A program made the position numbers and the translations under genes. The notes beneath the pieces are model-generated. The model worked only from the letters and a program-made list of their open reading frames with translations. It was not told where the DNA came from and searched no databases. A DNA stretch of 64,000 bases, taken from assembly GCF_041468085.1 (NCBI RefSeq), contig NZ_CP121017.1, positions 2,483,676-2,547,675 on the forward strand. The letters are read 5' to 3'. Of this stretch, positions 1 through 64,000 are shown piece after piece; the first letter of the stretch is position 1, and each line of letters begins with the position of its first letter. This DNA comes from Tistrella mobilis. Lineage in GTDB: Bacteria > Pseudomonadota > Alphaproteobacteria > Tistrellales > Tistrellaceae.

Positions 1-352
1 CGATGTCGAACAGCACGTCGCGGCCATCGGCCAGCGTGGCCTCCACCGCCGCGCGCGGGGTGCCGTAGCTGTTTTCAAACACGGTCGCATGTTCAAGCAA
101 TGCTTCTTCCGCGACCATACGATCGAAGGTCGGGCGATCGATGAAGTGGTAGTCGACGCCATCGACCTCACCGGGCCGCATCGGCCGCGTGGTCACCGAA
201 ACCGACAACGTGATGTCGTCATCCTGCGACAGCAGGCGGCGCGACAATGTGGTCTTGCCGGCGCCGGAAGGCGAAGAGAGCACCAGCATCAAGCCACGCC
301 GGCGGTCATGGAGGGCGCGACGTGCGGTGGTGGTGTCGGTCATCGGCGGCAT
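1..352 (-). CDS. gmk: guanylate kinase, 3' part outside the window
   Basis: Converts GMP to GDP with ATP in the cytoplasm. Reading the minus strand from the ATG at 352 (or 343) gives a basic N-terminus, then the P-loop SSPSGAGKTTLS near residue 30 and the GMP-binding stretch SVTTRPMRPGEVDGVDYHF, both typical of guanylate kinases. About 117 residues are present and the frame is still open at position 1. It lies 28 bp downstream of yicC on the same strand, the usual yicC-gmk pairing. The exact start is unsure because two in-frame ATGs sit nine bases apart and neither has a convincing Shine-Dalgarno sequence. Confidence 0.93.
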   Translation of the reverse strand, partial: MPPMTDTTTARRALHDRRRGLMLVLSSPSGAGKTTLSRRLLSQDDDITLSVSVTTRPMRPGEVDGVDYHFIDRPTFDRMVAEEALLEHATVFENSYGTPRAAVEATLADGRDVLFDI

Positions 353-380
353 GGTCCCTGAAAGGCGGTGGGGTCGAAGC

Positions 381-1277
381 TCATTCGACGTTCTGGATCT
401 GCTCGCGGAGCTGGTCGATCCGGGTCTTGAGGGCAAGGCCGATCCGGGTCAGCGCCGTGTCGGATGATTTCGAGCACAGCGTATTGGCCTCGCGATTGAA
501 TTCCTGCGCCAGGAAGTCGAGCTGACGCCCGACCGGTTCGTCGGCAGCCATCAGCTCCCGCGCCTGGGCGACATGGGCGACCAGCCGGTCCAGTTCTTCG
601 CGGATATCGGCCTTGGCAGCCAGCATGGCGGCTTCCTGGATGATCCGGTCTTCGGCCGCGCCGGCACGATCCTGCAGCAGGCTGCGAAGCTGTTCCTCCA
701 GCCGGGCCCGGATGGTCGCCGGCTGAGTGGCAGCCAGACCGGCAGCCTCGGTCACCAGCCCCTCGATCGCATCGACATGCTCGGTCAGCAACCGGGTCAG
801 GGCGGCGCCTTCCTGAGCGCGGGCAATGACCAGGCGATCAAAGGCAGCAATCAGGCTCTCGGTCATCGCGTGCTCGCGGGCGGCGCGCACGGCCTCACTT
901 TCCTCCTGCTCCACCATCTGCAGCAGGCCGGGCACCCGCAGCAGACCGTCGAGCCGCGGCACCTTTGCCTTGGGAAAGCGTCGCTGAAGCTCGGTCAGGA
1001 CATCACCCAGCCCGTCGGCGACCTCCGGATCGATGCGAAGACGCGCGCCCCGGGCATGGGTCACCAGGCCCAGCTGCACGCTGACATGGCCACGCCGGAT
1101 CCGGTCCTGGGCGACCTTGCGCACCACCGGCTCCAGCTGGTCAAAGCCGGGGGCCAGACGGATTCGCAGATCCAGGGAGCGGCCGTTGACGCTCTTGACT
1201 TCCCAGTTCCAGCCGTAGCGGGCATCGCCTGCATCGGCGCGGGCGAATCCTGTCATGCTGGCGAGGGCCATGGCCAA
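381..1277 (-). CDS. yicC: YicC/YloC family endoribonuclease
   Basis: A 298-residue protein of the YicC family, whose E. coli member is an endoribonuclease involved in RNA turnover and stress response. The N-terminus has the family signature SMTGFARA. The C-terminal DUF1732-like part ends with EFNREANTLCSKSS and a basic helical tail, both highly typical. The likely start is ATG 1277 or ATG 1271, since an MAMALAS leader precedes the signature. It is followed after 103 bp by gmk. In many alphaproteobacteria it directly follows mltG, but here a plus-strand vitamin B12 cassette separates them. Confidence 0.92.
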   Translation of the reverse strand: MAMALASMTGFARADAGDARYGWNWEVKSVNGRSLDLRIRLAPGFDQLEPVVRKVAQDRIRRGHVSVQLGLVTHARGARLRIDPEVADGLGDVLTELQRRFPKAKVPRLDGLLRVPGLLQMVEQEESEAVRAAREHAMTESLIAAFDRLVIARAQEGAALTRLLTEHVDAIEGLVTEAAGLAATQPATIRARLEEQLRSLLQDRAGAAEDRIIQEAAMLAAKADIREELDRLVAHVAQARELMAADEPVGRQLDFLAQEFNREANTLCSKSSDTALTRIGLALKTRIDQLREQIQNVE

Positions 1278-1430
1278 TCTCCCGAGGATGAGCGATGATC
1301 AGGGCGGATCGAACCGGCGGACTATACGAACCCGCCTCTCCCCCGCCAAGCCTCGGATGTCATCCGGGTCTGATCACGTCACAGTCTCCGACGCCGCTCG
1401 TCGGATGTCCACCAGGACCGGCCGCGTCCC

Positions 1431-2204
1431 ATGAGCGCATCCCCCGCCCCACGCCATATTGCCATCACCGGCGCCTCCAGCGGCCTGGGCGCTGCCCTGG
1501 CGATGGAATATGCCGGGCCGGGCATCCGCCTCTCGCTCCATGGCCGCGATACCGGCCGGCTGGAGACGACGGCGACGGCGGCACGCAGCCGCGGTGCCAT
1601 TGTCGATGTGGCGCAGTTCGACGTCACCGATGCCGCCGCAACGGCAGCCTGGGTGACGGCGGCCGAGGCGCGCGCGCCCATCGACCTGGTCATCGCCAAC
1701 GCCGGCATCTCGGGTAACGAAACCGGTAGCGGCGGCGCCGTCTCGGCCGGGGTCACGCGGGCGATCTTTGCGGTCAATGTCGACGGCGTGGTGAACACGG
1801 TCCTGCCCGCAGCCGATGCCATGCTCGGCCGTGGCCGGGGCGCCATCGCGATCGTGGCCAGCCTCGCCGGTTATCGCGGCCAGCCGGGCGCCCCGGCCTA
1901 TGCCGCCTCCAAGGCCGCCGTGAAGGCCTGGGGTGAAGGGCTGCGCCCGCGCCTGGCCCATGGCGGGCTCAGAATTTCAGTCGTTTGCCCGGGATTCGTG
2001 CGCACACCGATGACTGAGCGCAACCGCTTCCCGATGCCTTTCCTGATGGATGCGGATACCGCCGCACGACTCATCCGCCGCGGGCTCGACCGCAACCGGG
2101 CGCGCATCGCTTTTCCCTGGCAGCTGGCCGCACTCTGCTGGCTGCTTGCCGCCCTGCCCGCGGCCTGGGGGGATCGTCTGCTCGGCCGTCTGCCCGGCAA
2201 ATGA
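1431..2204 (+). CDS. short-chain dehydrogenase/reductase with hydrophobic C-terminus
   Basis: A 257-residue classical SDR of unknown substrate. The Rossmann dinucleotide motif TGASSGLG lies near residues 13-20, the ANAG motif near residue 89, and the catalytic YAASK near residue 160, followed by the usual VVCPGFVRTPM. The last 30 residues hold a hydrophobic stretch (WQLAALCWLLAALPAAWG) that could anchor the protein to a membrane. The ATG at 1431 is 153 bp from the divergent yicC start. The gene precedes the cobalamin riboswitch but lies upstream of it, so it is probably not part of the B12-controlled transcript. The function cannot be told from the sequence. Confidence 0.85.
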   Translation: MSASPAPRHIAITGASSGLGAALAMEYAGPGIRLSLHGRDTGRLETTATAARSRGAIVDVAQFDVTDAAATAAWVTAAEARAPIDLVIANAGISGNETGSGGAVSAGVTRAIFAVNVDGVVNTVLPAADAMLGRGRGAIAIVASLAGYRGQPGAPAYAASKAAVKAWGEGLRPRLAHGGLRISVVCPGFVRTPMTERNRFPMPFLMDADTAARLIRRGLDRNRARIAFPWQLAALCWLLAALPAAWGDRLLGRLPGK

Positions 2205-2217
2205 CACGATGGTGTCA
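2202..2217. repeat. short inverted repeat at the SDR stop codon
   Basis: TGACAC and GTGTCA arms of 6 bp flank a GATG loop and overlap the SDR stop codon. No T-run follows, so terminator function is not supported. It lies about 50 bp before the cobalamin riboswitch. Confidence 0.3.
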
Positions 2218-2267
2218 CATGGGCCTTGCCAGAAAGGCGATCTCCGCGGCAGGATGTCGCCACTGAC

Positions 2268-2450
2268 GGTGTCCTGCGGTCGTTCCGCGGGATGAAAAGG
2301 GAATGCGGTGCGCCGGTAGCATAGTCCGGCAATTCCGCAGCTGCCCCCGCAACTGTGAGCGGAGAGTGCCCCGTCTCGAAAACCACTGGCTCCGACGGGG
2401 GCCGGGAAGGTGACGGTGGTGCGACGACCCGTGAGCCAGGAGACCTGCCG
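2268..2450 (+). promoter_or_regulatory. cobalamin (adenosylcobalamin) riboswitch
   Basis: The region holds the conserved pieces of a B12 riboswitch in the right order: GATGAAAAGGGAATGCGG (2291), AATTCCGCAGCTGCCCCCGC, AACTGTGAGCGG, AAAACCACTGG, GGGAAGG, and the terminal box GAGCCAGGAGACCTGCC ending near 2450. It precedes a btuB-like receptor and B12 transport genes, which fits repression of uptake when cobalamin is plentiful. The expression platform is discussed in a separate entry. Confidence 0.95.
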
Positions 2451-2456
2451 TCATTC

Positions 2457-2603
2457 GCGGTCACGGGCGAGCACGTCGGGCGGGGTGTACCGATGGGTTC
2501 TGCAAGCGGTGGCGGCGCGGCATGAAGACCCCATAGCCCCTCAAGGCTATCCCCCTTCCCGCCCTGACCAGCCGCCCCTGCCGGCCTCGTTCGCAGTGAC
2601 CGC
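2457..2603 (+). promoter_or_regulatory. possible expression platform of the B12 riboswitch
   Basis: GCGGTCAC at 2457-2464, just after the riboswitch, is the exact complement of GTGACCGC at 2596-2603, which directly precedes the ATG at 2604. Pairing would bury the translation initiation region of the receptor gene. There is no U-rich terminator in the leader, so control at translation start is the simpler model. This is an inference from complementarity only. Confidence 0.4.
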
Positions 2604-4577
2604 ATGATGCAGTCGAACGAGGTCGAGTATTCCGTGTCCACCAATCGCCCGCCTGCCCGCAACCGGTCACGCCGTCTGCTTCGTGCCGGCCTGACCCTGC
2701 CGCTGATCGTCCTTTCCCCTCTGGCCGTCGCCTCGGCCGAAGAAACGGACAGCGAAGACGTCACCCGCCTCGCCCCGCTCTCGGTTTCCGCTGCCCGCAG
2801 CCCGGTGCCGATCGAAACCGTCGGCAGCGCCGTTACCGTCATCACGGCCGACCAGATCGAGGCGTTGCAGATACGCCAGGTCGATGATGCCCTGCGCCTG
2901 GTACCGGGCCTCGCGGTCAGCCGCACCGGATCGGTCGGTGGCTTGTCGCAGATCCGCATCCGCGGTTCGGAAGGCAACCAGACGCTGGTGCGCATCGACG
3001 GCATCGAAGTCTCCGATCCCTCGGGCGGCTCGGACTTCGATTTCGGCCATCTGCTCGCCTACGAGATCGAGCGGATCGAGGTGCTGCGCGGACCACAGAG
3101 TGCGCTTTACGGGTCGGATGCCGTGGGTGGCGTCATCGACATCACGACGAAGCGCGGGGACGGCCCGCTCTCGGGCAGCCTGCGCACCGAGGCCGGCAGT
3201 TTCGACACCCGGGAGGCGGTTGGTACCGTTTCCTATGGCGACCGGAGCTTCGACGCCCTGGTCTCGGCCCAGAGCTTTCGCACCGACGGGATCTCATCCG
3301 CCGACGAAGGCGCCGGTAACCCGGAGAAGGACGGTTATCGCAACCGTTCGGCCTTTGCCAAATTTGGCTGGCGGCCGGCGGAGGATCTGGAGTTCGCGCT
3401 GGTTGGCAGGACCGTGCGGTATCGCACCGACACCGATGCCTATAACACCCTGCCACAGGATGATACCGACGACCTGACCACCGGCACTCAGACCTTCCTG
3501 CGTGGTGAGGCGCGCTACGCCCTGGCGGATGGCCGATGGCGGCACAAGATCGGCCTCGCCAGTACCGAACACGACCGCGACTACCGCGACGGCGACCGCA
3601 TAACCAGCACCTATCTGGGCCGGAGGCTGAAGGCAGATTATCAGACCGATTATGGCTTCGAGACCGGCGCCATCCGCCACGACCTGAGCGCCGGTCTGGA
3701 TCATGAGCGCGAAAACGCCCGAACCTGGAGCTCCTGGGCACCGGGCTCGATCGTCAAACACGACTACGAATCCACCGGATTCGCCGGCGAATACCGCCTC
3801 GGCCTGTACGACCAGCTCTTCCTGTCCGCCGCCGGCCGTTACGATCGGAACGGCCTGTTCGACGACCAGCACAGCTGGCGGGTGACCGCGGCTTGGCTGA
3901 TCCCTGGAACCGACACGAAGCTCCGCACCTCCTACGGCACCGGCATCAAGAACCCGACCCTGTTCGAACTCTATGGTTATACAAATACTTATAGAGGGAA
4001 TCCCGATCTCAAGCCTGAAGAGGCGACAGGCTGGGATGCCGGTATCGAACACAGCTTCCTCGACGGCAGGCTGGTGGTCGATCTGGGATGGTTCCGACAG
4101 GATATCGAAAACCTGATCCAGGGCAGCGGCAGCTCGTCGATCAATCTGCCCGGCACGTCACGCATCAACGGCGTGGAGGCCTCGATGACCATCCGCCCGC
4201 TTAGCTGGATGGATCTGCGGCTGACCTACACCTATACCGACGGCGAGGATTCCAAAGGCGAGGAGCTGGTTCGCCGCGCACCGCATATTGCCAGCGCCGA
4301 TCTGACGACGCGTTTCCTCGACGACCGTGCCCGAGCGGGCATCGCGGTGATCTACAATGGAGAGCAAAAGGACTGGGCCTACGACACCAACTACGTGCCG
4401 CACCCGGTCACGCTGGATGAATATACCCTCGTCAATCTGACGGCGGCCTACGATCTTACCGACACCGTCGAAGTGTTCGGCCGGATCGACAATCTTTTTG
4501 ACGAGGAATATCAAGAAGTTCTTGGATACGGCTCACGCGGACGTGCGGCATATGCCGGCCTGCGCATGCGGTTCTGA
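2604..4577 (+). CDS. btuB: TonB-dependent vitamin B12 receptor
   Basis: A 657-residue outer-membrane receptor that should import cobalamin using TonB energy. It has a basic N-terminus with a hydrophobic signal segment ending near ASAEE. A plug domain follows (ITADQIEALQ, QIRIRGSEGNQTLVRIDGIE, EVLRGPQSALYGSDAVGGV), then a beta-barrel ending in aromatic MRF, as in BtuB proteins. The cobalamin riboswitch upstream fixes the likely substrate. The start is ATG 2604; an in-frame GTG at 2634 with a weak GAGG is an alternative. It is the first gene of the B12 uptake operon and is followed five bases later by the periplasmic binding protein gene. Confidence 0.93.
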   Translation: MMQSNEVEYSVSTNRPPARNRSRRLLRAGLTLPLIVLSPLAVASAEETDSEDVTRLAPLSVSAARSPVPIETVGSAVTVITADQIEALQIRQVDDALRLVPGLAVSRTGSVGGLSQIRIRGSEGNQTLVRIDGIEVSDPSGGSDFDFGHLLAYEIERIEVLRGPQSALYGSDAVGGVIDITTKRGDGPLSGSLRTEAGSFDTREAVGTVSYGDRSFDALVSAQSFRTDGISSADEGAGNPEKDGYRNRSAFAKFGWRPAEDLEFALVGRTVRYRTDTDAYNTLPQDDTDDLTTGTQTFLRGEARYALADGRWRHKIGLASTEHDRDYRDGDRITSTYLGRRLKADYQTDYGFETGAIRHDLSAGLDHERENARTWSSWAPGSIVKHDYESTGFAGEYRLGLYDQLFLSAAGRYDRNGLFDDQHSWRVTAAWLIPGTDTKLRTSYGTGIKNPTLFELYGYTNTYRGNPDLKPEEATGWDAGIEHSFLDGRLVVDLGWFRQDIENLIQGSGSSSINLPGTSRINGVEASMTIRPLSWMDLRLTYTYTDGEDSKGEELVRRAPHIASADLTTRFLDDRARAGIAVIYNGEQKDWAYDTNYVPHPVTLDEYTLVNLTAAYDLTDTVEVFGRIDNLFDEEYQEVLGYGSRGRAAYAGLRMRF

Positions 4578-4581
4578 GCTT

Positions 4582-5460
4582 ATGCAAAAACGGCGCCTCG
4601 CATTCTGCCTGGCCGGCCTGTTCCTGGCAGCACCGTCCCCGGCATCCGCCGGGGACGGGCCACAACGCATCGTGTCGATGAACCTCTGCGCCGACGAGCT
4701 GCTGCTGCGTCTCGCCCCGGCCGGACGGCTGGTCTCTGTCACATGGCTGGCCGCAGGGCCGGCAGCACTCGATCCGGCAGCGGCCGGCGGGCTGGTGCTC
4801 AATCACGGACGGGCAGAAGAGATTGCCCGGCTCGCCCCCGACCTCGTCGTTGCCGGCCGCTACACGACGCTGACCACCACCCAGATGTTGCAACGGGCCG
4901 GCATTCCGGTGCTGCTGCTCGACGAAGCAACCAGCCTCGCCGGCATCCGCTCCCAGGTCACCAGCCTCGCGGCGGCCGTGGGCAATCCGGCCGCAGGCCA
5001 GGCGATGCTGACGACCATGGATCGCATGCTTGCCGAGGCCGCCCATGATGCGGGCAATGATGATGCGAGGAATGGCCGGCAGCCGGGGGTGGTGGTATTG
5101 AGGCCCGGCGGTGGCGTCGCCGGAGCGGGAACCCTGCAGGACGAGATCCTGGCGGCAGCCGGTCTGCGCAACCTCGCCCCCGGCGCGCCCGTCGACGGTG
5201 ACGGCCGGATCGGTCTGGAACGGCTGTTGCGCCTGAAACCCGATCTGCTGGTTCTTGATTCAGACGGCGATGCGCCGCCGGCACTGGCCCGCGAGGTCCT
5301 CGATCATCCGGCCTTCCGGGCCAGGGCGGCCGGCGTCACCATTGCAAGCCTGCCAGCCGCCCTCTGGGTCTGCCCGGGCCCTTGGGTTGCGGAGGCGGTG
5401 GCCCGGCTTTCAGCCGCCCGTCGTTCCGTTCTGAACCGCCCCCAAGGATCACAGCCATGA
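4582..5460 (+). CDS. btuF: periplasmic B12-binding protein of an ABC transporter
   Basis: A 292-residue solute-binding protein of the TroA/BtuF fold, expected to carry cobalamin from BtuB to the inner-membrane permease. It has a clear signal peptide (MQKRRLAFCLAGLFLAAPSPASA), then RIVSMNLCADELLL, the usual first strand of BtuF-like proteins, and a C-terminal WVCPGPWVAEAV. The ATG at 4582 is chosen because it begins the signal peptide and lies five bases after the btuB stop; the longer open frame upstream lies inside btuB. Its stop overlaps the permease start as ATGA. The B12 assignment rests on operon context as well as family. Confidence 0.88.
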   Translation: MQKRRLAFCLAGLFLAAPSPASAGDGPQRIVSMNLCADELLLRLAPAGRLVSVTWLAAGPAALDPAAAGGLVLNHGRAEEIARLAPDLVVAGRYTTLTTTQMLQRAGIPVLLLDEATSLAGIRSQVTSLAAAVGNPAAGQAMLTTMDRMLAEAAHDAGNDDARNGRQPGVVVLRPGGGVAGAGTLQDEILAAAGLRNLAPGAPVDGDGRIGLERLLRLKPDLLVLDSDGDAPPALAREVLDHPAFRARAAGVTIASLPAALWVCPGPWVAEAVARLSAARRSVLNRPQGSQP

Positions 5461-6452
5461 GCCTGACCGCAGGGCGGCTTTCGGCGGCGCTCGTCGTACT
5501 TACCATCATCCTTTCGGCGGCCTCCGTAGCGGCAGGGCCGGACGGGCTCGATCTCGGCCGGGCCGTCGCAGATCTCGTCCACGGCCACGACACGCTGGAC
5601 GCCCTGATCCTGGTCCAGCTGCGCCTGCCCCGTGCGATCCTCGCCATCGTACTGGGGGCCGGGCTTGCCATGTCCGGGGCTGCGCTGCAGGGGTTGCTGC
5701 GCAACCCGCTGGCCGACCCCGGAGTGGTTGGGGTTTCGGCTTCGGCCGGGCTCGGCGCAGTGGCGGCCTTCTACAGTGGTGCGGCTGCTGCCTGGTCGCT
5801 GGCGCTCCCTCTCGGCGGCATCGCCGGGGCTCTCGCCGCCACACTGATTCTGGCCGTCATCGCTGCGCGGGGGGCCGGCACCACTGCACTCATCCTCACC
5901 GGTGTCGCCATCGGCAGCTTTGCCGCAGCACTGACCGCCCTCGCCCTCAACCTCGCCCCATCACCCTATGCCGCGCTTGAAATCGTCTTTTGGTTGATGG
6001 GATCGCTCAGTGATCGCAGTATGAATCATGTCTGGCTGGCAGTGCCACCGGTGGCAGTCGGTCTGGTGATTCTTGCCCGGCTGGGACGGGCGCTCGATGC
6101 CATGACGCTGGGCGAGGATACCGCCGCAAGCCTCGGTTTCGACGTAACCCGCACCCGGCTGGCCGCCATTCTCGGCACGGCGCTTGCCGTCGGGCCGGGT
6201 GTTGCGGTGGCAGGAGCGGTGGGCTTCGTCGGCCTGATCGTGCCGCATCTGCTGCGACCACTGGTCGGCCATCGCCCCGGCGCCCTGCTGCTGGCCGCAG
6301 CTCCGGCAGGCGCCGCCTTCACTCTCGCAGCCGACATCGCAGTCCGCCTGCTGCCGACGCGTCCCGAACTCAAGCTGGGGGTGATGATGGCGCTGATCGG
6401 CGCGCCCTTTCTTGCGTCCCTGATCCTGAAGACCGCGCGAAAGGATGGCTGA
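5457..6452 (+). CDS. btuC: FecCD/BtuC family ABC transporter permease
   Basis: A 331-residue polytopic membrane protein of the FecCD family, which includes B12 and ferric siderophore permeases. Family marks include LRLPRAILAIVLGAGLAMSG, then GAALQGLLRNPLADPGVVG, and near the C-terminus VAGAVGFVGLIVPHLLRPLVG followed by ADIAVRLLPTRPELKLG. Hydrophobic segments cover most of its length, consistent with eight to ten transmembrane helices. The ATG at 5457 overlaps the btuF stop by four bases, so translation is probably coupled. The partner ATPase overlaps its 3' end. Confidence 0.92.
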   Translation: MSLTAGRLSAALVVLTIILSAASVAAGPDGLDLGRAVADLVHGHDTLDALILVQLRLPRAILAIVLGAGLAMSGAALQGLLRNPLADPGVVGVSASAGLGAVAAFYSGAAAAWSLALPLGGIAGALAATLILAVIAARGAGTTALILTGVAIGSFAAALTALALNLAPSPYAALEIVFWLMGSLSDRSMNHVWLAVPPVAVGLVILARLGRALDAMTLGEDTAASLGFDVTRTRLAAILGTALAVGPGVAVAGAVGFVGLIVPHLLRPLVGHRPGALLLAAAPAGAAFTLAADIAVRLLPTRPELKLGVMMALIGAPFLASLILKTARKDG

Positions 6453-7266
6453 GCCCATGGATATCGCCAGCCTTGAGGCACGACATCTGACTGTTGCGGG
6501 CCAGGATCGTCCCCGGCTCGACGATCTGTCCCTGTCCCTCGGGCCGGGACAGCTGGTGGGGTTGATCGGCCCCAACGGCGCGGGCAAGACCACGCTGCTG
6601 CGCCTGCTCGCCGGCCTTCGACCGCCGCAGAACGGCGACGTGTCGGTCGGCGGGCAATCGCTGCATCTTTTATCCGCAGCCGCGCGGGCGCGGCAGATTT
6701 CCTACCTGGCCCAGGGCGCCGATGTGCATTGGCCGCTTCCGGCGGATGCGGTGGTTGCACTGGGCCGCCTGCCCCATGGCGACGGACGCTCCGCCGCGGA
6801 CCGCCATGCGGTTGCCCGGGCCATGGCGATCACGGGGACCAACGGTTTCATCGGGCGCCGGGTCGACCGGCTTTCGGGCGGTGAGCGGCTGAAGGTGCTG
6901 CTGGCCCGGGCTCTGGCGGTCGAGGCACCGATCCTGCTTGCGGATGAACCGGTCGCAGCCCTCGACCCGGCCCATCAGCTCGATGTGATGGGACTACTGA
7001 GGGGACTTGCGCATGAGGGCCGGCTGATCGTGGCGGTGCTCCATGATCTGGGCCTCGCCGCCCGGTTCTGCGACCGGCTGGTGCTGCTGGCCGAAGGACG
7101 CCTGATCGCTGACGGCCCTCCCGAAACCGTGCTCACCCCCGACAGGCTTGCCCGGGCCTATGGCATTCGTGCGCTGCACGGCCAGGCCGAAGGCCTTCTT
7201 CTGGTCGTCCCCTGGGCACGGACCCAGACATCAGAACATCCAAGGGAGGCTATGACATGTCGCTGA
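6445..7266 (+). CDS. btuD: ABC transporter ATP-binding protein for B12 uptake
   Basis: A 273-residue ATPase driving the BtuC permease. Walker A GPNGAGKTT is near residue 46, the signature LSGGERLKVLLARAL near residue 142, Walker B ILLADEPVAALDP near residue 165, and the switch histidine in VAVLHDLG. It overlaps the permease gene by eight bases from ATG 6445. An ATG at 6457 has a better-placed AAGGA and may be the true start. Its 3' end overlaps the next gene by ten bases, so the unknown downstream gene is probably made with the transporter. Confidence 0.92.
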   Translation: MAEPMDIASLEARHLTVAGQDRPRLDDLSLSLGPGQLVGLIGPNGAGKTTLLRLLAGLRPPQNGDVSVGGQSLHLLSAAARARQISYLAQGADVHWPLPADAVVALGRLPHGDGRSAADRHAVARAMAITGTNGFIGRRVDRLSGGERLKVLLARALAVEAPILLADEPVAALDPAHQLDVMGLLRGLAHEGRLIVAVLHDLGLAARFCDRLVLLAEGRLIADGPPETVLTPDRLARAYGIRALHGQAEGLLLVVPWARTQTSEHPREAMTCR

Positions 7267-8300
7267 CATCCACATCCGGATCCGAGGATGCCGGCGCCTT
7301 GATCGGCCGGCTTCTGGCCGATCCTGCCCAGGCCTGGAGTACGGGCAGCTTCGGGGCCATCGCCGAATTCATGCGCGACGCGGACGAGCCGCTCCTGGTC
7401 GACGCCTCGAACAGCCCCGCAAGGCGGCAGCTGGCCACCGCACGGGGGGCCATTGCCGTTGCCCGCCGGAACGATGTGCAGATCCTCGCCTACGAAACTC
7501 CCTCTGCCGACGGCATCGGCTGGTCATCGGCCATCGCCTTCTGCCTCCCGGATGCGGCCGCCGCCGGGCCGGCGCGAACCGTGGTCACCGAACTCGGCCC
7601 GGATGCAGATGCCGTACGCCCTGAGGATCGGGAGGGCATCCTGTTCGATCTGGGGCTTGGCATTCCCCATGCCGAGGCCTGTGTACGGGCCTCCACACCC
7701 GACGCACTGGCTGTCCTGCGTGCCCTGTCGGGGCAACCTCTGCTAAGCGAAGACCCGGGGCCAAGACGCGCCGTGGCAGGTACAGGCGCCCATCGGGTCT
7801 TCACGACCCGGCTGGCCAGAATCGAAGTCTTTCAGGCTGTTCCAAAAGCGGGGGAAACGTCTCCCGAAGGACCCCATACCCATCTTCTGCCCAGACTTCT
7901 GGCTTCGGGCCGGGCAGCCTCTGCCAATACGCCGATCCCGGACGGCATGGTTGCCGGGCTGACGCTGCACGCCTGCAACCCTTTGCGCGATGCCCTGGGG
8001 CGGCCTCGGGCCTTTGATGCAGCCGCCCATCAGGCCTTTCAGCAGCTGATGTCGCGCCACGGTGAACCGCGGGTGGTGGCCCTGCGCGAGCAGTTCCTGA
8101 CTGCCCTGCATGACGGCATAGCACCCGTTGCGCTGGTCGATGACAATGGCGAGGATGCCCGGCATCTGCGCGCGGCACTCCGGGTTGCCCTGCGTCAGGC
8201 CCGGCAGACGGCAGCCGTTCCGCCGGCGGTTCTCGATGCCTGGAGCGATGCCATTGACCCCGCTGCCCGTGGGCGAAGCCCGGAGGCAACCTGCGGGTAA
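7257..8300 (+). CDS. uncharacterised protein of the B12 uptake operon
   Basis: A 347-residue protein without signal peptide or membrane segments that I cannot assign to a known function; it may belong to the DUF6925 family (unchecked memory). Visible features are an N-terminal STGSFGAIAEFMRDADEP, a central EGILFDLGLGIPHAEACVRAS, and a striking GPHTHLLPRLLASGR motif near residue 205, followed by TPIPDGMVAGLTLHACNP. The His-Thr-His and the second histidine suggest a metal or ligand site. It starts inside btuD (ten-base overlap), so it should be translated with the transporter. It ends four bases from the convergent mltG stop. A role in cobalamin handling after import is an inference from position. 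Confidence 0.8.
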   Translation: MSLTSTSGSEDAGALIGRLLADPAQAWSTGSFGAIAEFMRDADEPLLVDASNSPARRQLATARGAIAVARRNDVQILAYETPSADGIGWSSAIAFCLPDAAAAGPARTVVTELGPDADAVRPEDREGILFDLGLGIPHAEACVRASTPDALAVLRALSGQPLLSEDPGPRRAVAGTGAHRVFTTRLARIEVFQAVPKAGETSPEGPHTHLLPRLLASGRAASANTPIPDGMVAGLTLHACNPLRDALGRPRAFDAAAHQAFQQLMSRHGEPRVVALREQFLTALHDGIAPVALVDDNGEDARHLRAALRVALRQARQTAAVPPAVLDAWSDAIDPAARGRSPEATCG

Positions 8301-8304
8301 GCGC

Positions 8305-9327
8305 TCAGTCGCCGGCTGCCGCCTCGGCGGCACGGCGGCGTTCGCGTTCGATCCGGCGCCACTTGGCGACATTCGCGTTGTGCTCGGCGAGCGTGCGTGC
8401 AAAGACATGGCCGCCGGTACCATCGGCCACGAAATAGAGTGCATCCGTCTCGGCCGGCTGCGCCACGGCCATCAGTGCAGCCCGGCCCGGCAATGCGATC
8501 GGCGTCTTCGGCAGGCCGTCGATCTCATAGGTGTTCCAGTCATGGGCATTGCCCAGATCCGATCGGGTGATGCCCCGGTCGATCCGGCCGGTGCCTTCAC
8601 TGAGGCCGTAGATGACGGTTGGATCAGACTGCAGGCGCATGCCGCGCTTCAGGCGGTTCACGAATACCCCGGCCACCAGCGGCCGTTCCTCGGGAATGCC
8701 GGTCTCCCGCTCCACGATCGAAGCCAGGATCAGCATCTCCTCGGGTGAAGACAGCGGCAGATCCGCTTGCCGTGCCGTCCAGGCCTCGTCCAGCGCCTTG
8801 TCCATCGCTGCCTTCATCCGTCGGATCAAGGCGCCGCGATCGTCGCCACGGGTGTAGGTATAGGTCTCGGGCAGCAGTGCACCTTCCGCGAAGCCGTCCA
8901 TCGGCGGCATGTCGCCGCTGAGCAGGTCATCGCCTGCCACCGCTTCCCAGGCGGCCCGAAGCGTGATGCCTTCGGGCAGGGTCAGGCGGTGCAGCACGAC
9001 CCTGCCTTCGACCAGCATGTCGATGATGTCCGACGGGCTCTGCCCCGGCTCGACACGATATTCGCCGGCCTTGAGCCGGGTCTGCACATCCAGCAGCACC
9101 ACTGCCGCCCGGAAGGCGGCCGGCTGGTCGATCGCACCGGCATCGGCAAGCGCGCGGGTGATTCCGGCGACGCCGGTACCCCGCTGTAGAAGCACGGTCC
9201 GGGGCTCGGTAAGCGGTCCGGGTGTCTCCAGCCAGACGGAGCCCCACCACAACAACGCCCCCGCCCCCGCGACGATCAGGGTCATCAGGGAGACGAGGGC
9301 GATGAGGAGATGCTTCAGGAAGCGCAC
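8305..9327 (-). CDS. mltG: endolytic murein transglycosylase MltG
   Basis: A 340-residue inner-membrane enzyme that cleaves nascent glycan strands and is thought to end peptidoglycan polymerisation. One transmembrane helix covers residues 5-28. A LysM-like region follows, then the YceG domain with LPEGITLRAAWEAVAG and LPETYTYTRGD. The catalytic glutamate is in LASIVERETG (Glu206), followed by VAGVFVNRLKRGMRLQSDP. The protein ends with a basic tail. It follows fabF by 50 bp on the same strand, the usual fabF-mltG order. Its stop faces the B12 operon stop across four bases, with no terminator visible. Confidence 0.94.
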   Translation of the reverse strand: MRFLKHLLIALVSLMTLIVAGAGALLWWGSVWLETPGPLTEPRTVLLQRGTGVAGITRALADAGAIDQPAAFRAAVVLLDVQTRLKAGEYRVEPGQSPSDIIDMLVEGRVVLHRLTLPEGITLRAAWEAVAGDDLLSGDMPPMDGFAEGALLPETYTYTRGDDRGALIRRMKAAMDKALDEAWTARQADLPLSSPEEMLILASIVERETGIPEERPLVAGVFVNRLKRGMRLQSDPTVIYGLSEGTGRIDRGITRSDLGNAHDWNTYEIDGLPKTPIALPGRAALMAVAQPAETDALYFVADGTGGHVFARTLAEHNANVAKWRRIERERRRAAEAAAGD

Positions 9328-9377
9328 GGCAGATCCCGCAGACCCCGGATCATACTGCCGGTATCACTCGGTGCGGC

Positions 9378-10637
9378 TCATTCAGGCCGGCCGAAGATCA
9401 CCGAGGCGTTGGTGCCACCGAAGCCGAACGAGTTGGAGAGGGCATAGCGCACCTCGCGCTCCTTGGGCTGATGAGGCACCAGATCGATGTCGCAGCCCTC
9501 GTCCGGATCGTCCAGATTGAGGGTCGGCGGAACGACGCCGTCGCGGATCGAGAGGATCGAGAAGATCGCCTCGACGGCGCCGGCAGCACCCAGCAGATGA
9601 CCGATCGACGACTTGGTCGACGACATCGACAGCTTGTAGGCCGCCTCGCCGAACAGCCGCTTCACCGCGGTCAGCTCGATCACGTCACCGCGCGGCGTCG
9701 AGGTGCCATGGGCGTTGACGTAATCGATCTGGTCGGGGTTGAGGCCTGCCCGCTTCATCGCCGCCTGCATGGCGCGGAAGCCACCATTGCCGTCTTCCGA
9801 CGGCGCGGTGATGTGATAGGCGTCGCCCGACATGCCGTAGCCGACGACCTCGGCATAGATCTTCGCACCACGAGCCTTGGCGTGCTCAAGCTCTTCGAGC
9901 ACGACGACGCCCGCACCCTCGCCCATCACGAAGCCGTCACGACCCTTGTCCCACGGGCGAGAGGCCCGCTCGGGGGTGTCGTTATAGCCGGAGGACAGGG
10001 CTTTGGCTGCCGCGAAACCGGCAATGCCCATGCGGCAGACCGCGGCTTCAGAACCGCCGGCCACCATCACATCGGCATCGCCCCACATGATCAGCCGCGC
10101 GGCATCGCCGATGGCATGCGCACCGGTGGAGCAGGCGGTAACGACCGCGTGGTTCGGGCCGCGGAAACCGTATTTGATCGAGACCTGGCCCGAGGCCAGA
10201 TTGATCAGCGCGGCCGGGATGAAGAACGGAGACACGCGGCGCGGACCGCGCTGTTCCATGGTGACCGCGCCCTCGGCGATGGTCGGCAGACCGCCGATAC
10301 CAGAGCCGATCATGACACCGGTGCGATCGAGTTCTTCCTCGGCCTCCGGAGCCCATCCCGCGTCGCGGATCGCCTCGTCGGCGGCCCCGAGCGCGTAGTG
10401 GATGAACTCGTCCATCTTCTTCACGTCCTTTGCGGGAACATAGTCCTCAGGACGGAAGGCATCCTCGCCGGCACCCTTGGGCACCATGGCGGCGATGCGG
10501 ACGGAAAGGTCGGACACATCGAAGGTGTCGATGTGACGGATTCCGGACTTGCTGGCGAGCAGACGCTCCCAGCTCGCCTTCACCCCGACCGCGAGCGGAG
10601 TGACAAGACCCAGCCCGGTGACGACGACACGTCTCAT
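9378..10637 (-). CDS. fabF: 3-oxoacyl-[acyl-carrier-protein] synthase II
   Basis: A 419-residue condensing enzyme that elongates acyl-ACP with malonyl-ACP in type II fatty acid synthesis. The catalytic cysteine is in VTACSTGAHAIGDA, and the two active-site histidines are in NAHGTSTPRGD and SSIGHLLGAAG. The C-terminus NSFGFGGTNASVIF is characteristic, and the N-terminus RRVVVTGLGLVTPL fixes the start at 10637. The length is normal. It lies downstream of acpP, separated by 285 bp, which is longer than usual in this cluster and could hold its own promoter. Confidence 0.96.
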   Translation of the reverse strand: MRRVVVTGLGLVTPLAVGVKASWERLLASKSGIRHIDTFDVSDLSVRIAAMVPKGAGEDAFRPEDYVPAKDVKKMDEFIHYALGAADEAIRDAGWAPEAEEELDRTGVMIGSGIGGLPTIAEGAVTMEQRGPRRVSPFFIPAALINLASGQVSIKYGFRGPNHAVVTACSTGAHAIGDAARLIMWGDADVMVAGGSEAAVCRMGIAGFAAAKALSSGYNDTPERASRPWDKGRDGFVMGEGAGVVVLEELEHAKARGAKIYAEVVGYGMSGDAYHITAPSEDGNGGFRAMQAAMKRAGLNPDQIDYVNAHGTSTPRGDVIELTAVKRLFGEAAYKLSMSSTKSSIGHLLGAAGAVEAIFSILSIRDGVVPPTLNLDDPDEGCDIDLVPHQPKEREVRYALSNSFGFGGTNASVIFGRPE

Positions 10638-10922
10638 CTCGGTCAGCGCGTCCTTTCTGCCTGAATTGGGTCGCGTGCCGGCAGCGCGAAACCTGCCGGA
10701 ACGGCAGAAGCGGGCGTTGCAGCCAATCCCGTTCCGGACCGGCCGACCACGCCCGTTTCATAGCGGATCTCCGCGGCCCGTTCAGGGCGGCGCGGCAGAA
10801 CCGGCTGCGGGGACGCCTGATCGGCATCGCCGCACCGGCTCCGGAGGATCAGCTCACCCGCATGGAAGCGGGCGCGGCCGCACCGGCCCGATGGCCGGCA
10901 CGTCGCCCGGAGACCGGTCCGA
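10638..10922. other. 285-bp gap between acpP and fabF
   Basis: No convincing reading frame on either strand. The region is GC-rich with short complementary stretches, but none has the stem plus T-run of an intrinsic terminator. I could not identify a good -35/-10 pair for fabF. Confidence 0.5.
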
Positions 10923-11159
10923 TCAGGACTGGTTCTCCTGGATGAACTTGATGGCGTCCTGAACGGTCAGGATCTTCTCCGCGGCGTCGTCAGGGATCTC
11001 GATCCCGAACTCTTCCTCGAAGGCCATCACGAGTTCGACGGTATCGAGGCTGTCGGCACCGAGGTCGTCGATGAAGCTGGCCGTCTCGGTGACCTTCTCT
11101 TCGTCGACACCGAGATGTTCGACCACGATCTTCTTCACGCGCTCAGCAATGTCGCTCAT
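10923..11159 (-). CDS. acpP: acyl carrier protein
   Basis: A 78-residue acidic protein that carries growing acyl chains on a 4'-phosphopantetheine arm. The attachment serine is in [20 protein letters not shown], which matches other ACPs almost exactly. The start is ATG 11159 ([10 protein letters not shown]); the frame stays open further upstream but that part is not ACP-like. It lies between fabG and fabF, the standard bacterial order. Confidence 0.97.
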
Positions 11160-11358
11160 CAGTCGTCGTCCCTCAAGCTCACTGGCAAGTGGCGTTCGTT
11201 CGGGCGTAGCGCCGTACTGCCGTTTGTCTCGTGCCTGGCAGCCCCGCCGAAATCGAACAGGGCTGTAGCACACTTTCCGCACCTTGGCCAGCCGCGGCGG
11301 ACATGCCGCGGAAACGAAGGATGCGGGGCTGGTCCGGTTCGCGTCCCCGGCCCGGCGG

Positions 11359-12096
11359 TCAGATCATGACCATGCCGCCGTTGACGTGGAGCGTCTGACC
11401 GGTCACGTAAGCCGCCTCGGCGCTCGCCAGATAGACGATAGCCGCGGCGACGTCTTCCGGCGAGCCGAGACGGCCCACCGGCACCTTATCGAGCAGACCG
11501 GTCTTCTGCTCGTCAGTCAGCACGTCGGTCATCGGCGTCGCGATGTAACCGGGTGCAACACAATTGGCAGTAATCCCGCGCGAAGCCACTTCGTGCGCGA
11601 TCGCCTTGATCATGGCGGTCAGCCCGCCTTTCGAGGCGGCATAGTTCGCCTGCCCCGGATTGCCCATATGCCCCACGACCGAGGTGACGGCAATGATGCG
11701 GCCGTAGCGGCGCTTCATCATGCCCTTCATTGCTGCGCGGGCCAGGCGGAAGCCGGCCTTCAGATTGACGTCGATCACCTGATCGAAATCGGCGTCCTTC
11801 ATCCGCATCAGCAGCGTGTCGCGGGTGAGACCGGCATTGCTGACCAGAATGTCGAGCCCGCCCATGGCGGCTTCGGCATCCTTCACCAGCTGTTCGGCCG
11901 CACCATCCGCCGCCAGATCGGCAGTCAGGACATGGACCCGCGAGCCAAGCTTGGTGGCAAGACCTTCCAGCGCGTCCGCGCGGCGGCCGTGCAGCGCAAC
12001 CACGGCGCCCTGAGCATGGAGAGCGCGGGCGATAGCGGCGCCGATGCCGCCGGTGGCCCCGGTCACGAGCGCGGTGCGCTGCGTCAGATCGAACAT
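11359..12096 (-). CDS. fabG: 3-oxoacyl-[acyl-carrier-protein] reductase
   Basis: A 245-residue SDR that reduces beta-ketoacyl-ACP with NADPH. It has [12 protein letters not shown] at residues 13-24, the SNAG motif, the catalytic YAASKGGL near residue 150, [11 protein letters not shown], and the usual C-terminal [13 protein letters not shown]. The start at 12096 ([13 protein letters not shown]) needs no adjustment. It lies 56 bp downstream of fabD and about 200 bp upstream of acpP. Its position in the fab cluster separates it from the two other SDRs in this window. Confidence 0.96.
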
Positions 12097-12152
12097 GGAT
12101 GATCCATCACTGTGGTGGACGGGAAAGATCGCAGACGGGCGTGAGACCGCCC

Positions 12153-13094
12153 TCAGAGAGACTTCAGGAACGCCTCGATCTCGGCCGGAGTTCCAACCGA
12201 CTGGGCCGAAAGCGAGCGGTCGATGCGCTTGGTGAGACCGGACAGAACCTTACCGGCCCCCAGCTCCACCGTTTCCTCGACGCCCGCCTCTTTCATCGCC
12301 AGCACGCTTTCGCGCCAGCGAACCATGCCGGTCACCTGGTCGACCAGCAGGCCGCGAATACGATCGGGGTCGGAGACCGGCGCGGCAAGGACATTGGCAA
12401 TCAACGGCAGACGCGGCGCGTCGATCTCAACCTGCGCCAGGGCATCGGCCATCCGGTCGGCGGCCGGCTGCATCAACGGGCAATGGAAGGGCGCGCTCAC
12501 TTCCAGGGGAATGGCGCGCTTGCCGCGGGCTTTGGCGATATCGACCGCACGGTCGATTGCCGTCTTGTGGCCCGACAGAACCACCTGGCCCGGCGCATTG
12601 TCGTTGGCAGCGACGCAGACCTCGCCGGAGCCGGCCGCCTCATCGGCGATGGCCCGTGCCTCGTCGGGGTCGACGCCCATCAATGCCAGCATCGCGCCCT
12701 GCCCGACCGGTACAGCCATCTGCATGGCCTGGCCGCGGATCTTGAGCAGCCGCGCCGTGTCACCGATGTCCAGCGCTCCGGCAGCGCAAAGCGCCGAATA
12801 CTCGCCCAGCGAATGGCCTGCCACGAAAGCGGCCTTCTGGGCAAGATCGACACCCCCTTCCCGCTCCAGGACGCGCACCACGGCCATGGAACAGGCCATG
12901 ATTGCCGGCTGGGCATTCTCGGTCAGGATCAGCTGTTCGGCGGGGCCTTCGAACATCAGGCGGGTCAGCGGCTGCTTCAGCGCCTCGTCCACCTCTTCGA
13001 AGACCTCACGGGCCGCGGCGAAGGCCGCTGCAAGATCCTGTCCCATGCCCACCTTCTGCGAGCCCTGTCCGGGAAAGACGAACGCACGTGCCAT
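12153..13094 (-). CDS. fabD: malonyl-CoA:ACP transacylase
   Basis: A 313-residue enzyme that moves malonyl from CoA to ACP, supplying the extender unit for FabF. It shows the N-terminal FVFPGQGSQKVGMG, the nucleophile elbow GHSLGEYSAL with its serine near residue 93, and the histidine in SAPFHCPLM. It is the first gene of the minus-strand fab run. The upstream 599-bp gap separates it from the divergent rpsF operon, so its promoter should lie there. A TTGACA at 13198-13193 is present but lacks a good -10 at the right distance. Confidence 0.96.
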   Translation of the reverse strand: MARAFVFPGQGSQKVGMGQDLAAAFAAAREVFEEVDEALKQPLTRLMFEGPAEQLILTENAQPAIMACSMAVVRVLEREGGVDLAQKAAFVAGHSLGEYSALCAAGALDIGDTARLLKIRGQAMQMAVPVGQGAMLALMGVDPDEARAIADEAAGSGEVCVAANDNAPGQVVLSGHKTAIDRAVDIAKARGKRAIPLEVSAPFHCPLMQPAADRMADALAQVEIDAPRLPLIANVLAAPVSDPDRIRGLLVDQVTGMVRWRESVLAMKEAGVEETVELGAGKVLSGLTKRIDRSLSAQSVGTPAEIEAFLKSL

Positions 13095-13693
13095 GGAGCC
13101 TCGCTTCAGTCTTGGCTGTCGACCCGATCACCGGACCGCAGCCCGCAGGCCCGGCCGGTCGTCGCCAAGTCATGACCGCGACCGCGACCGATTGTCAAGA
13201 ACCGCATCGCCCCGCCGCACCGGATATGACCGCCGTGACCGGCACGATCAGCAGTTTCTGGAGCATCGGGGTGCGGAACGTCGGACGCCGGGTCGGCACC
13301 AGTTTAGCCGAGGCCGCAGAAGATGCGAGAGGCGAAATCAACCTTTGGTACGCATTTCGTCGAAAATTTATGATCGCCGAGCGAGTATGACATGTGCCGG
13401 CGCCGGGCCGGCCGGCAACCACCGATGATGCGGGCCACCGACGGCGATTTGCCTTGCGCACGGAAGGGCATGACGTATAGTGCGCAGCCTCCGCACCGGG
13501 TCGGTTGATCCGGTGGCGGGGATGTCGTGCGTGTACATCGTCGAGGCACGATGTATGTGCGCAACGCCACTCCTTGCCGGCATCGTGTGATGTCGGCTGA
13601 GCCCGTCCCGCCCGGACGGTCCGGTATCGCCAGACTGGCGACCACCGGAGACCGGGGCGTCGGGCAGGAAAAAGCCGTAAGGAGTCCATTTAT
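13095..13693. other. 599-bp divergent promoter region between fabD and rpsF
   Basis: No established gene here. It holds the rpsF promoter candidate listed separately and a long rpsF leader. A 54-codon plus-strand frame from ATG 13226 to 13390 encodes a protein-like sequence (SFWSIGVRNVGRRVG, GEINLWYAFRRKFM) but has no clear ribosome binding site, so I do not call it as a gene. The stretch 13330-13380 is AT-richer than its surroundings. Confidence 0.6.
13454..13481 (+). promoter_or_regulatory. probable sigma-70 promoter for the rpsF operon
   Basis: TTGCGC at 13454-13459 and TATAGT at 13476-13481 are separated by 16 bp. It is the best housekeeping-type promoter in the gap and points at rpsF. 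Transcription would start near 13488, leaving a leader of about 200 nt that could hold autoregulatory structure, as is known for some S6/S18 operons. Confidence 0.5.
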
Positions 13694-14146
13694 ATGCCCT
13701 TCTACGAGACGACGATCATCGTCCGTCAGGACGCCTCGACCCAGCAGGTCGAGAAGCTGGGCGAGGATATCAAGACCATCCTCGAAAACGCCCAGGGCCG
13801 CGTGATCAAGCAGGAGAACTGGGGTCTTCGCCAGCTCGCCTACCGGGTCAAGAAGTACCGTAAGGCCCATTATCTGCACCTGAACATCGAGGCCTCGGCC
13901 GAGGCGCTGGTTCAGATCGAGTACATGCTCCGCTACCAGGAAGATGTGCTGCGCTATCTGACCGTGCGCGTCGACGAAGTCTCCGAGGAGCCCTCGGTGA
14001 TGATGCAGAGCCGTGGCCGCGGTGAGCGTGGCGAACGCGGTGAGCGCGGCGAGCGCCGTGGCGGCGACCGCTTCGAGCGTGGCGACCGTGGTGATCGCGG
14101 CGATCGCGGCGACCGCTTCGAGCGTCGCGAGCGCGCCGACCGCTGA
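13694..14146 (+). CDS. rpsF: 30S ribosomal protein S6 with arginine-rich repeat tail
   Basis: A 150-residue ribosomal protein that binds S18 on the platform of the small subunit. The S6 fold covers residues 1-100 (YETTIIVRQDAS, WGLRQLAYRVKKYRKAHY, LRYLTVRVDE). The start ATG 13694 has an AAGGAG 11 bases upstream. From about residue 106 the protein carries an unusually long tail of RGE and GDR triplets and RFER units. S6 tails vary, and in E. coli the C-terminus is glutamylated by RimK, but this basic/acidic repeat is much longer. First gene of rpsF-rpsR-DUF2232-rplI. Confidence 0.97.
   Translation: MPFYETTIIVRQDASTQQVEKLGEDIKTILENAQGRVIKQENWGLRQLAYRVKKYRKAHYLHLNIEASAEALVQIEYMLRYQEDVLRYLTVRVDEVSEEPSVMMQSRGRGERGERGERGERRGGDRFERGDRGDRGDRGDRFERRERADR
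14028..14143 (+). repeat. tandem repeat encoding the S6 tail
   Basis: Imperfect nine-base units of the type GAGCGTGGC and GACCGTGGT repeat in frame and encode RGE/GDR triplets at the end of rpsF. Such a repeat could change copy number between strains without a frameshift. Confidence 0.7.
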
Positions 14147-14178
14147 TCCCGTATCAGAAATCGCGAGGATAGATCGTC

Positions 14179-14454
14179 ATGGCTTCCAACAAGTCGCAGA
14201 GCGCCGTCACGATTCCGGCAGCGCAGGGCCAGCGTCGCCCGTTCTTCCGCCGGAAGAAGACCTGCCCGTTCTCCGGTGCCAATGCTCCGGTGATCGACTA
14301 CAAGGACGTGAAGCTGCTCAGCCGCTACATCTCGGAGCGGGGCAAGATCGTGCCGAGCCGGATCACGGCCGTGTCCGCGAAGAAGCAGCGTGAGCTCGCC
14401 CGCGCCATCAAGCGCGCGCGCATTCTCGCCCTCCTGCCCTTCGTGGTGCAGTAA
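14179..14454 (+). CDS. rpsR: 30S ribosomal protein S18
   Basis: A 91-residue basic protein and partner of S6 on the small-subunit platform. It is recognised by [14 protein letters not shown], the central [18 protein letters not shown], and [21 protein letters not shown]. The start ATG 14179 follows rpsF by 32 bp with GAGGA upstream. The single cysteine in TCPF belongs to the cysteine-containing class rather than the cysteine-free one. The C-terminus LLPFVVQ is typical of alphaproteobacteria. Confidence 0.97.
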
Positions 14455-14614
14455 CCCATCAGCCCTTCAGACGCCGTCGGCTTAAGACGGTGATCGACAG
14501 GATCCGATGGGCCGACCGGCTGATCTGATCCGGATGGTCCCGGAAACACGACCTTCGACCCGGTACCGGTAACGGTGCCCCGGCTTCGGAGGCGGGCAGC
14601 GGAACAGGACGCCT

Positions 14615-15568
14615 ATGCGGTTGTCGCGCGATATCTCCATCACCCTGGCGGCGGGTGCCCTTTCGGGCGTCGGCAGCCTGCTGGTCGTGACGGGGGTGCT
14701 GGGCGTGATCGCAGCCTATCTGGCGCCCGCACCGCTCTTCGCCGCCGCCTTCCGCTACGGGCTGCCCGGCGGGGTGATTTCGGCTGTGGCCGGCACCATC
14801 GCAGGCGCCGCCACCGCAGCGGCTCTGGCCGGGCCCGAGCAGGTTCTCTACGGCCTGGGCTTTGCGGTGGTCACCGCGCTGCCCGTGCTTGTCATCGCCC
14901 GTTTCGCCCTGCTTTCCCGCCCCGATGGTGCGGGGGGAACCGAATGGTACCCGGCAGGACGGCTGATGACGGTGGCCATCGCGCTTGCCGGCGCGCTGGT
15001 TGCCGGGGGATGGCTGTTCGCAGCCGGTGCCGAGGGTGGTCTGCGCGGCGAGGTCGCGCGGACGCTGGAACCGCTGATCGAACTGATGGCGGCAGATGCC
15101 GCCACGGCGAATGCCGCGGTTCTGGCCGAAAGTCTGGCGGGGCGTTTCGTCGCCTTCGCCGCGTGTTTCTGGGTGGTGCAGATGGTCCTTTCCGGCATGC
15201 TCGGCCGCTTCGCCGCGGACCGGCTGCTCGGGGGATCGATGCGGCCCGTGCCGCCGCTTGCCTCCTTCGATCCGCCCGAGGCGGTTCGCTGGGTGCTGGT
15301 CGCCGGAGTCGCACTGACCATCGCCACCGGCGGCGACGGTGATTTCGGCCTCTTTGCCGGAGTTGCCGCGGTGCTGGCCGCGATGCCCTATCTGGTCCTC
15401 GGTCTGGGTGTGGCACACGGGCTTGCCCGCGGTGTCCGCGGCGGCGGGCTTATCCTCGCTGCGGTCTATCTGCTGGCACTGATGCTGTACTGGCCGATCC
15501 TGTTGATCCTTGTCTTGGGCTTCGTCGAACGTTGGGCCGGGCTGCGCCGTCGCTCCGGTGCCGCCTGA
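14615..15568 (+). CDS. DUF2232 family membrane protein
   Basis: A 317-residue polytopic membrane protein. At least seven hydrophobic segments are visible, starting with ISITLAAGALSGVGSLLVV and ending with LILAAVYLLALMLYWPILLIL. Its place between rpsR and rplI is the usual one for DUF2232 (YybS-like) proteins in alphaproteobacteria; their function is not established. The start ATG 14615 lies 160 bp after rpsR with GGAACAGGA upstream. It is followed 22 bp later by rplI, so it belongs to the ribosomal operon. Confidence 0.85.
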   Translation: MRLSRDISITLAAGALSGVGSLLVVTGVLGVIAAYLAPAPLFAAAFRYGLPGGVISAVAGTIAGAATAAALAGPEQVLYGLGFAVVTALPVLVIARFALLSRPDGAGGTEWYPAGRLMTVAIALAGALVAGGWLFAAGAEGGLRGEVARTLEPLIELMAADAATANAAVLAESLAGRFVAFAACFWVVQMVLSGMLGRFAADRLLGGSMRPVPPLASFDPPEAVRWVLVAGVALTIATGGDGDFGLFAGVAAVLAAMPYLVLGLGVAHGLARGVRGGGLILAAVYLLALMLYWPILLILVLGFVERWAGLRRRSGAA

Positions 15569-15590
15569 CACAGCCTTAGGAGTACATCCG

Positions 15591-16160
15591 ATGGAAGTGA
15601 TCCTGCTTGAGCGCATCCAGAACCTGGGCCAGATCGGCGACCGCGTGAAGGTCCGCCCGGGTTATGCGCGCAACTTCCTCCTGCCGCAGCGCAAGGCCAT
15701 GCGCGCGACCAAGGAGAATCTCAGCTACTTCGAGACCCAGCGTAAGGCTCTTGTGGCGCTGAACGATCAGCGCCGCAGCGAAGCCGAGGTGCTGGCCGAG
15801 AAGCTGACCGGCCAGGTTCTGCCGGTCGTCCGTCAGGCGGCCGACAACGGCCAGCTCTACGGTTCGGTTACCGCCCGCGACGTCGCGATTGCGATGGAGC
15901 AGTTCGGGTTCGAGATCAACGGCCGTCAGGTTCAGCTGCGCGAGCCGATCAAGACCCTCGGCACGCAGACCGTCTCGATCTCGCTGCACCCCGACGTGGT
16001 GGTCGACGTGACCATCATCGTCGTCCGCAGCATGGACGACTTCCTGAACCAGCAGCGCCGCGCGGCCGAAGCCGACGAGCAGCTCGACGACGCCTATGAG
16101 CTCGCCGAGGAAAGCGCTGCCTATCAGGGCGACGAGGTTGAGGAGGAGGAAGAGGTCTGA
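15591..16160 (+). CDS. rplI: 50S ribosomal protein L9
   Basis: A 189-residue protein that binds 23S rRNA at the base of the L1 stalk. The N-terminal domain has EVILLERIQNLGQIGDRV and VRPGYARNFLLPQRKAMRAT, and a long connecting helix leads to the C-terminal domain with GSVTARDVAIAM. The start ATG 15591 is set by this N-terminus and by TTAGGAG ten bases upstream. The last 40 residues form an acidic extension (EEEEEV end), so the protein is longer than the usual 150. A strong terminator follows. Confidence 0.96.
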   Translation: MEVILLERIQNLGQIGDRVKVRPGYARNFLLPQRKAMRATKENLSYFETQRKALVALNDQRRSEAEVLAEKLTGQVLPVVRQAADNGQLYGSVTARDVAIAMEQFGFEINGRQVQLREPIKTLGTQTVSISLHPDVVVDVTIIVVRSMDDFLNQQRRAAEADEQLDDAYELAEESAAYQGDEVEEEEEV

Positions 16161-16208
16161 TCCTCTTCCGCCCGTGCAGCCCGTCGGGCCTTCTCGGGCC
16201 GACACATG

Positions 16209-16248
16209 CAGCCGCATTCCGGGTCATCCGGAATGCGGCTGTTTTGTT
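16209..16248 (+). terminator. intrinsic terminator of the rpsF-rplI operon
   Basis: Perfect 14-bp arms CAGCCGCATTCCGG and CCGGAATGCGGCTG enclose a five-base loop, followed by TTTTGTTCT. It lies 48 bp after the rplI stop. Confidence 0.92.
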
Positions 16249-16588
16249 CTGGCGGGCGATTTTTGGGAACGCCGACGGGGGCCTGCCGATTTCACGGTTG
16301 ATCGGGCTTGCGTCAGCGCTGTTGCAGAAATTCAACAGCCATGTGCATCAAGTCCGTAGACATTTGACGGCGGCTTTTGAAGGGGCATAAGATTGGAACG
16401 TGTCTAAACAACGCCGGCCCGGACCGGCGAGCGACGTCGGACCATCCCCCGCGCGTCGGCTGACCCACAATACCCGGTCCATGCTCCTCCCGCATGGTTC
16501 CCGGCATTCACGCGCGTGGAGTTCACCCCGCATAACCCGGCGCCCTTCGCCACGGCCCGGTCACGGCTCCTGACGGAGGCGATTGACC
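16249..16588. other. 340-bp gap before cfa
   Basis: No gene seen. It contains an inverted repeat with GCTGTTG/CAACAGC arms at 16318-16339 and a promoter candidate at 16364-16393, then about 190 bp of leader before the cfa start. Confidence 0.5.
16318..16393 (+). promoter_or_regulatory. promoter candidate for cfa with an upstream palindrome
   Basis: TTGACG at 16364-16369 and TAAGAT at 16388-16393 are 18 bp apart and point at cfa. The 7-bp-arm palindrome at 16318-16339 lies just upstream and could be a regulator site. The match is moderate and the regulator unknown. Confidence 0.35.
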
Positions 16589-17830
16589 GTGATATCCGGT
16601 TTGACCTTCCTCGGCGGGCTGATCCGCACGGGGACGCTGGTTGTCAATGACGAGAATGGACGCAGTCACCGCTTTGGCGACGGCTCCGCCCCACATGTCC
16701 GCATCCAGATCCACGACCCGGCCATGCTGCGACGCATGGCGGTCAACCCTTCGATGGCTCTGGGCGAAGGATATATGAACGGCCAGTTCGACATCATCGA
16801 CGGTGATGTCCGGGCCCTGCTCGATCTGGGTGTCAAGAACTATGCCCGCCAGTCGGCGCATGCACATCACTGGCCGGTCTGGGCAACCAGGCTGATCAAT
16901 TTCTTCTATCAGCACAACCCCCGGAACCGGGCCCGGCGGAATGTCGCCCATCATTACGATCTGTCCGAAGAGCTGTACCGGCTGTTCCTGGATGCCGACC
17001 GCCAGTACTCCTGCGCCTATTTTCAGACACCGGATGACGACCTCGAAACCGCGCAGCGCCAGAAGAAACGCCATCTGGCGGCGAAGCTGCTTCTGGAGCC
17101 TGGCCAGAGGGTGCTCGACATCGGTTGCGGCTGGGGCGGGCTCGGGCTCTACCTGTCGGGTCATGCCGATGTCGAGGTGGTCGGCGTGACACTGTCGGAA
17201 GAACAGCACAAGGTGGCCCGGGCCCGCGCGGAAGCATCAGGCCTCGCCCAGCGCGCCGATTTCCGGCTCACCGATTATCGCGACCTCTCCGAGCGTTTCG
17301 ACCGGATCGTGTCGGTCGGCATGTTCGAGCATGTCGGCCTGAAGCACTACGATGAGTATTTCCGCAAGATCTATGACCTGCTGACCGATGATGGTGTCGC
17401 GGTGGTGCACACCATCGGCCGCACGGACGGCCCCGGCGTCACCAACTCCTGGATCCGGAAATACATCTTTCCCGGAGGTTATGTGCCGGCACTGTCCGAG
17501 ATGATGCCCGCGATCGAACGCGCCGGGCTGGTGGTCACCGACGTCGAGATCCTGCGCCTGCACTACGCCGAAACCCTGAAGCGCTGGTATGAACGCTTCA
17601 TCGAGCACCGCAAGGACGTGCTGGCGCTTTACGATGAACGGTTCTGCCGGATGTGGGAGTTCTATCTGGCCGGCTGCGAGGCATCATTCCGGCACTGGGG
17701 CCAGGTGGTGTTCCAGGTTCAGCTTGCCCGCCGTCAGGACGCCGTGCCACTCACCCGCGACTACATCACCGACACGGAACGCGAATGGGCCGCACGGGAA
17801 GGCCGGCGCGAGCTGCATGTCGCCTGCTGA
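16589..17830 (+). CDS. cfa: cyclopropane-fatty-acyl-phospholipid synthase
   Basis: A 413-residue SAM-dependent enzyme that methylenates unsaturated phospholipid acyl chains at the inner membrane. The SAM site is VLDIGCGWGGLGLYLS near residue 170. Other family motifs are HHYDLSEELYRLFLD, YSCAYFQ, VGMFEHVGLKHYDEYF and VHTIGR followed by WIRKYIFPGGYVP. I prefer GTG 16589 because GGAGG lies nine bases upstream; a TTG at 16583 is in frame but only three bases from it. It stands alone between the rplI terminator and a strong hairpin. Confidence 0.93.
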   Translation: MISGLTFLGGLIRTGTLVVNDENGRSHRFGDGSAPHVRIQIHDPAMLRRMAVNPSMALGEGYMNGQFDIIDGDVRALLDLGVKNYARQSAHAHHWPVWATRLINFFYQHNPRNRARRNVAHHYDLSEELYRLFLDADRQYSCAYFQTPDDDLETAQRQKKRHLAAKLLLEPGQRVLDIGCGWGGLGLYLSGHADVEVVGVTLSEEQHKVARARAEASGLAQRADFRLTDYRDLSERFDRIVSVGMFEHVGLKHYDEYFRKIYDLLTDDGVAVVHTIGRTDGPGVTNSWIRKYIFPGGYVPALSEMMPAIERAGLVVTDVEILRLHYAETLKRWYERFIEHRKDVLALYDERFCRMWEFYLAGCEASFRHWGQVVFQVQLARRQDAVPLTRDYITDTEREWAAREGRRELHVAC

Positions 17831-17895
17831 CATGACGGCGCGGCCCGGTTCTCAGAAGCCTTTCATCCCGGCGCCCGCCGGTGCATGATCGCGGC

Positions 17896-17946
17896 CGTGG
17901 GCGACCGGTGGCCGGGGCGAGCCGTCCCGGCCACCGGTCGCCCACG
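17896..17946 (+). terminator. 21-bp perfect hairpin between cfa and dnaB
   Basis: Two perfectly complementary 21-base arms (17896-17916 and 17926-17946) enclose the nine-base loop GCGAGCCGT. Only a poor T-run follows (CTGTTTCTG). It lies 66 bp after cfa and 33 bp before dnaB. It probably ends the cfa transcript, but its strength and closeness to dnaB leave room for a regulatory role. Confidence 0.6.
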
Positions 17947-17979
17947 ACCTGACCTGTTTCTGAACCGATCCCGAGGCCG

Positions 17980-19563
17980 ATGACCGACACCGATTTCGAC
18001 GCAGCCGGCCTGCCCGCCATCACCGCCGGCGCCTCCACGGCGCTTACGGCAGGGTCCGATGCGGCCGGCACCGGGCTGGCGGTTCGCAGCCGCCCCAACA
18101 ATGCCGAAGTCGAACAGGCGCTGCTCGGCGCCCTGCTCATCAACAACGAAGCCACCCACCGGGTCAGCAGTTTCCTGCGCCCCGAGCATTTCCACGAGCC
18201 GGTTCACCAGCGGATCTACGGCCAGATCCTGCGCTTCATGGAGCGCGGTCAGATCGCCAATCCAGCGACGCTGAAACCGCTCTTCGACGCCGACCCTGCC
18301 CTCGCCAATGTCGGCGGCGCCACCTATCTGGCGCGGCTGGTGGGGTCCGCCATCTCGATCATCAATGTCGAGGACTATGCGCGGATCATCCACGACTTCG
18401 CGCTCCGCCGCGCGCTGATCGACATCGGCGAAGAGGTGGTGAACGAGGCCTATGACGGCCGCGCCGAGCGCCCGGCCATCGAGCAGATCGAACATGCCGA
18501 GCACCGGCTCTACACCCTTGCCGAACAGGGCGAGATCGAGGGCGGCTTCGTCTCCTTCGACCGCGCCCTCAGCACCGCCCTCGACCAGATCGAAGCGGCC
18601 TATAAGCGCGACGGCAATCTGGTGGGTGTCGCCACCGAACTGATCGACCTCGACAATCTGATGGGCGGATTGCAGCCCTCGGACCTGCTGATCCTGGCGG
18701 GGCGTCCATCAATGGGTAAGACGGCACTCGCCACCACCATCGCTTTCAACGCCGCGCGCGCCTACCGGACCGAACCCGAAGAGGCCGGCGGCAAGCCGAA
18801 GCAGGTCGACGGCGCGGTCGTGGGCTTTTTCTCGCTGGAAATGTCGGCCGAGCAGCTGGCTGCCCGCCTTCTGGCAGGTGCAGCCGGCGTGCCTTCAGAT
18901 CGGCTGCGCCGCGGCACCATGTCGCCCGAGGATTTCGAGAAGGTGGTGATGGCGGCGCGGGAGCTGTCGCGCATCCCGCTGTTCATCGACGACACGCCGG
19001 CGATCACCGTCCCGGCGATGCGCGCCCGCGCCCGCCGGCTGAAGCGGCAGCACGGCCTGTCGATGATCGTGGTCGACTATCTGCAGCTGATGCGGGCGGT
19101 GCGTGCCACCGATAATCGCGTGCAGGAGGTCTCCGAGATCACCCAGGGCCTGAAGGCGGTCGCCAAGGAACTGAACGTGCCGGTGATCGCCCTCTCCCAG
19201 CTCTCCCGTGCGGTGGAGCAGCGTGAGGACAAGCGGCCGCAGCTGTCCGACCTGCGTGAAAGCGGCTCGATCGAGCAGGACGCCGACGTGGTGATGTTCG
19301 TGTTCCGCGAAGAATACTATCTGGCCCGCGCCGAGCCCAAGCAGCGCCCGGACGAGAAGCCAGACAAATTCGCCGAGCGCTATTCGCACTGGCAAAGCCG
19401 GTTCGAGATGTCACGCAGCGTCGCGGAAGTGATCGTGGCCAAGCAGCGCCACGGCCCGATCGGCACCGTGCGGCTGCATTTCGACCTGAACACCACCCGC
19501 TTCGGCAATCTGGATCGCGATCACGCGGCCCTGCTGGCCGCCAACGCCCCATCGAGCGAATGA
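17980..19563 (+). CDS. dnaB: replicative DNA helicase
   Basis: A 527-residue hexameric helicase of the replication fork. The N-terminal domain starts near residue 38 (RPNNAEVEQALLGALLINNEA), after an alanine-rich leader longer than in most DnaB proteins. The RecA-like domain shows Walker A GRPSMGKTALAT near residue 244, Walker B MIVVDYLQLM, and VIALSQLSRAVEQREDKRPQLSDLRESGSIEQDAD. No intein or insertion is visible. The start ATG 17980 has a weak upstream GAGG. Its stop overlaps alr as ATGA. Confidence 0.96.
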   Translation: MTDTDFDAAGLPAITAGASTALTAGSDAAGTGLAVRSRPNNAEVEQALLGALLINNEATHRVSSFLRPEHFHEPVHQRIYGQILRFMERGQIANPATLKPLFDADPALANVGGATYLARLVGSAISIINVEDYARIIHDFALRRALIDIGEEVVNEAYDGRAERPAIEQIEHAEHRLYTLAEQGEIEGGFVSFDRALSTALDQIEAAYKRDGNLVGVATELIDLDNLMGGLQPSDLLILAGRPSMGKTALATTIAFNAARAYRTEPEEAGGKPKQVDGAVVGFFSLEMSAEQLAARLLAGAAGVPSDRLRRGTMSPEDFEKVVMAARELSRIPLFIDDTPAITVPAMRARARRLKRQHGLSMIVVDYLQLMRAVRATDNRVQEVSEITQGLKAVAKELNVPVIALSQLSRAVEQREDKRPQLSDLRESGSIEQDADVVMFVFREEYYLARAEPKQRPDEKPDKFAERYSHWQSRFEMSRSVAEVIVAKQRHGPIGTVRLHFDLNTTRFGNLDRDHAALLAANAPSSE

Positions 19564-20792
19564 GCACGCCGGCCACCACCCCTGCTTTTCCGGCAGCACC
19601 TGCGGCCCCGCCGCCGGCCTGGATCGAAATCGACCTCGCCGCGCTGGCCGGGAACCATGCGCGGCTCACCAGGCTGATGCGTGTGCACAACCCGGCCGCC
19701 GAGGTGGCGGGTGTGGTCAAGGCCAATGGCTACGGGTTGGGGGCAGATCTGGTGGGGCCCGCTCTTGCCAGGGCCGGCGCCCCGGCGCTGTTTGTCGCGC
19801 ATCTGGCTGAGGGCGCAGCGCTCCGGCAGGCGCTGGCGGCGGATCCATACCAGCTCCAGCTCGCACGGCCTGTTTACGTCCTGAACGGCATCGCCGAAGG
19901 CGAAGCGGATGATTTCCTGGCCTTCGACCTCCGCCCGGTGCTGAACGGCCCGGATGATCTCGATCGCTGGACCCGTGCGGGGCGGACCCGGGGCAGGCCG
20001 CTCCCGGCAGCCCTGCATATCGACACCGGCATGAGCCGGCTGGGTTTCGACGAGGCCGGTTTCGCGGCCCTCGCCGCCGATCCCTCGCGCCTCGGCGGCG
20101 TCGATATCCGGATCACCATGAGCCATCTCGCCTGCGCCGATGATCCGGCCCATCCGCTGAATCGGCGCCAGCTCGACCGTTTCCTGGCCGTGGCTGCCGC
20201 TATCGGGCGGGGCCGGCTCAGCCTGGCCAATTCAAGCGGGCTGTTCCTTGGCCCAGACTTCCATTTCGATCTGGGCCGCCCGGGTGTCGCGCTTTACGGC
20301 ATCAATCCGATACCGGGGCGCGCGAACCCGATGGCGCCGGTGGTCCATCTGAAGGCCCGGGTGCTGCAGGTGCGAACCATCGACAGCTTCGAGAGCGTCG
20401 GCTATGGTGCGGCAGCCCGCGCGCGGCCGGGCATGCGGGTCGCGACGCTTGCGATCGGCTATGCCGATGGCTGGCCCTGGTCGGCTGCAGGCAAGGGTGA
20501 GGTGATGATTGGCGGCCATCGGGCTCCGATCCTCGGCCGCGTGTCGATGGATCTGGTGACGGTCGATGTCAGCGCCCTGCCTCCATCGCTGATCCATGGC
20601 GGCGCCGTGGCGGAGCTGATCGGCAGTCATCGGGACATTGATGCGCTGGCAGAAGATGCCGGTACCATCGGCTACGAGATCCTGACCCGCCTGGGCCGCC
20701 GCTATGCCCGGCGGCTGGTGACGTCAGGCCAGACGCAGGTTTATCCGATTGGCGTGCCCACGCCGCAGACGGAGGTCGACCCCGCACCATGA
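19560..20792 (+). CDS. alr: alanine racemase
   Basis: A 410-residue PLP enzyme that interconverts L- and D-alanine for peptidoglycan. The PLP lysine is in VVKANGYGLGADLV near residue 57. The catalytic tyrosine region is SVGYGAAARARPGMRVATLAIGYADGW, with the later GRVSMDLVTVDV. It starts inside the dnaB stop (four-base overlap) and ends overlapping mlaE by four bases, so dnaB-alr-mlaE appears translationally coupled. A proline/alanine-rich leader of about 20 residues precedes the first strand (WIEIDLAAL). Confidence 0.95.
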   Translation: MSTPATTPAFPAAPAAPPPAWIEIDLAALAGNHARLTRLMRVHNPAAEVAGVVKANGYGLGADLVGPALARAGAPALFVAHLAEGAALRQALAADPYQLQLARPVYVLNGIAEGEADDFLAFDLRPVLNGPDDLDRWTRAGRTRGRPLPAALHIDTGMSRLGFDEAGFAALAADPSRLGGVDIRITMSHLACADDPAHPLNRRQLDRFLAVAAAIGRGRLSLANSSGLFLGPDFHFDLGRPGVALYGINPIPGRANPMAPVVHLKARVLQVRTIDSFESVGYGAAARARPGMRVATLAIGYADGWPWSAAGKGEVMIGGHRAPILGRVSMDLVTVDVSALPPSLIHGGAVAELIGSHRDIDALAEDAGTIGYEILTRLGRRYARRLVTSGQTQVYPIGVPTPQTEVDPAP

Positions 20793-21562
20793 ACCCGCTT
20801 GCCGCTATCGGCCGGGCCCTGCTCTCCCTGTTCGAGACCGTAGGCCGCGTCGCGCTCTTCGTCCTCGTCGTGCTGCGCCACCTGGTGACCCCGCCGTTCT
20901 ATTTCCGTGCCATGGGCCGGCAGGTGATGGAAATCGGCTATTACAGCCTGCCGGTGGTCGGGATGACCGCATTGTTCAGCGGCATGGTACTGGCGCTGCA
21001 AAGCTATACCGGCTTCGCCCGATTTTCGGCCGAAAGTGCCGTCGCAGGTGTGGTCGTACTGTCGATCACCCGCGAACTGGGGCCCGTTCTGGCCGGCCTT
21101 ATGGTCGCCGGCCGGGTGGGTGCCGCGATCGCAGCCGAGATCGGCACCATGCGGGTGACGGAACAGGTGGACGCGCTGACCACGCTGCGCACCAATCCGT
21201 ACAAATATCTGATCGTGCCGCGGGTTCTGGCGGCGACCCTGATGCTGCCGGTGCTGGTGCTGATCGCCGACATCATCGGCGTGATGGGCGGCTGGCTGGT
21301 CGGCGTGTACAAGCTGGGCTTCATCTCGACCACCTATCTGGTCAACACCTTCAACTTCGTCGAGCCGCTCGACGTCATCTCAGGCCTGGTGAAAGCGGCG
21401 GTATTCGGCTTCCTGATCGCAACCATGGGCTGCTATCACGGCTTCAACAGCCGAGGCGGTGCCCAGGGTGTGGGCAGCGCCACCACCAACGCGGTGGTAT
21501 CGAGTTCGATCCTGCTGCTGATCTTCAACTACGTCATCACCGAGCTGTTCTTCGCCCGCTGA
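20789..21562 (+). CDS. mlaE: MlaE family lipid-transport permease
   Basis: A 257-residue membrane protein of the MlaE/YrbE family, which moves phospholipid between inner and outer membrane together with MlaF and an MCE protein. Family marks are FYFRAMGRQVMEIGYYSLPVVG, then ITRELGPVLAGLMVAGRVG, AAEIGTMRVTEQVDALTTL and MGCYHGFNSRGGAQGVG. There is no STAS domain. The start ATG 20789 overlaps alr. The ATPase gene mlaF follows by 34 bp, but no mlaD-like MCE gene is next to them; radA follows instead. Confidence 0.92.
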   Translation: MNPLAAIGRALLSLFETVGRVALFVLVVLRHLVTPPFYFRAMGRQVMEIGYYSLPVVGMTALFSGMVLALQSYTGFARFSAESAVAGVVVLSITRELGPVLAGLMVAGRVGAAIAAEIGTMRVTEQVDALTTLRTNPYKYLIVPRVLAATLMLPVLVLIADIIGVMGGWLVGVYKLGFISTTYLVNTFNFVEPLDVISGLVKAAVFGFLIATMGCYHGFNSRGGAQGVGSATTNAVVSSSILLLIFNYVITELFFAR

Positions 21563-21596
21563 ACCGCAGCCCCGTGCCCGAGGAGCCCCAGGCGAC

Positions 21597-22376
21597 ATGA
21601 CCACCGCCACCCCGAAGATCGCGCTTGCCGGCGTGCACAAGGCGTTCGGCCGCAAGCAGGTGCTGCGCGGCGTGGATCTTTCGATCGATGCCGGATCGTC
21701 GCTGGTGGTGATCGGCGGCTCTGGTACCGGGAAATCGGTGCTGATCAAGTCGATCCTCGGCATCATTCATCCCGACAAGGGCTCGATCCGCATCGACGGC
21801 CGCGAGACCATGGGGCTGGGTGCCCGCGACCGCGAAGAGGTCATGGCCGGCATGGGCATGCTGTTCCAGGGCGGTGCGCTGTTCGACAGCCTGCCCGTCT
21901 GGCAGAACGTCGCCTTCGGCCTGATCCAGGGCAAGGGTATCGCCAGGCGCAAGGCGCGGGAGATTGCGATCGAGAAGCTGTCGCTGGTGGGCCTGGGTGC
22001 CGATGTCGCGGAACTGGCCCCGGCAGAACTGTCGGGCGGCATGCAGAAGCGCGTCGGCCTGGCCCGGGCGATCGCCACCGATCCCGACATTCTGTTCTTC
22101 GACGAACCGACCACCGGACTTGACCCGATCATGGCCGACGTGATCAACGATCTGATCCGCAATCAGGTGAAGCGCCTGGGCGCCACTGCCGTCACCATCA
22201 CCCACGATATGGCGAGCGCCCGCAAGATCGCCGACCATGTGGCGATGATCTATCAGGGCCGGATCATCTGGCACGGCCCGGTGGAAGAGATCGACCACAG
22301 TGGCAACCCTTATGTCGACCAGTTCATCCACGGTCGCGCCGACGGGCCGATCCAGATGGAACTGCGCCGGCCCTGA
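21597..22376 (+). CDS. mlaF: MlaF family ABC transporter ATP-binding protein
   Basis: A 259-residue ATPase that pairs with MlaE. Walker A is GGSGTGKSVLIK near residue 40, the signature LSGGMQKRVGLARAIA, Walker B ILFFDEPTTGLDPI, and the switch histidine VTITHDM. The sequence GMLFQGGALFDSLPVWQNVAFGL is characteristic of MlaF. The start is ATG 21597, with GGCGACATG context. It follows mlaE and is followed 36 bp later by radA. Confidence 0.93.
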   Translation: MTTATPKIALAGVHKAFGRKQVLRGVDLSIDAGSSLVVIGGSGTGKSVLIKSILGIIHPDKGSIRIDGRETMGLGARDREEVMAGMGMLFQGGALFDSLPVWQNVAFGLIQGKGIARRKAREIAIEKLSLVGLGADVAELAPAELSGGMQKRVGLARAIATDPDILFFDEPTTGLDPIMADVINDLIRNQVKRLGATAVTITHDMASARKIADHVAMIYQGRIIWHGPVEEIDHSGNPYVDQFIHGRADGPIQMELRRP

Positions 22377-22412
22377 CGCGCGTCGGCGCGACGGATTCCG
22401 GGAACAGAGTCG

Positions 22413-23885
22413 ATGGCCAAAGCCACCACGCATTTCGTCTGCCAGTCCTGCGGTGCCACCGCCGCGAAATGGGCCGGGCGCTGCGAAGCCTGCGGCGAAT
22501 GGAACACCATGGTCGAAGAGGCCCTGCCCCAGCCGGTGGCGGGTGGCCGTGGCTCGGCCGTGGCATCGGCGCGGCGCGGCCTCTCCTTCGTCACCCTGGA
22601 CGGGCCGGTCGAGGTGGTGCCCCGGCGGCGTTGCGGTATCGGTGAACTGGACCGGGTGCTCGGCGGCGGTCTGGTACCGGGAGCCGCGATCCTGATCAGC
22701 GGCGATCCCGGGATCGGGAAATCCACCCTGCTGATCCAGGCCCTGGCTGCCCTTGCCGGTAATGGCGTCGATGCCTACTACGTCTCGGGCGAAGAATCGG
22801 TCGATCAGGTGCGGCTCCGCGCCCATCGGCTGGGCCTCGACCGCTCGTCGGTGAAACTCGCCGCCGAAACCAATATTCGCGACATCGTCTCGACACTTGA
22901 GAAGATCCCGACAGACCGGCCGGCCGTGGCAGTGATCGACAGTATCCAGACCATGCGCCATGACGGGCTGGAAGGCGCACCTGGTACGGTGTCGCAGGTG
23001 CGCGCCTGCGGGCAGGAGCTGATCCAGCTCGCCAAGCGGCGCGGCATCGCGGTTGTCATCGTCGGTCATGTCACCAAGGAAGGCCAGATCGCCGGGCCCC
23101 GCCTGCTGGAGCACATGGTCGATACCGTGCTCCACTTCGAGGGCGAGCGCGGCCATGCCTATCGAATCCTGCGCGCCGTCAAAAACCGGTTCGGCGCCAC
23201 CGACGAGATCGGCGTGTTCTCGATGACCGACCTCGGCCTGATGGAGGTGGAAAACCCCTCTGCCATCTTCCTGGGCGATCGCGACGAGAAGGTATCAGGC
23301 AGCGCCGTCTTCGCGGGGCTGGAAGGCACCCGGCCGGTCCTGGTCGAAATCCAGGCCCTGGTGGCCGCCTCGGCGCTCGGCACGCCGCGCCGCACCGTGG
23401 TCGGCTGGGATGGCGGACGTCTGGCCATGATCCTCGCCGTGCTCGACGCGCGGTGCGGCCTTTCGCTCGGGTCGAACGACGTTTACTTGAACGTCGCGGG
23501 CGGGTTGCGCATCCTTGAACCGGCCGCTGATCTCGCAGTTGCAGCAGCGCTGCTCTCGTCGCTCACCGACCGGGCCCTGCCCAAGGAAACGGTGGTGCTG
23601 GGCGAAGTGGGGCTGTCGGGCGAAGTGCGTGCGGTCTCGCAAATGGAGGCGCGGCTCAAGGAGGCCGCCAAACTGGGCTTCACCCGCGCCTTCGTTCCCA
23701 AGGCCGGCGCCAGCCGGCAGATGCCGGTCGAGATCAGGCCACTGAAACGCCTGGCTGAACTGGTCGAACTCTTCGTGGGGCCGAATGGCGAATACGCCCC
23801 CAAACCTGCCGGCGATCAGGCAGGCGACCGGGACGGCGCTGCCCGCCCCGGTCGGCGCGGCCAGCCGCGCGGAACGATCGATTGA
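22413..23885 (+). CDS. radA: DNA repair protein RadA (Sms)
   Basis: A 490-residue RecA-related helicase that helps process recombination intermediates. The zinc finger CQSCGATAAKWAGRCEACG starts at residue 10. Then come Walker A GDPGIGKSTLL, the RadA-specific KNRFGATDEIGVF, and a Lon-like C-terminal domain (DVYLNVAGGLRILEPAADLAVAAAL, GEVGLSGEVRAV). The last 40 residues are a divergent charged tail. It lies between mlaF and cvpA; radA-cvpA-purF neighbours recur in alphaproteobacteria. Confidence 0.96.
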   Translation: MAKATTHFVCQSCGATAAKWAGRCEACGEWNTMVEEALPQPVAGGRGSAVASARRGLSFVTLDGPVEVVPRRRCGIGELDRVLGGGLVPGAAILISGDPGIGKSTLLIQALAALAGNGVDAYYVSGEESVDQVRLRAHRLGLDRSSVKLAAETNIRDIVSTLEKIPTDRPAVAVIDSIQTMRHDGLEGAPGTVSQVRACGQELIQLAKRRGIAVVIVGHVTKEGQIAGPRLLEHMVDTVLHFEGERGHAYRILRAVKNRFGATDEIGVFSMTDLGLMEVENPSAIFLGDRDEKVSGSAVFAGLEGTRPVLVEIQALVAASALGTPRRTVVGWDGGRLAMILAVLDARCGLSLGSNDVYLNVAGGLRILEPAADLAVAAALLSSLTDRALPKETVVLGEVGLSGEVRAVSQMEARLKEAAKLGFTRAFVPKAGASRQMPVEIRPLKRLAELVELFVGPNGEYAPKPAGDQAGDRDGAARPGRRGQPRGTID

Positions 23886-23941
23886 CGGATGCGGGCTCCT
23901 CTGCCTCCCCCGCTGCCCGCCCCTGTTGAAGGAAGACCCGG

Positions 23942-24709
23942 ATGTCCCTGACGCTCGCCGACGTGGTTGTGCTCGCCATCGTCGCCCTTTCGACCCTGGT
24001 GGCATTGATCCGCGGCTTCGTGCGCGAGGTGCTGTCGATCGTCGCCTGGGTCGGCGCGGCACTGATCACGGCCTATCTCTTCGATCCGCTGCGCCCGCTT
24101 GCCGATGATTTCATCGCCAGCGAGACCGCCGGTGACATCGCCACCATCGCGGTGATCTTCCTGGTCTCGCTGCTGATCCTTTCGGTCATCACCCGTGCGA
24201 TCGGCGATGTGGTCTCGGGCAGCCCCTTCACCTTCCTCGACCGCCTGCTCGGCGCCGGTTTCGGTGTCGCCCGCGGCCTGGCGGTGATGGCGGCCATCTA
24301 TCTGGGCCTGCTCTGGGTCTGGGGCCCGAACGGCGAGCCCGAATGGGTACGCAAGTCGGAAACCCGTCCCGCGGTGGTCGAGGCGGCCCGGATCATTCAG
24401 GAACTGGTCCCCGAGCGCATGCGCAGCCAGTTCCTTGAGCGCGCCGACCAGGCGGCGGGCGCCGCGGCAGGGGCAGCCGGCGATGCGGTTCGGGGCACGC
24501 TGGGCAGTGCGATGCCGGGCATGCCGCGTGACACCGCGCCTGGAACGGCGCCCGCGCAGAACAACCCCTCGGGCAATGTTACCGGTGCAACCCCCTCCGG
24601 CGGTGAAATCGGTTACGGCGAAGGGCAGAGACATGATATGAACCGCCTGCTCGATGCGATCGAGCCCGCACCTGCGGGCGGCCAGGGCACGCAAGGCCAG
24701 GGCAACTGA
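23942..24709 (+). CDS. cvpA: CvpA family membrane protein
   Basis: A 255-residue inner-membrane protein of the CvpA family, named for colicin V production but with no settled function. Four hydrophobic segments lie in residues 1-115. The family motif GFVREVLSIVAWVGAALIT sits near residue 25, and LDRLLGAGFGVARGL follows. From about residue 160 it has an alanine/glycine/proline/glutamine-rich tail (APAGGQGTQGQGN end), making it longer than the usual 160-190 residues. It sits 61 bp upstream of purF, the common cvpA-purF pairing. Confidence 0.9.
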   Translation: MSLTLADVVVLAIVALSTLVALIRGFVREVLSIVAWVGAALITAYLFDPLRPLADDFIASETAGDIATIAVIFLVSLLILSVITRAIGDVVSGSPFTFLDRLLGAGFGVARGLAVMAAIYLGLLWVWGPNGEPEWVRKSETRPAVVEAARIIQELVPERMRSQFLERADQAAGAAAGAAGDAVRGTLGSAMPGMPRDTAPGTAPAQNNPSGNVTGATPSGGEIGYGEGQRHDMNRLLDAIEPAPAGGQGTQGQGN

Positions 24710-24770
24710 CGCATCCGGCTGACGGAGCGACCGCGAGCCCCAAGACGGTCGTCGAAATCGGTGCGAGGCG

Positions 24771-26261
24771 ATGATCATCACCCATCCCTTCCGATCCGGG
24801 CCCGACGGCCGGGACCTGGTCCATGCAGATGAGGATCATCTGCGCGAGGAATGCGGCATCTTCGGCATTCACGGCCATCAGGAGGCTGCCCGTCACGTGG
24901 CCCTCGGCCTGCATGCCCTGCAACACCGCGGCCAGGAGGCCTGCGGCATCGTCAGTTACGACGGCGACCAGTTCCATCCCCACCGCGCAGTCGGCCTCGT
25001 CGGCGATGCCTTCGCCGACGAGCGGCTGATGGCGCAGATGGCCGGCAAAATGGGCATCGGCCATGTCCGCTACGCCACGACCGGCGGTGCGGGCCTGCGC
25101 AACATCCAGCCGCTTTATGCCGATTTCGCCTTCGGTGGCTTGGCGATTGCCCATAACGGCAATCTGACCAATGCGCTGACCCTGCGCAGCCAGCTGGTCC
25201 AGCGCGGCTGCATTTTCCAGTCCACCTCGGACAGCGAAGTGATCGTGCATCTGATCGCGATCAGCCTCTATACCGATGTGGTCGACAAGCTGATCGATGC
25301 CCTGCGCCAGGTTCACGGCGCCTATTCGATCGTGGCCCTGACCCGCGACAAGCTGATCGGCGTGCGCGACCCCTGGGGGGTGCGCCCGCTGGTCATCGGC
25401 AAGCTCGACGGCGCCATGATGCTGGCCTCCGAGACCTGCGCACTCGACATCATCGGTGCCGAATTCGTCCGCGACGTTGAGCCGGGCGAGATCGTGGTCA
25501 TCGAGGAAAGCGGTCTGCGCTCGATCAAGCCCTTCCCGAAGACCGCCAGCCGGTTCTGCATCTTCGAGCACATCTATTTCGCCCGCCCGGACAGCGTGCT
25601 GGAAAATGTCAGCGTGTACGAAGCGCGCAAGCGCATCGGTCGCGAACTGGCGCAGGAAAGCATGGTCGAAGCAGATGTGGTCGTGCCGGTGCCGGACAGC
25701 GGCGTGCCGGCGGCACTCGGCTTCTCGGAGCAGAGCGGCATCCCATTCGACTACGGCATCATCCGCAACCACTACGTCGGCCGGACCTTCATCGAGCCGA
25801 CCGATCAGATCCGGCATCTGGGCGTGAAGCTGAAGCACAACGCCAATGTGCCGATGATCAAGGGCCGGCGGGTCGTGCTGGTCGACGACAGCATCGTGCG
25901 CGGCACCACCTCGACCAAGATCGTGAACATGGTGCGCGAGGCCGGTGCGGCCGAAGTCCATATGCGCATCGCCTCGCCGCCCACCACCCACCCCTGCTTC
26001 TATGGCGTCGATACACCAAGCCGCGAGAAGCTGCTGGCAGCGCGCATGGACATCGAAGAGATGGCCCGGTTCATCAATGCCGACAGCCTGGCCTTCATCT
26101 CGATGGACGGGCTATACCGCGCAATGGGTGAAGAGGGCCGCAATCCGGTTCAGCCGCAGTATTGCGATGCCTGTTTCACCGGCGATTATGCGCTGCCCTT
26201 GACCGACGGACAGGTGGATGGCAGCGATGCCAAGTTCCGCCTGCGCAGCGATTTCGCCTGA
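24771..26261 (+). CDS. purF: amidophosphoribosyltransferase
   Basis: A 496-residue enzyme that makes phosphoribosylamine from PRPP and glutamine, the first step of purine synthesis. The nucleophile is Cys28 in EECGIFGIHG, so a 27-residue propeptide should be removed, as in the Bacillus class. The glutaminase domain has LQHRGQEACGI and GIGHVRYATTGG. The PRPP loop is VVLVDDSIVRGTTS. Cysteines in HPCFYGVDT and YCDACFTGDY fit the iron-sulfur type of this class. The next gene starts 46 bp downstream. Confidence 0.96.
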   Translation: MIITHPFRSGPDGRDLVHADEDHLREECGIFGIHGHQEAARHVALGLHALQHRGQEACGIVSYDGDQFHPHRAVGLVGDAFADERLMAQMAGKMGIGHVRYATTGGAGLRNIQPLYADFAFGGLAIAHNGNLTNALTLRSQLVQRGCIFQSTSDSEVIVHLIAISLYTDVVDKLIDALRQVHGAYSIVALTRDKLIGVRDPWGVRPLVIGKLDGAMMLASETCALDIIGAEFVRDVEPGEIVVIEESGLRSIKPFPKTASRFCIFEHIYFARPDSVLENVSVYEARKRIGRELAQESMVEADVVVPVPDSGVPAALGFSEQSGIPFDYGIIRNHYVGRTFIEPTDQIRHLGVKLKHNANVPMIKGRRVVLVDDSIVRGTTSTKIVNMVREAGAAEVHMRIASPPTTHPCFYGVDTPSREKLLAARMDIEEMARFINADSLAFISMDGLYRAMGEEGRNPVQPQYCDACFTGDYALPLTDGQVDGSDAKFRLRSDFA

Positions 26262-26307
26262 GCAGGCAGCGCAGCTGCCGCCCCCACGAGCCTCCGGAGC
26301 GCCACCG

Positions 26308-27117
26308 ATGACCGAAGACACCCAGCCCGCCGCCCTCGCCGATCGCCCGCTTGAGGGCAGGATCGCCCTGATCACCGGTGCGTCGCGCGGCCTGGGTGCA
26401 GCGGTCGCCGAACGCTATGCCATGGCCGGCGCCCATGTCATTCTTCTCGCCCGCACGGTCGGCGGCCTGGAAGAGACCGACGACCGTGTAAAGGCCGCAG
26501 GCGGCAGCGCCACGCTGGTGCCGCATGATCTGGCCGATCTCGACAAGCTCGACAGCCTGGGCCAGCAGATCTACGAGCGTTTCGGCCGGCTGGACATCCT
26601 GGTGGCCAATGCCGGGTTGCTCGGCAACATCTCGCCCATGTCGCAGCAGAAGCCGCGCGACTGGGATCGGGTGATGACGGTCAACGTCTCAGCCAATCAG
26701 CGGCTGATCCGCAATTGCGAGCCGCTGCTGAAGCTGTCGACGGCCGGCCGCGCGATCTTCGTCACCTCGCGCGCCGCCCGCCGGATCCGCGGCTACTGGG
26801 GCGCCTACGCCACCTCCAAGGCGGCGCTTGAGGCCATGGTGAAGACCTGGGCCATGGAGATCGAGAACAGCCGCATCCGCGCCAACCTGGTCGATCCCGG
26901 TGCCCTGCGTACCCGCATGCGTGCCACGGCCTATCCGGGCGAGGACAAGGATCTCCAGACCCCACCCGAGGCGATCGCCGAGTTGTTCGTGGATCTGGCC
27001 CTGCCCGGCCTGACCGCCAATGGCGAGATCTTCGTGGCCCAGACCGCGCCGCAGGCACCGGCCCATGGCCACGATCATCATGGCCATGATCATGGCCCCG
27101 GTTGCGGCTGCCATTGA
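26308..27117 (+). CDS. SDR family oxidoreductase with His/Cys-rich tail
   Basis: A 269-residue classical SDR of unknown substrate. It has TGASRGLG at residues 23-30, the ANAG motif, and catalytic YATSK near residue 170. The unusual part is the extreme C-terminus, HGHDHHGHDHGPGCGCH: seven histidines and two cysteines in 17 residues, which looks like a metal-binding tail as seen in metal chaperones. The start ATG 26308 (MTEDTQ) follows purF by 46 bp with CCGGAG upstream; a longer frame overlapping purF is not needed. An intrinsic terminator follows and closes the dnaB-to-SDR run. Confidence 0.88.
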   Translation: MTEDTQPAALADRPLEGRIALITGASRGLGAAVAERYAMAGAHVILLARTVGGLEETDDRVKAAGGSATLVPHDLADLDKLDSLGQQIYERFGRLDILVANAGLLGNISPMSQQKPRDWDRVMTVNVSANQRLIRNCEPLLKLSTAGRAIFVTSRAARRIRGYWGAYATSKAALEAMVKTWAMEIENSRIRANLVDPGALRTRMRATAYPGEDKDLQTPPEAIAELFVDLALPGLTANGEIFVAQTAPQAPAHGHDHHGHDHGPGCGCH

Positions 27118-27150
27118 ACGTCAGCCCACACACAACCCGACGAATCTTCC

Positions 27151-27175
27151 GGGGCGCCTGACGGCGCCCCTTTTT
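27151..27175 (+). terminator. intrinsic terminator after the purF-SDR run
   Basis: GGGGCGCC and GGCGCCCC arms enclose a TGAC loop, directly followed by TTTTT. It lies 33 bp after the SDR stop and 12 bp before the convergent tetR stop. Confidence 0.93.
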
Positions 27176-27187
27176 CGTGGCCAACCG

Positions 27188-27859
27188 TCAGGCGCCGGGA
27201 AGTTCCTCGATGATCGCCCGCATCAGATCCTCCGTCAGGCGAAGCTGGGGCGGTTTTCCCTCCCGGTGATCCGCCCCCGATGTCAGGCCGCCATCATCCA
27301 GCACACCGTGCACCAGCGCCACGCCCACCATCAGCGCCAGTGCCAGACGCGCCTTCTCCCGTGCATGTCTGCCGCCGATCCGCTCGACCAGATGGTCCAG
27401 AACATCGGCCTCCAGCCGTTCGCGGATCAGCGGCATGGCCGCACGGCTGTTGATCGAACTCATCAGGATCCGGCTCACCCGCTCGCAGGCCGCAAGAACA
27501 GCTGCATCGATCTCGTGATCGGCAGCCTCGTGACCATGCTGTTCGGCCATCCCGGCCGCCAGCAGGCCTGGCCGACCGGCCATCACGGTCAGGCGGGTCA
27601 GCACCCGTGCCAGCCTCTCCCGCGGCACGTCGCGCAGCAGAACATCGAAGGCGGCATCCCCAAGGCATACCGCGAACAGACGTTCCTTCGAGCCGTAATA
27701 GCGGATAACCAGCGAAACGTTGACGTCTGCAGCCCGGGCAATCTCCCTCAGGCCGACGGCGTCATAGCTGTTCGCTGCGAAGGCGTGGCGCGCTGCATCG
27801 AGGATCGCCGCTTTGGTCGCCTCGCTGTTGCGGGGCCTGCTCTCTTTATCTGACATCAC
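27188..27859 (-). CDS. TetR/AcrR family transcriptional regulator
   Basis: A 223-residue repressor-type protein. The N-terminal helix-turn-helix spans about residues 14-60 (AILDAARHAFAANSYDAVGLREIARAADV, then VSLVIRYYGSKERLF). The rest is an all-helical ligand domain with no recognisable specificity. The histidine-rich AEQHGHEAADHE near residue 105 is unusual. It converges with the SDR across the terminator. Upstream of its start, at 27874-27884, is the palindrome AACTTCAAGTT, a candidate autoregulatory site. The target genes are unknown; the nearest divergent frame is the small unknown gene at 28102. Confidence 0.85.
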   Translation of the reverse strand: MMSDKESRPRNSEATKAAILDAARHAFAANSYDAVGLREIARAADVNVSLVIRYYGSKERLFAVCLGDAAFDVLLRDVPRERLARVLTRLTVMAGRPGLLAAGMAEQHGHEAADHEIDAAVLAACERVSRILMSSINSRAAMPLIRERLEADVLDHLVERIGGRHAREKARLALALMVGVALVHGVLDDGGLTSGADHREGKPPQLRLTEDLMRAIIEELPGA

Positions 27860-28101
27860 TTCTTCATCAAATCAACTTCAAGTTATGCAAACACCTGTTG
27901 ACATGTCCTGGGATGGACATCTAAGGTTTCAGACGACGGGTGGTGCTGCCGTCGACCAACGGCAGGTGGCGCAATTCCGCAGAGCCGGCGGACATCCTCT
28001 CCCTCTCCGATGCCGGCGCATACCCCAGCGTTCAGGTACAGTCTTCGGACTGCGCTGATGAGGGTTTTTGCCGCCACGGCGCAGAATTTGGACGACAGGC
28101 A
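27860..28101. other. AT-rich intergenic region upstream of tetR
   Basis: Holds the 11-bp palindrome AACTTCAAGTT (27874-27884), a plus-strand TTGACA at 27898-27903, and an inverted repeat ATGTCC-N6-GGACAT at 27903-27920. These could form a divergent, TetR-controlled promoter region, but the -10 for the TTGACA is poor (TCTAAG). Confidence 0.35.
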
Positions 28102-28398
28102 ATGCCCGAACAGGACGTGCACGGCCGGACGCAGGCCGCGCAGGTGCGACCCACGCGACTGAACACGCGGGAACTTCTGGAACTCGCCGCCAGCCTGTTG
28201 TCGGCGGCCGAAGCGGGGGACACATCGGTTGGCGGGCGTCTTGGCTCCCTTCCGGAGGATCTGCTGCGGGTAATCGACGATCTGCCGCCCGAATCCGAGG
28301 ATCGATCGTCGGCATTCCGGTTTCTCGACATTGAGCAGGCGCGAGAGACCGTCACGATCCTGATCCGACCCAATGATCGCGACCAGGGGTGGAGTTGA
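28102..28398 (+). CDS. hypothetical protein
   Basis: A 98-residue frame from ATG 28102; the frame also extends upstream to 27940. I do not recognise it. The central part looks protein-like: LNTRELLELAASLLSAAE, LPEDLLRVIDDLPPESEDRSSAFRF. It has predominantly G/C third positions as in neighbouring genes, no signal peptide and no membrane segment. It is divergent from tetR, and the region between them carries palindromes, so regulation by that TetR protein is possible. No good Shine-Dalgarno sequence is seen. Confidence 0.4.
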   Translation: MPEQDVHGRTQAAQVRPTRLNTRELLELAASLLSAAEAGDTSVGGRLGSLPEDLLRVIDDLPPESEDRSSAFRFLDIEQARETVTILIRPNDRDQGWS

Positions 28399-28658
28399 CC
28401 GGCCTTCTGCCCACACGATATCGGCAGCCGCAGGCGGCGCCCCCGCCCTGCGACAATCGCGGCCTATATGTTATGTGAATCCGACGGGATCTGCGCGCGA
28501 AGACCATGATAATGGGTGCGTTCAACGCTCATCCCTGCCCCTCCACGGCGGTCGCCCGCATGAAATGCACGTGAGGGTGGCGCAATTACGCAGGCAGCTG
28601 CTACCAGAACAATATTATTGCACAGTATGGAGAGGATCACAGGCGCCGTCGAAGCCGG
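28399..28658. other. 260-bp gap before the threonine dehydratase gene end
   Basis: No supported gene. The AT-rich patch at 28600-28625 (AACAATATTATTGCACAG) has no clear promoter geometry. No terminator with a T-run is seen for either flanking gene. Confidence 0.4.
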
Positions 28659-29648
28659 TCAGCCTCGTTCGATCAGCTCAGCGAAGCGCATGAGATCGAC
28701 ATTGCCGCCCGACAGGATCACTCCGACACGCTGACCGCTGATGTCGATGGCTCCGGAAAAGGCGCCGGCGGCGGCGAGGCAGCCGGTGGGCTCGACGATC
28801 AGCTTCATCCGGCCGGCAAAGAAGCGCATCGCCTCCACCAGGGCAGCGTCTTCCACGGTGATAATCCGGTCGACCAGGGCCTGGATCACCGGGAATGTCA
28901 GCTTACCGGGGGCGGCTGTCTGGGCGCCGTCGGCAATGGTCTGCGGGGTGGGGATGGTGACGATCTCGCCGGCGGCAAGGCTGCGGCGGACATCGTCTCC
29001 GGCTGCCGGCTCAACTCCGATCACCCGGCACCCGGGCTGCAGGGCAGCTGCCACGACCGCGGACCCCGAGATCAACCCGCCACCGCCCACACAGACGAAC
29101 AGCAGGTCCAGCCCGCCCGCATCGGGCATCGCCGTCACATCCTGGATTAGTTCCAGCGCAGCGGTCCCCTGCCCGGCCATGACATCAGCATGGTCGAAGG
29201 GTGGGATCAGCACCAGGCCGCGGGTCTCGGCAATGTGGCGGCCGATCGCCTCGCGGTCCTGGGTATAGCGGTCATAGGCAACCACCTCGCCGCCATACCC
29301 CTCCGTCGCCTGACGCTTGATCAGCGGCGCATCCGACGGCATGACGATCACCGTCTCCAGCCCGAGCAGACGCCCTGCCAGCGCCACCGCCTGGGCATGG
29401 TTGCCCGATGAAAAGGCGACGACACCCCGCGGCGGTCGTGGCTGCGCTTTCAGCTTCGCCAGCGCGTTATAGGCGCCACGGAACTTGAAAGCGCCCATCC
29501 TCTGCAGGTTCTCGGGCTTGAAGAAAAGACGTGCGCCGGTCATCGCATCGGCGGTGGCAGAGGTCAGGACCGGCGTGCGGTGAGCCACGCCCTCCAGCCG
29601 CGCTGCCGCAGCCCGGACATCCTCGATACCGATGACGAGACCGGCCAT
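28659..29648 (-). CDS. threonine/serine dehydratase
   Basis: A 329-residue fold-type II PLP enzyme, probably converting threonine to 2-oxobutyrate. The PLP lysine is in GAFKFRGAYNAL near residue 52. Further marks are VVAFSSGNHAQAVALAG, the phosphate-binding VCVGGGGLISG and the C-terminal VILSGGNVDL. It lacks the C-terminal regulatory domain of biosynthetic IlvA, so it resembles the shorter catabolic/serine-racemase-like type. The start ATG 29648 lies four bases after the der stop, so it is the last gene of the minus-strand run; the frame upstream lies inside der. Confidence 0.88.
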   Translation of the reverse strand: MAGLVIGIEDVRAAAARLEGVAHRTPVLTSATADAMTGARLFFKPENLQRMGAFKFRGAYNALAKLKAQPRPPRGVVAFSSGNHAQAVALAGRLLGLETVIVMPSDAPLIKRQATEGYGGEVVAYDRYTQDREAIGRHIAETRGLVLIPPFDHADVMAGQGTAALELIQDVTAMPDAGGLDLLFVCVGGGGLISGSAVVAAALQPGCRVIGVEPAAGDDVRRSLAAGEIVTIPTPQTIADGAQTAAPGKLTFPVIQALVDRIITVEDAALVEAMRFFAGRMKLIVEPTGCLAAAGAFSGAIDISGQRVGVILSGGNVDLMRFAELIERG

Positions 29649-29652
29649 GCCG

Positions 29653-31212
29653 TCACCTCTTCTTCTTGCGGTCGGCGAAGGGGTTCTCGCTGGTGCGCAG
29701 CACAACCCGCACCGGCACGCCGGGCAGGTCGAAGCTGTCGCGCAAGCCGTTCACCACATAGCGAACATAGCTGTCGGGCAGTTCCTTCGGCTGGCTCACG
29801 AAGATCGCGAAACCGGGCGGACGGGTCTTGATCTGCGTGATATAGCGCAGCCGCAGGCGCCGGCCATTGGCCATGGGCGGCGGGTAGTTCTCGGTCATGC
29901 GTTCCAGCCAGCGGTTCAGCCGGCCGGTCGACACCCGGCGGTTCCAGATCCGGTAGATGTCGAAACAGGCATCGATCAGCCGGTCGGTGTTGTGGCCGGC
30001 CAGGGCCGAGATCGTCACCACCGGCACGCCCTTGACCTGTGGCATCACATGGCTCATCCGCCGGCGCAGCTCGGTCATGAAGGCATCGGCGTCGGTGACC
30101 GTGTCCCATTTGTTGACGGCCACAACCAGCGCCCGGCCTTCATCGACGATCAGCCGGGCAATGGTCATGTCCTGCTTTTCAAGTCCACGCTCGGCATCGA
30201 TCATCAGGACCACGACATGGGCGAAGCGGATCGCGCGCAGGGTCTCGTCGACCGACATCTTCTCGATCCGGTCGTCGATCCGCGCCTTTCGGCGCATGCC
30301 TGCGGTATCGATCAGCCGGATGCGGCGGCCGGCATGCAGCCAGTCGACCGCAATGGCATCGCGCGTGATACCTGCCTCCGGGCCGGTCAGCACCCGTTCC
30401 TCGCCCAGCAGATGGTTCATCAGAGTGGACTTGCCGGCATTCGGGCGGCCGACGATGGCGATCTGGAGCGCCTTCTGCCGGCCGATCTCGGCCATGGCCC
30501 GCTCTTCGGCAGCCGCCAGCGTCTCTTCGTCCGCATCCTCGTCGATATCGACATCCGAGCCGTCATCGTCGAAATCGTCGAGACCGACCTCACGGGGGCC
30601 ATGCTCGGCCAGCTCCGCCGCCTCTGCGCCCTCGGCACCGGCACGGGCCGCGGCGCGACGACGCGCGGCTGCCGCCTCGGCTTCAGCCGCGGCGGCATCT
30701 TCCAGCGCCTCGGCATGGGCCGCGCCATGGGCCGAGAGCACGTCGTAGAGATCCGAGGTATGGTCGCCATGGGCTGCGGAGAGTGGCATCGGCTCCCCCA
30801 GACCCAGCCCCCAGGCCTCGGCCAGGCCCATATCTCCGGCCCGGCCTTCGCATTTGTTCACCACCACAACCACCGGGGTCTCCACCCGGCGCAGCAGATC
30901 GGCGAAATGCTCGTCGGCCGGAGTGATCCCCGCCCGGCCGTCGATCATGAAGAGCACCAGATCTGCGTCGTCGATCGCGGTCCGGGTCTGGGCCTGCATG
31001 CGAGCGTTCAGATCCGACGGATCCTCGATCTCTTCGAGACCTGCGGTATCGACGACATTGAAGCGCAGATTACCGAGCCGCGCTTCGCCCATCCGGCGGT
31101 CGCGGGTGACACCCGGCGTGTCGTCGACGATGGCAATGCGCCGCCCGACCAGACGATTGAACAGGGTCGACTTGCCGACATTCGGCCGGCCGACCAGCGC
31201 CACGGTCAGCAT
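29653..31212 (-). CDS. der: ribosome-associated GTPase Der with enlarged linker
   Basis: A 519-residue double-GTPase needed for 50S subunit assembly. The first G domain starts at residue 1 (VGRPNVGKST, DTPGVTRDR, DTAGLEE, NKCE) and the second near residue 250 (VGRPNAGKST, DTAGMRRKARI, NKWD). A KH-like domain ends in RKKKR. Between the G domains lies an insert of about 80 residues (roughly 165-245), first alanine/arginine-rich, then aspartate-rich (DDFDDDGSDVDIDEDAD). Linkers in this family are much shorter. The start ATG 31212 is set by the first strand MLTVALVG. It lies downstream of bamB, a common arrangement. Confidence 0.95.
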   Translation of the reverse strand: MLTVALVGRPNVGKSTLFNRLVGRRIAIVDDTPGVTRDRRMGEARLGNLRFNVVDTAGLEEIEDPSDLNARMQAQTRTAIDDADLVLFMIDGRAGITPADEHFADLLRRVETPVVVVVNKCEGRAGDMGLAEAWGLGLGEPMPLSAAHGDHTSDLYDVLSAHGAAHAEALEDAAAAEAEAAAARRRAAARAGAEGAEAAELAEHGPREVGLDDFDDDGSDVDIDEDADEETLAAAEERAMAEIGRQKALQIAIVGRPNAGKSTLMNHLLGEERVLTGPEAGITRDAIAVDWLHAGRRIRLIDTAGMRRKARIDDRIEKMSVDETLRAIRFAHVVVLMIDAERGLEKQDMTIARLIVDEGRALVVAVNKWDTVTDADAFMTELRRRMSHVMPQVKGVPVVTISALAGHNTDRLIDACFDIYRIWNRRVSTGRLNRWLERMTENYPPPMANGRRLRLRYITQIKTRPPGFAIFVSQPKELPDSYVRYVVNGLRDSFDLPGVPVRVVLRTSENPFADRKKKR

Positions 31213-31386
31213 GGACGCGGACCTCCGGAATGGACATGAGGTGGTCGCGAAGCCGCTGCGATCATCAAGACCGCCGGCTCCGCAGGATGAAGCTGCCAAG
31301 CGGACGCGACCCCGCAGGCCCTGTGCCTGCGGGGTCGACGCCCTGCATCGGTTCATGCGCATCAATGACGATGCGCGAGGCCCACG

Positions 31387-32763
31387 TCAACGATAAGCGA
31401 TCAGCGTCGCATCGTCGCGGAGCACATAGAGTTTGCCATCGGCCACGATGGGCGAGATGTTCACTGCCCCGCCGACATCGGTTTCGCCGGTCTTGCTGCC
31501 GTCGGTCGGATCCAGCGCCATCAGGCTGCCGGCGCTGGATGCCAGATACAGACGGCCGCCTGCCAGCACCGGCCCGGTCCAGCGGATCGGATCCTCACGA
31601 TCCTCGGGATCCTCGAAGGCCGGCAGATCGACCACCCAACGCACCCGACCGTCGCTGCGGCGCATGGCTACAAGGCGGGTCGAGTCGACCACGACATAGA
31701 TGGTGGTGTCTGCCACCCACGGGGTCTGGTTCACCTTGAACGGCTGCTCCCAGACCCGCAGGCCCGAGCGAACGTCGAAGGCCGCAATCCGGCCGCCGAC
31801 GGTGCCCGCGAAGACCATGTCGCGATCGATCACCGGATCCGACAGAATGTCGGTCAGCGCGCTCAGCGAAGATCCGGCCGCGGCGAAGCCGGCCAGCGTC
31901 TCCGCCCAGCCGACGCGGCCGCTGTCACCGCGCAACGCCACCAGATCGCCGCTGGAATAGGCTGCGACCACGAGGTTGCCCAGAACACCCGGGGCGGCCC
32001 CGCCCAGGATCATCTGGGTCGCGGGCACGCCGCCATGACGCCACAGCTCGCGGCCGCTGTCGCCGGCGAGCGCGATCAGCTGATTGTCGAAGCTCTGCAC
32101 GAAGACGCGCCCCTCACCCGCCGCCGGCGGTGCGCGGAAAGGGGTATGCATCGACGTCCGCCACAGCTCGACACCGTCGGCGGGGTTGAGCGCCACCACG
32201 TCGCCGAACCCGGTCGCGGCATAAATCCGCCCGTCGGCAATCGCGAGGCCACCGCCATAGGCGCCCTCCAGCAGATCGCTGTCGGGGGCGAGTTCCACTG
32301 ACCAGACCCCGCGGCCGGTCGTGGCGTCCAGTGCGACGACATTAGAGTCGGCATCGAGAATATAGATCCGGCCATCGGCCATCACCGGCTGGGACATCAG
32401 GCGCTTTGCCCCGCCCGAACCCACGCCCGCATCGCCCCGCCAGGCCTCGACCGGGGTCTCGGGGCCGGCCAGCGCATGCATGGCGTGGTTGCCGTAGCCG
32501 CTGGTCTGCGGCCATTCGCCGTTCTGCCAGGCCGGCGGCACCGTGATCGCCTCGGATGCCACGGCCGGATCGATCCGGATGTCGGCCCTTTCCGGCATCA
32601 CGGCAATCCGCTCGCCCGGCAGGGCCGGCTTATCGTCCGATCCCCACCAGCTGCCGCAGCCGGACAGCAGCATCGCGGTCAACACCGCAAGGCCCGCTGC
32701 GCGCACCGGCCGCGACGGGCGACGGACGGCAACCATCTGCCGTCCGGGGCGAAGACTGGTCAT
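31387..32763 (-). CDS. bamB: outer-membrane assembly lipoprotein BamB
   Basis: A 458-residue lipoprotein with a beta-propeller of PQQ-like repeats, part of the Bam complex that inserts outer-membrane proteins. A signal segment ends in the lipobox LLSGC near residue 36. Repeats such as VVALDATTGRGVWSVEL, VVALNPADGVELWR and LIALAGDSGRELWR follow. The start at 32763 overlaps the stop of the upstream TPR gene as ATGA. Der follows 174 bp downstream, giving the common TPR-bamB-der order. Confidence 0.92.
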   Translation of the reverse strand: MTSLRPGRQMVAVRRPSRPVRAAGLAVLTAMLLSGCGSWWGSDDKPALPGERIAVMPERADIRIDPAVASEAITVPPAWQNGEWPQTSGYGNHAMHALAGPETPVEAWRGDAGVGSGGAKRLMSQPVMADGRIYILDADSNVVALDATTGRGVWSVELAPDSDLLEGAYGGGLAIADGRIYAATGFGDVVALNPADGVELWRTSMHTPFRAPPAAGEGRVFVQSFDNQLIALAGDSGRELWRHGGVPATQMILGGAAPGVLGNLVVAAYSSGDLVALRGDSGRVGWAETLAGFAAAGSSLSALTDILSDPVIDRDMVFAGTVGGRIAAFDVRSGLRVWEQPFKVNQTPWVADTTIYVVVDSTRLVAMRRSDGRVRWVVDLPAFEDPEDREDPIRWTGPVLAGGRLYLASSAGSLMALDPTDGSKTGETDVGGAVNISPIVADGKLYVLRDDATLIAYR

Positions 32764-33485
32764 TTCGCAGGCTCCTGATCTGCGTCGGTCGATGCGGCAT
32801 CGGCGGGAGCAGCCCCGGCGGCGGCCTCAGAAGCGATGGGCGCCCCCAGCACACGGGCATAAGAGGCAGCGCGCCCACGCAGATCCTGCGGCGCATCCGC
32901 GTCGTCAGCCAGGCGGGCGAAGATCTCGCCGGCACGCTGGGTGTCACCGGCCTTGAAGGCGGCGAGTGCCACCAGTTCTTCGGCGAGCGGCCGCCAGTTT
33001 TCCTCGCTGTCGATCAGGCCCGAGACCCGGGCGCGGATCTGATCGGGCGTCTCGGTGCGGATGGCGAGCGACGCAGCCTTCAGCGTGGCAGTGGCCTTGA
33101 TTGCGGGATCCAGATCGCCGCGGGCGGCCACGGACTCGAAGCCGGCCTGGGCCCCGTCACGATCCCCGGCTGCGAGCTTCGCCTCTGCGGCCCGCATCAG
33201 AGCAAGGCCGGCATAGCCGCTTTCGGCATCGGCGGCGAGAGCCTGAAACGCCGCTGCGGCCTGATCCTGCTTGCCCGAGGCGGCCAGCGCCTCGGCCGCA
33301 GCATAGGCGGAAGCCTGTTCGTTGCGGCGGTTTTCTTCCCAGGCACGCCAGGCGACATCGGCAGCCACGCCCACCACCACCAGCACCGCGGCGCCGATGA
33401 TCCAGGGTCCGAAGCGTTTCCACAGCTTCAGGGCCTTGTCGCGACGCAGATCCTCTTCGATCTCGCGGATGAACTGTTCCGACAC
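32760..33485 (-). CDS. YfgM-like tetratricopeptide membrane protein
   Basis: A 241-residue protein anchored by one transmembrane helix near residues 28-48 (WIIGAAVLVVVGVAADVAW), with a periplasmic TPR-like helical domain rich in alanine. In E. coli YfgM is a SecYEG-associated chaperone partner, and the gene sits next to bamB as here. I choose the GTG at 33485 because a perfect AAGGAGG lies ten bases upstream; an in-frame ATG at 33512 would lie before that site. The N-terminus EQFIREIEEDLRRDKALKLWKRFG is typical of this family. The tail is alanine/proline-rich. Confidence 0.85.
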   Translation of the reverse strand: MSEQFIREIEEDLRRDKALKLWKRFGPWIIGAAVLVVVGVAADVAWRAWEENRRNEQASAYAAAEALAASGKQDQAAAAFQALAADAESGYAGLALMRAAEAKLAAGDRDGAQAGFESVAARGDLDPAIKATATLKAASLAIRTETPDQIRARVSGLIDSEENWRPLAEELVALAAFKAGDTQRAGEIFARLADDADAPQDLRGRAASYARVLGAPIASEAAAGAAPADAASTDADQEPAK

Positions 33486-33615
33486 GCCCCGGGAACCTCC
33501 TTCAGACGCCACAATTGTCCGGGCATACGGGCAACGCCACGTCCGCCCGGTGGACGGCGGTTACCATAGTCGTTCGGCATCTTCATGGCAAATCCCCCGA
33601 AGCCGCGGGGGTGCA

Positions 33616-34917
33616 TCACCCCGGCAGGTCGCCGGGGGCCGGTGGCGCCTCGGGGACAAGATGCAGATCGTGCAGCGCCGCCCGCGCCCGCACCACCGAT
33701 GCCGCCCCTTCGCGGATCGCCTGGGCACCCTGGTCGAACTCCATCCAGCGGATATGGCCGACCCGTGGGGCGAGCACCAGGTCGGGCGGATCGCCTGCCA
33801 TGCGACTGCGTGCGATCCGATCCTGCATGATGCCGATCGAGTGCATCATGACCTCGCCGATGCCGATGCCACCGGCACGCGCCGCAACTGCGGCCGCGCG
33901 CCGGTCGGGATCGATGCTGCGCCCGGTGAGCCCCATCAGCCGCCCGCCGAGCCCCAGCAGACGACGGGCCCCGCGCCGGTCGGCGGTCGTCGCCGCAGCA
34001 GCGGTCTGGGCACTGCGGGCAAGGCCATGGGCATGGGCTGTCGGGTGGCCGCGACTGGCGGGGCCCGGCTCCGGGTCGACCGGCCGGGGCACGGCATCCG
34101 CGGCCTGGGGTGAGGCGACCCCGGGGGCAGGCATCGCCGCTGCATCGATTCTGAGCCGCCGCCTGTAGCCTGCGAGATCGCCATGAAGGGTCACCGCAAT
34201 CACCGCCTCAGCCCCCAGATGCCGGCACAGCGACACCGGCACCGGGTTGACCAGGCCACCATCGACCAGCAGCCGCCCCCCCGCCCGCACCGGTGCGAAA
34301 ATCCCCGGGATACTCATCGAGGCACGCAACGCATCGACCAGATCACCATCGGTCAGCCAGACCTCCTGGCCGCTGGCGAGATCGGTGGCGATGGCGCCGA
34401 ACGCCACCGGAAGATCCTCGATCCGGGTTTCGCCGAAAGCCTCGCGCAGCATGGCGGTCAGCCGGTCGCCGCCGACCAGGCCGCCCGAGCCCATCCGGAA
34501 ATCCCCCAGCCGGACAACCTTGAGCCGGGTGAGATCGCGCACCCAGGCCTCGAACTCACCGAGCCGGCCGGCGGCATGAAACGCACCGACCACCGCTCCG
34601 GCACTCGCGCCGGCGATGACCTGCGGCACCACCCGCTCGGCAACCAGTGCATTCAATACGCCGATATGAGCCCAACCGCGTGCCGAACCCGATCCCAGCG
34701 CCACACCCAGCACCGGCGGCCGTGGCGCCGGGGCCGGCCCTTCGCCGCGCCGCGCGGCGGCGGCGTCACGCCGGCGACGCCGCCGCTGCGGCCGCGCCGG
34801 TTCGACGGCCGGAACCGGATCCGGAGCCGGAGCGGGGTCACCGCCCTGCGGATGCTGCGTCGCGGCAGATGTTGCAATCCTGGTGTCGCTTCGGGTTGGC
34901 GCGGCGGGTCTCGTCAT
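33616..34917 (-). CDS. patatin-like phospholipase family protein
   Basis: A 433-residue predicted lipid acyl hydrolase of the RssA-like group. The catalytic domain begins near residue 68: the oxyanion loop GSGSARGWAHIGVL, the nucleophile GASAGAVVGAF, and the aspartate in LLVDGGLVNPVPVSL. Before it is a proline/arginine-rich leader including a run of six arginines. After it comes a long alanine/proline-rich stretch, then a conserved-looking HSIGIMQDRIARSRM helix. The start ATG 34917 is chosen because the frame upstream of it overlaps the divergent thpR. Substrate unknown. Confidence 0.86.
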   Translation of the reverse strand: MTRPAAPTRSDTRIATSAATQHPQGGDPAPAPDPVPAVEPARPQRRRRRRDAAAARRGEGPAPAPRPPVLGVALGSGSARGWAHIGVLNALVAERVVPQVIAGASAGAVVGAFHAAGRLGEFEAWVRDLTRLKVVRLGDFRMGSGGLVGGDRLTAMLREAFGETRIEDLPVAFGAIATDLASGQEVWLTDGDLVDALRASMSIPGIFAPVRAGGRLLVDGGLVNPVPVSLCRHLGAEAVIAVTLHGDLAGYRRRLRIDAAAMPAPGVASPQAADAVPRPVDPEPGPASRGHPTAHAHGLARSAQTAAAATTADRRGARRLLGLGGRLMGLTGRSIDPDRRAAAVAARAGGIGIGEVMMHSIGIMQDRIARSRMAGDPPDLVLAPRVGHIRWMEFDQGAQAIREGAASVVRARAALHDLHLVPEAPPAPGDLPG

Positions 34918-34983
34918 GTAATGCTCGTCCTTGATGTCAGGACCGGTCGCCCGGGCCGGCTGCGCGAGCGAAAGGAAATGCCC

Positions 34984-35739
34984 ATGCACAGGCTGTTCGT
35001 CGCTCTTCCTCTCCCGACCACGGTACGGGACCAACTCGCCGGCCTGCGTGGCGGCCTCGTCGGCGCCAGATGGACGGCGCCCGCCAATCTTCACCTCACA
35101 TTACGCTTCATCGGCGAGGTCGAGGGGCCGTCGGTTGCCGATGCCATCGACGCGCTCGACATGATTGATGTCGTGCCGCTCACCCTGTCGCTCAAGGGGC
35201 TCGGTCTGTTCGGCCCCGCCCGGCGCCCCGGCATGCTGTGGGCCGGGGTCGAAGGCGGCGCGCCGCTTGCCGATCTGCAACGCCGCGTCGACGCCGCGAT
35301 CGATGGCGCCGGCCTGCCGCGGGAACGTCGGCGCTTCACGCCACACGTCACGGTCGCCAGGCTGAAGCAATCACCCGATGATCGGCTCGATCGCTATCTG
35401 GCGGCCCATGCCGGTTTCACCAGTCCGGATTTCACCGTCGACACCATGCATCTATATGAAAGCCGCCTTGGCCACGACGGCCCGGTCTACACCAGCCTCG
35501 GTGCCTTCGGCAGCCTGCCAGCCACGACGTTCGGTGAGACATTGGCCTTTGGCGAGACATTCGACGAGGATGGCCTGAGCGAAGAGGCGGAACAGCCGGT
35601 GCTCGCGGCCGTCGACGGCGAGGTACTGCCGACCTTCGATGAGCGCGGCCGCGGCCGCACCAGTTGGGGCGGCCCACCCTCTCCCTGGCGAGATGCGGAT
35701 ATCTGGCCCAACGCAGGACGGCGGACACGCAGACGGTAA
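34984..35739 (+). CDS. thpR: RNA 2',3'-cyclic phosphodiesterase, 2H family
   Basis: A 251-residue protein with the two catalytic HxT motifs of the 2H phosphoesterases: HLTLRF near residue 37 and HVTVAR near residue 119. The N-terminus HRLFVALPLP is typical. The start ATG 34984 is favoured because AAGGA lies seven bases upstream; ATG 34978 is only one base from it. The family is usually about 180 residues long; here some 65 residues are added after the core, acidic (FDEDGLSEEAEQP), then glycine/arginine-rich with a basic end. It is divergent from the patatin gene with a 66-bp gap. Confidence 0.9.
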   Translation: MHRLFVALPLPTTVRDQLAGLRGGLVGARWTAPANLHLTLRFIGEVEGPSVADAIDALDMIDVVPLTLSLKGLGLFGPARRPGMLWAGVEGGAPLADLQRRVDAAIDGAGLPRERRRFTPHVTVARLKQSPDDRLDRYLAAHAGFTSPDFTVDTMHLYESRLGHDGPVYTSLGAFGSLPATTFGETLAFGETFDEDGLSEEAEQPVLAAVDGEVLPTFDERGRGRTSWGGPPSPWRDADIWPNAGRRTRRR

Positions 35740-35853
35740 CGTGTTGCGGAACGGTGACCGTCTTAACCACTTGGATACCATCCACCGGCTAGTCTTCGCC
35801 GAAGGCCGCTTTTCAGGCGACCTTCGGCAAACCTGCTCCCGGATCGAGACGAG

Positions 35854-37203
35854 ATGGCGCAAGCTGTGGCAAACGGACCCACCGGCACCGATGGACGCAC
35901 GGCCGATACGGCCACGGGCGGTGGCGTTGATGCGCGGCGGGTGATGCGCCAGCACCTGGCCGATCTGGATCGGCGGCTGGCTGAAAAGTCACGCCAGGGG
36001 CGGATGCAGATCCTGGCCTGGAATGCCTATGGCACCCGGCTGGAGCTGCTGATGGTTTCGACCAGCCATATTCACGAGGCGGTTGCCCGCGATCCCTTCC
36101 TGCTGGTGGGCCCGCGCAAATTCAGCTATGCCCGCATGCGCAGGGTCCTGCAACTCCTGGGGCTGAGGCCGATCGCGATCGAGCTGCCATTCACGCCGGG
36201 TACCGATCTGCCGGATACTGCGGTCGAAGCTGCCGTCCGGCGCTATGGCTGCACCGAAATCCAATATCGCGGCATCGCCGGCTTCGAGATCCGCGGCCTG
36301 TCGAAGCTGGATCCCCTGCAGGCGGCTCAGGCCGCCGCGGCCCTCTGGGGCCGGGTGGTCCGGGCCCGGCAGCTGCTGACCCGCTCAGGCCTGGAGATCG
36401 ACCTCGCCAGCCTGCAGAGCGGTGATACGCTGCTGCTGTGGAGCCGCCAGCAGGGTCACAAGCCGGACATCACCCTCTTTGCCCTGATGATGCTGGTGCT
36501 GGCCGACGCCACGCTGGAACGCATGGCCGAAGCCGAGGCGAAGGTAGAGGGCGACAAGGCGGAGAAGACCGCAGACGCGCCCCGGGCCGAGCGCGAGCCC
36601 GGCACGGAGGAAGGAGAAGCGGAACAGCTCGGCAGCGGGCTTGCCGCCGCCTTCCATGTCGGCAGCCAGCTGGAAGTGTTTCCGCCCGAGAACGACCGCC
36701 CCGGCACCCAGCCGGTGGTGATGGGGGAAGCCGTGCGTCAGCTGCGCCAGATGCTGGCGGTTGCGACCGACGACCAGCTGCTGATCGGCGACTTCCAGGC
36801 ACCGCTGGTCGAGGGGCCGGTGCGCCAGGGCAAGATCTACCGCATGGTCGATACGCCCCGTTTCATCACCCACGCGCAGAGCCTGCTCGACCGGATCGAG
36901 GGCGAACGCATGGGCGGAGCCGCCCTCAACCGTCTGGTGACCTACCTTACCGGCGACCGGCTGATCGAAGGCGTCTTCACCATCAAGCGCTACGAGATCG
37001 ACCGCCCCGACGGCCGGAACTGCGGCTTCTTCAATGCCAAATGCACCCTGCACCGGCTGAACGCCGCCCCGGTCTTCCTGGGCCTGCAGAACGAGCGCAT
37101 CCGCCGGGCGCCGGGCCGTACCACCACCTATGACAGCCCCCAGCCCCAGCCGCAGATGCTGTGGCCGGACGATCCGGTGACCGAGGCAGACACCCCTGCC
37201 TGA
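35854..37203 (+). CDS. uncharacterised protein, possibly a divergent class III nucleotide cyclase homologue
   Basis: A 449-residue soluble protein I do not firmly recognise. From residue 140 its pattern resembles class III cyclase domains: GFEIRGLSKL aligns with the usual FxDIxGFTxL strand, with Glu145 in place of the first metal aspartate. SGDTLLLWS matches the KxGDGxLAxF strand, keeping Asp191, 46 residues later as in real cyclases. AAFHVGS and VVMGEAVRQLRQML, then DDQLLIGD, match the following IHxG, VGxxVNxAxRL and QILIS elements. A charged insert covers residues 225-260. The N-terminal 140 residues match nothing I know. Cyclase activity is doubtful. It stands alone on the plus strand, three bases from the convergent quinone oxidoreductase. 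Confidence 0.75.
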   Translation: MAQAVANGPTGTDGRTADTATGGGVDARRVMRQHLADLDRRLAEKSRQGRMQILAWNAYGTRLELLMVSTSHIHEAVARDPFLLVGPRKFSYARMRRVLQLLGLRPIAIELPFTPGTDLPDTAVEAAVRRYGCTEIQYRGIAGFEIRGLSKLDPLQAAQAAAALWGRVVRARQLLTRSGLEIDLASLQSGDTLLLWSRQQGHKPDITLFALMMLVLADATLERMAEAEAKVEGDKAEKTADAPRAEREPGTEEGEAEQLGSGLAAAFHVGSQLEVFPPENDRPGTQPVVMGEAVRQLRQMLAVATDDQLLIGDFQAPLVEGPVRQGKIYRMVDTPRFITHAQSLLDRIEGERMGGAALNRLVTYLTGDRLIEGVFTIKRYEIDRPDGRNCGFFNAKCTLHRLNAAPVFLGLQNERIRRAPGRTTTYDSPQPQPQMLWPDDPVTEADTPA

Positions 37204-37205
37204 GG

Positions 37206-38258
37206 TCAGTCCGGAACCAGCACCAGAGAGCCCGTCACGTTGCGCGCTTCCAGGCGCGCATGGGCGTCGCCCGCGCGTGAAAGCGGCAGGACACCGGCGA
37301 CGGTGGGCGAGAGCAGCCCCTCGACCAGAGCGGTGAACAGTGCCGATGTCGCCTCGCGCAGCCGCTCGCGATCGCCGATATAGGCAAAGACGCCAGGCCG
37401 ATCGAGACCGAGCGCCCGCATCGGCCCCAGAATACCCACATCGATCGGCGGGATCGGCCCCGCCACCTGGCCGAAGCTGACGATCCGGCCGAAGGGCCGC
37501 ACCAATGCGGCCAGTTTCGCGAAATCCGGCCCGCCAAGCCCGTCGAAAACGACATGGACACCAGCTCCACCGGTCAGCTCGGCAGCGGCGCGACCGGCAT
37601 CGGCAAGGGCGGCAGCCCCTGTACCCACCACCACGCGTTCGGCGCCGGCTTCCTGAACCGCTTCGGCCTTGACGCGGGTCGCCACACCGGCGATGACCCG
37701 CGCGCCCATGGCGGCGGCCCAGCGCACCAGGATCAGCCCTACTCCGCCGCCGGCGCCCCGCACCAGCACGACGCGCCCGTCGAGCCTGAGGCCCAGGCCA
37801 TAGATCATCATGTGCACGGCAATGCCGGGAAAGAGCGCAGCCGCCCCCACCTCCCAGGGAATCATATGGGGGAAACGCACGACCCGCCCCACCGGCAGCA
37901 CCCGATGCGTGGCATAGGCGCCGAGCGGCGGCCCGGCATGTGCGATGCGATCGCCCGGTGCGAAGCGGTCGACACCAGGCCCGATCGCCAGCACCTCGCC
38001 CACCGAGGCGAGGCCCGGTATATCGACCCCGCCGCCTTCCAGTGGCAGCGTGCCGTCTCGGTAGTAGAGATCCAGATGATTGACGCCGATCGCCCGCGTC
38101 GCCATCAGCACCTCTCCCGGTCCCGGCCGCTTCAGCGGCACGGTCGCCGGCGCCAGCACATCGGGGCCGCCCGGATGGGTGACATGCATCACCGTCGCCC
38201 GATCAGGCAGATGGGTGGCCGGGCTACCGGGGGAAAGCGGGGTCGGCGGGGTCGTCAT
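37206..38258 (-). CDS. zinc-independent quinone oxidoreductase-like dehydrogenase
   Basis: A 350-residue medium-chain dehydrogenase/reductase resembling NADPH:quinone reductases. It shows GPGEVLMATRAIGVNHLDLYYRDG, then PGLASVGEVLAIGPGVDRFAPGDRIA, the nucleotide motif VRGAGGGVGLILVRWAAAMGARVI, and VFDGLGG. The cysteine/histidine zinc ligands of alcohol dehydrogenases are missing, as in the quinone reductase branch. The N-terminal 20 residues are a proline-rich leader. It follows the AraC-type regulator on the same strand by 88 bp and may be cotranscribed with it. The substrate is not evident. Confidence 0.88.
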   Translation of the reverse strand: MTTPPTPLSPGSPATHLPDRATVMHVTHPGGPDVLAPATVPLKRPGPGEVLMATRAIGVNHLDLYYRDGTLPLEGGGVDIPGLASVGEVLAIGPGVDRFAPGDRIAHAGPPLGAYATHRVLPVGRVVRFPHMIPWEVGAAALFPGIAVHMMIYGLGLRLDGRVVLVRGAGGGVGLILVRWAAAMGARVIAGVATRVKAEAVQEAGAERVVVGTGAAALADAGRAAAELTGGAGVHVVFDGLGGPDFAKLAALVRPFGRIVSFGQVAGPIPPIDVGILGPMRALGLDRPGVFAYIGDRERLREATSALFTALVEGLLSPTVAGVLPLSRAGDAHARLEARNVTGSLVLVPD

Positions 38259-38346
38259 CGGATGCGCACCTTCAGGGACGGGCGTCTGTCACGGAACCGC
38301 CCCATAGCACGCCCGCCACGCCGCCGCGTCAAGCCTGTGTCGTGCG

Positions 38347-39264
38347 TCACATCTGTCGGGCAAGTCGCCCGGGCGTTACGCCGAAGCGGCGACGAAAGGC
38401 CGTGGTGAAATTGGCGACATCGCCATATCCGGCATGAAAGGCGGCTTCGGCGATGCTGCGGCGGCCGGCGGCAATGTCTGCATGGGCATGGTCCAGCCGA
38501 CGGCCACGCAGCCAGCCGGCGATCGACGTGCCATAGGCGGCACGGAACAGGCGCTGCATCGTGCTGACACTCACACCGCAGTCCGCCGCGACCTGAGCGA
38601 GGGTCGGGGCACTGCCGTCGCGTTCAGAGGCGATGCACAACATCTCCAGCCGCTCGCGCAGCCGGGCGGCACGTTGAAGATCGGCAGGCTTCAACCCCCG
38701 CCCGCCTGTTGCTGCGTCTCCCCCGGCCACTGCCGCCAGAATGCCGGCCGCCGTCTCGATGGTATGAGCCTCGGCAACCAGACGCGCCACCGGCGCGGTC
38801 AGCGGTTCGGGGGCGATCAGGGCGGCGGCAAGCGCCGCCAGCCGCGGTGAGGGTTGCCATGATACCGATGCGAGATGCCGACCGCAGAACCGGCCTGCTG
38901 CCGTACCGGGCTCGACGCCGGCCGCTTCCAGCCAGGGCTGCTCCAGGCGGATGGTCACCTTGCGGACATGGGCACCGGTGTGGAAGTGGCGGCGCAGCAG
39001 GTCGGGCTCCGCCAGGGCCACGGCGAAGGCCGCAGGCGCGTCGGGGGTGGCGACGCAGATATGGGGACGGCCGCCGAAACTCGCTTCGACCAGACCATCG
39101 AGCACGATCACCGCCGTCAGGGACGGCACGATCAGACGGTCATGGACGCGGTCATCCCGCTCAACGCCGTCGGTCGTGTGGACCATCAACCCCGGACGCG
39201 GATGGGCGACGGTCAGGCCGCCATCGGCCAAAGCTGCGGGCTCCACCCCCTCCCCCGGCGACAT
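38347..39264 (-). CDS. AraC family regulator, siderophore-receptor type
   Basis: A 305-residue activator-type protein. The C-terminal 100 residues carry two helix-turn-helix motifs (LAQVAADCGVSVSTMQRLFRAAYG and IAEAAFHAGYGDVANFTTAFRRRFGVTPGRLR-like end). The N-terminal ligand domain resembles PchR-like regulators of ferric siderophore uptake. The start ATG 39264 has a perfect AGGAGGT upstream; the longer frame runs into the operator region. It is divergent from a TonB-dependent siderophore receptor, the classical arrangement for an iron-siderophore-sensing activator. Fur-like boxes lie in between. Confidence 0.9.
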   Translation of the reverse strand: MSPGEGVEPAALADGGLTVAHPRPGLMVHTTDGVERDDRVHDRLIVPSLTAVIVLDGLVEASFGGRPHICVATPDAPAAFAVALAEPDLLRRHFHTGAHVRKVTIRLEQPWLEAAGVEPGTAAGRFCGRHLASVSWQPSPRLAALAAALIAPEPLTAPVARLVAEAHTIETAAGILAAVAGGDAATGGRGLKPADLQRAARLRERLEMLCIASERDGSAPTLAQVAADCGVSVSTMQRLFRAAYGTSIAGWLRGRRLDHAHADIAAGRRSIAEAAFHAGYGDVANFTTAFRRRFGVTPGRLARQM

Positions 39265-39289
39265 GACAGCACCTCCTGCAAATGCGCGA

Positions 39290-39306
39290 TTGCGACTTAT
39301 TCTCAT
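39290..39306. promoter_or_regulatory. Fur-like box near the AraC gene
   Basis: TTGCGACTTATTCTCAT resembles iron-regulator sites upstream of TonB receptor genes. It lies 26 bp before the regulator start and is one of two TTGCGA half-sites arranged as an inverted pair in this gap. It could bind Fur or the AraC regulator itself. Confidence 0.4.
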
Positions 39307-39425
39307 ATTTGGGCTTTGATATTGCAAGCCCGCCGCACGGGAGCATCGCCCGTGACACGGCTGCACAAGATTTCGCCGCGGCCGCACAAGCCGGCAGCAT
39401 GGCGCATACCGGCGCAAGATCGTAA

Positions 39426-39442
39426 TTGAAACTCATTCGCAA
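39426..39442. promoter_or_regulatory. Fur-like box near the siderophore receptor gene
   Basis: TTGAAACTCATTCGCAA lies 41 bp before the receptor start. Read on the other strand it starts TTGCGAATGAG, similar to the box at 39290. AT-rich sequence in an otherwise GC-rich region supports a regulatory role. Confidence 0.45.
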
Positions 39443-39482
39443 TTGCGGCAAAGCAGCCCCATCCGCCGGAGACCTGTGACCC

Positions 39483-41618
39483 ATGCGCCAGCCCTGCCCG
39501 TTCCTCGTTTTGCCTCTGCTCGCCACCGTCGCCACGGGGGCATTGATGGTCAGTCAGGCCCGCGCCGAGGATGCGCAAAGCCTGCCGTCGCTGGAGGTCG
39601 AGGACGAGCGGAGCTTCCCGTCCGATCCCGGCCGGACCGAGGGCAGCACCGGCTATGGTTCCGATCGTGTCGCTGTGGGCGGCAAGCAGGTGCGCGATAT
39701 CCGCGAGGTACCCCGCTCGGTCAGTGTTGCGACCCGCGCGCGGATGGACGACCAGAACATGACCCAGCTCGAAGACGTCGCACGGCGCACCCCCGGCTTC
39801 ATGGCCCTGACCAACGATCCCGGCCGGTCGAGCATCTTCGTGCGTGGCTACGAGATCGACAACGCCCTGGTCGACGGTCTGCCGGCACCGATCTCCAGCA
39901 TCTACGGCACCCAGCCCGACCTTGCGATCTTCGATCGCGTCGAGCTGCTGCGCGGCCCCTCGGTGCTGTTCGGCGGCACGGGGGAACCCGGCGGCATCGT
40001 CAATCTGGTCCGCAAGCGGCCGACCGAAACCTTCCAGGCCCGGGGCACGCTGGAGGCGGGGTCGTGGAACAATTACCGCGGGGTCGCCGACGTCTCCGGC
40101 CCGCTCTCCCCCGACGGCTCGATCCGTGGCCGGGTGGTCGGCGCCTATCAGGACCGGGAGAGCTTCACCGACGTGACCGAAAACCAGGTCGGCGTCGGCT
40201 ATGCCGCGATCGATGCCGATCTGGACGAGGATACCCTGCTCTCGCTCGGCGCCTGGCGGCAGGAGCGGGAGGCAACCCCGTTCAGCGGCCTGCCGGTTTC
40301 GACGACGGGCGAGCCGCTGGGCCTCAGCCGGTCGACCTTCGTGGGCGCCGACTGGAACCGCTTCGAGAACAGCTCCAACGAGGCCTCGGCCAGCCTCACC
40401 CATCGCTTCGGCGATGACAGCCGGCTGCAGCTTGGCGGCCGGGTGGCAGATCGCAGTGTCGATCTGAAATATGCCTATGGCTCCACCGCAGTCGATCCTG
40501 CGGTCGGCACCACCAACATCATCGCCATCCAGCGCCACTATGAAGAGCGCGCCTATGCGCTGGATGCCAATTACCTGAAGCCGATCGAGGCTTTCGGTCA
40601 GCGTCATGAGTTGCTGATCGGCGCCGACTGGCGGCGTTACGTCCAGTCCCTGGATGCCGGCAGTGCCCGCGGCCTGGGGACCGTGAATGTCTACGACCCG
40701 TCGCCGGACATTGCCGAGCCGGACATCGCCATCACCCAGCGGACCCGCACCGAACCCGAACAGTTCGGCATCTACGGCCAGGCTACCATCCGCCCGGTCG
40801 ACGACTGGACCGTCCTTCTGGGTGGCCGCCTGGCCTGGGCCGAGACCCGGGTGACCAACCGCAACGATGGGTCGGTATCGAGCACCAAGGACAGCGCCGA
40901 GTTCATTCCCGATGTCGGCGTCGTCTACGACGTGACGCCCGACATCGCGCTCTATGCCAACTATTCCGGCATCTTTCAGCAGCAGACGGGGACCAATGCA
41001 GCCCTGGAGGCGCTCACCCCCCGCACGGGTGAGCAGTACGAGTTGGGTGTCAAGGCCAGGCTCGGCGACAGCGGGCTGATCGGCACGTTCGACGTCTTCC
41101 GGATGCGCGACAAGGACCGGGCGGTTGCGGTCACGGGCACCACATACTATGCCGAGGGCGCAGAGGTCGAATCCCGCGGCGTCGAGGCCGAGATCGCCGG
41201 CACCATCCTGCCGGGCTGGGAGGTCGAAGCCGGCTACACCTTCACCCGCACCGAATATCTGAAGACTGCGACCACCGCGTCGGGCGGCACCTACAGCACC
41301 TATACGCCCAAGCACATGATCACCGCCTTCACCCGCTACACCTTCCAGGACGGGCCGATGGCAGGTGTGCATCTGGGCGGCGGCGTGCGCTGGCTCAGCT
41401 CGTTCTACAATGTTGCCGGCAATCTCAAGATCGAAGAAGACGGCTATGTCGTGACCGATCTCCAGGCCGGTTGGGGCTTCGCGCCCGGCTATGACGTCAC
41501 GCTCTCGGTCAACAACGTCTTCGACGAAGTCTATTACGACCGGGTCGGCGGCGCGGGGTTGTTCAACTATTACGGCGCACCGCGCAACGTGCTGCTGTCG
41601 CTCAAGGCCAGCTTCTGA
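39483..41618 (+). CDS. TonB-dependent siderophore receptor
   Basis: A 711-residue outer-membrane receptor for a ferric siderophore. A signal peptide ends near SQARAEDAQ. The plug shows REVPRSVSVATRARMDDQNM, IFVRGYEIDNALVDGLPAP and LLRGPSVLFGGTGEPGGIVNLVRKRP, the pattern of FpvA/FoxA-like siderophore receptors. A 22-strand barrel ends in aromatic SLKASF. There is no N-terminal signalling domain, consistent with control by the divergent AraC protein rather than by a FecI/FecR system. The siderophore cannot be told from the sequence. A DUF2218 gene follows after 32 bp. Confidence 0.93.
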   Translation: MRQPCPFLVLPLLATVATGALMVSQARAEDAQSLPSLEVEDERSFPSDPGRTEGSTGYGSDRVAVGGKQVRDIREVPRSVSVATRARMDDQNMTQLEDVARRTPGFMALTNDPGRSSIFVRGYEIDNALVDGLPAPISSIYGTQPDLAIFDRVELLRGPSVLFGGTGEPGGIVNLVRKRPTETFQARGTLEAGSWNNYRGVADVSGPLSPDGSIRGRVVGAYQDRESFTDVTENQVGVGYAAIDADLDEDTLLSLGAWRQEREATPFSGLPVSTTGEPLGLSRSTFVGADWNRFENSSNEASASLTHRFGDDSRLQLGGRVADRSVDLKYAYGSTAVDPAVGTTNIIAIQRHYEERAYALDANYLKPIEAFGQRHELLIGADWRRYVQSLDAGSARGLGTVNVYDPSPDIAEPDIAITQRTRTEPEQFGIYGQATIRPVDDWTVLLGGRLAWAETRVTNRNDGSVSSTKDSAEFIPDVGVVYDVTPDIALYANYSGIFQQQTGTNAALEALTPRTGEQYELGVKARLGDSGLIGTFDVFRMRDKDRAVAVTGTTYYAEGAEVESRGVEAEIAGTILPGWEVEAGYTFTRTEYLKTATTASGGTYSTYTPKHMITAFTRYTFQDGPMAGVHLGGGVRWLSSFYNVAGNLKIEEDGYVVTDLQAGWGFAPGYDVTLSVNNVFDEVYYDRVGGAGLFNYYGAPRNVLLSLKASF

Positions 41619-41650
41619 ACGACCAGGAACGCCCCTAAGGAGGCCGTCTC

Positions 41651-41944
41651 ATGCCCCGTTCCGAAGCCCGCGTGGCCACCCGGCTCGGCCAGCGCTACAT
41701 GACCCTGCTCTGCCGGCATTTCCGCCACAAAGTGCCGGCAGAGGTCACCGGCGACACCGCCCGTGCCGATTTCCCCTGGGGGGCGATTGCCGAGATGGCG
41801 GCAACCCCCGAGCAGTTGCGGGTGACCTGCACGGCCGGCAGCCCGGCGGATCTTGTCCGTACCCAGGACGTGATCGCCATCCACCTCGCCCGCTTCGCCT
41901 TCCGCGACAGGCCGGAAATCAGCTGGCAACCGCTCGCCGACTGA
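41651..41944 (+). CDS. DUF2218 domain protein
   Basis: A 97-residue cytoplasmic protein of the DUF2218 family. Marks are ARVATRLGQRYMTLLCRHFRHKVP and RTQDVIAIHLARFAFRD, with a C-terminal tryptophan segment. DUF2218 genes are often found beside siderophore receptors and iron-reductase genes, so a role in iron release or handling is often supposed but not proven. It lies 32 bp after the receptor with AAGGAGG ten bases before the start, so it is very likely cotranscribed. Its stop abuts the alkB stop on the other strand. Confidence 0.85.
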   Translation: MPRSEARVATRLGQRYMTLLCRHFRHKVPAEVTGDTARADFPWGAIAEMAATPEQLRVTCTAGSPADLVRTQDVIAIHLARFAFRDRPEISWQPLAD

Positions 41945-42595
41945 TCAGCGCCCGCCGCCGGCGTGCCGGAAGGTGATGTTGATCCGTCGCCGACCGGTCG
42001 CCGGGTGAAACCCGTCGCGCAGCTCCTTCACCCCGTGATGGGCGAGCCGCCAGGCACCACCCCAGACCACGACATCGCCATGGACCAGTTCCATGTTGGT
42101 AACGGGGTCCTTGCGCGACGGGCCGCCGAACTGGAACACCGCCGGCAGGCCGAGCGAGACCGAGACGATCGGCCAGGTCAGGTCGCCCTCGTCGCGGTCC
42201 TGATGCATGCCGAGCCGGGCGCCGGGGGTGTAGAGATTGATCAGGCAGGCATCGGGCCGGAAGCCCGGAAAGCCCGCCGCCACCGCAGCCCGGTCGGCGA
42301 GGTCGCGGAAGAGTGCCGGCATCTCGGGCCAGGGGTGGCCGCTCTCGGGGTCGATCGGATCATAGCGATAGCCGCGCCGGTCCGAGACCCAGCCGAGCCG
42401 GCCGCAATTGGTCATGGCCACCGACATCCGGCGGCCGCCCGGCGTCAGCAGATGGCGGAAGGGCGCTGCTGCGGTGATGGTGTCGACCGCCTGCAACAGC
42501 TCCGTCGCAATCGGCAGGGCAAAGCCGTCGAGCAGAAACGCGCCCGGCGCGCTTCCCCGCGGCAGATCGTCGAAGAGCAGGCCGTTGGCGGACAT
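41945..42595 (-). CDS. alkB: alpha-ketoglutarate-dependent dioxygenase AlkB
   Basis: A 216-residue Fe(II)/2-oxoglutarate dioxygenase that removes alkyl groups from DNA or RNA bases. The iron ligands are in LGMHQDRDE and AHHGVKEL, and the 2-oxoglutarate arginines in RRRINITFR near the C-terminus. MSVAMTNCGRLGW and INLYTPGARLGMHQD are typical of bacterial AlkB. It is the last gene of the minus-strand DNA-repair run, 17 bp after a second 2OG oxygenase gene. The full length is close to E. coli AlkB (216 residues). Confidence 0.93.
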   Translation of the reverse strand: MSANGLLFDDLPRGSAPGAFLLDGFALPIATELLQAVDTITAAAPFRHLLTPGGRRMSVAMTNCGRLGWVSDRRGYRYDPIDPESGHPWPEMPALFRDLADRAAVAAGFPGFRPDACLINLYTPGARLGMHQDRDEGDLTWPIVSVSLGLPAVFQFGGPSRKDPVTNMELVHGDVVVWGGAWRLAHHGVKELRDGFHPATGRRRINITFRHAGGGR

Positions 42596-42612
42596 GAGGC
42601 CATTCCTCTCCG

Positions 42613-43326
42613 TCAGGCGGCATCGTGGAAGATGATGCCCAGCGTCCGCCGCCGGCCGCTGCGCACGGTTGCCACACCATGGCGCATCGTGACGCGATAA
42701 TCGCCGCGCGAGCCCCTGACCGGCCGCTGGTTGACCGCGAAGATGACCGCATCGCCCTGCCCCAGAGGCACCACCTCGGGCCGTGACTGCATGCGCGGGC
42801 GCTGTTCGGTCAGCACGAACTCGCCGCCGGTGAAGTCCCGGCCGGGTGCAGAGAGCAGAACCGCGATCTGCAATGGGAAGACGTGCTCCCCATAGAGATC
42901 CTGGTGCAGACAGTTGTAGTCCCCGGGGCCGTAATCGAGCAGCAGCGGCGTCGGCCGCATCTGACCGGCCTGGTGACAGCGGGCGATGAAATCGCTGTGG
43001 GTGTCGGGGAAGCGGACATCCAGGCCCATCCGCTGGTGCCAGCCATGGGCGATGGGCACAAGATGCGGCCAGGCCGCCTCACGCAGGGAGGCGACCACTT
43101 TCGGCAGCGGGCGGGCGAAATATTTGTAGCGGCCCTGCCCGAAACCGTGCCGGGCCATGATCACCTCAGAACGGAAGCCCTCTGCCCGCTCATAGAGCCC
43201 GGCCAGCTCCGTGCAGGTCGGCTCGTCGAGCAGCCCCGGCAGCAGTGCCTGGCCGCCTGCATCCAGCGCGGCGGCAATGGCCGTCCAGTCGGTCGCGTTC
43301 AACCGGGCTGTGGGATCATGCTGCAT
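42613..43326 (-). CDS. 2OG-Fe(II) oxygenase family protein
   Basis: A 237-residue dioxygenase. The iron ligands are His-x-Asp in YNCLHQDLYGEHVFPLQ and a distal histidine in TMRHGVATV. RYKYFARPLP and LLDYGPGDYN are the other recognisable stretches. Its target is unknown, but members of this group are often next to alkylation-repair genes, as here with alkB. The start ATG 43326 is chosen for its AGAGG six bases upstream; a GTG at 43398 and an ATG at 43374 are in frame. It lies 92 bp after pyk. Confidence 0.82.
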   Translation of the reverse strand: MQHDPTARLNATDWTAIAAALDAGGQALLPGLLDEPTCTELAGLYERAEGFRSEVIMARHGFGQGRYKYFARPLPKVVASLREAAWPHLVPIAHGWHQRMGLDVRFPDTHSDFIARCHQAGQMRPTPLLLDYGPGDYNCLHQDLYGEHVFPLQIAVLLSAPGRDFTGGEFVLTEQRPRMQSRPEVVPLGQGDAVIFAVNQRPVRGSRGDYRVTMRHGVATVRSGRRRTLGIIFHDAA

Positions 43327-43418
43327 GGGGGGCCTCTCATGCGGGTCGGGTGGAGAAAGACGGGGCCGGATCATGCGGTTCCGTCCCGTCTCCTGCACCT
43401 CGCGACCGGACGGAGAAG

Positions 43419-44846
43419 TCAGTTTCCGTCCGCGCGGACCACCCGGATGTTGTTGGTCGACCCCGCCTGACCAAAGGGAATACCGGCAACAACCACCACC
43501 GGATCGGCAGGGCCGGCCAGTTCCTGTTCCCTTACCGTGCGGGTCGCCTTTTCCACCATTTCCTCGTAGGAATGGATCTCTTCCGAGAGCACGCTATGCG
43601 CCCCCCAGAGCAGGCAGAGCCGGCGCGAGACCGACAGATTGGGGGTGGTCGCCAGGATCTGCGCGGCCGGACGGCGGCGGGCGATACGGGCCGCGGTCGT
43701 GCCGCTGGAGGTGAAGGCGACCAGCGCCGGTGCCCCCAACGCCACGGCGAGATCCGCGGCGGCGGCGGCCACCGCATGCGGCGCGCTGGTTTCTTCCCGC
43801 GGGCCCGAGGCATCGACGATGCTGCGATAGAATTTGTGCTGCTCGGTGCGACGGATGATCCGGTCCATCATCTCCACCGCCTCGACCGGATACTGACCGG
43901 CGGCCGATTCGGCCGAAAGCATCACCGCATCCGCCCCGTCATAGATCGCCGTCGCCACATCGGACGCTTCGGCGCGGGTCGGCGTCGGAGCGGCGACCAT
44001 CGAATCGAGCATCTGCGTCGCCACGATCACCGGCTTGGCGGCGAAGCGGCAGGCGCGCACCAGCTCCTTCTGCCGGCCCGGCACATCCTCGGGCGGAATC
44101 TCCACACCCAGATCGCCCCGGGCGACCATCACCGCATCGGCGAGCGCCACGATCTCGTCGACATGGTCCAGCGCCGAGGGCTTTTCGACCTTGGCAACCA
44201 GCCCTGCCCGATCGCCGATCAGCCCGCGCGCCTCCAGCAGATCGCCCGGCCGCTGTACGAAAGAGAGCGCCACCCAGTCGACCCCCAGCTCCAGCCCGAA
44301 GGCCAGATCGGTGCGGTCCTTGGGCGTCAGCGGCGACATGTCGAGCACGGTGCCGGGCAGGTTCACGCCCTTGCGGTTGGAGATCACGCCGCCGATCTCC
44401 ACCTCGGCATCGATGTGGTCGTCACCGAGGCCGGTGACCCGCAGCCGGACCCGGCCGTCATCGATCAGCAGATGATGGCCCGGCAGCACCGCCGCAAAGA
44501 TTTCGGGATGCGGCAGAGGAATCGCCTCAGCTCCGCCATCACTGCCTTTCAGCACGAAGCGCAGCGCCTGGCCCGGTGTCACCTCGATCCGACCGTCACG
44601 GATGGTGCCGACCCGGATCTTGGGGCCCTGAAGGTCCTGCAGGATGCCGATAGGCCGGTGATGCTTCTCTTCCAGCGCCCGGATGGCGGCATGGACCCGG
44701 GCGTGGTCGTCATGGCTGCCATGGCTGAAATTCAGCCGGAAGGTATCCACCCCGGCGCGGAACAGCGCCTCGAGCATGGCCGGGTCCGCACTTGCGGGCC
44801 CGACGGTTGCGACGATCTTGGCGCGACGCTTGCGGCGCATGATCAC
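43419..44846 (-). CDS. pyk: pyruvate kinase
   Basis: A 475-residue enzyme that transfers phosphate from phosphoenolpyruvate to ADP. It shows RRAKIVATVGPAS at the N-terminus, then FRLNFSHG, ILQDLQGPKIRVG, the catalytic lysine in LVAKVEKPSALDHVDEI, VMVARGDLGVEIP, and the signature region PVIVATQMLDSM. The C-terminal domain ends in STNNIRVVRADG. The start overlaps the stop of the upstream DUF4130-type gene as ATGA, so translation is coupled to a DNA-repair gene. No separate promoter is obvious. Confidence 0.95.
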   Translation of the reverse strand: MIMRRKRRAKIVATVGPASADPAMLEALFRAGVDTFRLNFSHGSHDDHARVHAAIRALEEKHHRPIGILQDLQGPKIRVGTIRDGRIEVTPGQALRFVLKGSDGGAEAIPLPHPEIFAAVLPGHHLLIDDGRVRLRVTGLGDDHIDAEVEIGGVISNRKGVNLPGTVLDMSPLTPKDRTDLAFGLELGVDWVALSFVQRPGDLLEARGLIGDRAGLVAKVEKPSALDHVDEIVALADAVMVARGDLGVEIPPEDVPGRQKELVRACRFAAKPVIVATQMLDSMVAAPTPTRAEASDVATAIYDGADAVMLSAESAAGQYPVEAVEMMDRIIRRTEQHKFYRSIVDASGPREETSAPHAVAAAAADLAVALGAPALVAFTSSGTTAARIARRRPAAQILATTPNLSVSRRLCLLWGAHSVLSEEIHSYEEMVEKATRTVREQELAGPADPVVVVAGIPFGQAGSTNNIRVVRADGN

Positions 44847-45802
44847 GAACGGCCCCGGGGGCCGCCTCCCTTGTCATGACTGGGGCCGCCGGGGGCGGCC
44901 ATGGGATCGGCAAGCATGGGCTGCGCCGGTCCCGGTTGCAAGTCTCCCGGTGAGGGGCCGTCGCGCGCGCCCGTCTTCACCCGCCGGGCCGCAAGACGGT
45001 GATGAAAGGCCGGTGCCGGGCGCCCGGCCGTTTCGGTCATGCCCCGCACCCGCGCCTCCGCCCCGGCGATCAGCTCTGGGATCAGGGCGGCTTCGGGCAG
45101 GTTCGCCCAGTACTTCACCGGCATTTCCGCACGCATCGCCCTGGGCTTCAGCCGGGCCGGATTGAAGATGCCGGCGTAATAGGTCAGCCACAGCGCCTCG
45201 GTTTCGTCGGCCAGATCCGGGCGCGTGGCGGGTTCGGCCGAGACCGTCAGCGTGGTGCCGTCGAAAGCGGCACTGCCGCGTGGCGTCAGGATCATCCAGT
45301 CCATATCGGCAAAGCGGCCCCGGAAGAAGGGGGCGGTGCGGGCAACGACGTAGTGATCGGGCTCGAACCAGGCGACGAAGCGCCGCCGGCCGGTCGGGCC
45401 CGGTGGCCCCGCCTCGCGGAACCGCACGAAAGCGGTCATCTTATGGGCATCGCGTCGCACCGCCTTCTCCAGCCTCGCCGTTGCGACGACATCCGGATCG
45501 GTGCGCTGTCCAAGCAGCTGCCGATCCTGCACCAGGCGCCAGAGCAGACGGTAGAGCAGCCCGAAACGGACCGGATCGGCATGGCAGATCACCGACCGGG
45601 CAAGGGTGAGGAACCCCGCCGGTACGCCCGGTGCCACGGCGCCGGGGGCCGGATCAGGAAGGGGCGGCGGCGGGTCGAACAGCTGCGCCTCGCCTGCCGG
45701 TTCCCAGGCCACATATTCGGGCGGCACCCCGGCCATCAGCAGGGCCCGTGCAGCCCGCCGCCATTCCTCGAAATCCCCCCGTCCGGCCAATGCGACCCGC
45801 AT
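44843..45802 (-). CDS. TIGR03915/DUF4130-type DNA metabolism protein without a UDG domain
   Basis: A 319-residue protein of the family that accompanies the TIGR03916 radical SAM protein. Recognisable parts are RLLWRLVQDRQLLGQRTDPDV, the DAHKMTAFVRFRE segment, WFEPDHYVVARTAPFF and LWLTYYAGIFNPARLKPRAM, and MPVKYWANLPEA. In many bacteria this domain is fused to a UdgX-type uracil-DNA glycosylase. Here the C-terminus is instead a short proline/glycine-rich tail, so the glycosylase part is absent. It starts 14 bp after the radical SAM gene and overlaps pyk by four bases. Its biochemical role is not established. Confidence 0.85.
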   Translation of the reverse strand: MRVALAGRGDFEEWRRAARALLMAGVPPEYVAWEPAGEAQLFDPPPPLPDPAPGAVAPGVPAGFLTLARSVICHADPVRFGLLYRLLWRLVQDRQLLGQRTDPDVVATARLEKAVRRDAHKMTAFVRFREAGPPGPTGRRRFVAWFEPDHYVVARTAPFFRGRFADMDWMILTPRGSAAFDGTTLTVSAEPATRPDLADETEALWLTYYAGIFNPARLKPRAMRAEMPVKYWANLPEAALIPELIAGAEARVRGMTETAGRPAPAFHHRLAARRVKTGARDGPSPGDLQPGPAQPMLADPMAAPGGPSHDKGGGPRGRS

Positions 45803-45816
45803 GTGCCCCTCCCGGT

Positions 45817-47046
45817 TCAGAACAACGCCAGCTGTGCCGGTGGCGCCACCAGCGTCCGCAGATCCTCGCGATCGATCAGCCTGAGCGGCGTCCAGCCCCG
45901 GGCGGTGACGAAGGGTTTCACCTTGGGGAGCGACACGCGCAACCGCCCCAGATCATCGAGCCCCAGCCGGCGATGGCGCCGGGCGGAGAGGATCGCGCCC
46001 ACCGTCTTCACGCCGAAGCCCGGTACCCGGAGCAGCATCTCCCGCGGGGCCTGGTTGACATCGACCGGGAAGAGCTGGCGGTTGGCCAGCGCCCAGGCGA
46101 GCTTGGGATCGATCTCCAGATCCAGCATGCCATCCGGCCGGCCGGCAGTGATCTCCCCCGGCGCGAAACCATAGAAACGGAACAGCCAGTCGGCCTGATA
46201 GAGCCGATGCTCCCGTTCCAGTGGCGGACGGACCGGCGGCAGCCGGCGCGACGCCTCGGGGATCGGGCTGAAGGCCGAGTAGTAGACCCGCCGCAGCCCA
46301 TAGGCATCGTAGAGGCCCCCGGCCGTGCCCAGAATCTCCGCATCGCTGGTCTCGCAGGCACCGACGATCATCTGGGTCGACTGGCCGGCGGGGGAGAAAC
46401 GGCGCCGCTTGCGGGTGCGCAGGGTCGGCTCGGCCCCCTCTTCGATCCGGGACCGGATCTCACCCATCGCCTGGCGGATCTCCCGCGGCCGTTTCTCGGG
46501 CGCCAGCTCGGCCAGGCCGCGCTCTGTCGGCAGTTCGACATTGATCGACAGCCGGTCGGCGAACAGCCCTGCCTCCGCAATCAGCTCCGGCGCGGCATCT
46601 GGGATGGTCTTCAGATGGATGTAGCCCCGGAAGCCGTGGGTCAGCCTCAGCTCACGCGCCACCCGAACCAGCTCGGCCATGGTGTGATCGGGGGAGCGGA
46701 TGATGCCCGACGACAGGAACAGCCCTTCGATGTAGTTGCGCCGATAGAATTCCAGCGTCAGCCAGACCACCTCTTCGGGCGTGAACCGCGCCCGGGCGAC
46801 ATTGCTGGAGGAGCGGTTGATGCAATAGGCGCAGTCATAGATGCAGAAATTGGTCAGCAGGATCTTGAGCAGGGAAATGCAGCGCCCATCCGGCGCATAG
46901 GCATGGCAGATTCCCATTCCGGTGGTGGAACCGAGGCCGCCCGTCGCCGCGGAATCGCGCCGGCCGCCGCCACTCGATGCGCAGGAGGCATCGTATTTGG
47001 CGGCGTCGGACAGAATGGCCAGGCGGTCTTTCAGCGACATCTTCAT
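45817..47046 (-). CDS. putative DNA modification/repair radical SAM protein (TIGR03916 type)
   Basis: A 409-residue radical SAM protein. The cluster-binding cysteines are in NFCIYDCAYC (residues 68-75, CX3CX2C). Further family stretches are LKILLTNFC, LSSGIIRSPDHTMAELVRVAREL, GYIHLKTIPDA and STQMIVGACETSD. A helix-hairpin-helix near residue 340 (LLRVPGFGVKTVGAIL) suggests DNA contact. The start ATG 47046 is four bases from a LexA box; ATG 47040 is an alternative. It heads the run with the DUF4130-type gene and pyk. The reaction is unknown; a DNA-repair role is inferred from the HhH motif and SOS-type promoter. Confidence 0.88.
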   Translation of the reverse strand: MKMSLKDRLAILSDAAKYDASCASSGGGRRDSAATGGLGSTTGMGICHAYAPDGRCISLLKILLTNFCIYDCAYCINRSSSNVARARFTPEEVVWLTLEFYRRNYIEGLFLSSGIIRSPDHTMAELVRVARELRLTHGFRGYIHLKTIPDAAPELIAEAGLFADRLSINVELPTERGLAELAPEKRPREIRQAMGEIRSRIEEGAEPTLRTRKRRRFSPAGQSTQMIVGACETSDAEILGTAGGLYDAYGLRRVYYSAFSPIPEASRRLPPVRPPLEREHRLYQADWLFRFYGFAPGEITAGRPDGMLDLEIDPKLAWALANRQLFPVDVNQAPREMLLRVPGFGVKTVGAILSARRHRRLGLDDLGRLRVSLPKVKPFVTARGWTPLRLIDREDLRTLVAPPAQLALF

Positions 47047-47050
47047 AGAT

Positions 47051-47082
47051 GTTCACTATATGTTCGGAAGACGGCCGGTCAA
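47051..47082 (-). promoter_or_regulatory. promoter with overlapping LexA (SOS) box
   Basis: On the plus strand 47051-47065 reads GTTCACTATATGTTC, an exact GTTC-N7-GTTC direct repeat, the known LexA site of alphaproteobacteria. On the minus strand TTGACC (47082-47077) and TATAGT (47060-47055) are 16 bp apart, so the LexA box covers the -10. Transcription would start near 47048, almost at the ATG of the radical SAM gene. Confidence 0.8.
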
Positions 47083-48041
47083 GGCCCCGCCTCTGCCTCT
47101 CCGCTGCGCCGCGCCACCTGCTGCCGCCAGGCCTCGGGCGTCTGCGGCTTCACATAGAGGGCCACAACCTGAGGATGGTCTGCGGTGAGCGCCGCCTCCA
47201 GCCGTTCGATACAGGCCTCGATGGCGGTGGTGGTGGTCATGTCCTCGAACTCGGCGCTCAGCGCCACCACCACCTGTTCCGGCGCCAGATGAACGGTGAC
47301 CACGCCGTTCACCGCCCCGACCACGGGATCGGCATGGGCACGTTCGATGATCGCGGCCTGCAACGCCGGTGCAGCCCGTTCCCCGATCAGCAGCCCCATG
47401 CTCTCCCGCGCCAGAACAACTGCGGTCGCCGCCAGAACCAGACCGATGCCGATGGAGGCGGCACCATCCAGCTCCGGCATCTTCAGCAGATCGGCGGCAA
47501 GGATGCCGGCAGCCGCGATGACGATGCCAAGCAGGGCTGCGGTGTCTTCCAGCAATACGGTGAACACCGTCGGATCCTTGCTGCGCCTTATCGCGGACAG
47601 CCAGCCGAGATCGCCCTTCCGGGCGCGGAACTCCAGCAGGGCCACGCGCCAGGACCAGCCTTCGAAAAGGAAGGCCAGCCCCAGCACCACATAGCTGACG
47701 GTCAGGTTCCCGGCCGGTTCCGGCGCCAGTACATGGCGGATGCCTTCATAAAGCGAGACCCCCGCCCCCAGGGCAAAGACCAGCAGCGCGACCACGAAGC
47801 TCCAGAAATAGAGTTCGCGGCCATAGCCCAGCGGGTGGATCTCGTCCGGCGGCCGGGACGATCGGCTGAGGCCGAGGAGGAGGAGCAGTTCATTGCAGGT
47901 ATCGACCAGCGAATGCACCCCCTCGCTCAGCATGGCGGAGCTGCCGGTATGAAGTGCGGCGGCGAATTTCGTCACCGCGATCGCCAGATTGCCGGCGAGT
48001 GCCGCATGGATCGTCCGTCTGGTTCCGGCACGCGCCGTCAT
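47079..48041 (-). CDS. cation diffusion facilitator family transporter
   Basis: A 320-residue inner-membrane metal exporter of the CDF family. About six hydrophobic segments lie in residues 10-215. The metal-site motifs are LSEGVHSLVDTCNE in helix 2 and LLEDTAALLGI in helix 5, with HPLGYGRELYFWSF between helices 2 and 3 as in the FieF/ZT branch. A cytoplasmic domain (HADPVVGAVNGVVTVHLAPEQVVV) closes the protein. The replacement of the usual second histidine-aspartate set by E/D makes the metal uncertain. It lies 11 bp after gcd on the same strand; its stop is only 14 bp upstream of the LexA box, within the -35 region of the next promoter. Confidence 0.88.
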   Translation of the reverse strand: MTARAGTRRTIHAALAGNLAIAVTKFAAALHTGSSAMLSEGVHSLVDTCNELLLLLGLSRSSRPPDEIHPLGYGRELYFWSFVVALLVFALGAGVSLYEGIRHVLAPEPAGNLTVSYVVLGLAFLFEGWSWRVALLEFRARKGDLGWLSAIRRSKDPTVFTVLLEDTAALLGIVIAAAGILAADLLKMPELDGAASIGIGLVLAATAVVLARESMGLLIGERAAPALQAAIIERAHADPVVGAVNGVVTVHLAPEQVVVALSAEFEDMTTTTAIEACIERLEAALTADHPQVVALYVKPQTPEAWRQQVARRSGEAEAGP

Positions 48042-48052
48042 TCCAGATCCTT

Positions 48053-50470
48053 TCAGCCCTCGGGCAGCGCATAGGCGATCAGTTCATCGCCGATCGGCGT
48101 TTCCATGAAGTGATGCCCGCCGGCCATGATCACCAGATACTGGCGGCCATCGATCTCGTAGGTCATCGGCGTCGCCTGACCGCCGGCCGGCAGCACATCG
48201 GACCAGACCGTTTCGCCGGTCTCGATGTCGATGGCCCGGATCAGGTTGTCGGTGGCTGCGGCGATGAACACCAGCCCGCCTGCGGTCACCACGGCGCCGC
48301 CGTTATTGGGCGTGCCGATGTCGACCGGCAGCATGGAAGGGATGCCGAACGGGCCGTTGGTACGTGCCTGACCGAAGGGCCGGTCCCACAGCGTCTCGCC
48401 GGTTTCCATGTCGATCGCCCGGATACCGCCATAGGGTGGCTCCTTGCAGAGCAGCAGGGTGACCGGCAGCCGCCAGCCGGCATTGACATTGATGGCGTAG
48501 GGGGCGCCCATCTGCGGATCGCCGGCACCTTCCTGGCCGCCGAACTCGCCCCGATCCTCGCTCCGCGGCGCCCAGCCCAGCCGTTCCGCCTCCTCACGCG
48601 GGACCAGGCGATTGTGGTTCGGCATGTCGTTGTAATTGGCGATGATCACCCCGCGGCTGGGATCCACGGCGATGCCGCCCCAGTCGGACCCGCCGTTATA
48701 GCCCGGATACTCCACCCAATGGGTGTCGGTGGCAGGCGGGGTGTAGAAGCCCTTGTAACTCGCCTGACGATACTGGATGCGGCAGATCATCTGATCGATC
48801 GGCGACATCCCCCACATCTTCGCCTCGGTCAGATCCTCGCGGCGCAGCGTGTGGTAGAGCGAGAAAGGCTGGGTGGCCGACCTTTCGTCGGGCTCTACGC
48901 CGCCCTGCGGAACCGGCCGTTCCTCGACACCGGTGATCGGCCGGCCGGTACGGCGGTCGAGCACATACATGTCGCCCTGCTTGCTGGGCAGGATCAACGC
49001 CGGCACCGGTCCCTCGCCCGTCGGAAAATCGACCAGCGTGGCCTGCGAGCCCAGGTCGTAATCCCAGACATCCTTGTGCACGGTCTGGAACGACCAGGCA
49101 GGGCGGCCGGTGTTGACGTCGATCGCGACCAGCGAAGTGGAATAGCGGTTCTCCGCCTCCGATCGGTCGCTGCTCCAGTAATCGACGGCCGAATTGCCCA
49201 TCGGCAGATAGACCAGCCCCAGCTCCTCGTCACCGGATGCCGTGGTCCACATATTGGGGGTGCCGCGGGTATAGGTCTCGCCCTCGGGCGGCAGGCCGGT
49301 GATATCGGGGCGGACCATGTCCCAGGCCCAGCGCAGCTCGCCGGTGACGGCGTCATAGGCCTGTATCACGCCCGAGGGGGCATCCCGCTTCTGGCCGTCC
49401 AGCACCTGGTGGCCGGTGACGATCACCCCCTGCACGATCACCGGCGGCGAGGTGATCGATACCATCCCCGGCACCACCGGCCCCATGCCCTGCTTGATGT
49501 CGACGGCGCCATTTTCGCCGAAGCCGACGCAGGGCGCGCCCGTGCGGGCATCCACCGCCAGAATACGGCCGTCCAGCGTCCCCTCGATGATCCGGGTCGC
49601 GCAGATCTCTGCGGCCGACGCGTCAGGCACCTGGTAATAGCTGACCCCACGGCAGGCGGCGGTATAGGGAATGAAGCGATCCTCGACGCCCGGATCGTGA
49701 CGCCAGCGCTCCTCGCCACTCTCGGCATCGAGCGCGATCAGGATGTTCTTGGCCGAGCACAGATAGAGCATGTCGTCGATCTTGAGCGGCGTGGTCTCGG
49801 CGCCATAGGACCCTTCGGCCGCTTCGCTCGGCAGGTCGCGGGTGTGATAGACCCAGGCCCGTTCCAGCCCCTCGACATTGGCAGGCGTGATCTGGTCGAG
49901 CGGCGACCAGCGGCGGGCGGCATAGGTGCCGCCATAGGCCGGCCAGTCGGCCCCGGTGTCGCGCAATGACGGATCACTCATCTCCAACCGGCCCGGAGGC
50001 GGCAGGCTGGCCAGCTGCCGGTCGGGCGTGCTCTGGACCACGACGACGCCAACCAGCACCGCCACCACGATCAGCACCACGACGCCGGCCACGGCACCGC
50101 TCGCATGCAGGCGGACCGGGCGGAGCATGGGGGCGAGCGCCACCATGATCAGCAGCAGCACCAGCGGCCCGACCAGCCGCGGGACCAGTGCCCAGCCATT
50201 CATCCCGACCTCCCAGAAGGCCCAGAGCAGAGTGGCCGTGAAAACCGCCGCATAGACCCAGAAGCCGGACCAGCGCCGCACGGCCAGCAGACCGCCGGAG
50301 ATGATCAGGCCAAGCCCGGCCGGCAGGTAGTAGGCCGAGCCGCCGAGCGCCAGCAGCCAGCAGCCGCCGATGGCGAGCACCAGGCCGATCAGTACCAGCA
50401 CGGCGGCCAGGATCCACAGCGCCCAGGGACGACGCCTCCGTTCGGGGGCGGGAACGGTTCCGTCGGACAT
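48053..50470 (-). CDS. gcd: membrane-bound PQQ-dependent dehydrogenase, glucose type
   Basis: An 805-residue quinoprotein that oxidises glucose (or a related polyol) in the periplasm and passes electrons to ubiquinone. Five hydrophobic segments fill residues 15-150. A PQQ beta-propeller follows, with DWPAYGGTYAARRWSPLDQI, LIALDAESGEERWRHDP, TVHKDVWDYDLGSQ, GGSDWGGIAVDP and MTYEIDGRQYLVIMAGG. The quinate/shikimate dehydrogenases share this architecture, so the substrate is not certain. No pqq biosynthesis genes are in the window. The start at 50470 (MSDGTVPAPE) is followed by a basic stretch. Confidence 0.92.
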   Translation of the reverse strand: MSDGTVPAPERRRRPWALWILAAVLVLIGLVLAIGGCWLLALGGSAYYLPAGLGLIISGGLLAVRRWSGFWVYAAVFTATLLWAFWEVGMNGWALVPRLVGPLVLLLIMVALAPMLRPVRLHASGAVAGVVVLIVVAVLVGVVVVQSTPDRQLASLPPPGRLEMSDPSLRDTGADWPAYGGTYAARRWSPLDQITPANVEGLERAWVYHTRDLPSEAAEGSYGAETTPLKIDDMLYLCSAKNILIALDAESGEERWRHDPGVEDRFIPYTAACRGVSYYQVPDASAAEICATRIIEGTLDGRILAVDARTGAPCVGFGENGAVDIKQGMGPVVPGMVSITSPPVIVQGVIVTGHQVLDGQKRDAPSGVIQAYDAVTGELRWAWDMVRPDITGLPPEGETYTRGTPNMWTTASGDEELGLVYLPMGNSAVDYWSSDRSEAENRYSTSLVAIDVNTGRPAWSFQTVHKDVWDYDLGSQATLVDFPTGEGPVPALILPSKQGDMYVLDRRTGRPITGVEERPVPQGGVEPDERSATQPFSLYHTLRREDLTEAKMWGMSPIDQMICRIQYRQASYKGFYTPPATDTHWVEYPGYNGGSDWGGIAVDPSRGVIIANYNDMPNHNRLVPREEAERLGWAPRSEDRGEFGGQEGAGDPQMGAPYAINVNAGWRLPVTLLLCKEPPYGGIRAIDMETGETLWDRPFGQARTNGPFGIPSMLPVDIGTPNNGGAVVTAGGLVFIAAATDNLIRAIDIETGETVWSDVLPAGGQATPMTYEIDGRQYLVIMAGGHHFMETPIGDELIAYALPEG

Positions 50471-50683
50471 GTCTCTGCTCTCCCGTCATGCTCGGTGCGC
50501 GCATCATGCATGCGCATTTCCGCAACGGCGGAACGGCGCAGGACGTTCCCGAAAAGCTTGACGGCCTTATACTCATTCTGACTATATTTACCGGCCCGGC
50601 CCTGCCGGGATTTATTGCCCCCTGGAAATGCTCAAATTGAGCATTAATGCCTCCCTCGGGAGGTGCTTCGGGAGATCACGCCG
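50471..50683. other. divergent region between gcd and nadA
   Basis: Holds an AT-rich segment from 50555 to 50590 with TTGACG at 50558-50563 and TATACT/TATATT boxes whose spacing is not ideal, followed by the 19-bp palindrome at 50627-50645. It should carry the promoters of both gcd and the nad operon. No gene seen. Confidence 0.5.
50627..50645. promoter_or_regulatory. 19-bp palindromic operator candidate for nadABC
   Basis: AATGCTCAAATTGAGCATT is a perfect inverted repeat with 9-bp arms around one central base. It lies 38 bp before the nadA start and downstream of the likely promoter, the position of a repressor site. From memory, NadQ repressor sites of alphaproteobacterial nad operons look similar (TGCTCA...TGAGCA), but this was not checked. 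Confidence 0.6.
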
Positions 50684-51658
50684 ATGACCGCCTTCCAGCC
50701 CGCCGTGCCCATGCCGGCCCCGCTCCGCCATCTGATGCCCGAGATCGAATGGGCCGTCCATGCCGAGGAGGTGGCGGCAATCCGCCGGCTCAAGCGCGAG
50801 CGCGATGCCGTGATCCTGGCCCATAACTACCAGACGCCCGAGATCTTCCACGGCGTCGCCGATATCGTGGGTGACAGCCTGGCCCTGGCGCGCGAGGCCG
50901 TGGCGACCGATGCCGCGGTGATCGTTCTGGCCGGGGTACACTTCATGGCCGAGACCGCCAAGATCCTGAATCCGGATCGTACGGTGCTGATCCCCGACGA
51001 CATGGCCGGCTGTTCGCTGGCCGATTCGATCACCGCCGCCGACGTGGCGGCACTGCGGATCCGCCATCCGGGCGTACCGGTGGTGACCTATGTGAACACC
51101 TCGGCCGAGGTGAAGGCGGCGTCCGACATCTGCTGCACCTCGGGCAATGCGCTGAAGGTGGTCGAAAGCCTGGGCGTGCCCGAGGTGATCATGATTCCCG
51201 ACGGCTATCTGGCACGAAACATCGCCGCCCGGACCTCCGTGCGGATCATCACCTGGGACGGCGCCTGCGAGGTGCATGAGCGCTTCACCCCCGACGACAT
51301 CCGCCGGATGCGTGCCGAACATGCGGGCGTCACTGTGGTCGCCCATCCCGAATGCCCGCCCGAGGTGGTCGCCGAGGCGGATTTTGCCGGCTCGACGGCC
51401 GAGATGATCGATTTCGTCGCCCGCCGGCGCCCGCCGCGCGTGGCGCTGATCACCGAGTGCTCGATGAGCGACAACGTCGCCGCCGGCTTCCCCGAAATCT
51501 CGTTCGTGAAGCCCTGCAACATGTGCCCGCACATGAAGCGCATCACCCTCCCCGGCATCCGGCATGCGTTGGAAACCATGAGCCACGAGGTGACCGTACC
51601 CGCCGACATCGCCCATGGCGCACGCCGGGCGGTCGAGCGCATGCTCAGCATCCGGTGA
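50684..51658 (+). CDS. nadA: quinolinate synthase A
   Basis: A 324-residue iron-sulfur enzyme that condenses iminoaspartate with dihydroxyacetone phosphate to quinolinate. The three cluster cysteines are recognisable in DDMAGCSLADSI, in DICCTSGNALKVVE, and in VKPCNMCPHMKRITL. AHNYQTPEIFHGVADIVGDSL and VHFMAETAKIL are family marks. I choose ATG 50684 with GGGAG nine bases upstream over a GTG at 50663. It is the first gene of nadA-nadB-nadC and lies behind a palindromic operator candidate. Confidence 0.95.
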   Translation: MTAFQPAVPMPAPLRHLMPEIEWAVHAEEVAAIRRLKRERDAVILAHNYQTPEIFHGVADIVGDSLALAREAVATDAAVIVLAGVHFMAETAKILNPDRTVLIPDDMAGCSLADSITAADVAALRIRHPGVPVVTYVNTSAEVKAASDICCTSGNALKVVESLGVPEVIMIPDGYLARNIAARTSVRIITWDGACEVHERFTPDDIRRMRAEHAGVTVVAHPECPPEVVAEADFAGSTAEMIDFVARRRPPRVALITECSMSDNVAAGFPEISFVKPCNMCPHMKRITLPGIRHALETMSHEVTVPADIAHGARRAVERMLSIR

Positions 51659-51663
51659 CGTCG

Positions 51664-53181
51664 ATGTTCACCCCTCTCGATCCACCGATGGAGACACTCG
51701 CGGCCGAGGTGGTCGTGGTCGGTGCCGGTGCCGCCGGCCTTGCCACCGCGCTCAATCTCGCGCCGCGACGCGTGGTGGTTCTTGCCCTCGGCCCTGCCGC
51801 CACCGGATGGGCCCAGGGCGGCATTGCCGCTGCCACCGGGCCGGATGACAGCCCGGCGCTTCATGCCGCGGATACCGAAGCCGCCGGCGCCGGCCTGGTC
51901 GATCCGCTGGTCGCCGCCCTGGTGACGGCGGCCGCACCGGGCTGCATAGACTGGCTGCAGGCCGCCGGTGTGGTCTTCGATCCCGGGGCAGACGGTCGTC
52001 CGGCGCGCGGGCTGGAAGCCGCTCATGGCCGGGCACGCATCCTGCATTCCGGCGGCGATGCAACCGGCCGGGCCATCCTGGCCGCCCTCACCGCCCGGGC
52101 GGGGGCCTCGCCCCATATCCACCGGCTCGACAGCGCCGAGGCCACAGCCCTGCTGACCGACGCCCGGGGCCAGATCGCCGGTATCACCGTCGATCTGGCC
52201 GGCCGCCGGCTGATGATCCGCGCCGCAGCCATCGTACTGGCGACCGGCGGTATCGGCGGGCTCTACGCCCACAGCACCAACCCGCCCGGCGCCGTCGGCC
52301 GCGGCCTCGCTCTCGCCACCCGGATTGGCGCCCGGCTTCGCGACCTCGAATTCGTGCAGTTCCATCCGACCGCCATGGATCTCGGCAGCGATCCGATGCC
52401 GCTCGCCTCGGAAGCGATCCGCGGCGCCGGGGCAGTGCTGATCGATGGCGCCGGACAGCCGGTCATGGCCGGTATCCCCGGCGGCGATCTGGCCCCCCGC
52501 GACGTGGTCGCCCGGCAGGTCGCCGCGGCCATCGATGCGGGCAGCCGGGTGTTCCTGGACGCCCGTGCAGCGATCGGCCCCGGCTTCACCGACCGTTTTC
52601 CGTCCGCAGCTGCCGCCTGCATGAAAGCCGGGGTGGATCCGGCGCGCCAGCCGATCCCGGTCGCGCCGGCTGCCCACTACCACATGGGTGGCATTGCCGT
52701 AGACCTCGCCGGCCGTACCAGCATTCCCGGCCTCTGGGCGGCGGGGGAAGTGGCCGCCACAGGGCTGCACGGCGCCAATCGGCTCGCCTCGAACTCGCTG
52801 CTCGAAGCCCTGGTCTGCGGCAGCTGGGTGGCGCGCGACATCCTTGCCGCTTCGCCGGATGCCCGTGCACCGGTCATCCGCCCGGCGCTCCGGGGCCCCA
52901 GCGCCGACAGTGGCGACAGCGCTGCCGCAGTCCGACATCTGCGTGTTGCGATGTCGCGTCAGGCCGGCGTGCTGCGCGATGCCCCGGGCCTCGATCATCT
53001 GATCGGCCTTGCGGCCGCGATCGAAGCCGACCCGAAGCAGCCGGCGGCGATCGCCGACCGCGCCCTTGTCTGCCGGCTGATCGCCGAAGCTGCCCGTGAC
53101 CGTCCCGACAGCGTCGGCGCCCATCGACGCACCGACACCGCCCCCCTCGCCTCCCGGGAAATCCGTCATGTCCATGCCTGA
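51664..53181 (+). CDS. nadB: L-aspartate oxidase
   Basis: A 505-residue FAD enzyme that oxidises aspartate to iminoaspartate for NadA. The FAD-binding GAGAAGLATAL is near residue 21. GWAQGGIAAATGPDDSP, LATGGIGGLYAHSTNPPGAVG, FVQFHPTAM and AHYHMGGIAVD are typical, as is GANRLASNSLLEALVCG. The start could be ATG 51664 or an in-frame GTG at 51655 that overlaps the nadA stop. It is slightly shorter than the E. coli enzyme (540 residues), mainly in the C-terminal helical domain. Its end overlaps nadC. Confidence 0.95.
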   Translation: MFTPLDPPMETLAAEVVVVGAGAAGLATALNLAPRRVVVLALGPAATGWAQGGIAAATGPDDSPALHAADTEAAGAGLVDPLVAALVTAAAPGCIDWLQAAGVVFDPGADGRPARGLEAAHGRARILHSGGDATGRAILAALTARAGASPHIHRLDSAEATALLTDARGQIAGITVDLAGRRLMIRAAAIVLATGGIGGLYAHSTNPPGAVGRGLALATRIGARLRDLEFVQFHPTAMDLGSDPMPLASEAIRGAGAVLIDGAGQPVMAGIPGGDLAPRDVVARQVAAAIDAGSRVFLDARAAIGPGFTDRFPSAAAACMKAGVDPARQPIPVAPAAHYHMGGIAVDLAGRTSIPGLWAAGEVAATGLHGANRLASNSLLEALVCGSWVARDILAASPDARAPVIRPALRGPSADSGDSAAAVRHLRVAMSRQAGVLRDAPGLDHLIGLAAAIEADPKQPAAIADRALVCRLIAEAARDRPDSVGAHRRTDTAPLASREIRHVHA

Positions 53182-54025
53182 CCTCTCGCCGCTTCCCGAG
53201 ATCCTCGTGGAGCCGATCCTGCGGGCCGCCCTGATCGAGGATCTGGGCCGCGCCGGCGACATCACATCCGCAGCGGTGATCCCGGCCGGGGCGCGCATGG
53301 CGGCGGTGATGGCGGCACGTCAGCCGGGTGTGATGGCGGGCGGCGCCGTCGCCGCCCTGGCCTTTCGTCTGCTCGATCCCGGAATCGAGACACAGATCAT
53401 CATCCCCGATGGCGCCCCGGTGGTGCCAGGCGATGTGGTGATGACGATCGAGGGGCCGGCCCGGTCGGTTCTGGGTGCGGAGCGGGTGGCGCTCAACCTC
53501 GCCTGCAGGCTGGCCGGCATCGCCACGGCAACCGCCGGCCTGGTTGCGGCAGCAAGCCCCCATCGGGCCCGGATCACCTGCACCCGCAAGACCACACCCG
53601 GCCTGCGCGCCCTCGAAAAATATGCGGTGCGGGCCGGCGGCGGCGCCAATCACCGCTTCGGTCTCGACGACGCGGTGCTGATCAAGGATAACCACATCGC
53701 GGTCGCGGGCGGTGTCGGCGTCGCCATCCGCCGGGCGCGCGCCCATGTCGGACATCTGGTGAAGATCGAGGTTGAAATCGACCATCCCGACCAGTTGGAC
53801 GAAGCGCTGGACGCGGGCGTCGATGCGGTTCTGCTCGACAACATGACACCGGCACAGCTTGCCGGGGCCGTAGCCCGCATCGGCGGGCGGGCGATCACCG
53901 AAGCCTCGGGGCGGATCACCCGGGAAACGGTCGCCGCGGTCGCAGCCACTGGCGTCGACCTGATCTCGGCCGGCTGGCTCACCCACAGCGCGCCGATCCT
54001 GGACCTCGGCCTCGACCTGCCATGA
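53168..54025 (+). CDS. nadC: nicotinate-nucleotide diphosphorylase (carboxylating)
   Basis: A 285-residue enzyme that turns quinolinate and PRPP into nicotinate mononucleotide. Marks are EDLGRAGDITSAAVIP, ERVALNLACRLAGIATAT, TCTRKTTPGLRALEKYAVRAGGGANHR, LIKDNHIA and VDAVLLDNM. The C-terminus LTHSAPILDLGLDLP is complete, so the IS element directly downstream has not cut it. The start ATG 53168 (or 53174) lies inside the end of nadB, consistent with coupled translation. Confidence 0.95.
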   Translation: MSMPDLSPLPEILVEPILRAALIEDLGRAGDITSAAVIPAGARMAAVMAARQPGVMAGGAVAALAFRLLDPGIETQIIIPDGAPVVPGDVVMTIEGPARSVLGAERVALNLACRLAGIATATAGLVAAASPHRARITCTRKTTPGLRALEKYAVRAGGGANHRFGLDDAVLIKDNHIAVAGGVGVAIRRARAHVGHLVKIEVEIDHPDQLDEALDAGVDAVLLDNMTPAQLAGAVARIGGRAITEASGRITRETVAAVAATGVDLISAGWLTHSAPILDLGLDLP

Positions 54026-54054
54026 GATACCGTCACGCTGAGCAAGCGCTTTTT

Positions 54055-55224
54055 TCAGTCGGCGAGCTTTGGCACGAAGGGTTTTCGAGCCTTGGCGACG
54101 GCGTAGACGGCGACGAGGAGTTTTCGCATGGCGGCGACGAGGGCGAGCTTTGGTGGCTTTCCCTGTGCGCGCAGTCGGTCGTAGAAGGCTTTGAGCCACG
54201 GGTTTCGGCGGACAGCGGTGAGGGTTGGCATCCACAAGGCGGTGCGCAGGCGCGCGTTGCCGATCGGGGTGATGCCGGCGCGGGTGGGGCGGCGCTTTCC
54301 GGAGTGGCGCAGGGCTGGGATGACGCCGACGTAGGCTGCCAGGGCTGCGGGGCTGTCGAAGCGGGCCGGATCGCCGAGTTCGGCGATGAGGCGTGCTGCG
54401 GTGCTGGGACCGATTCCGTCGATGGAGGTCAGCAGCGAGCCGACCTCGTGCTCGTCGAGCAGACGGGTGATGTCGTCGTCACGGTCGGCCAAGCGGCGGC
54501 GCCACAGATCGAGATCCTGACAGATGTCGCGGACCTGGACGCGGTAGGCGGGGCCGTGGTGCTGGCCGACCGAGCGCTTGGCCGCGGCGATGATCTGGTC
54601 GGCCAGTTCGCTTCCGACGGCGTGGCGGCCATCGTAGCGCAGCTTGGCGAGCCGGCGTGGCGTGGCTTTGGCGACGGCCTCGGCGGTGGGGTATTCCGCC
54701 AGGATGGCGGTGGCCAGCATGCTGTCGAGCGTGCGGACATAGCGTCGGAATTCCGGGAAGCCGAGATCGACCAGCCGGCGGAGCTGGCGGACGCGGTCGT
54801 CGAAATCCTGGCGCAGCCGGTCGCGGTGGCGAACCAGTTCGCGCAGCTCCTCGCTGGCCCGGCTGCCCAGCCGGGTCGGGGAGGGGCGCTTTTCCCGCCC
54901 GAAGCGGGCCAGGCCGAGGGCGTCGATGGCGTCGGTCTTGGTGCGCTCCAGGCTCTCGCCCTGGAAGCGGTGGGTGCGCAGCGGGTTGATCAGGGCGACC
55001 TCGTAGCCCTTGGCCGCCAGCACGGCGAACAGGTTCTTCCAGTAATGCCCGGTCGCCTCCATGACCACCAGCGCCTCACCCGGCGGGGCCAGCGCGGCCA
55101 GCAACGCGCCGTGCCCGGCCGCGTCTTCGGTGAACGGCTTGGGTTTGGCCAGGACCGTGCCGTCCGCATCAAGGATGGCGAAGACATGGGTTTCCGACGC
55201 GATGTCGATGCCGACGAATTGCAT
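54055..55224 (-). CDS. IS110 family transposase
   Basis: A 389-residue recombinase. The N-terminal RuvC-like DEDD domain starts QFVGIDIASETH (Asp7), with VVMEATGHYW and RTKTDAIDALGLARF. The C-terminal transposase-20 domain shows LLTSIDGIGPSTAARLIAELGD, then YVGVIPALRHSGKRR, which holds the probable nucleophile serine, and GNARLRTALWMPTL. The start ATG 55224 has GGGAGG upstream. The gene looks intact. The family is directed by a structured RNA from the element's non-coding end, which for this type lies upstream of the gene, here above 55225. Confidence 0.93.
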   Translation of the reverse strand: MQFVGIDIASETHVFAILDADGTVLAKPKPFTEDAAGHGALLAALAPPGEALVVMEATGHYWKNLFAVLAAKGYEVALINPLRTHRFQGESLERTKTDAIDALGLARFGREKRPSPTRLGSRASEELRELVRHRDRLRQDFDDRVRQLRRLVDLGFPEFRRYVRTLDSMLATAILAEYPTAEAVAKATPRRLAKLRYDGRHAVGSELADQIIAAAKRSVGQHHGPAYRVQVRDICQDLDLWRRRLADRDDDITRLLDEHEVGSLLTSIDGIGPSTAARLIAELGDPARFDSPAALAAYVGVIPALRHSGKRRPTRAGITPIGNARLRTALWMPTLTAVRRNPWLKAFYDRLRAQGKPPKLALVAAMRKLLVAVYAVAKARKPFVPKLAD

Positions 55225-55352
55225 GGCGCCTCCCGTGCGGATGAGCCGGAAGCCTCGGAGCCGGTGCTCGTGCCCCTGCTTGTCCATGCGCGGATGACCG
55301 CCCCGATCGGGGCGGTCATCCGCCCCCTCGCCACGACACCGCCGGATACCGT
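55225..55352 (-). ncRNA. candidate guide (bridge) RNA region of the IS110 element
   Basis: The non-coding part upstream of the transposase gene, where IS110-type elements are known to encode their bridge RNA. It contains a perfect 34-bp palindrome (55290-55323, two 17-base arms with GATC at the centre) and a direct repeat GAGCCGG at 55243 and 55258. The guide loops could not be assigned by eye. Confidence 0.35.
55290..55323. repeat. perfect 34-bp palindrome upstream of the transposase gene
   Basis: Two 17-base arms are exactly complementary with no loop and centre on GATC. Single-stranded DNA or RNA would fold into a very stable hairpin. It begins 66 bp before the transposase start codon. 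Confidence 0.9.
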
Positions 55353-55595
55353 TCGGGCAAAAAGCACCGGGCGAGGGCGCCAATCTCATGCACGAAGATC
55401 ATCCTTCGAGCGCAACGCGGCGACCCTCTCCCGGCTATCAGGCCAAACATCCTACCAGGAGACGGCCCGATGAGTGGAATTCATACAAGCACACTGCAAG
55501 ACTGATACGTGCATGTCGTCTATCGCTTTAAACGTTCTTTCAGAATTAGGGGATGATAGTCTGGAAACTTTCATGCTCTGCGGGACGATCGACAC
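55353..55595. other. 243-bp region between the IS element and the HD-GYP gene
   Basis: No supported gene; the only frame with an AGGAG-like site (ATG 55469) has 11 codons. The part from 55500 to 55570 is AT-rich and probably carries the promoter of the HD-GYP gene, though no clear -35/-10 pair is seen. Confidence 0.45.
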
Positions 55596-56696
55596 GTGAC
55601 CGAAGACGGCGAGGCAGGCGGCTCATCCGGCCGCATCGCGACATTGCTGCTGAACGCGACGGGCGACGATCTGGCGACGATCCTGGATCTGATCGCAGCA
55701 CCGGCTTTCGTCGTCGATCCGGCGGGAGATGGCTTCATGTTCCGCGCGAACAACATCGCCCATGCGCATGCCACCGGCCTCAGCTTTCGTGAAAAGGCCG
55801 GCCAGCGTATGGACGAATTCCTGCCCGACGACATCGCCGCCCAGGTCTGCCGCAATTATGCGACCTGCGTCGCCGAGCGGGTACCGCTCACCTATGAGGA
55901 ATGCCTCGATCTGCCGGCCGGCCGTCGGTGGTGGCGCACCACCCTGATCCCGCTGATCGGCCCGGACGGCATGGTGCGGCGGGTGATCGGTACCGGTAAC
56001 GATATCACCGTGGTCCATCAGCTGAGCGAACGCGCCCATGCCCTGGTGGTGGAGCAGGAAGCACTGCGTCGGCGCCTGACCAGGACGCTGAAGACCGCGG
56101 TTGACGCGCTCGTCACCGCCATGGAGACACGGGATCCATACACCGCCGGGCATCAGCGCCAGGTCGCGGAGCTTTCGGAAGCGATTGCCGCCGCCTTCGG
56201 TCTGGACGACGAAACCCGTGAGATGATCCGGCTGGGCGCCGTGCTTCACGACATCGGCAAGCTGGGTGTGCCCACTGAACTGCTGGTGAAACCGGGGCGG
56301 CTGCGGCAGGAAGAATACGCCCTGATCCGAGCCCATGCGCGCGTCGGTATCGAGATGATGGACGGGATCGATCTGCCCGAAATCGTGCGTACCATCGTGA
56401 CCGATCATCACGAGCGGCTGGACGGCAGCGGCTATCCGCGCGGGTTGACCGCTCGCCAGATCGCCTTGCCGGTGCGGATCGTCATGGTCGCGGATGTAAT
56501 CGATGCCATGCTGACCGACCGCCCCTATCGCCGACACCTGGATCTTGCGGCGGTCACCGAAGAATTCTCCCGCCATGGCGGCAAGGCCTATGACCAGGAA
56601 GTGGCTGCCGTCGCGCTGTCGCTGATCCGGGGCGACCTGCCGGGCTTCTCCCTCCCCGAAACCTGGCACATGCATCGCGCGCCGCGGCTTCTCTGA
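55596..56696 (+). CDS. PAS-HD-GYP domain protein, probable c-di-GMP phosphodiesterase
   Basis: A 366-residue protein predicted to hydrolyse cyclic di-GMP. Residues 25-150 form a PAS-like sensor (IAAPAFVVDPAGDGFMFRAN, then RRVIGTGNDIT). A short coiled coil leads to the HD-GYP domain with GHQRQVAELSEAIA, VLHDIGKLGVP, and the full HHERLDGSGYPRGL signature. No membrane segment or receiver domain is seen. The start is GTG 55596; no ATG fits upstream of the PAS domain. It is a single gene downstream of the IS element. Confidence 0.9.
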   Translation: MTEDGEAGGSSGRIATLLLNATGDDLATILDLIAAPAFVVDPAGDGFMFRANNIAHAHATGLSFREKAGQRMDEFLPDDIAAQVCRNYATCVAERVPLTYEECLDLPAGRRWWRTTLIPLIGPDGMVRRVIGTGNDITVVHQLSERAHALVVEQEALRRRLTRTLKTAVDALVTAMETRDPYTAGHQRQVAELSEAIAAAFGLDDETREMIRLGAVLHDIGKLGVPTELLVKPGRLRQEEYALIRAHARVGIEMMDGIDLPEIVRTIVTDHHERLDGSGYPRGLTARQIALPVRIVMVADVIDAMLTDRPYRRHLDLAAVTEEFSRHGGKAYDQEVAAVALSLIRGDLPGFSLPETWHMHRAPRLL

Positions 56697-56845
56697 TGCG
56701 GGCGAGGGAGGTTGGGTCTTGCAGATTGCCGCAAGACACCGTCCCATCATGCACCGGCTTTTCGCCGGCCCGGTATCGGGTGTCGTATGGCCCGGAGAAG
56801 GCCCCCTGAACCGGTTCACGGCTCCAGGGAAGGAGACGCACCCTC

Positions 56846-57892
56846 ATGTCCCGCAACCCGCTTGACGGCTTCACCGTCGATCGCGACCGGATCGGCACGA
56901 TCGGCCGCGACCTGCAGCGCCCGGAATGCATCCTGGCCGAGCGTGACGGCACGCTCTGGGCGGCGGATGCCCGCGGCGGGGTCACCCGCATCTCCGCCGA
57001 TGGCAGCCAGCGCTTCATCGCCCAGCACGCAGATGCCCGCTTCGCCACCGCCGATCAGGCCACACCCGGTGCGCTCGAAGCCAGGTTCACGCAGGGCACG
57101 CTGCCCAACGGGCTCGCCTTCGCCCGCAATGGCGACATCCTGATCTCGAATTTCGGCACCGACCGGCTCGAAGTCATGACCCGCGACGGCGAGGTCCGCA
57201 CGCTCTACGACACGATCGACGGCCAGCCGATCGGCAAGGTGAACTTCGTTCTGCGCGACAGCCGCGACCGGATCTGGCTGACGGTCTCCACACGGGTCAA
57301 CCCGTGGACCGAGGCAGCGGCCCGGCGCGTACGCGACGGGTATATCGCCGTGGTCGACCAGCACGGGCTCCGCGTCGTCGCCGACGGTTTTGCCTTCACG
57401 AACGAGATCCGCTTCGATGCAGCTGAAGACTGGCTGTACATCGTCGAGACCACCGGCCCGCACATCACCCGGATGCGGGTGGTCGAGGATACGGCGGGGG
57501 TCCGGCTCACCAATCGCGAGATCTTCGGGCCGGCCCATCTGGGCGGCTGCCCCGACGGCATCGCCTTCGACGCCTTCGGCAATCTGTGGTGCACGCTGAT
57601 CATGGTCGACCGTCTGGTCGCGATCACGCCGGAGGGTGAGCTGCGGGTGCTGCTCGACGACGGCGATCCCGAGATTTCCCGCGCATACATGGCGAAATTC
57701 GATGCCGGCACGATCACCGTCGACGACATGATGCAGGCTCAGGGAACGATCGCCCCCTGGATGGCCAGCGTCACCTTCGGTGGCCCCGACCTGCAGACCG
57801 TCTATCTGGGCAGCCTTCGCGGCACCACCATCCCGTTCTTCCAGGCCCCCGTGGCGGGATTGCCGATGATCCACTGGAACGAGCAGCACTGA
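56846..57892 (+). CDS. SMP-30/gluconolactonase family protein
   Basis: A 348-residue six-bladed beta-propeller protein, probably a sugar lactonase or related hydrolase. Marks are LQRPECILAERDGTLWAAD, GTLPNGLAFARNGDILISNFG, GKVNFVLRDSRDRIWLTVSTR, FTNEIRFDAAEDWLYIVETT and GGCPDGIAFDAFGNLW. These supply the glutamate, asparagine and aspartate metal ligands of the family. There is no signal peptide. The start ATG 56846 has AAGGAG nine bases upstream. The convergent TauE gene ends 35 bp away. Confidence 0.88.
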   Translation: MSRNPLDGFTVDRDRIGTIGRDLQRPECILAERDGTLWAADARGGVTRISADGSQRFIAQHADARFATADQATPGALEARFTQGTLPNGLAFARNGDILISNFGTDRLEVMTRDGEVRTLYDTIDGQPIGKVNFVLRDSRDRIWLTVSTRVNPWTEAAARRVRDGYIAVVDQHGLRVVADGFAFTNEIRFDAAEDWLYIVETTGPHITRMRVVEDTAGVRLTNREIFGPAHLGGCPDGIAFDAFGNLWCTLIMVDRLVAITPEGELRVLLDDGDPEISRAYMAKFDAGTITVDDMMQAQGTIAPWMASVTFGGPDLQTVYLGSLRGTTIPFFQAPVAGLPMIHWNEQH

Positions 57893-57927
57893 GGTGAAAC
57901 CAGCGGCGGCCGCCGGCCGGGCGCCGC

Positions 57928-58692
57928 TCAGCCGGCCCGGAAGAAGGCGATGGTCATCGCCACGCCGATGGTGATGACCACCGCCTTCAGCCAGGGCCGC
58001 GGAATGCGGCGGCCGAGCCGGGCACCGGCAATGCCGCCTGCCACCGCCGCTACCGCCATCACCGCGGCCGGCTGCCAGGCGACCACACCGGCCGCGGCAT
58101 AAGCGATGACGGCGATGGCGGTCAGAACCACCGACATCAGGTTCTTGAGCGCATTGGCCGCGTTCAGATCGGCAATGCCCATGACGGTGAACAGCGCCAG
58201 CAGCAGAATGCCGACTCCGCCGTTGAAATAGCCGCCATAGGCCGAAACCAGGAACAGCCCCGCAACCAACTGTGCCGGGCCGCCCGCTCCCATGCGGGTG
58301 AGTGCGCGGGCAAGGCGGTCACCGGCTGCGAACAGCAGGGTGGCCGCCGCCAGCAGCCAGGGCACCAGCCCGCGGAACACATCGTCCGGCGTCACCACCA
58401 GCAGCCCCGCCCCCACCAGCCCGCCCAGCAGGGCGGCGACCAGCAGCGGCCAGGGCCTGCGGCCACGGAAAACCGTGCCCATCTCGGCGCGATAGCCCCA
58501 GCAGCTGCCGACATAGCCGGGCAGCAGGGCCACGGTGCCCGTGGCATTGGCCATGACTGGCGGAATGCCGGCCTGGATCAATGCCGGCAAGGTCAGAAAA
58601 CTGCCGCCGCCGGCCAGCGCGTTCAGCACACCGGCAACGAAGGCCGCGCCGGCCAGCAGGGCCAGGCCGGACAGATCATGGACGACGTACAT
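57928..58692 (-). CDS. TauE/SafE family membrane transporter
   Basis: A 254-residue polytopic inner-membrane protein of the sulfite exporter TauE/SafE family. About eight hydrophobic segments are seen. The family mark VAGVLNALAGGGSFLTLPALIQAGIP lies at the N-terminus, and GGYFNGGVGILLLALFTVMG in the second half, with LNAANALKNLMSVVLTA after it. The likely substrate is an organosulfur or sulfite-like anion, but the family is broad. It lies between the SMP-30 gene (convergent) and valS (same strand, upstream). Confidence 0.88.
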   Translation of the reverse strand: MYVVHDLSGLALLAGAAFVAGVLNALAGGGSFLTLPALIQAGIPPVMANATGTVALLPGYVGSCWGYRAEMGTVFRGRRPWPLLVAALLGGLVGAGLLVVTPDDVFRGLVPWLLAAATLLFAAGDRLARALTRMGAGGPAQLVAGLFLVSAYGGYFNGGVGILLLALFTVMGIADLNAANALKNLMSVVLTAIAVIAYAAAGVVAWQPAAVMAVAAVAGGIAGARLGRRIPRPWLKAVVITIGVAMTIAFFRAG

Positions 58693-58742
58693 CGGGCGGG
58701 GGATCCGAGACTTCGGGTCATCATATGTTTCAGGCGAAACGA

Positions 58743-58773
58743 ACGGCCGCCCCCATAGAAAGGGTGCGGCCGT
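58743..58773 (-). terminator. probable terminator of valS
   Basis: ACGGCCGC and GCGGCCGT arms, extended by CCC/GGG after one mismatch, enclose a TTTCTAT loop. On the minus strand the hairpin starts 18 bases after the valS stop and is followed by TCGTTTCG, a weak T-run. Confidence 0.55.
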
Positions 58774-58791
58774 CTCGGCAAGACAGGCAGA

Positions 58792-61461
58792 TCAGGCCTT
58801 GCGCATCGCCTGGACGCGCGCCAGTGCCTTCGACAGGGCCTCGCGATCGGCAACCGCCTGGGCGCGCCGCTCGCGATTCTCCTCCACCACCTCTTCCGGC
58901 GCCTTGGCGACAAAAGCCGGGTTGTCGAGCCGCTTGTCGATGCCAGCGATGTCGCGGTCGAGCTTGGTGATTTCGCCTTCCAGACGCTTGATCTCGACAG
59001 CGGCGTCGATGACGTCGGCGATCGGCAGCAGCACCACCTCGCCGTTCACGATCGTCTCGACCGTGCCCGCCACTTCGCCGTCGACGAACTCGATCCGCTC
59101 GGCACGGGCCAGGCGGGCCAGCGCATCGCCGTGGGTCGCGGCACGGTTGCGGGTCACCTCGGACGCGTTCCGGAACAGCACCGGCACCTTGGCGGCCGGC
59201 GGCACGTTCAGTTCCGAGCGCACGCTACGCACGGCGGAAACCGCCTCGATCAGCCAGCCGATCTCGGCATCGGCTGCCGGGTCGGCGAGCGTTGCCGGAG
59301 CAAGCACCGGCCAGGCGCCCGTGATCGCCTGCGCAGGTGTCCGGCTGCCGGGGCGGGTCTCCCAGAGCTGCTCGGTCATGAACGGCATCATGGGATGGAG
59401 CAGCAGCAGGATCTGATCCAGCACCCAGGCCAGCGTTGCCCGGGTCTCGGCCAGGGCCGCGCTCTCCCCGCCCTGCAGGATCGGCTTCGCCAGCTCGACA
59501 TACCAGTCGCAGACGATGTCCCAGGTGAAGCGATAGGCAGCCTGGGCCGCCTCGTTGAAGCGGAACGCCTCCATCGCCTCGGTGACGGCCTGGGTCGCCC
59601 GCGCCGCCTCGCCCACGATCCAGCGGTTCAGCACATGGCTGACCGCGGCAGGATCGAAGCCCTCGACGCTCTCGGCCCCGTTCATCTCGGCGAAGCGCGC
59701 CGCGTTCCAGAGCTTGGTCGAGAAGTTGCGATAGCCGGCGACGCGCGCTTCCGCGAGCTTGACGTCGCGGCCCTGGGCGGCCAGCGCCAGCAGGGTGAAA
59801 CGCACGGCATCCGCGCCGTATTTGTCGATCAGGTCGATGGGGTCGATGACGTTCCCCTTCGACTTCGACATCTTCTGGCCCTTTTCATCGCGGACCAGAG
59901 CGTGGATGTAGACGGTGCGGAACGGCACATCGCCCATGAAATGCAGGCCCATCATCATCATCCGGGCAACCCAGAAGAAGATGATGTCGAAGCCGGTCAC
60001 CAGGACGTCGCCCGGGTAATAGCGGTCAAGCTCCGGGGTCTGTTCCGGCCAGCCGAGCGTGCCGAAGGGCCAGAGCGCCGAGCTGAACCAGGTGTCGAGC
60101 ACGTCGCTGTCCTGGGTGAGTTCGACGGTCTCGCCATAATGAGCGGCCGCTGCCGCCTTGGCCTCGGTCTCGGTTTCTTCGACGAACACCGTGCCGTCCG
60201 GCCCGTACCAGGCCGGCACGCGATGGCCCCACCAGATCTGGCGCGACACGCACCAGGGCTGGATGTTGCGCATCCACTCGAAATAGGTGTTCTCCCACTG
60301 CTTCGGCACAAAGACGGTCTTGCCGGTCTCCACCGCCTCGACCGCCGGGATGGCGAGCCTGGGCGCATCGACATACCACTGATCGGTCAGCCAGGGTTCG
60401 ATGACCACGCCCGAACGGTCGCCGTATGGGACGGTGTGGGTGACCGGCTCGATCCCCTCCAGCAGACCTGCTGCCTCCATGTCGGCAACGATCCGCTCGC
60501 GCGCCTTGAACCGGTCCAGACCGCGATAGGCGGCCGGAATCACCGGTTCATCGACGATGCAGGCATCGGCATCGAGCACGTTGATCATGGCGAGACCATG
60601 ACGCCGGCCGACCTCGAAGTCGTTGAAATCATGTGCCGGCGTGATCTTCACCGCGCCCGACCCCTTCTCGGGGTCGGAATAGGTGTCGGCGACGATCGGG
60701 ATCCGCCGGCCGGTCAGCGGCAGCAGGATCTCCTTGCCGACCAGATCGGCATAGCGCTCGTCATCGGGATGCACCGCAACCGCGGTATCGCCCAGCATGG
60801 TCTCGGGACGCGTGGTCGCGACCACGATGTGGCGGCCCGAGCCGTCGGCCAGCGGGTAGCGCAGGTGCCAGTAATTGCCCTTCACTTCCTTCGGCTCGAC
60901 CTCCAGGTCCGAGATCGCGGTCTTGAGCTTCGGATCCCAGTTGACCAGCCGCTTGTCGCGGTAGATCAGCCCCTGCTTGTAGAGGGTGACGAACACCTTG
61001 CGCACCGCAGCCGAGAAGGCCGGGTCCATGGTGAAACGTTCGCGGGGCCAGTCGGCCGAGGCGCCAAGCCGGGTGAGCTGATCCAGAATACGACCGCCCG
61101 ACTGCTCCTTCCACGTCCAGATCCGGTCGATCAGACCGTCGCGGCCGACATCGTTGCGGGTGATGCCCTGCTCGGCCAGCTGGCGTTCCACGACCATCTG
61201 GGTCGCAATGCCCGCATGGTCCGTGCCGGGCTGCCACAGCGTGTCGCGCCCGGTCATGCGCCGATAGCGGATCAGCGCATCCTGGATGGTGAAGGTCAAC
61301 GCATGGCCGATATGCAGGCTGCCGGTGACGTTCGGCGGCGGCATCATGATCGTGTACGGGTCCGCCCCCGAGCGCACATCGGCGCGGAAGGCCCCGCTCC
61401 TGCGCCAGCCCTCGTAAATCGGCGCCTCGGCCTCTTGAGGCCTGAAGGTCTTGTCCAGCAT
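58792..61461 (-). CDS. valS: valine--tRNA ligase
   Basis: An 889-residue class I aminoacyl-tRNA synthetase. The ATP site HIGH motif is in [15 protein letters not shown] near residue 47, and [12 protein letters not shown] lies in the second half. The editing domain has [19 protein letters not shown] and [15 protein letters not shown]-terminal coiled coil ([20 protein letters not shown]) is typical of ValRS. The start ATG 61461 (MLDKTFRPQ) is preceded by GGAACGG. The open frame upstream of it overlaps popZ and is not coding. It follows popZ by 169 bp. Confidence 0.97.
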
Positions 61462-61591
61462 GCCGTTCCGTTCCGCTGTCTTCTGGGGCGGTCGGTCTGG
61501 CCCGAACGGGCTCACCGGCCGCCGATCTGTGCAGGGCCGGGCGCGGCGTCGGCCGGATGACCCGGCCTTTCGTCCCCGTCCGGCGTGATCA

Positions 61592-61613
61592 GGGCGTGCC
61601 CGCGGGCACGCCC
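61592..61613. repeat. 22-bp perfect palindrome between popZ and valS
   Basis: GGGCGTGCCCG and its exact complement meet without a loop, 18 bp after the popZ stop. No T-run follows. It may slow or end popZ transcription or stabilise the mRNA end. Confidence 0.6.
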
Positions 61614-61630
61614 GCCGGACAGCCTGCGGC

Positions 61631-62365
61631 TCATGAACGCAGCGAGCGTTCCGCGAGCCGCTGGATTTCCTCACGTACCAGACGTTCCACCATCGGCGGC
61701 AGGTTCTGGTCCAGCCAGTCCTTGAGCAGGGGACGCAGGATGTCGGCAACCAGCTCTTCCAGCGTCCGGCCACCAAAGGCGGCCTGGGGCCGCCCTTCAT
61801 TCTGCCCGGCACCCGTCAGGGCCTGGCCCAGCGTCGCAAAGGCTGCAACCGTGGCTGCACTCGCCGCCTGAGACATCAGCCCGTCCCCATCCGCGGCCGC
61901 AGGCCGGGGAGCCGGCGCAGGCCGGGGGGCCGGTGCGGGTGCCGGCGCAGGTTCCGGTTCGGGCTCAGGATCCGGTTCAGACGCGAAGCCGTCATCCTCG
62001 TCGTCCTGAAGCGCATCCCAGGGATCGGCCGCGGGTGCCGCGGGTCTGGCCGGCTCGTCGTCGAAAAGATCGTCATCGGCAGCGGCCGCAAAGCTGGGGC
62101 CGGGGCCGAAATCGTCGTCGTCGAAATCGTTGCCGCCACGCGGATCGGGTTCGGGTTCGGGCGCCGGATCGTCGAAGGGATCGGGCTCGACCACATCGAT
62201 CAGATCGAGCACGTCCTCGCGATCGTCGCGCGGCTGCGACGCGCCACCGGCTGCAGCCGGTGCCGCGGCACCACCCTCTTCACCGTCCTCTTCGGCGATG
62301 ATGCGCCGGATGGAGGCGAGAATTTCCTCCATCGACGGTTCCTGGTTTTGAGTCCTGTCGGTCAT
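61631..62365 (-). CDS. popZ: polar organising protein PopZ (DUF2497)
   Basis: A 244-residue protein that assembles into a polar network anchoring chromosome-partition and cell-cycle proteins in alphaproteobacteria. The N-terminal binding helix [17 protein letters not shown] covers residues 11-27. A long proline/glutamate/aspartate-rich linker (about residues 30-165) follows, with [15 protein letters not shown]-type runs. The C-terminal oligomerisation helices end [16 protein letters not shown] and [19 protein letters not shown]. The linker is longer than in Caulobacter (177-residue protein). It sits between tolC and valS. Confidence 0.9.
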
Positions 62366-62443
62366 CGGCCCCTTGGGGCTCCTCGCGCGTGTCCGGTTGC
62401 CGCCACTCTAAGGCAGTCGGCCGATGAATGCCAGCAACGACGA

Positions 62444-62470
62444 ACCGGCCCCGCTGCGGGCGGGGCCGGT
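62444..62470 (-). terminator. hairpin after tolC
   Basis: ACCGGCCCCG and CGGGGCCGGT arms with a seven-base loop lie 44 bp after the tolC stop. There is no T-run, so termination is likely but not certain. Confidence 0.5.
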
Positions 62471-62513
62471 CGGTCCGGCATCCGGGGTGGGTCGGGAGGG
62501 GATGCCCCTCCGG

Positions 62514-63860
62514 TCAGTCGCCCGTCCCCCACCAGGCATCACGTACCTTGCGGTAATTGTCCTGGGGGTCGTAGACGGGTACGTCGGCGGAAATCGCCTG
62601 GATGTCGAGTGCACCGACGGCCGCTGCCAGCTCGAAACCGGCAACGATGACGTTGCGCTGCGCCCGAACCAGATTGACCCGGGCGATGAAGAGTTCCTGT
62701 TCGGCGTCGAGCACGTCGAGCGTCGTGCGGGCACCGACGGCCGCCTCCTCGCGCACGCCTTCAAGCGCGATCTCGGCCGCGCGAACGGCCGCATCCAGAG
62801 AGGCGATCGAGGCCTGGGCAGAGCGCAGCTGCTCCCAGGCGGCGGTGGCGCCCTCGACCGCCTGGCGTTCAGCGGTCATCAGCTCGCCGCGACGCTGGGC
62901 CCGGGTCTCCTTGGCCTGGCGGATACCGGCGAACTCGCCGCCGCCCTGATAAAGCGGCACGGTGACCTGGGCGACGATCCGGCTGTCCTCGGTCCGATCC
63001 AGCGCGTAAGAGCTGTCACGCTCGCGCTGATGGCTGCCGACCACCGACACCTGCGGCATGCGCGTCGCTTCCGAAGATCTCACCTGCTGCTCGGCGACGT
63101 CGACGGTATAGCGGGCGGCCCGCACCGAGGGATTGTCGTCGCGGGCCCGACCGATGGCATCGGCACGGGTGCCGGGCAGGTCGGGAAAAGGACGCGGTGG
63201 CTCAAGCGTCTCGGGTGTGCGGCCGATGACCCGCAGATAGGTCGCCTCGGAACTGGCCAGCGCCCCCTGGGCTGCCGTCAGATCCGCCCGGGCACTCGCC
63301 AGCCGGGCTTCGGCCTGGGCAACGTCGGTACGGGTGACCTCCCCCACCTCAAACCGGTCGCGCGTCGCCTGCAGCTGACGTTCCAGCACGCGGACATTGT
63401 TCTCGTTGAGGTCGACCACGGCACGGTCACGGAAAACGTCGCCATAGGTCGATGCCGCTTCGCGCAGCACATCCTGCTCGATTGCCCGTACCTGCTCGCG
63501 GGTGGCGAGCACCTGTGCCTCGGCCTGGCCCAGCTGGGCATCCACACGTCCGCCGGTCCAGACCGGCTGGGTCACCTGCAGGGTGACGGAGCGCGGATCG
63601 GTGCCATAGGTCTTGCTGTTCTGGACCGAGGTTCCGGCGCGGCCGGCGCTGGCCTGAATCTGCGCCTGCGGCCTGCGGCCCGCCAGGGCTGCGGGTATAT
63701 TCTCGTCGACGGCGCGCAGCTGGGCGCGGATCGCATCGATGCGCGGATTGCCGGCATAGGCCGAGACCAGCGCGTCCTGGAGCGATTCAGCCGACGCGAC
63801 AAAAGGCGTCGCCAGCATGGTTCCGGCGGCAAGTACCGCCGCGAGTACCGATCGTCTCAC
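62514..63860 (-). CDS. tolC: TolC family outer-membrane efflux protein
   Basis: A 448-residue outer-membrane channel that works with efflux pumps and type I secretion systems. A signal peptide ends near VASAESLQ. The family N-terminus SLQDALVSAYAGNPRIDAIRAQ and the two alpha-helical repeats follow, with VTQPVWTGGRVDAQ in the first and VTVPLYQGGGEFAGIRQAKE in the second. The C-terminal helix has GARTTLDVLDAEQELFIARVNLVRAQRN. No efflux partner genes are adjacent. Upstream is the end of a probable pcm gene, the usual alphaproteobacterial pcm-tolC order. Confidence 0.94.
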   Translation of the reverse strand: MRRSVLAAVLAAGTMLATPFVASAESLQDALVSAYAGNPRIDAIRAQLRAVDENIPAALAGRRPQAQIQASAGRAGTSVQNSKTYGTDPRSVTLQVTQPVWTGGRVDAQLGQAEAQVLATREQVRAIEQDVLREAASTYGDVFRDRAVVDLNENNVRVLERQLQATRDRFEVGEVTRTDVAQAEARLASARADLTAAQGALASSEATYLRVIGRTPETLEPPRPFPDLPGTRADAIGRARDDNPSVRAARYTVDVAEQQVRSSEATRMPQVSVVGSHQRERDSSYALDRTEDSRIVAQVTVPLYQGGGEFAGIRQAKETRAQRRGELMTAERQAVEGATAAWEQLRSAQASIASLDAAVRAAEIALEGVREEAAVGARTTLDVLDAEQELFIARVNLVRAQRNVIVAGFELAAAVGALDIQAISADVPVYDPQDNYRKVRDAWWGTGD

Positions 63861-63957
63861 CGTCCCGTCTCCCCATCCCTGGATGTCGGCCGGATCTCCC
63901 TGCCCGGCAGTCGCACATCCGAGGTCCCGTCACCAGGGATGTGCGATGGTCCCGTCG

Positions 63958-64000
63958 TCAGAAAACGAAGCCGACTTTCTTGCGGAAGGCGGCGATGTGC
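63958..64000 (-). CDS. C-terminal end of a gene, probably protein-L-isoaspartate methyltransferase
   Basis: Only the last 13 codons lie in the window; the minus strand reads HIAAFRKKVGFVF and then a stop. The position just upstream of tolC and the GFVF ending fit pcm-type proteins of alphaproteobacteria, but 13 residues are too few to be sure. Confidence 0.35.
   Translation of the reverse strand, partial: HIAAFRKKVGFVF

Follow-up and report, generated by a model that had tools for sequence, protein, structure and literature searches.

The radical SAM gene that begins at position 47046 of the analysed window (the whole 64-kb stretch of Tistrella mobilis DNA, to which all coordinates below refer unless another genome position is given) is very probably transcribed from a LexA-repressed SOS promoter. 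This reading is based on a -35/-10 pair, TTGACC/TATAGT, which is overlapped by an exact GTTC-N7-GTTC repeat directly upstream of the gene. In undamaged cells, LexA sitting on the repeat across the -10 would block RNA polymerase. RecA filaments would then trigger LexA self-cleavage and free the promoter, and the polymerase would start only a few bases from the ATG, giving an mRNA with almost no leader. Such an mRNA would code for both TIGR03916 and TIGR03915; in this genus it may extend to the genes for pyruvate kinase, an Oxygenase-NA protein and AlkB. From sequence and comparison with relatives we infer LexA binding, induction, the exact start, leaderless translation and the extent of the transcript.

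The predicted LexA operator, a sequence match on the plus strand (47051..47065), reads GTTCACTATATGTTC; its form on the coding (minus) strand is GAACATATAGTGAAC, i.e., GAAC-N7-GAAC. The -10 hexamer TATAGT (47060-47055, minus strand) lies wholly inside this box, and the -35 hexamer TTGACC (47082-47077, minus strand) is separated from it by a spacer of 16 nt, the commonest spacer in relatives being 17. All these elements were found where the preliminary description had placed them. The pair is the only sigma-70-like match on either strand between 41700 and 48200, where 0.5 would be expected. The box is separated from the ATG by 4 nt and the -10 by 8 nt; with a start 6–8 nt past the -10, the leader would be about 1–3 nt long. 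The arithmetic behind the earlier suggestion of a nearly leaderless mRNA is thus correct. Both this geometry and the box-to-start distances of relatives point to a transcription start at 47046..47049 (minus strand), 0–3 nt before the A of the ATG.

The gene itself (45817..47046, minus strand) encodes a 409-aa radical SAM protein of the TIGR03916 (rSAM_link_UDG) family, with 562.3 bits against a cut-off of 343.5; a second in-frame ATG is located at 47040. It is followed by a gene for a 319-aa TIGR03915/DUF4130 partner of the short kind (44843..45802, minus strand; 203.9 bits against 112.25; PF13566). Both proteins score above the curated cut-offs, which bears out the identity given to the radical SAM gene beforehand. 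TIGR03916 was the only NCBIfam family among the matches listed for the first protein (E 0.001), and the three cysteines of its CxxxCxxC motif (C68, C72, C75) are invariant in 32 sequences. The structural model of this protein (mean pLDDT 74.5, with residues 19–50 and 402–409 below 50) contains a radical SAM core. Its best VIA-align match was lipoyl synthase (Z 16.4, rmsd 3.0, 219 aligned residues), a top place that stands among many tied rows. Spore photoproduct lyase was absent among the matches listed in the two structure comparisons of this model (50 each). A PDB sequence search gave weak matches (best E 0.025) to radical SAM proteins and to ComEA/RuvA-type proteins, the latter being helix-hairpin-helix proteins.

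TIGR03915 lies directly downstream of TIGR03916 in 155 of 157 loci (an exact duplicate included), the other two being cut by the locus end. In 93 of the 155, the start rule used makes the two genes overlap by 1 or 4 nt. Where its length was readable, the partner had at least 400 aa in 96/114 alphaproteobacterial and 7/25 other loci. Five relatives' partners were scanned: the three long ones were fusions with TIGR03914 (UdgX), and the two short ones had no TIGR03914. The fused domain of the relatives gave strong UdgX matches in the PDB sequence search. No UdgX domain was found on the 319-aa partner in the window, for which TIGR03915 was the sole NCBIfam match; its model (mean pLDDT 83.7) matched nothing in the PDB by Foldseek at E ≤0.001, the best value being 0.024. 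These associations, together with a prediction in the available part of PMC3765255, suggest that the pair may act in uracil- or base-linked repair.

A single exact box is close to chance expectation in 64 kb, so its significance has to be taken from a comparison with relatives. For this purpose, 126 distinct alphaproteobacterial TIGR03916 loci were assembled from three sources, minus one exact duplicate. The first was the best 80 of 590 confirmed stretches in genome_contigs, of which 79 are alphaproteobacterial by their record titles and one (L078) is from Xanthomonas. The second comprised 24 loci above the family cut-off in a 385-genome sample of the class, from which 16 weaker matches had been dropped, and the third 24 more loci of the class among the matches listed for a 398-genome sample of the phylum. 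The 130 nt preceding the conserved N-terminal motif contain an exact GTTC-N7-GTTC in 122 of these 126 loci, which are phylogenetically non-independent and include the window's own genome and two others of its genus. In the same loci, spacings of 3–6 and 8–11 yielded 0–2 matches each, the reversed pattern 4, and seven other 130-nt windows 0–2. L219, counted among the four exceptions, carries its exact box slightly further out, at -132. No exact box was found within 250 nt upstream in the remaining three (L012, L073, L085), but L012 and L073 carry boxes with one mismatch and L085 has two mismatches at best. Conservation of the operator at orthologous genes and its overlap with the promoter, both marks of the alphaproteobacterial LexA regulon, are found together at this locus.

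The position of the box relative to the promoter and the start codon also recurs. The box is oriented as in the window in 108 of the alphaproteobacterial loci and oppositely in 14. Among the 108, the first base of a TTG stands 18 nt before the box in 36 loci, 17 nt in 13 and 16 nt in 15 (64/108 in total), and at any other offset from 40 to 6 nt before it in at most 9 loci each. The -10 position within the box reads TA...T in 47, TA.... in 35 and otherwise in 26. In 49 of the 108 loci, the start codon lies exactly 2 nt past the box. Over all 122 loci with a box, this distance is ≤7 nt in 92, 8–13 nt in 5 and ≥14 nt in 25, with start codons assigned by a rule (the most upstream ATG after the box) that favours short distances. 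In our judgement, a peak as sharp as the one at 2 nt is hard to produce by the start-codon rule alone. Judged by sequence, the putative leaderless geometry is conserved among the alphaproteobacterial relatives, and for the gene at ATG 47046 a near-leaderless mRNA, with the predicted leader of a few nucleotides, would be the product.

The main competing possibility accepts LexA control and supposes that the main mRNA has a normal leader, produced either by read-through from the upstream transporter gene or from a start further upstream. We consider this unlikely, although it is the best of the alternatives. The transporter, a cation diffusion facilitator (47079..48041, minus strand; TIGR01297, 118.3 bits against 82.35), is encoded immediately upstream on the same strand, its stop codon falls within the -35 TTGACC, and no terminator-like site was found in 46900–47300. 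However, the transporter was not found in the flanks (up to 3 kb) of the best 80 of 590 loci, so read-through from it would be at most a local matter.

The relatives give evidence on both sides of this question. A Shine-Dalgarno-like motif stands between box and start in only 1 of the 92 loci with a close start (≤7 nt), as opposed to 14 of the 30 loci whose start is at least 8 nt from the box. If a Shine-Dalgarno-like 4-mer is sought 5–20 nt upstream of the start regardless of the box, it occurs in 18/92 close-start loci and 13/30 others; the 18 motifs of the close-start loci are nearly always in or before the box. Since 30 of 122 starts are at least 8 nt away from the box and 18 of 92 close starts have such a 4-mer, leaderless translation would not be universal in the class. 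For the window's gene, the conserved geometry is the ground on which a near-leaderless form is predicted.

Outside the class, a different operator is found at the same place. We examined 30 such loci: 29 from other classes of Pseudomonadota, all above the cut-off, and that of Xanthomonas dyei (L078). Judging from the type of box and the Xanthomonas name, they are probably mostly Gammaproteobacteria in the GTDB sense. The alphaproteobacterial box was found in 0/30 within 130 nt upstream. Instead, the E. coli-type CTGT-N8-ACAG was present within this distance in exact form in 19/30 and with one mismatch in 5/30; it was seen in 0/126 alphaproteobacterial loci within the same distance. Controls in the 30 loci (spacings 4–7 and 9–12, the reversed pattern and six other windows) all gave 0. 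Altogether, a box typical of the clade, exact or with one mismatch, lies within 130 nt in 124/126 alphaproteobacterial and 24/30 outside-class loci.

Neither the alphaproteobacterial box nor a CTGT box with up to one mismatch was found in the remaining 6 of the 30 (L078, L203, L232, L244, L251 and L255). Three of these, L232, L244 and L255, belong to one family and have a TCTCAT-N3-ATGAGA palindrome at the position of the LexA box, once per genome; no such palindrome was found in the genome of L078. This suggests that another regulator may occupy the spot in other lineages.

A few further records were looked at, too few to draw conclusions from: Parabacteroides, Subdoligranulum, Fusobacterium, an Acinetobacter record and a gut phage scaffold. 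In these five, which come from other phyla or carry a phage label, no box of the alphaproteobacterial or CTGT type was found within 250 nt upstream. The gut phage scaffold (L265, MT835514.1) has the sequence AAC-N4-GTTC 40 nt before the start of the TIGR03916 match, in partial agreement with the Gram-positive LexA (Cheo) box. The 240-kb record labelled "Acinetobacter phage" (L264, CAKLQH020000003.1) has glyS and glyQ beside TIGR03916 and looks like a bacterial chromosome. A GGA-N5-TCC sequence, described as a Bacteroidetes motif in the accessible part of PMC8565304, occurs in Parabacteroides (-211) and in the gut scaffold (-209); it is short enough for such matches to arise by chance.

The genome of T. 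mobilis possesses an SOS system to which the promoter could belong. It has a single lexA (one PF01726 match; TIGR00498, 172.3 bits against 110.95), which encodes a LexA of 285 aa (L001). Two exact boxes are located at the 5′ end of dinB (521.9 bits; G000:C4:713189-713226, L142), the start of which is uncertain, and another exact box precedes the ATG of a PA0069-family radical SAM gene by 15 nt (461.1 bits; G000:C4:586304, L139). The regulon is not a textbook one, since no exact GTTC-N7-GTTC was found at the lexA locus and recA has only a one-mismatch box upstream, GAAC-N7-GTAC. The SOS reading of the window's promoter is supported by the alphaproteobacterial form of its box, the single lexA, the orthologous loci, the boxes at dinB and the PA0069-family gene and a further exact box ahead of a probable imuA, as well as by the E. 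coli-type site in most outside-class loci and an independent statement in PMC8565304.

The same observations bear on the idea that a regulator other than LexA reads the repeat. The palindrome that replaces the LexA box in L232, L244 and L255 speaks for it, but the repeat in the window has the exact alphaproteobacterial form with its 7-nt spacing, which is also found at dinB in this genome, and most outside-class loci have an E. coli-type LexA box at this place. We therefore regard a different regulator as very improbable.

As for the number of such boxes, the window contains 2 exact GTTC-N7-GTTC sites against 0.88 expected, a count that is reached in 20 of 100 shuffles. The second one, at 47706-47720, falls inside the gene of the transporter, and its spacer is rich in GC; because of this position and spacer we set it aside as a LexA site and consider it a probable chance match. 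Boxes with one mismatch number 43 in the window against 33.7 expected. In the whole genome (6.3 Mb) there are 98 exact boxes versus 40 matches to the reversed pattern, which implies that many of the exact ones are due to chance.

To rank these 98 boxes we used a scoring matrix trained on 119 orthologous TIGR03916 sites, with the genus left out; it replaced a GC3 rule for downstream genes, which was too crude. The site at 47051-47065 ranks first, a rank biased by the origin of the matrix in orthologous TIGR03916 sites. The second-ranked box had been considered to stand directly before imuA. This assignment is weakened, as the possible starts of the probable imuA (74.8 bits, below the 150-bit cut-off) lie 93–600 nt beyond the exact box. 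Other high-scoring boxes are near a PEP mutase-like gene and a multicopper oxidase.

That the box before TIGR03916 is a chance match, with the gene expressed constitutively from TTGACC/TATAGT, would agree with these window and genome counts, but we reject it as highly implausible in view of the exact box in 122/126 alphaproteobacterial loci with controls near zero and of the CTGT-N8-ACAG that stands in its place in 19/30 outside-class loci.

The promoter might serve more than two genes. The transporter, TIGR03916 and TIGR03915 genes belong to a co-directional run on the minus strand (41945-48041) that continues with pyk, Oxygenase-NA and alkB. The pyruvate kinase gene pyk (43419..44846, minus strand) overlaps the end of TIGR03915 and perhaps belongs to the same transcript. 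It is followed by a gene for Oxygenase-NA (PF09859; 42613..43326, minus strand, with ATG 43326 chosen by eye), a predicted oxidative DNA-repair enzyme, and by alkB, which encodes a DNA oxidative demethylase (41945..42595, minus strand; NF011930, 324.8 bits against 267). No convincing terminator was found in 41700-48200, where terminator-like matches numbered 3 against 2.2 expected and two of these are close to where pyk ends.

In the window scan, no exact LexA box was found at alkB or Oxygenase-NA, and none of the one-mismatch boxes lies directly before either gene. The gene order from the transporter to alkB is identical in the three genomes of the genus examined (the window's own, G033 and G162). 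A tblastn search (1e-10) found none of the transporter, pyk, Oxygenase-NA and alkB in the flanks (up to 3 kb) of the best 80 of 590 loci. We hypothesise that alkB is under SOS control in this genus.

We take COG4277 to be the same family as TIGR03916, with which its pairing with a UDG-family protein fits, and presume that the Caulobacter gene concerned in the SOS link is CC2333. According to the available part of PMC8565304, a COG1573-COG4277 operon is predicted to be under SOS control in Bacteroidetes, and SOS regulation of this UDG-based repair system had been reported before in Verrucomicrobia and Alphaproteobacteria. Four UDG-family genes are listed in PMC1839093, CC2333 among them. The operon of Bacteroidetes and Verrucomicrobia described in those parts of PMC8565304 likewise consists of two genes, one of them of the UDG family, and is attributed to SOS control; in contrast, the partner in the window has no UDG domain, and the LexA motifs differ.

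Alphaproteobacterial SOS regulons, as described in the accessible portions of PMC8565304 and, for Caulobacter, of PMC12700426, share with our locus the GTTC-N7-GTTC operator and a DNA-repair target, whereas the tight register of box, -10 and start is absent from these descriptions. A similar case is splB, the spore photoproduct lyase homologue (COG1533 in the available part of PMC8565304). It is also a radical SAM-type repair gene with LexA sites, in alpha- and betaproteobacteria, but it is of a different family from TIGR03916. PMC3323433 describes how splB keeps its LexA link under changed LexA motifs, an argument of the same kind as ours.

In the open PubMed Central literature, as far as its texts were accessible, we found neither the leaderless register nor CTGT-type boxes described for TIGR03916. 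Nothing was found there on a connection between UdgX and LexA, and a mention in a figure legend was all that we found for TIGR03916, TIGR03915 or DUF4130. The available parts of PMC6120978, PMC12907096, PMC13384398 and PMC7739468 have nothing on the TIGR03916/TIGR03915 pair.

The preliminary description had also presented the promoter as linking a poorly understood gene pair to the SOS response. The orthologous loci support this link as an inference, and the claim to novelty holds at most for this organism, given that the connection has already been reported for related bacteria in the literature cited above. In broad terms, the promoter adds one more case to a regulon already described, and its design is conserved. 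Possibly new are the breadth of the link, the locked register of box, -10 and start, and the genus-specific gene run that ends in alkB.

Taken together, these observations allow a broader reading, which we offer tentatively and hold to be doubtful as a whole. TIGR03916/TIGR03915(-UdgX) might be a core SOS module across Pseudomonadota, the operator of which was rebuilt when the specificity of LexA changed. In Alphaproteobacteria, box, -10 and start would share a fixed register spanning about 20 nt, with a leaderless mRNA as the outcome of derepression, and this genus would have brought alkB and a second oxidative DNA-repair enzyme under SOS control. If this is true, the leaderless mRNA would be a built-in means of favouring translation of repair enzymes under damage.

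The locus would offer an example of a regulatory link that is kept while the binding site of the repressor differs completely between classes. The promoter, possibly leaderless and mitomycin-inducible, would be easy to assay. For the family, it provides a testable case for assigning an uncharacterised radical SAM enzyme, together with the DUF4130 protein paired with it, to the SOS response in most of the sampled loci, and such membership points to the kind of lesion work for which TIGR03916 and TIGR03915 may be tested.
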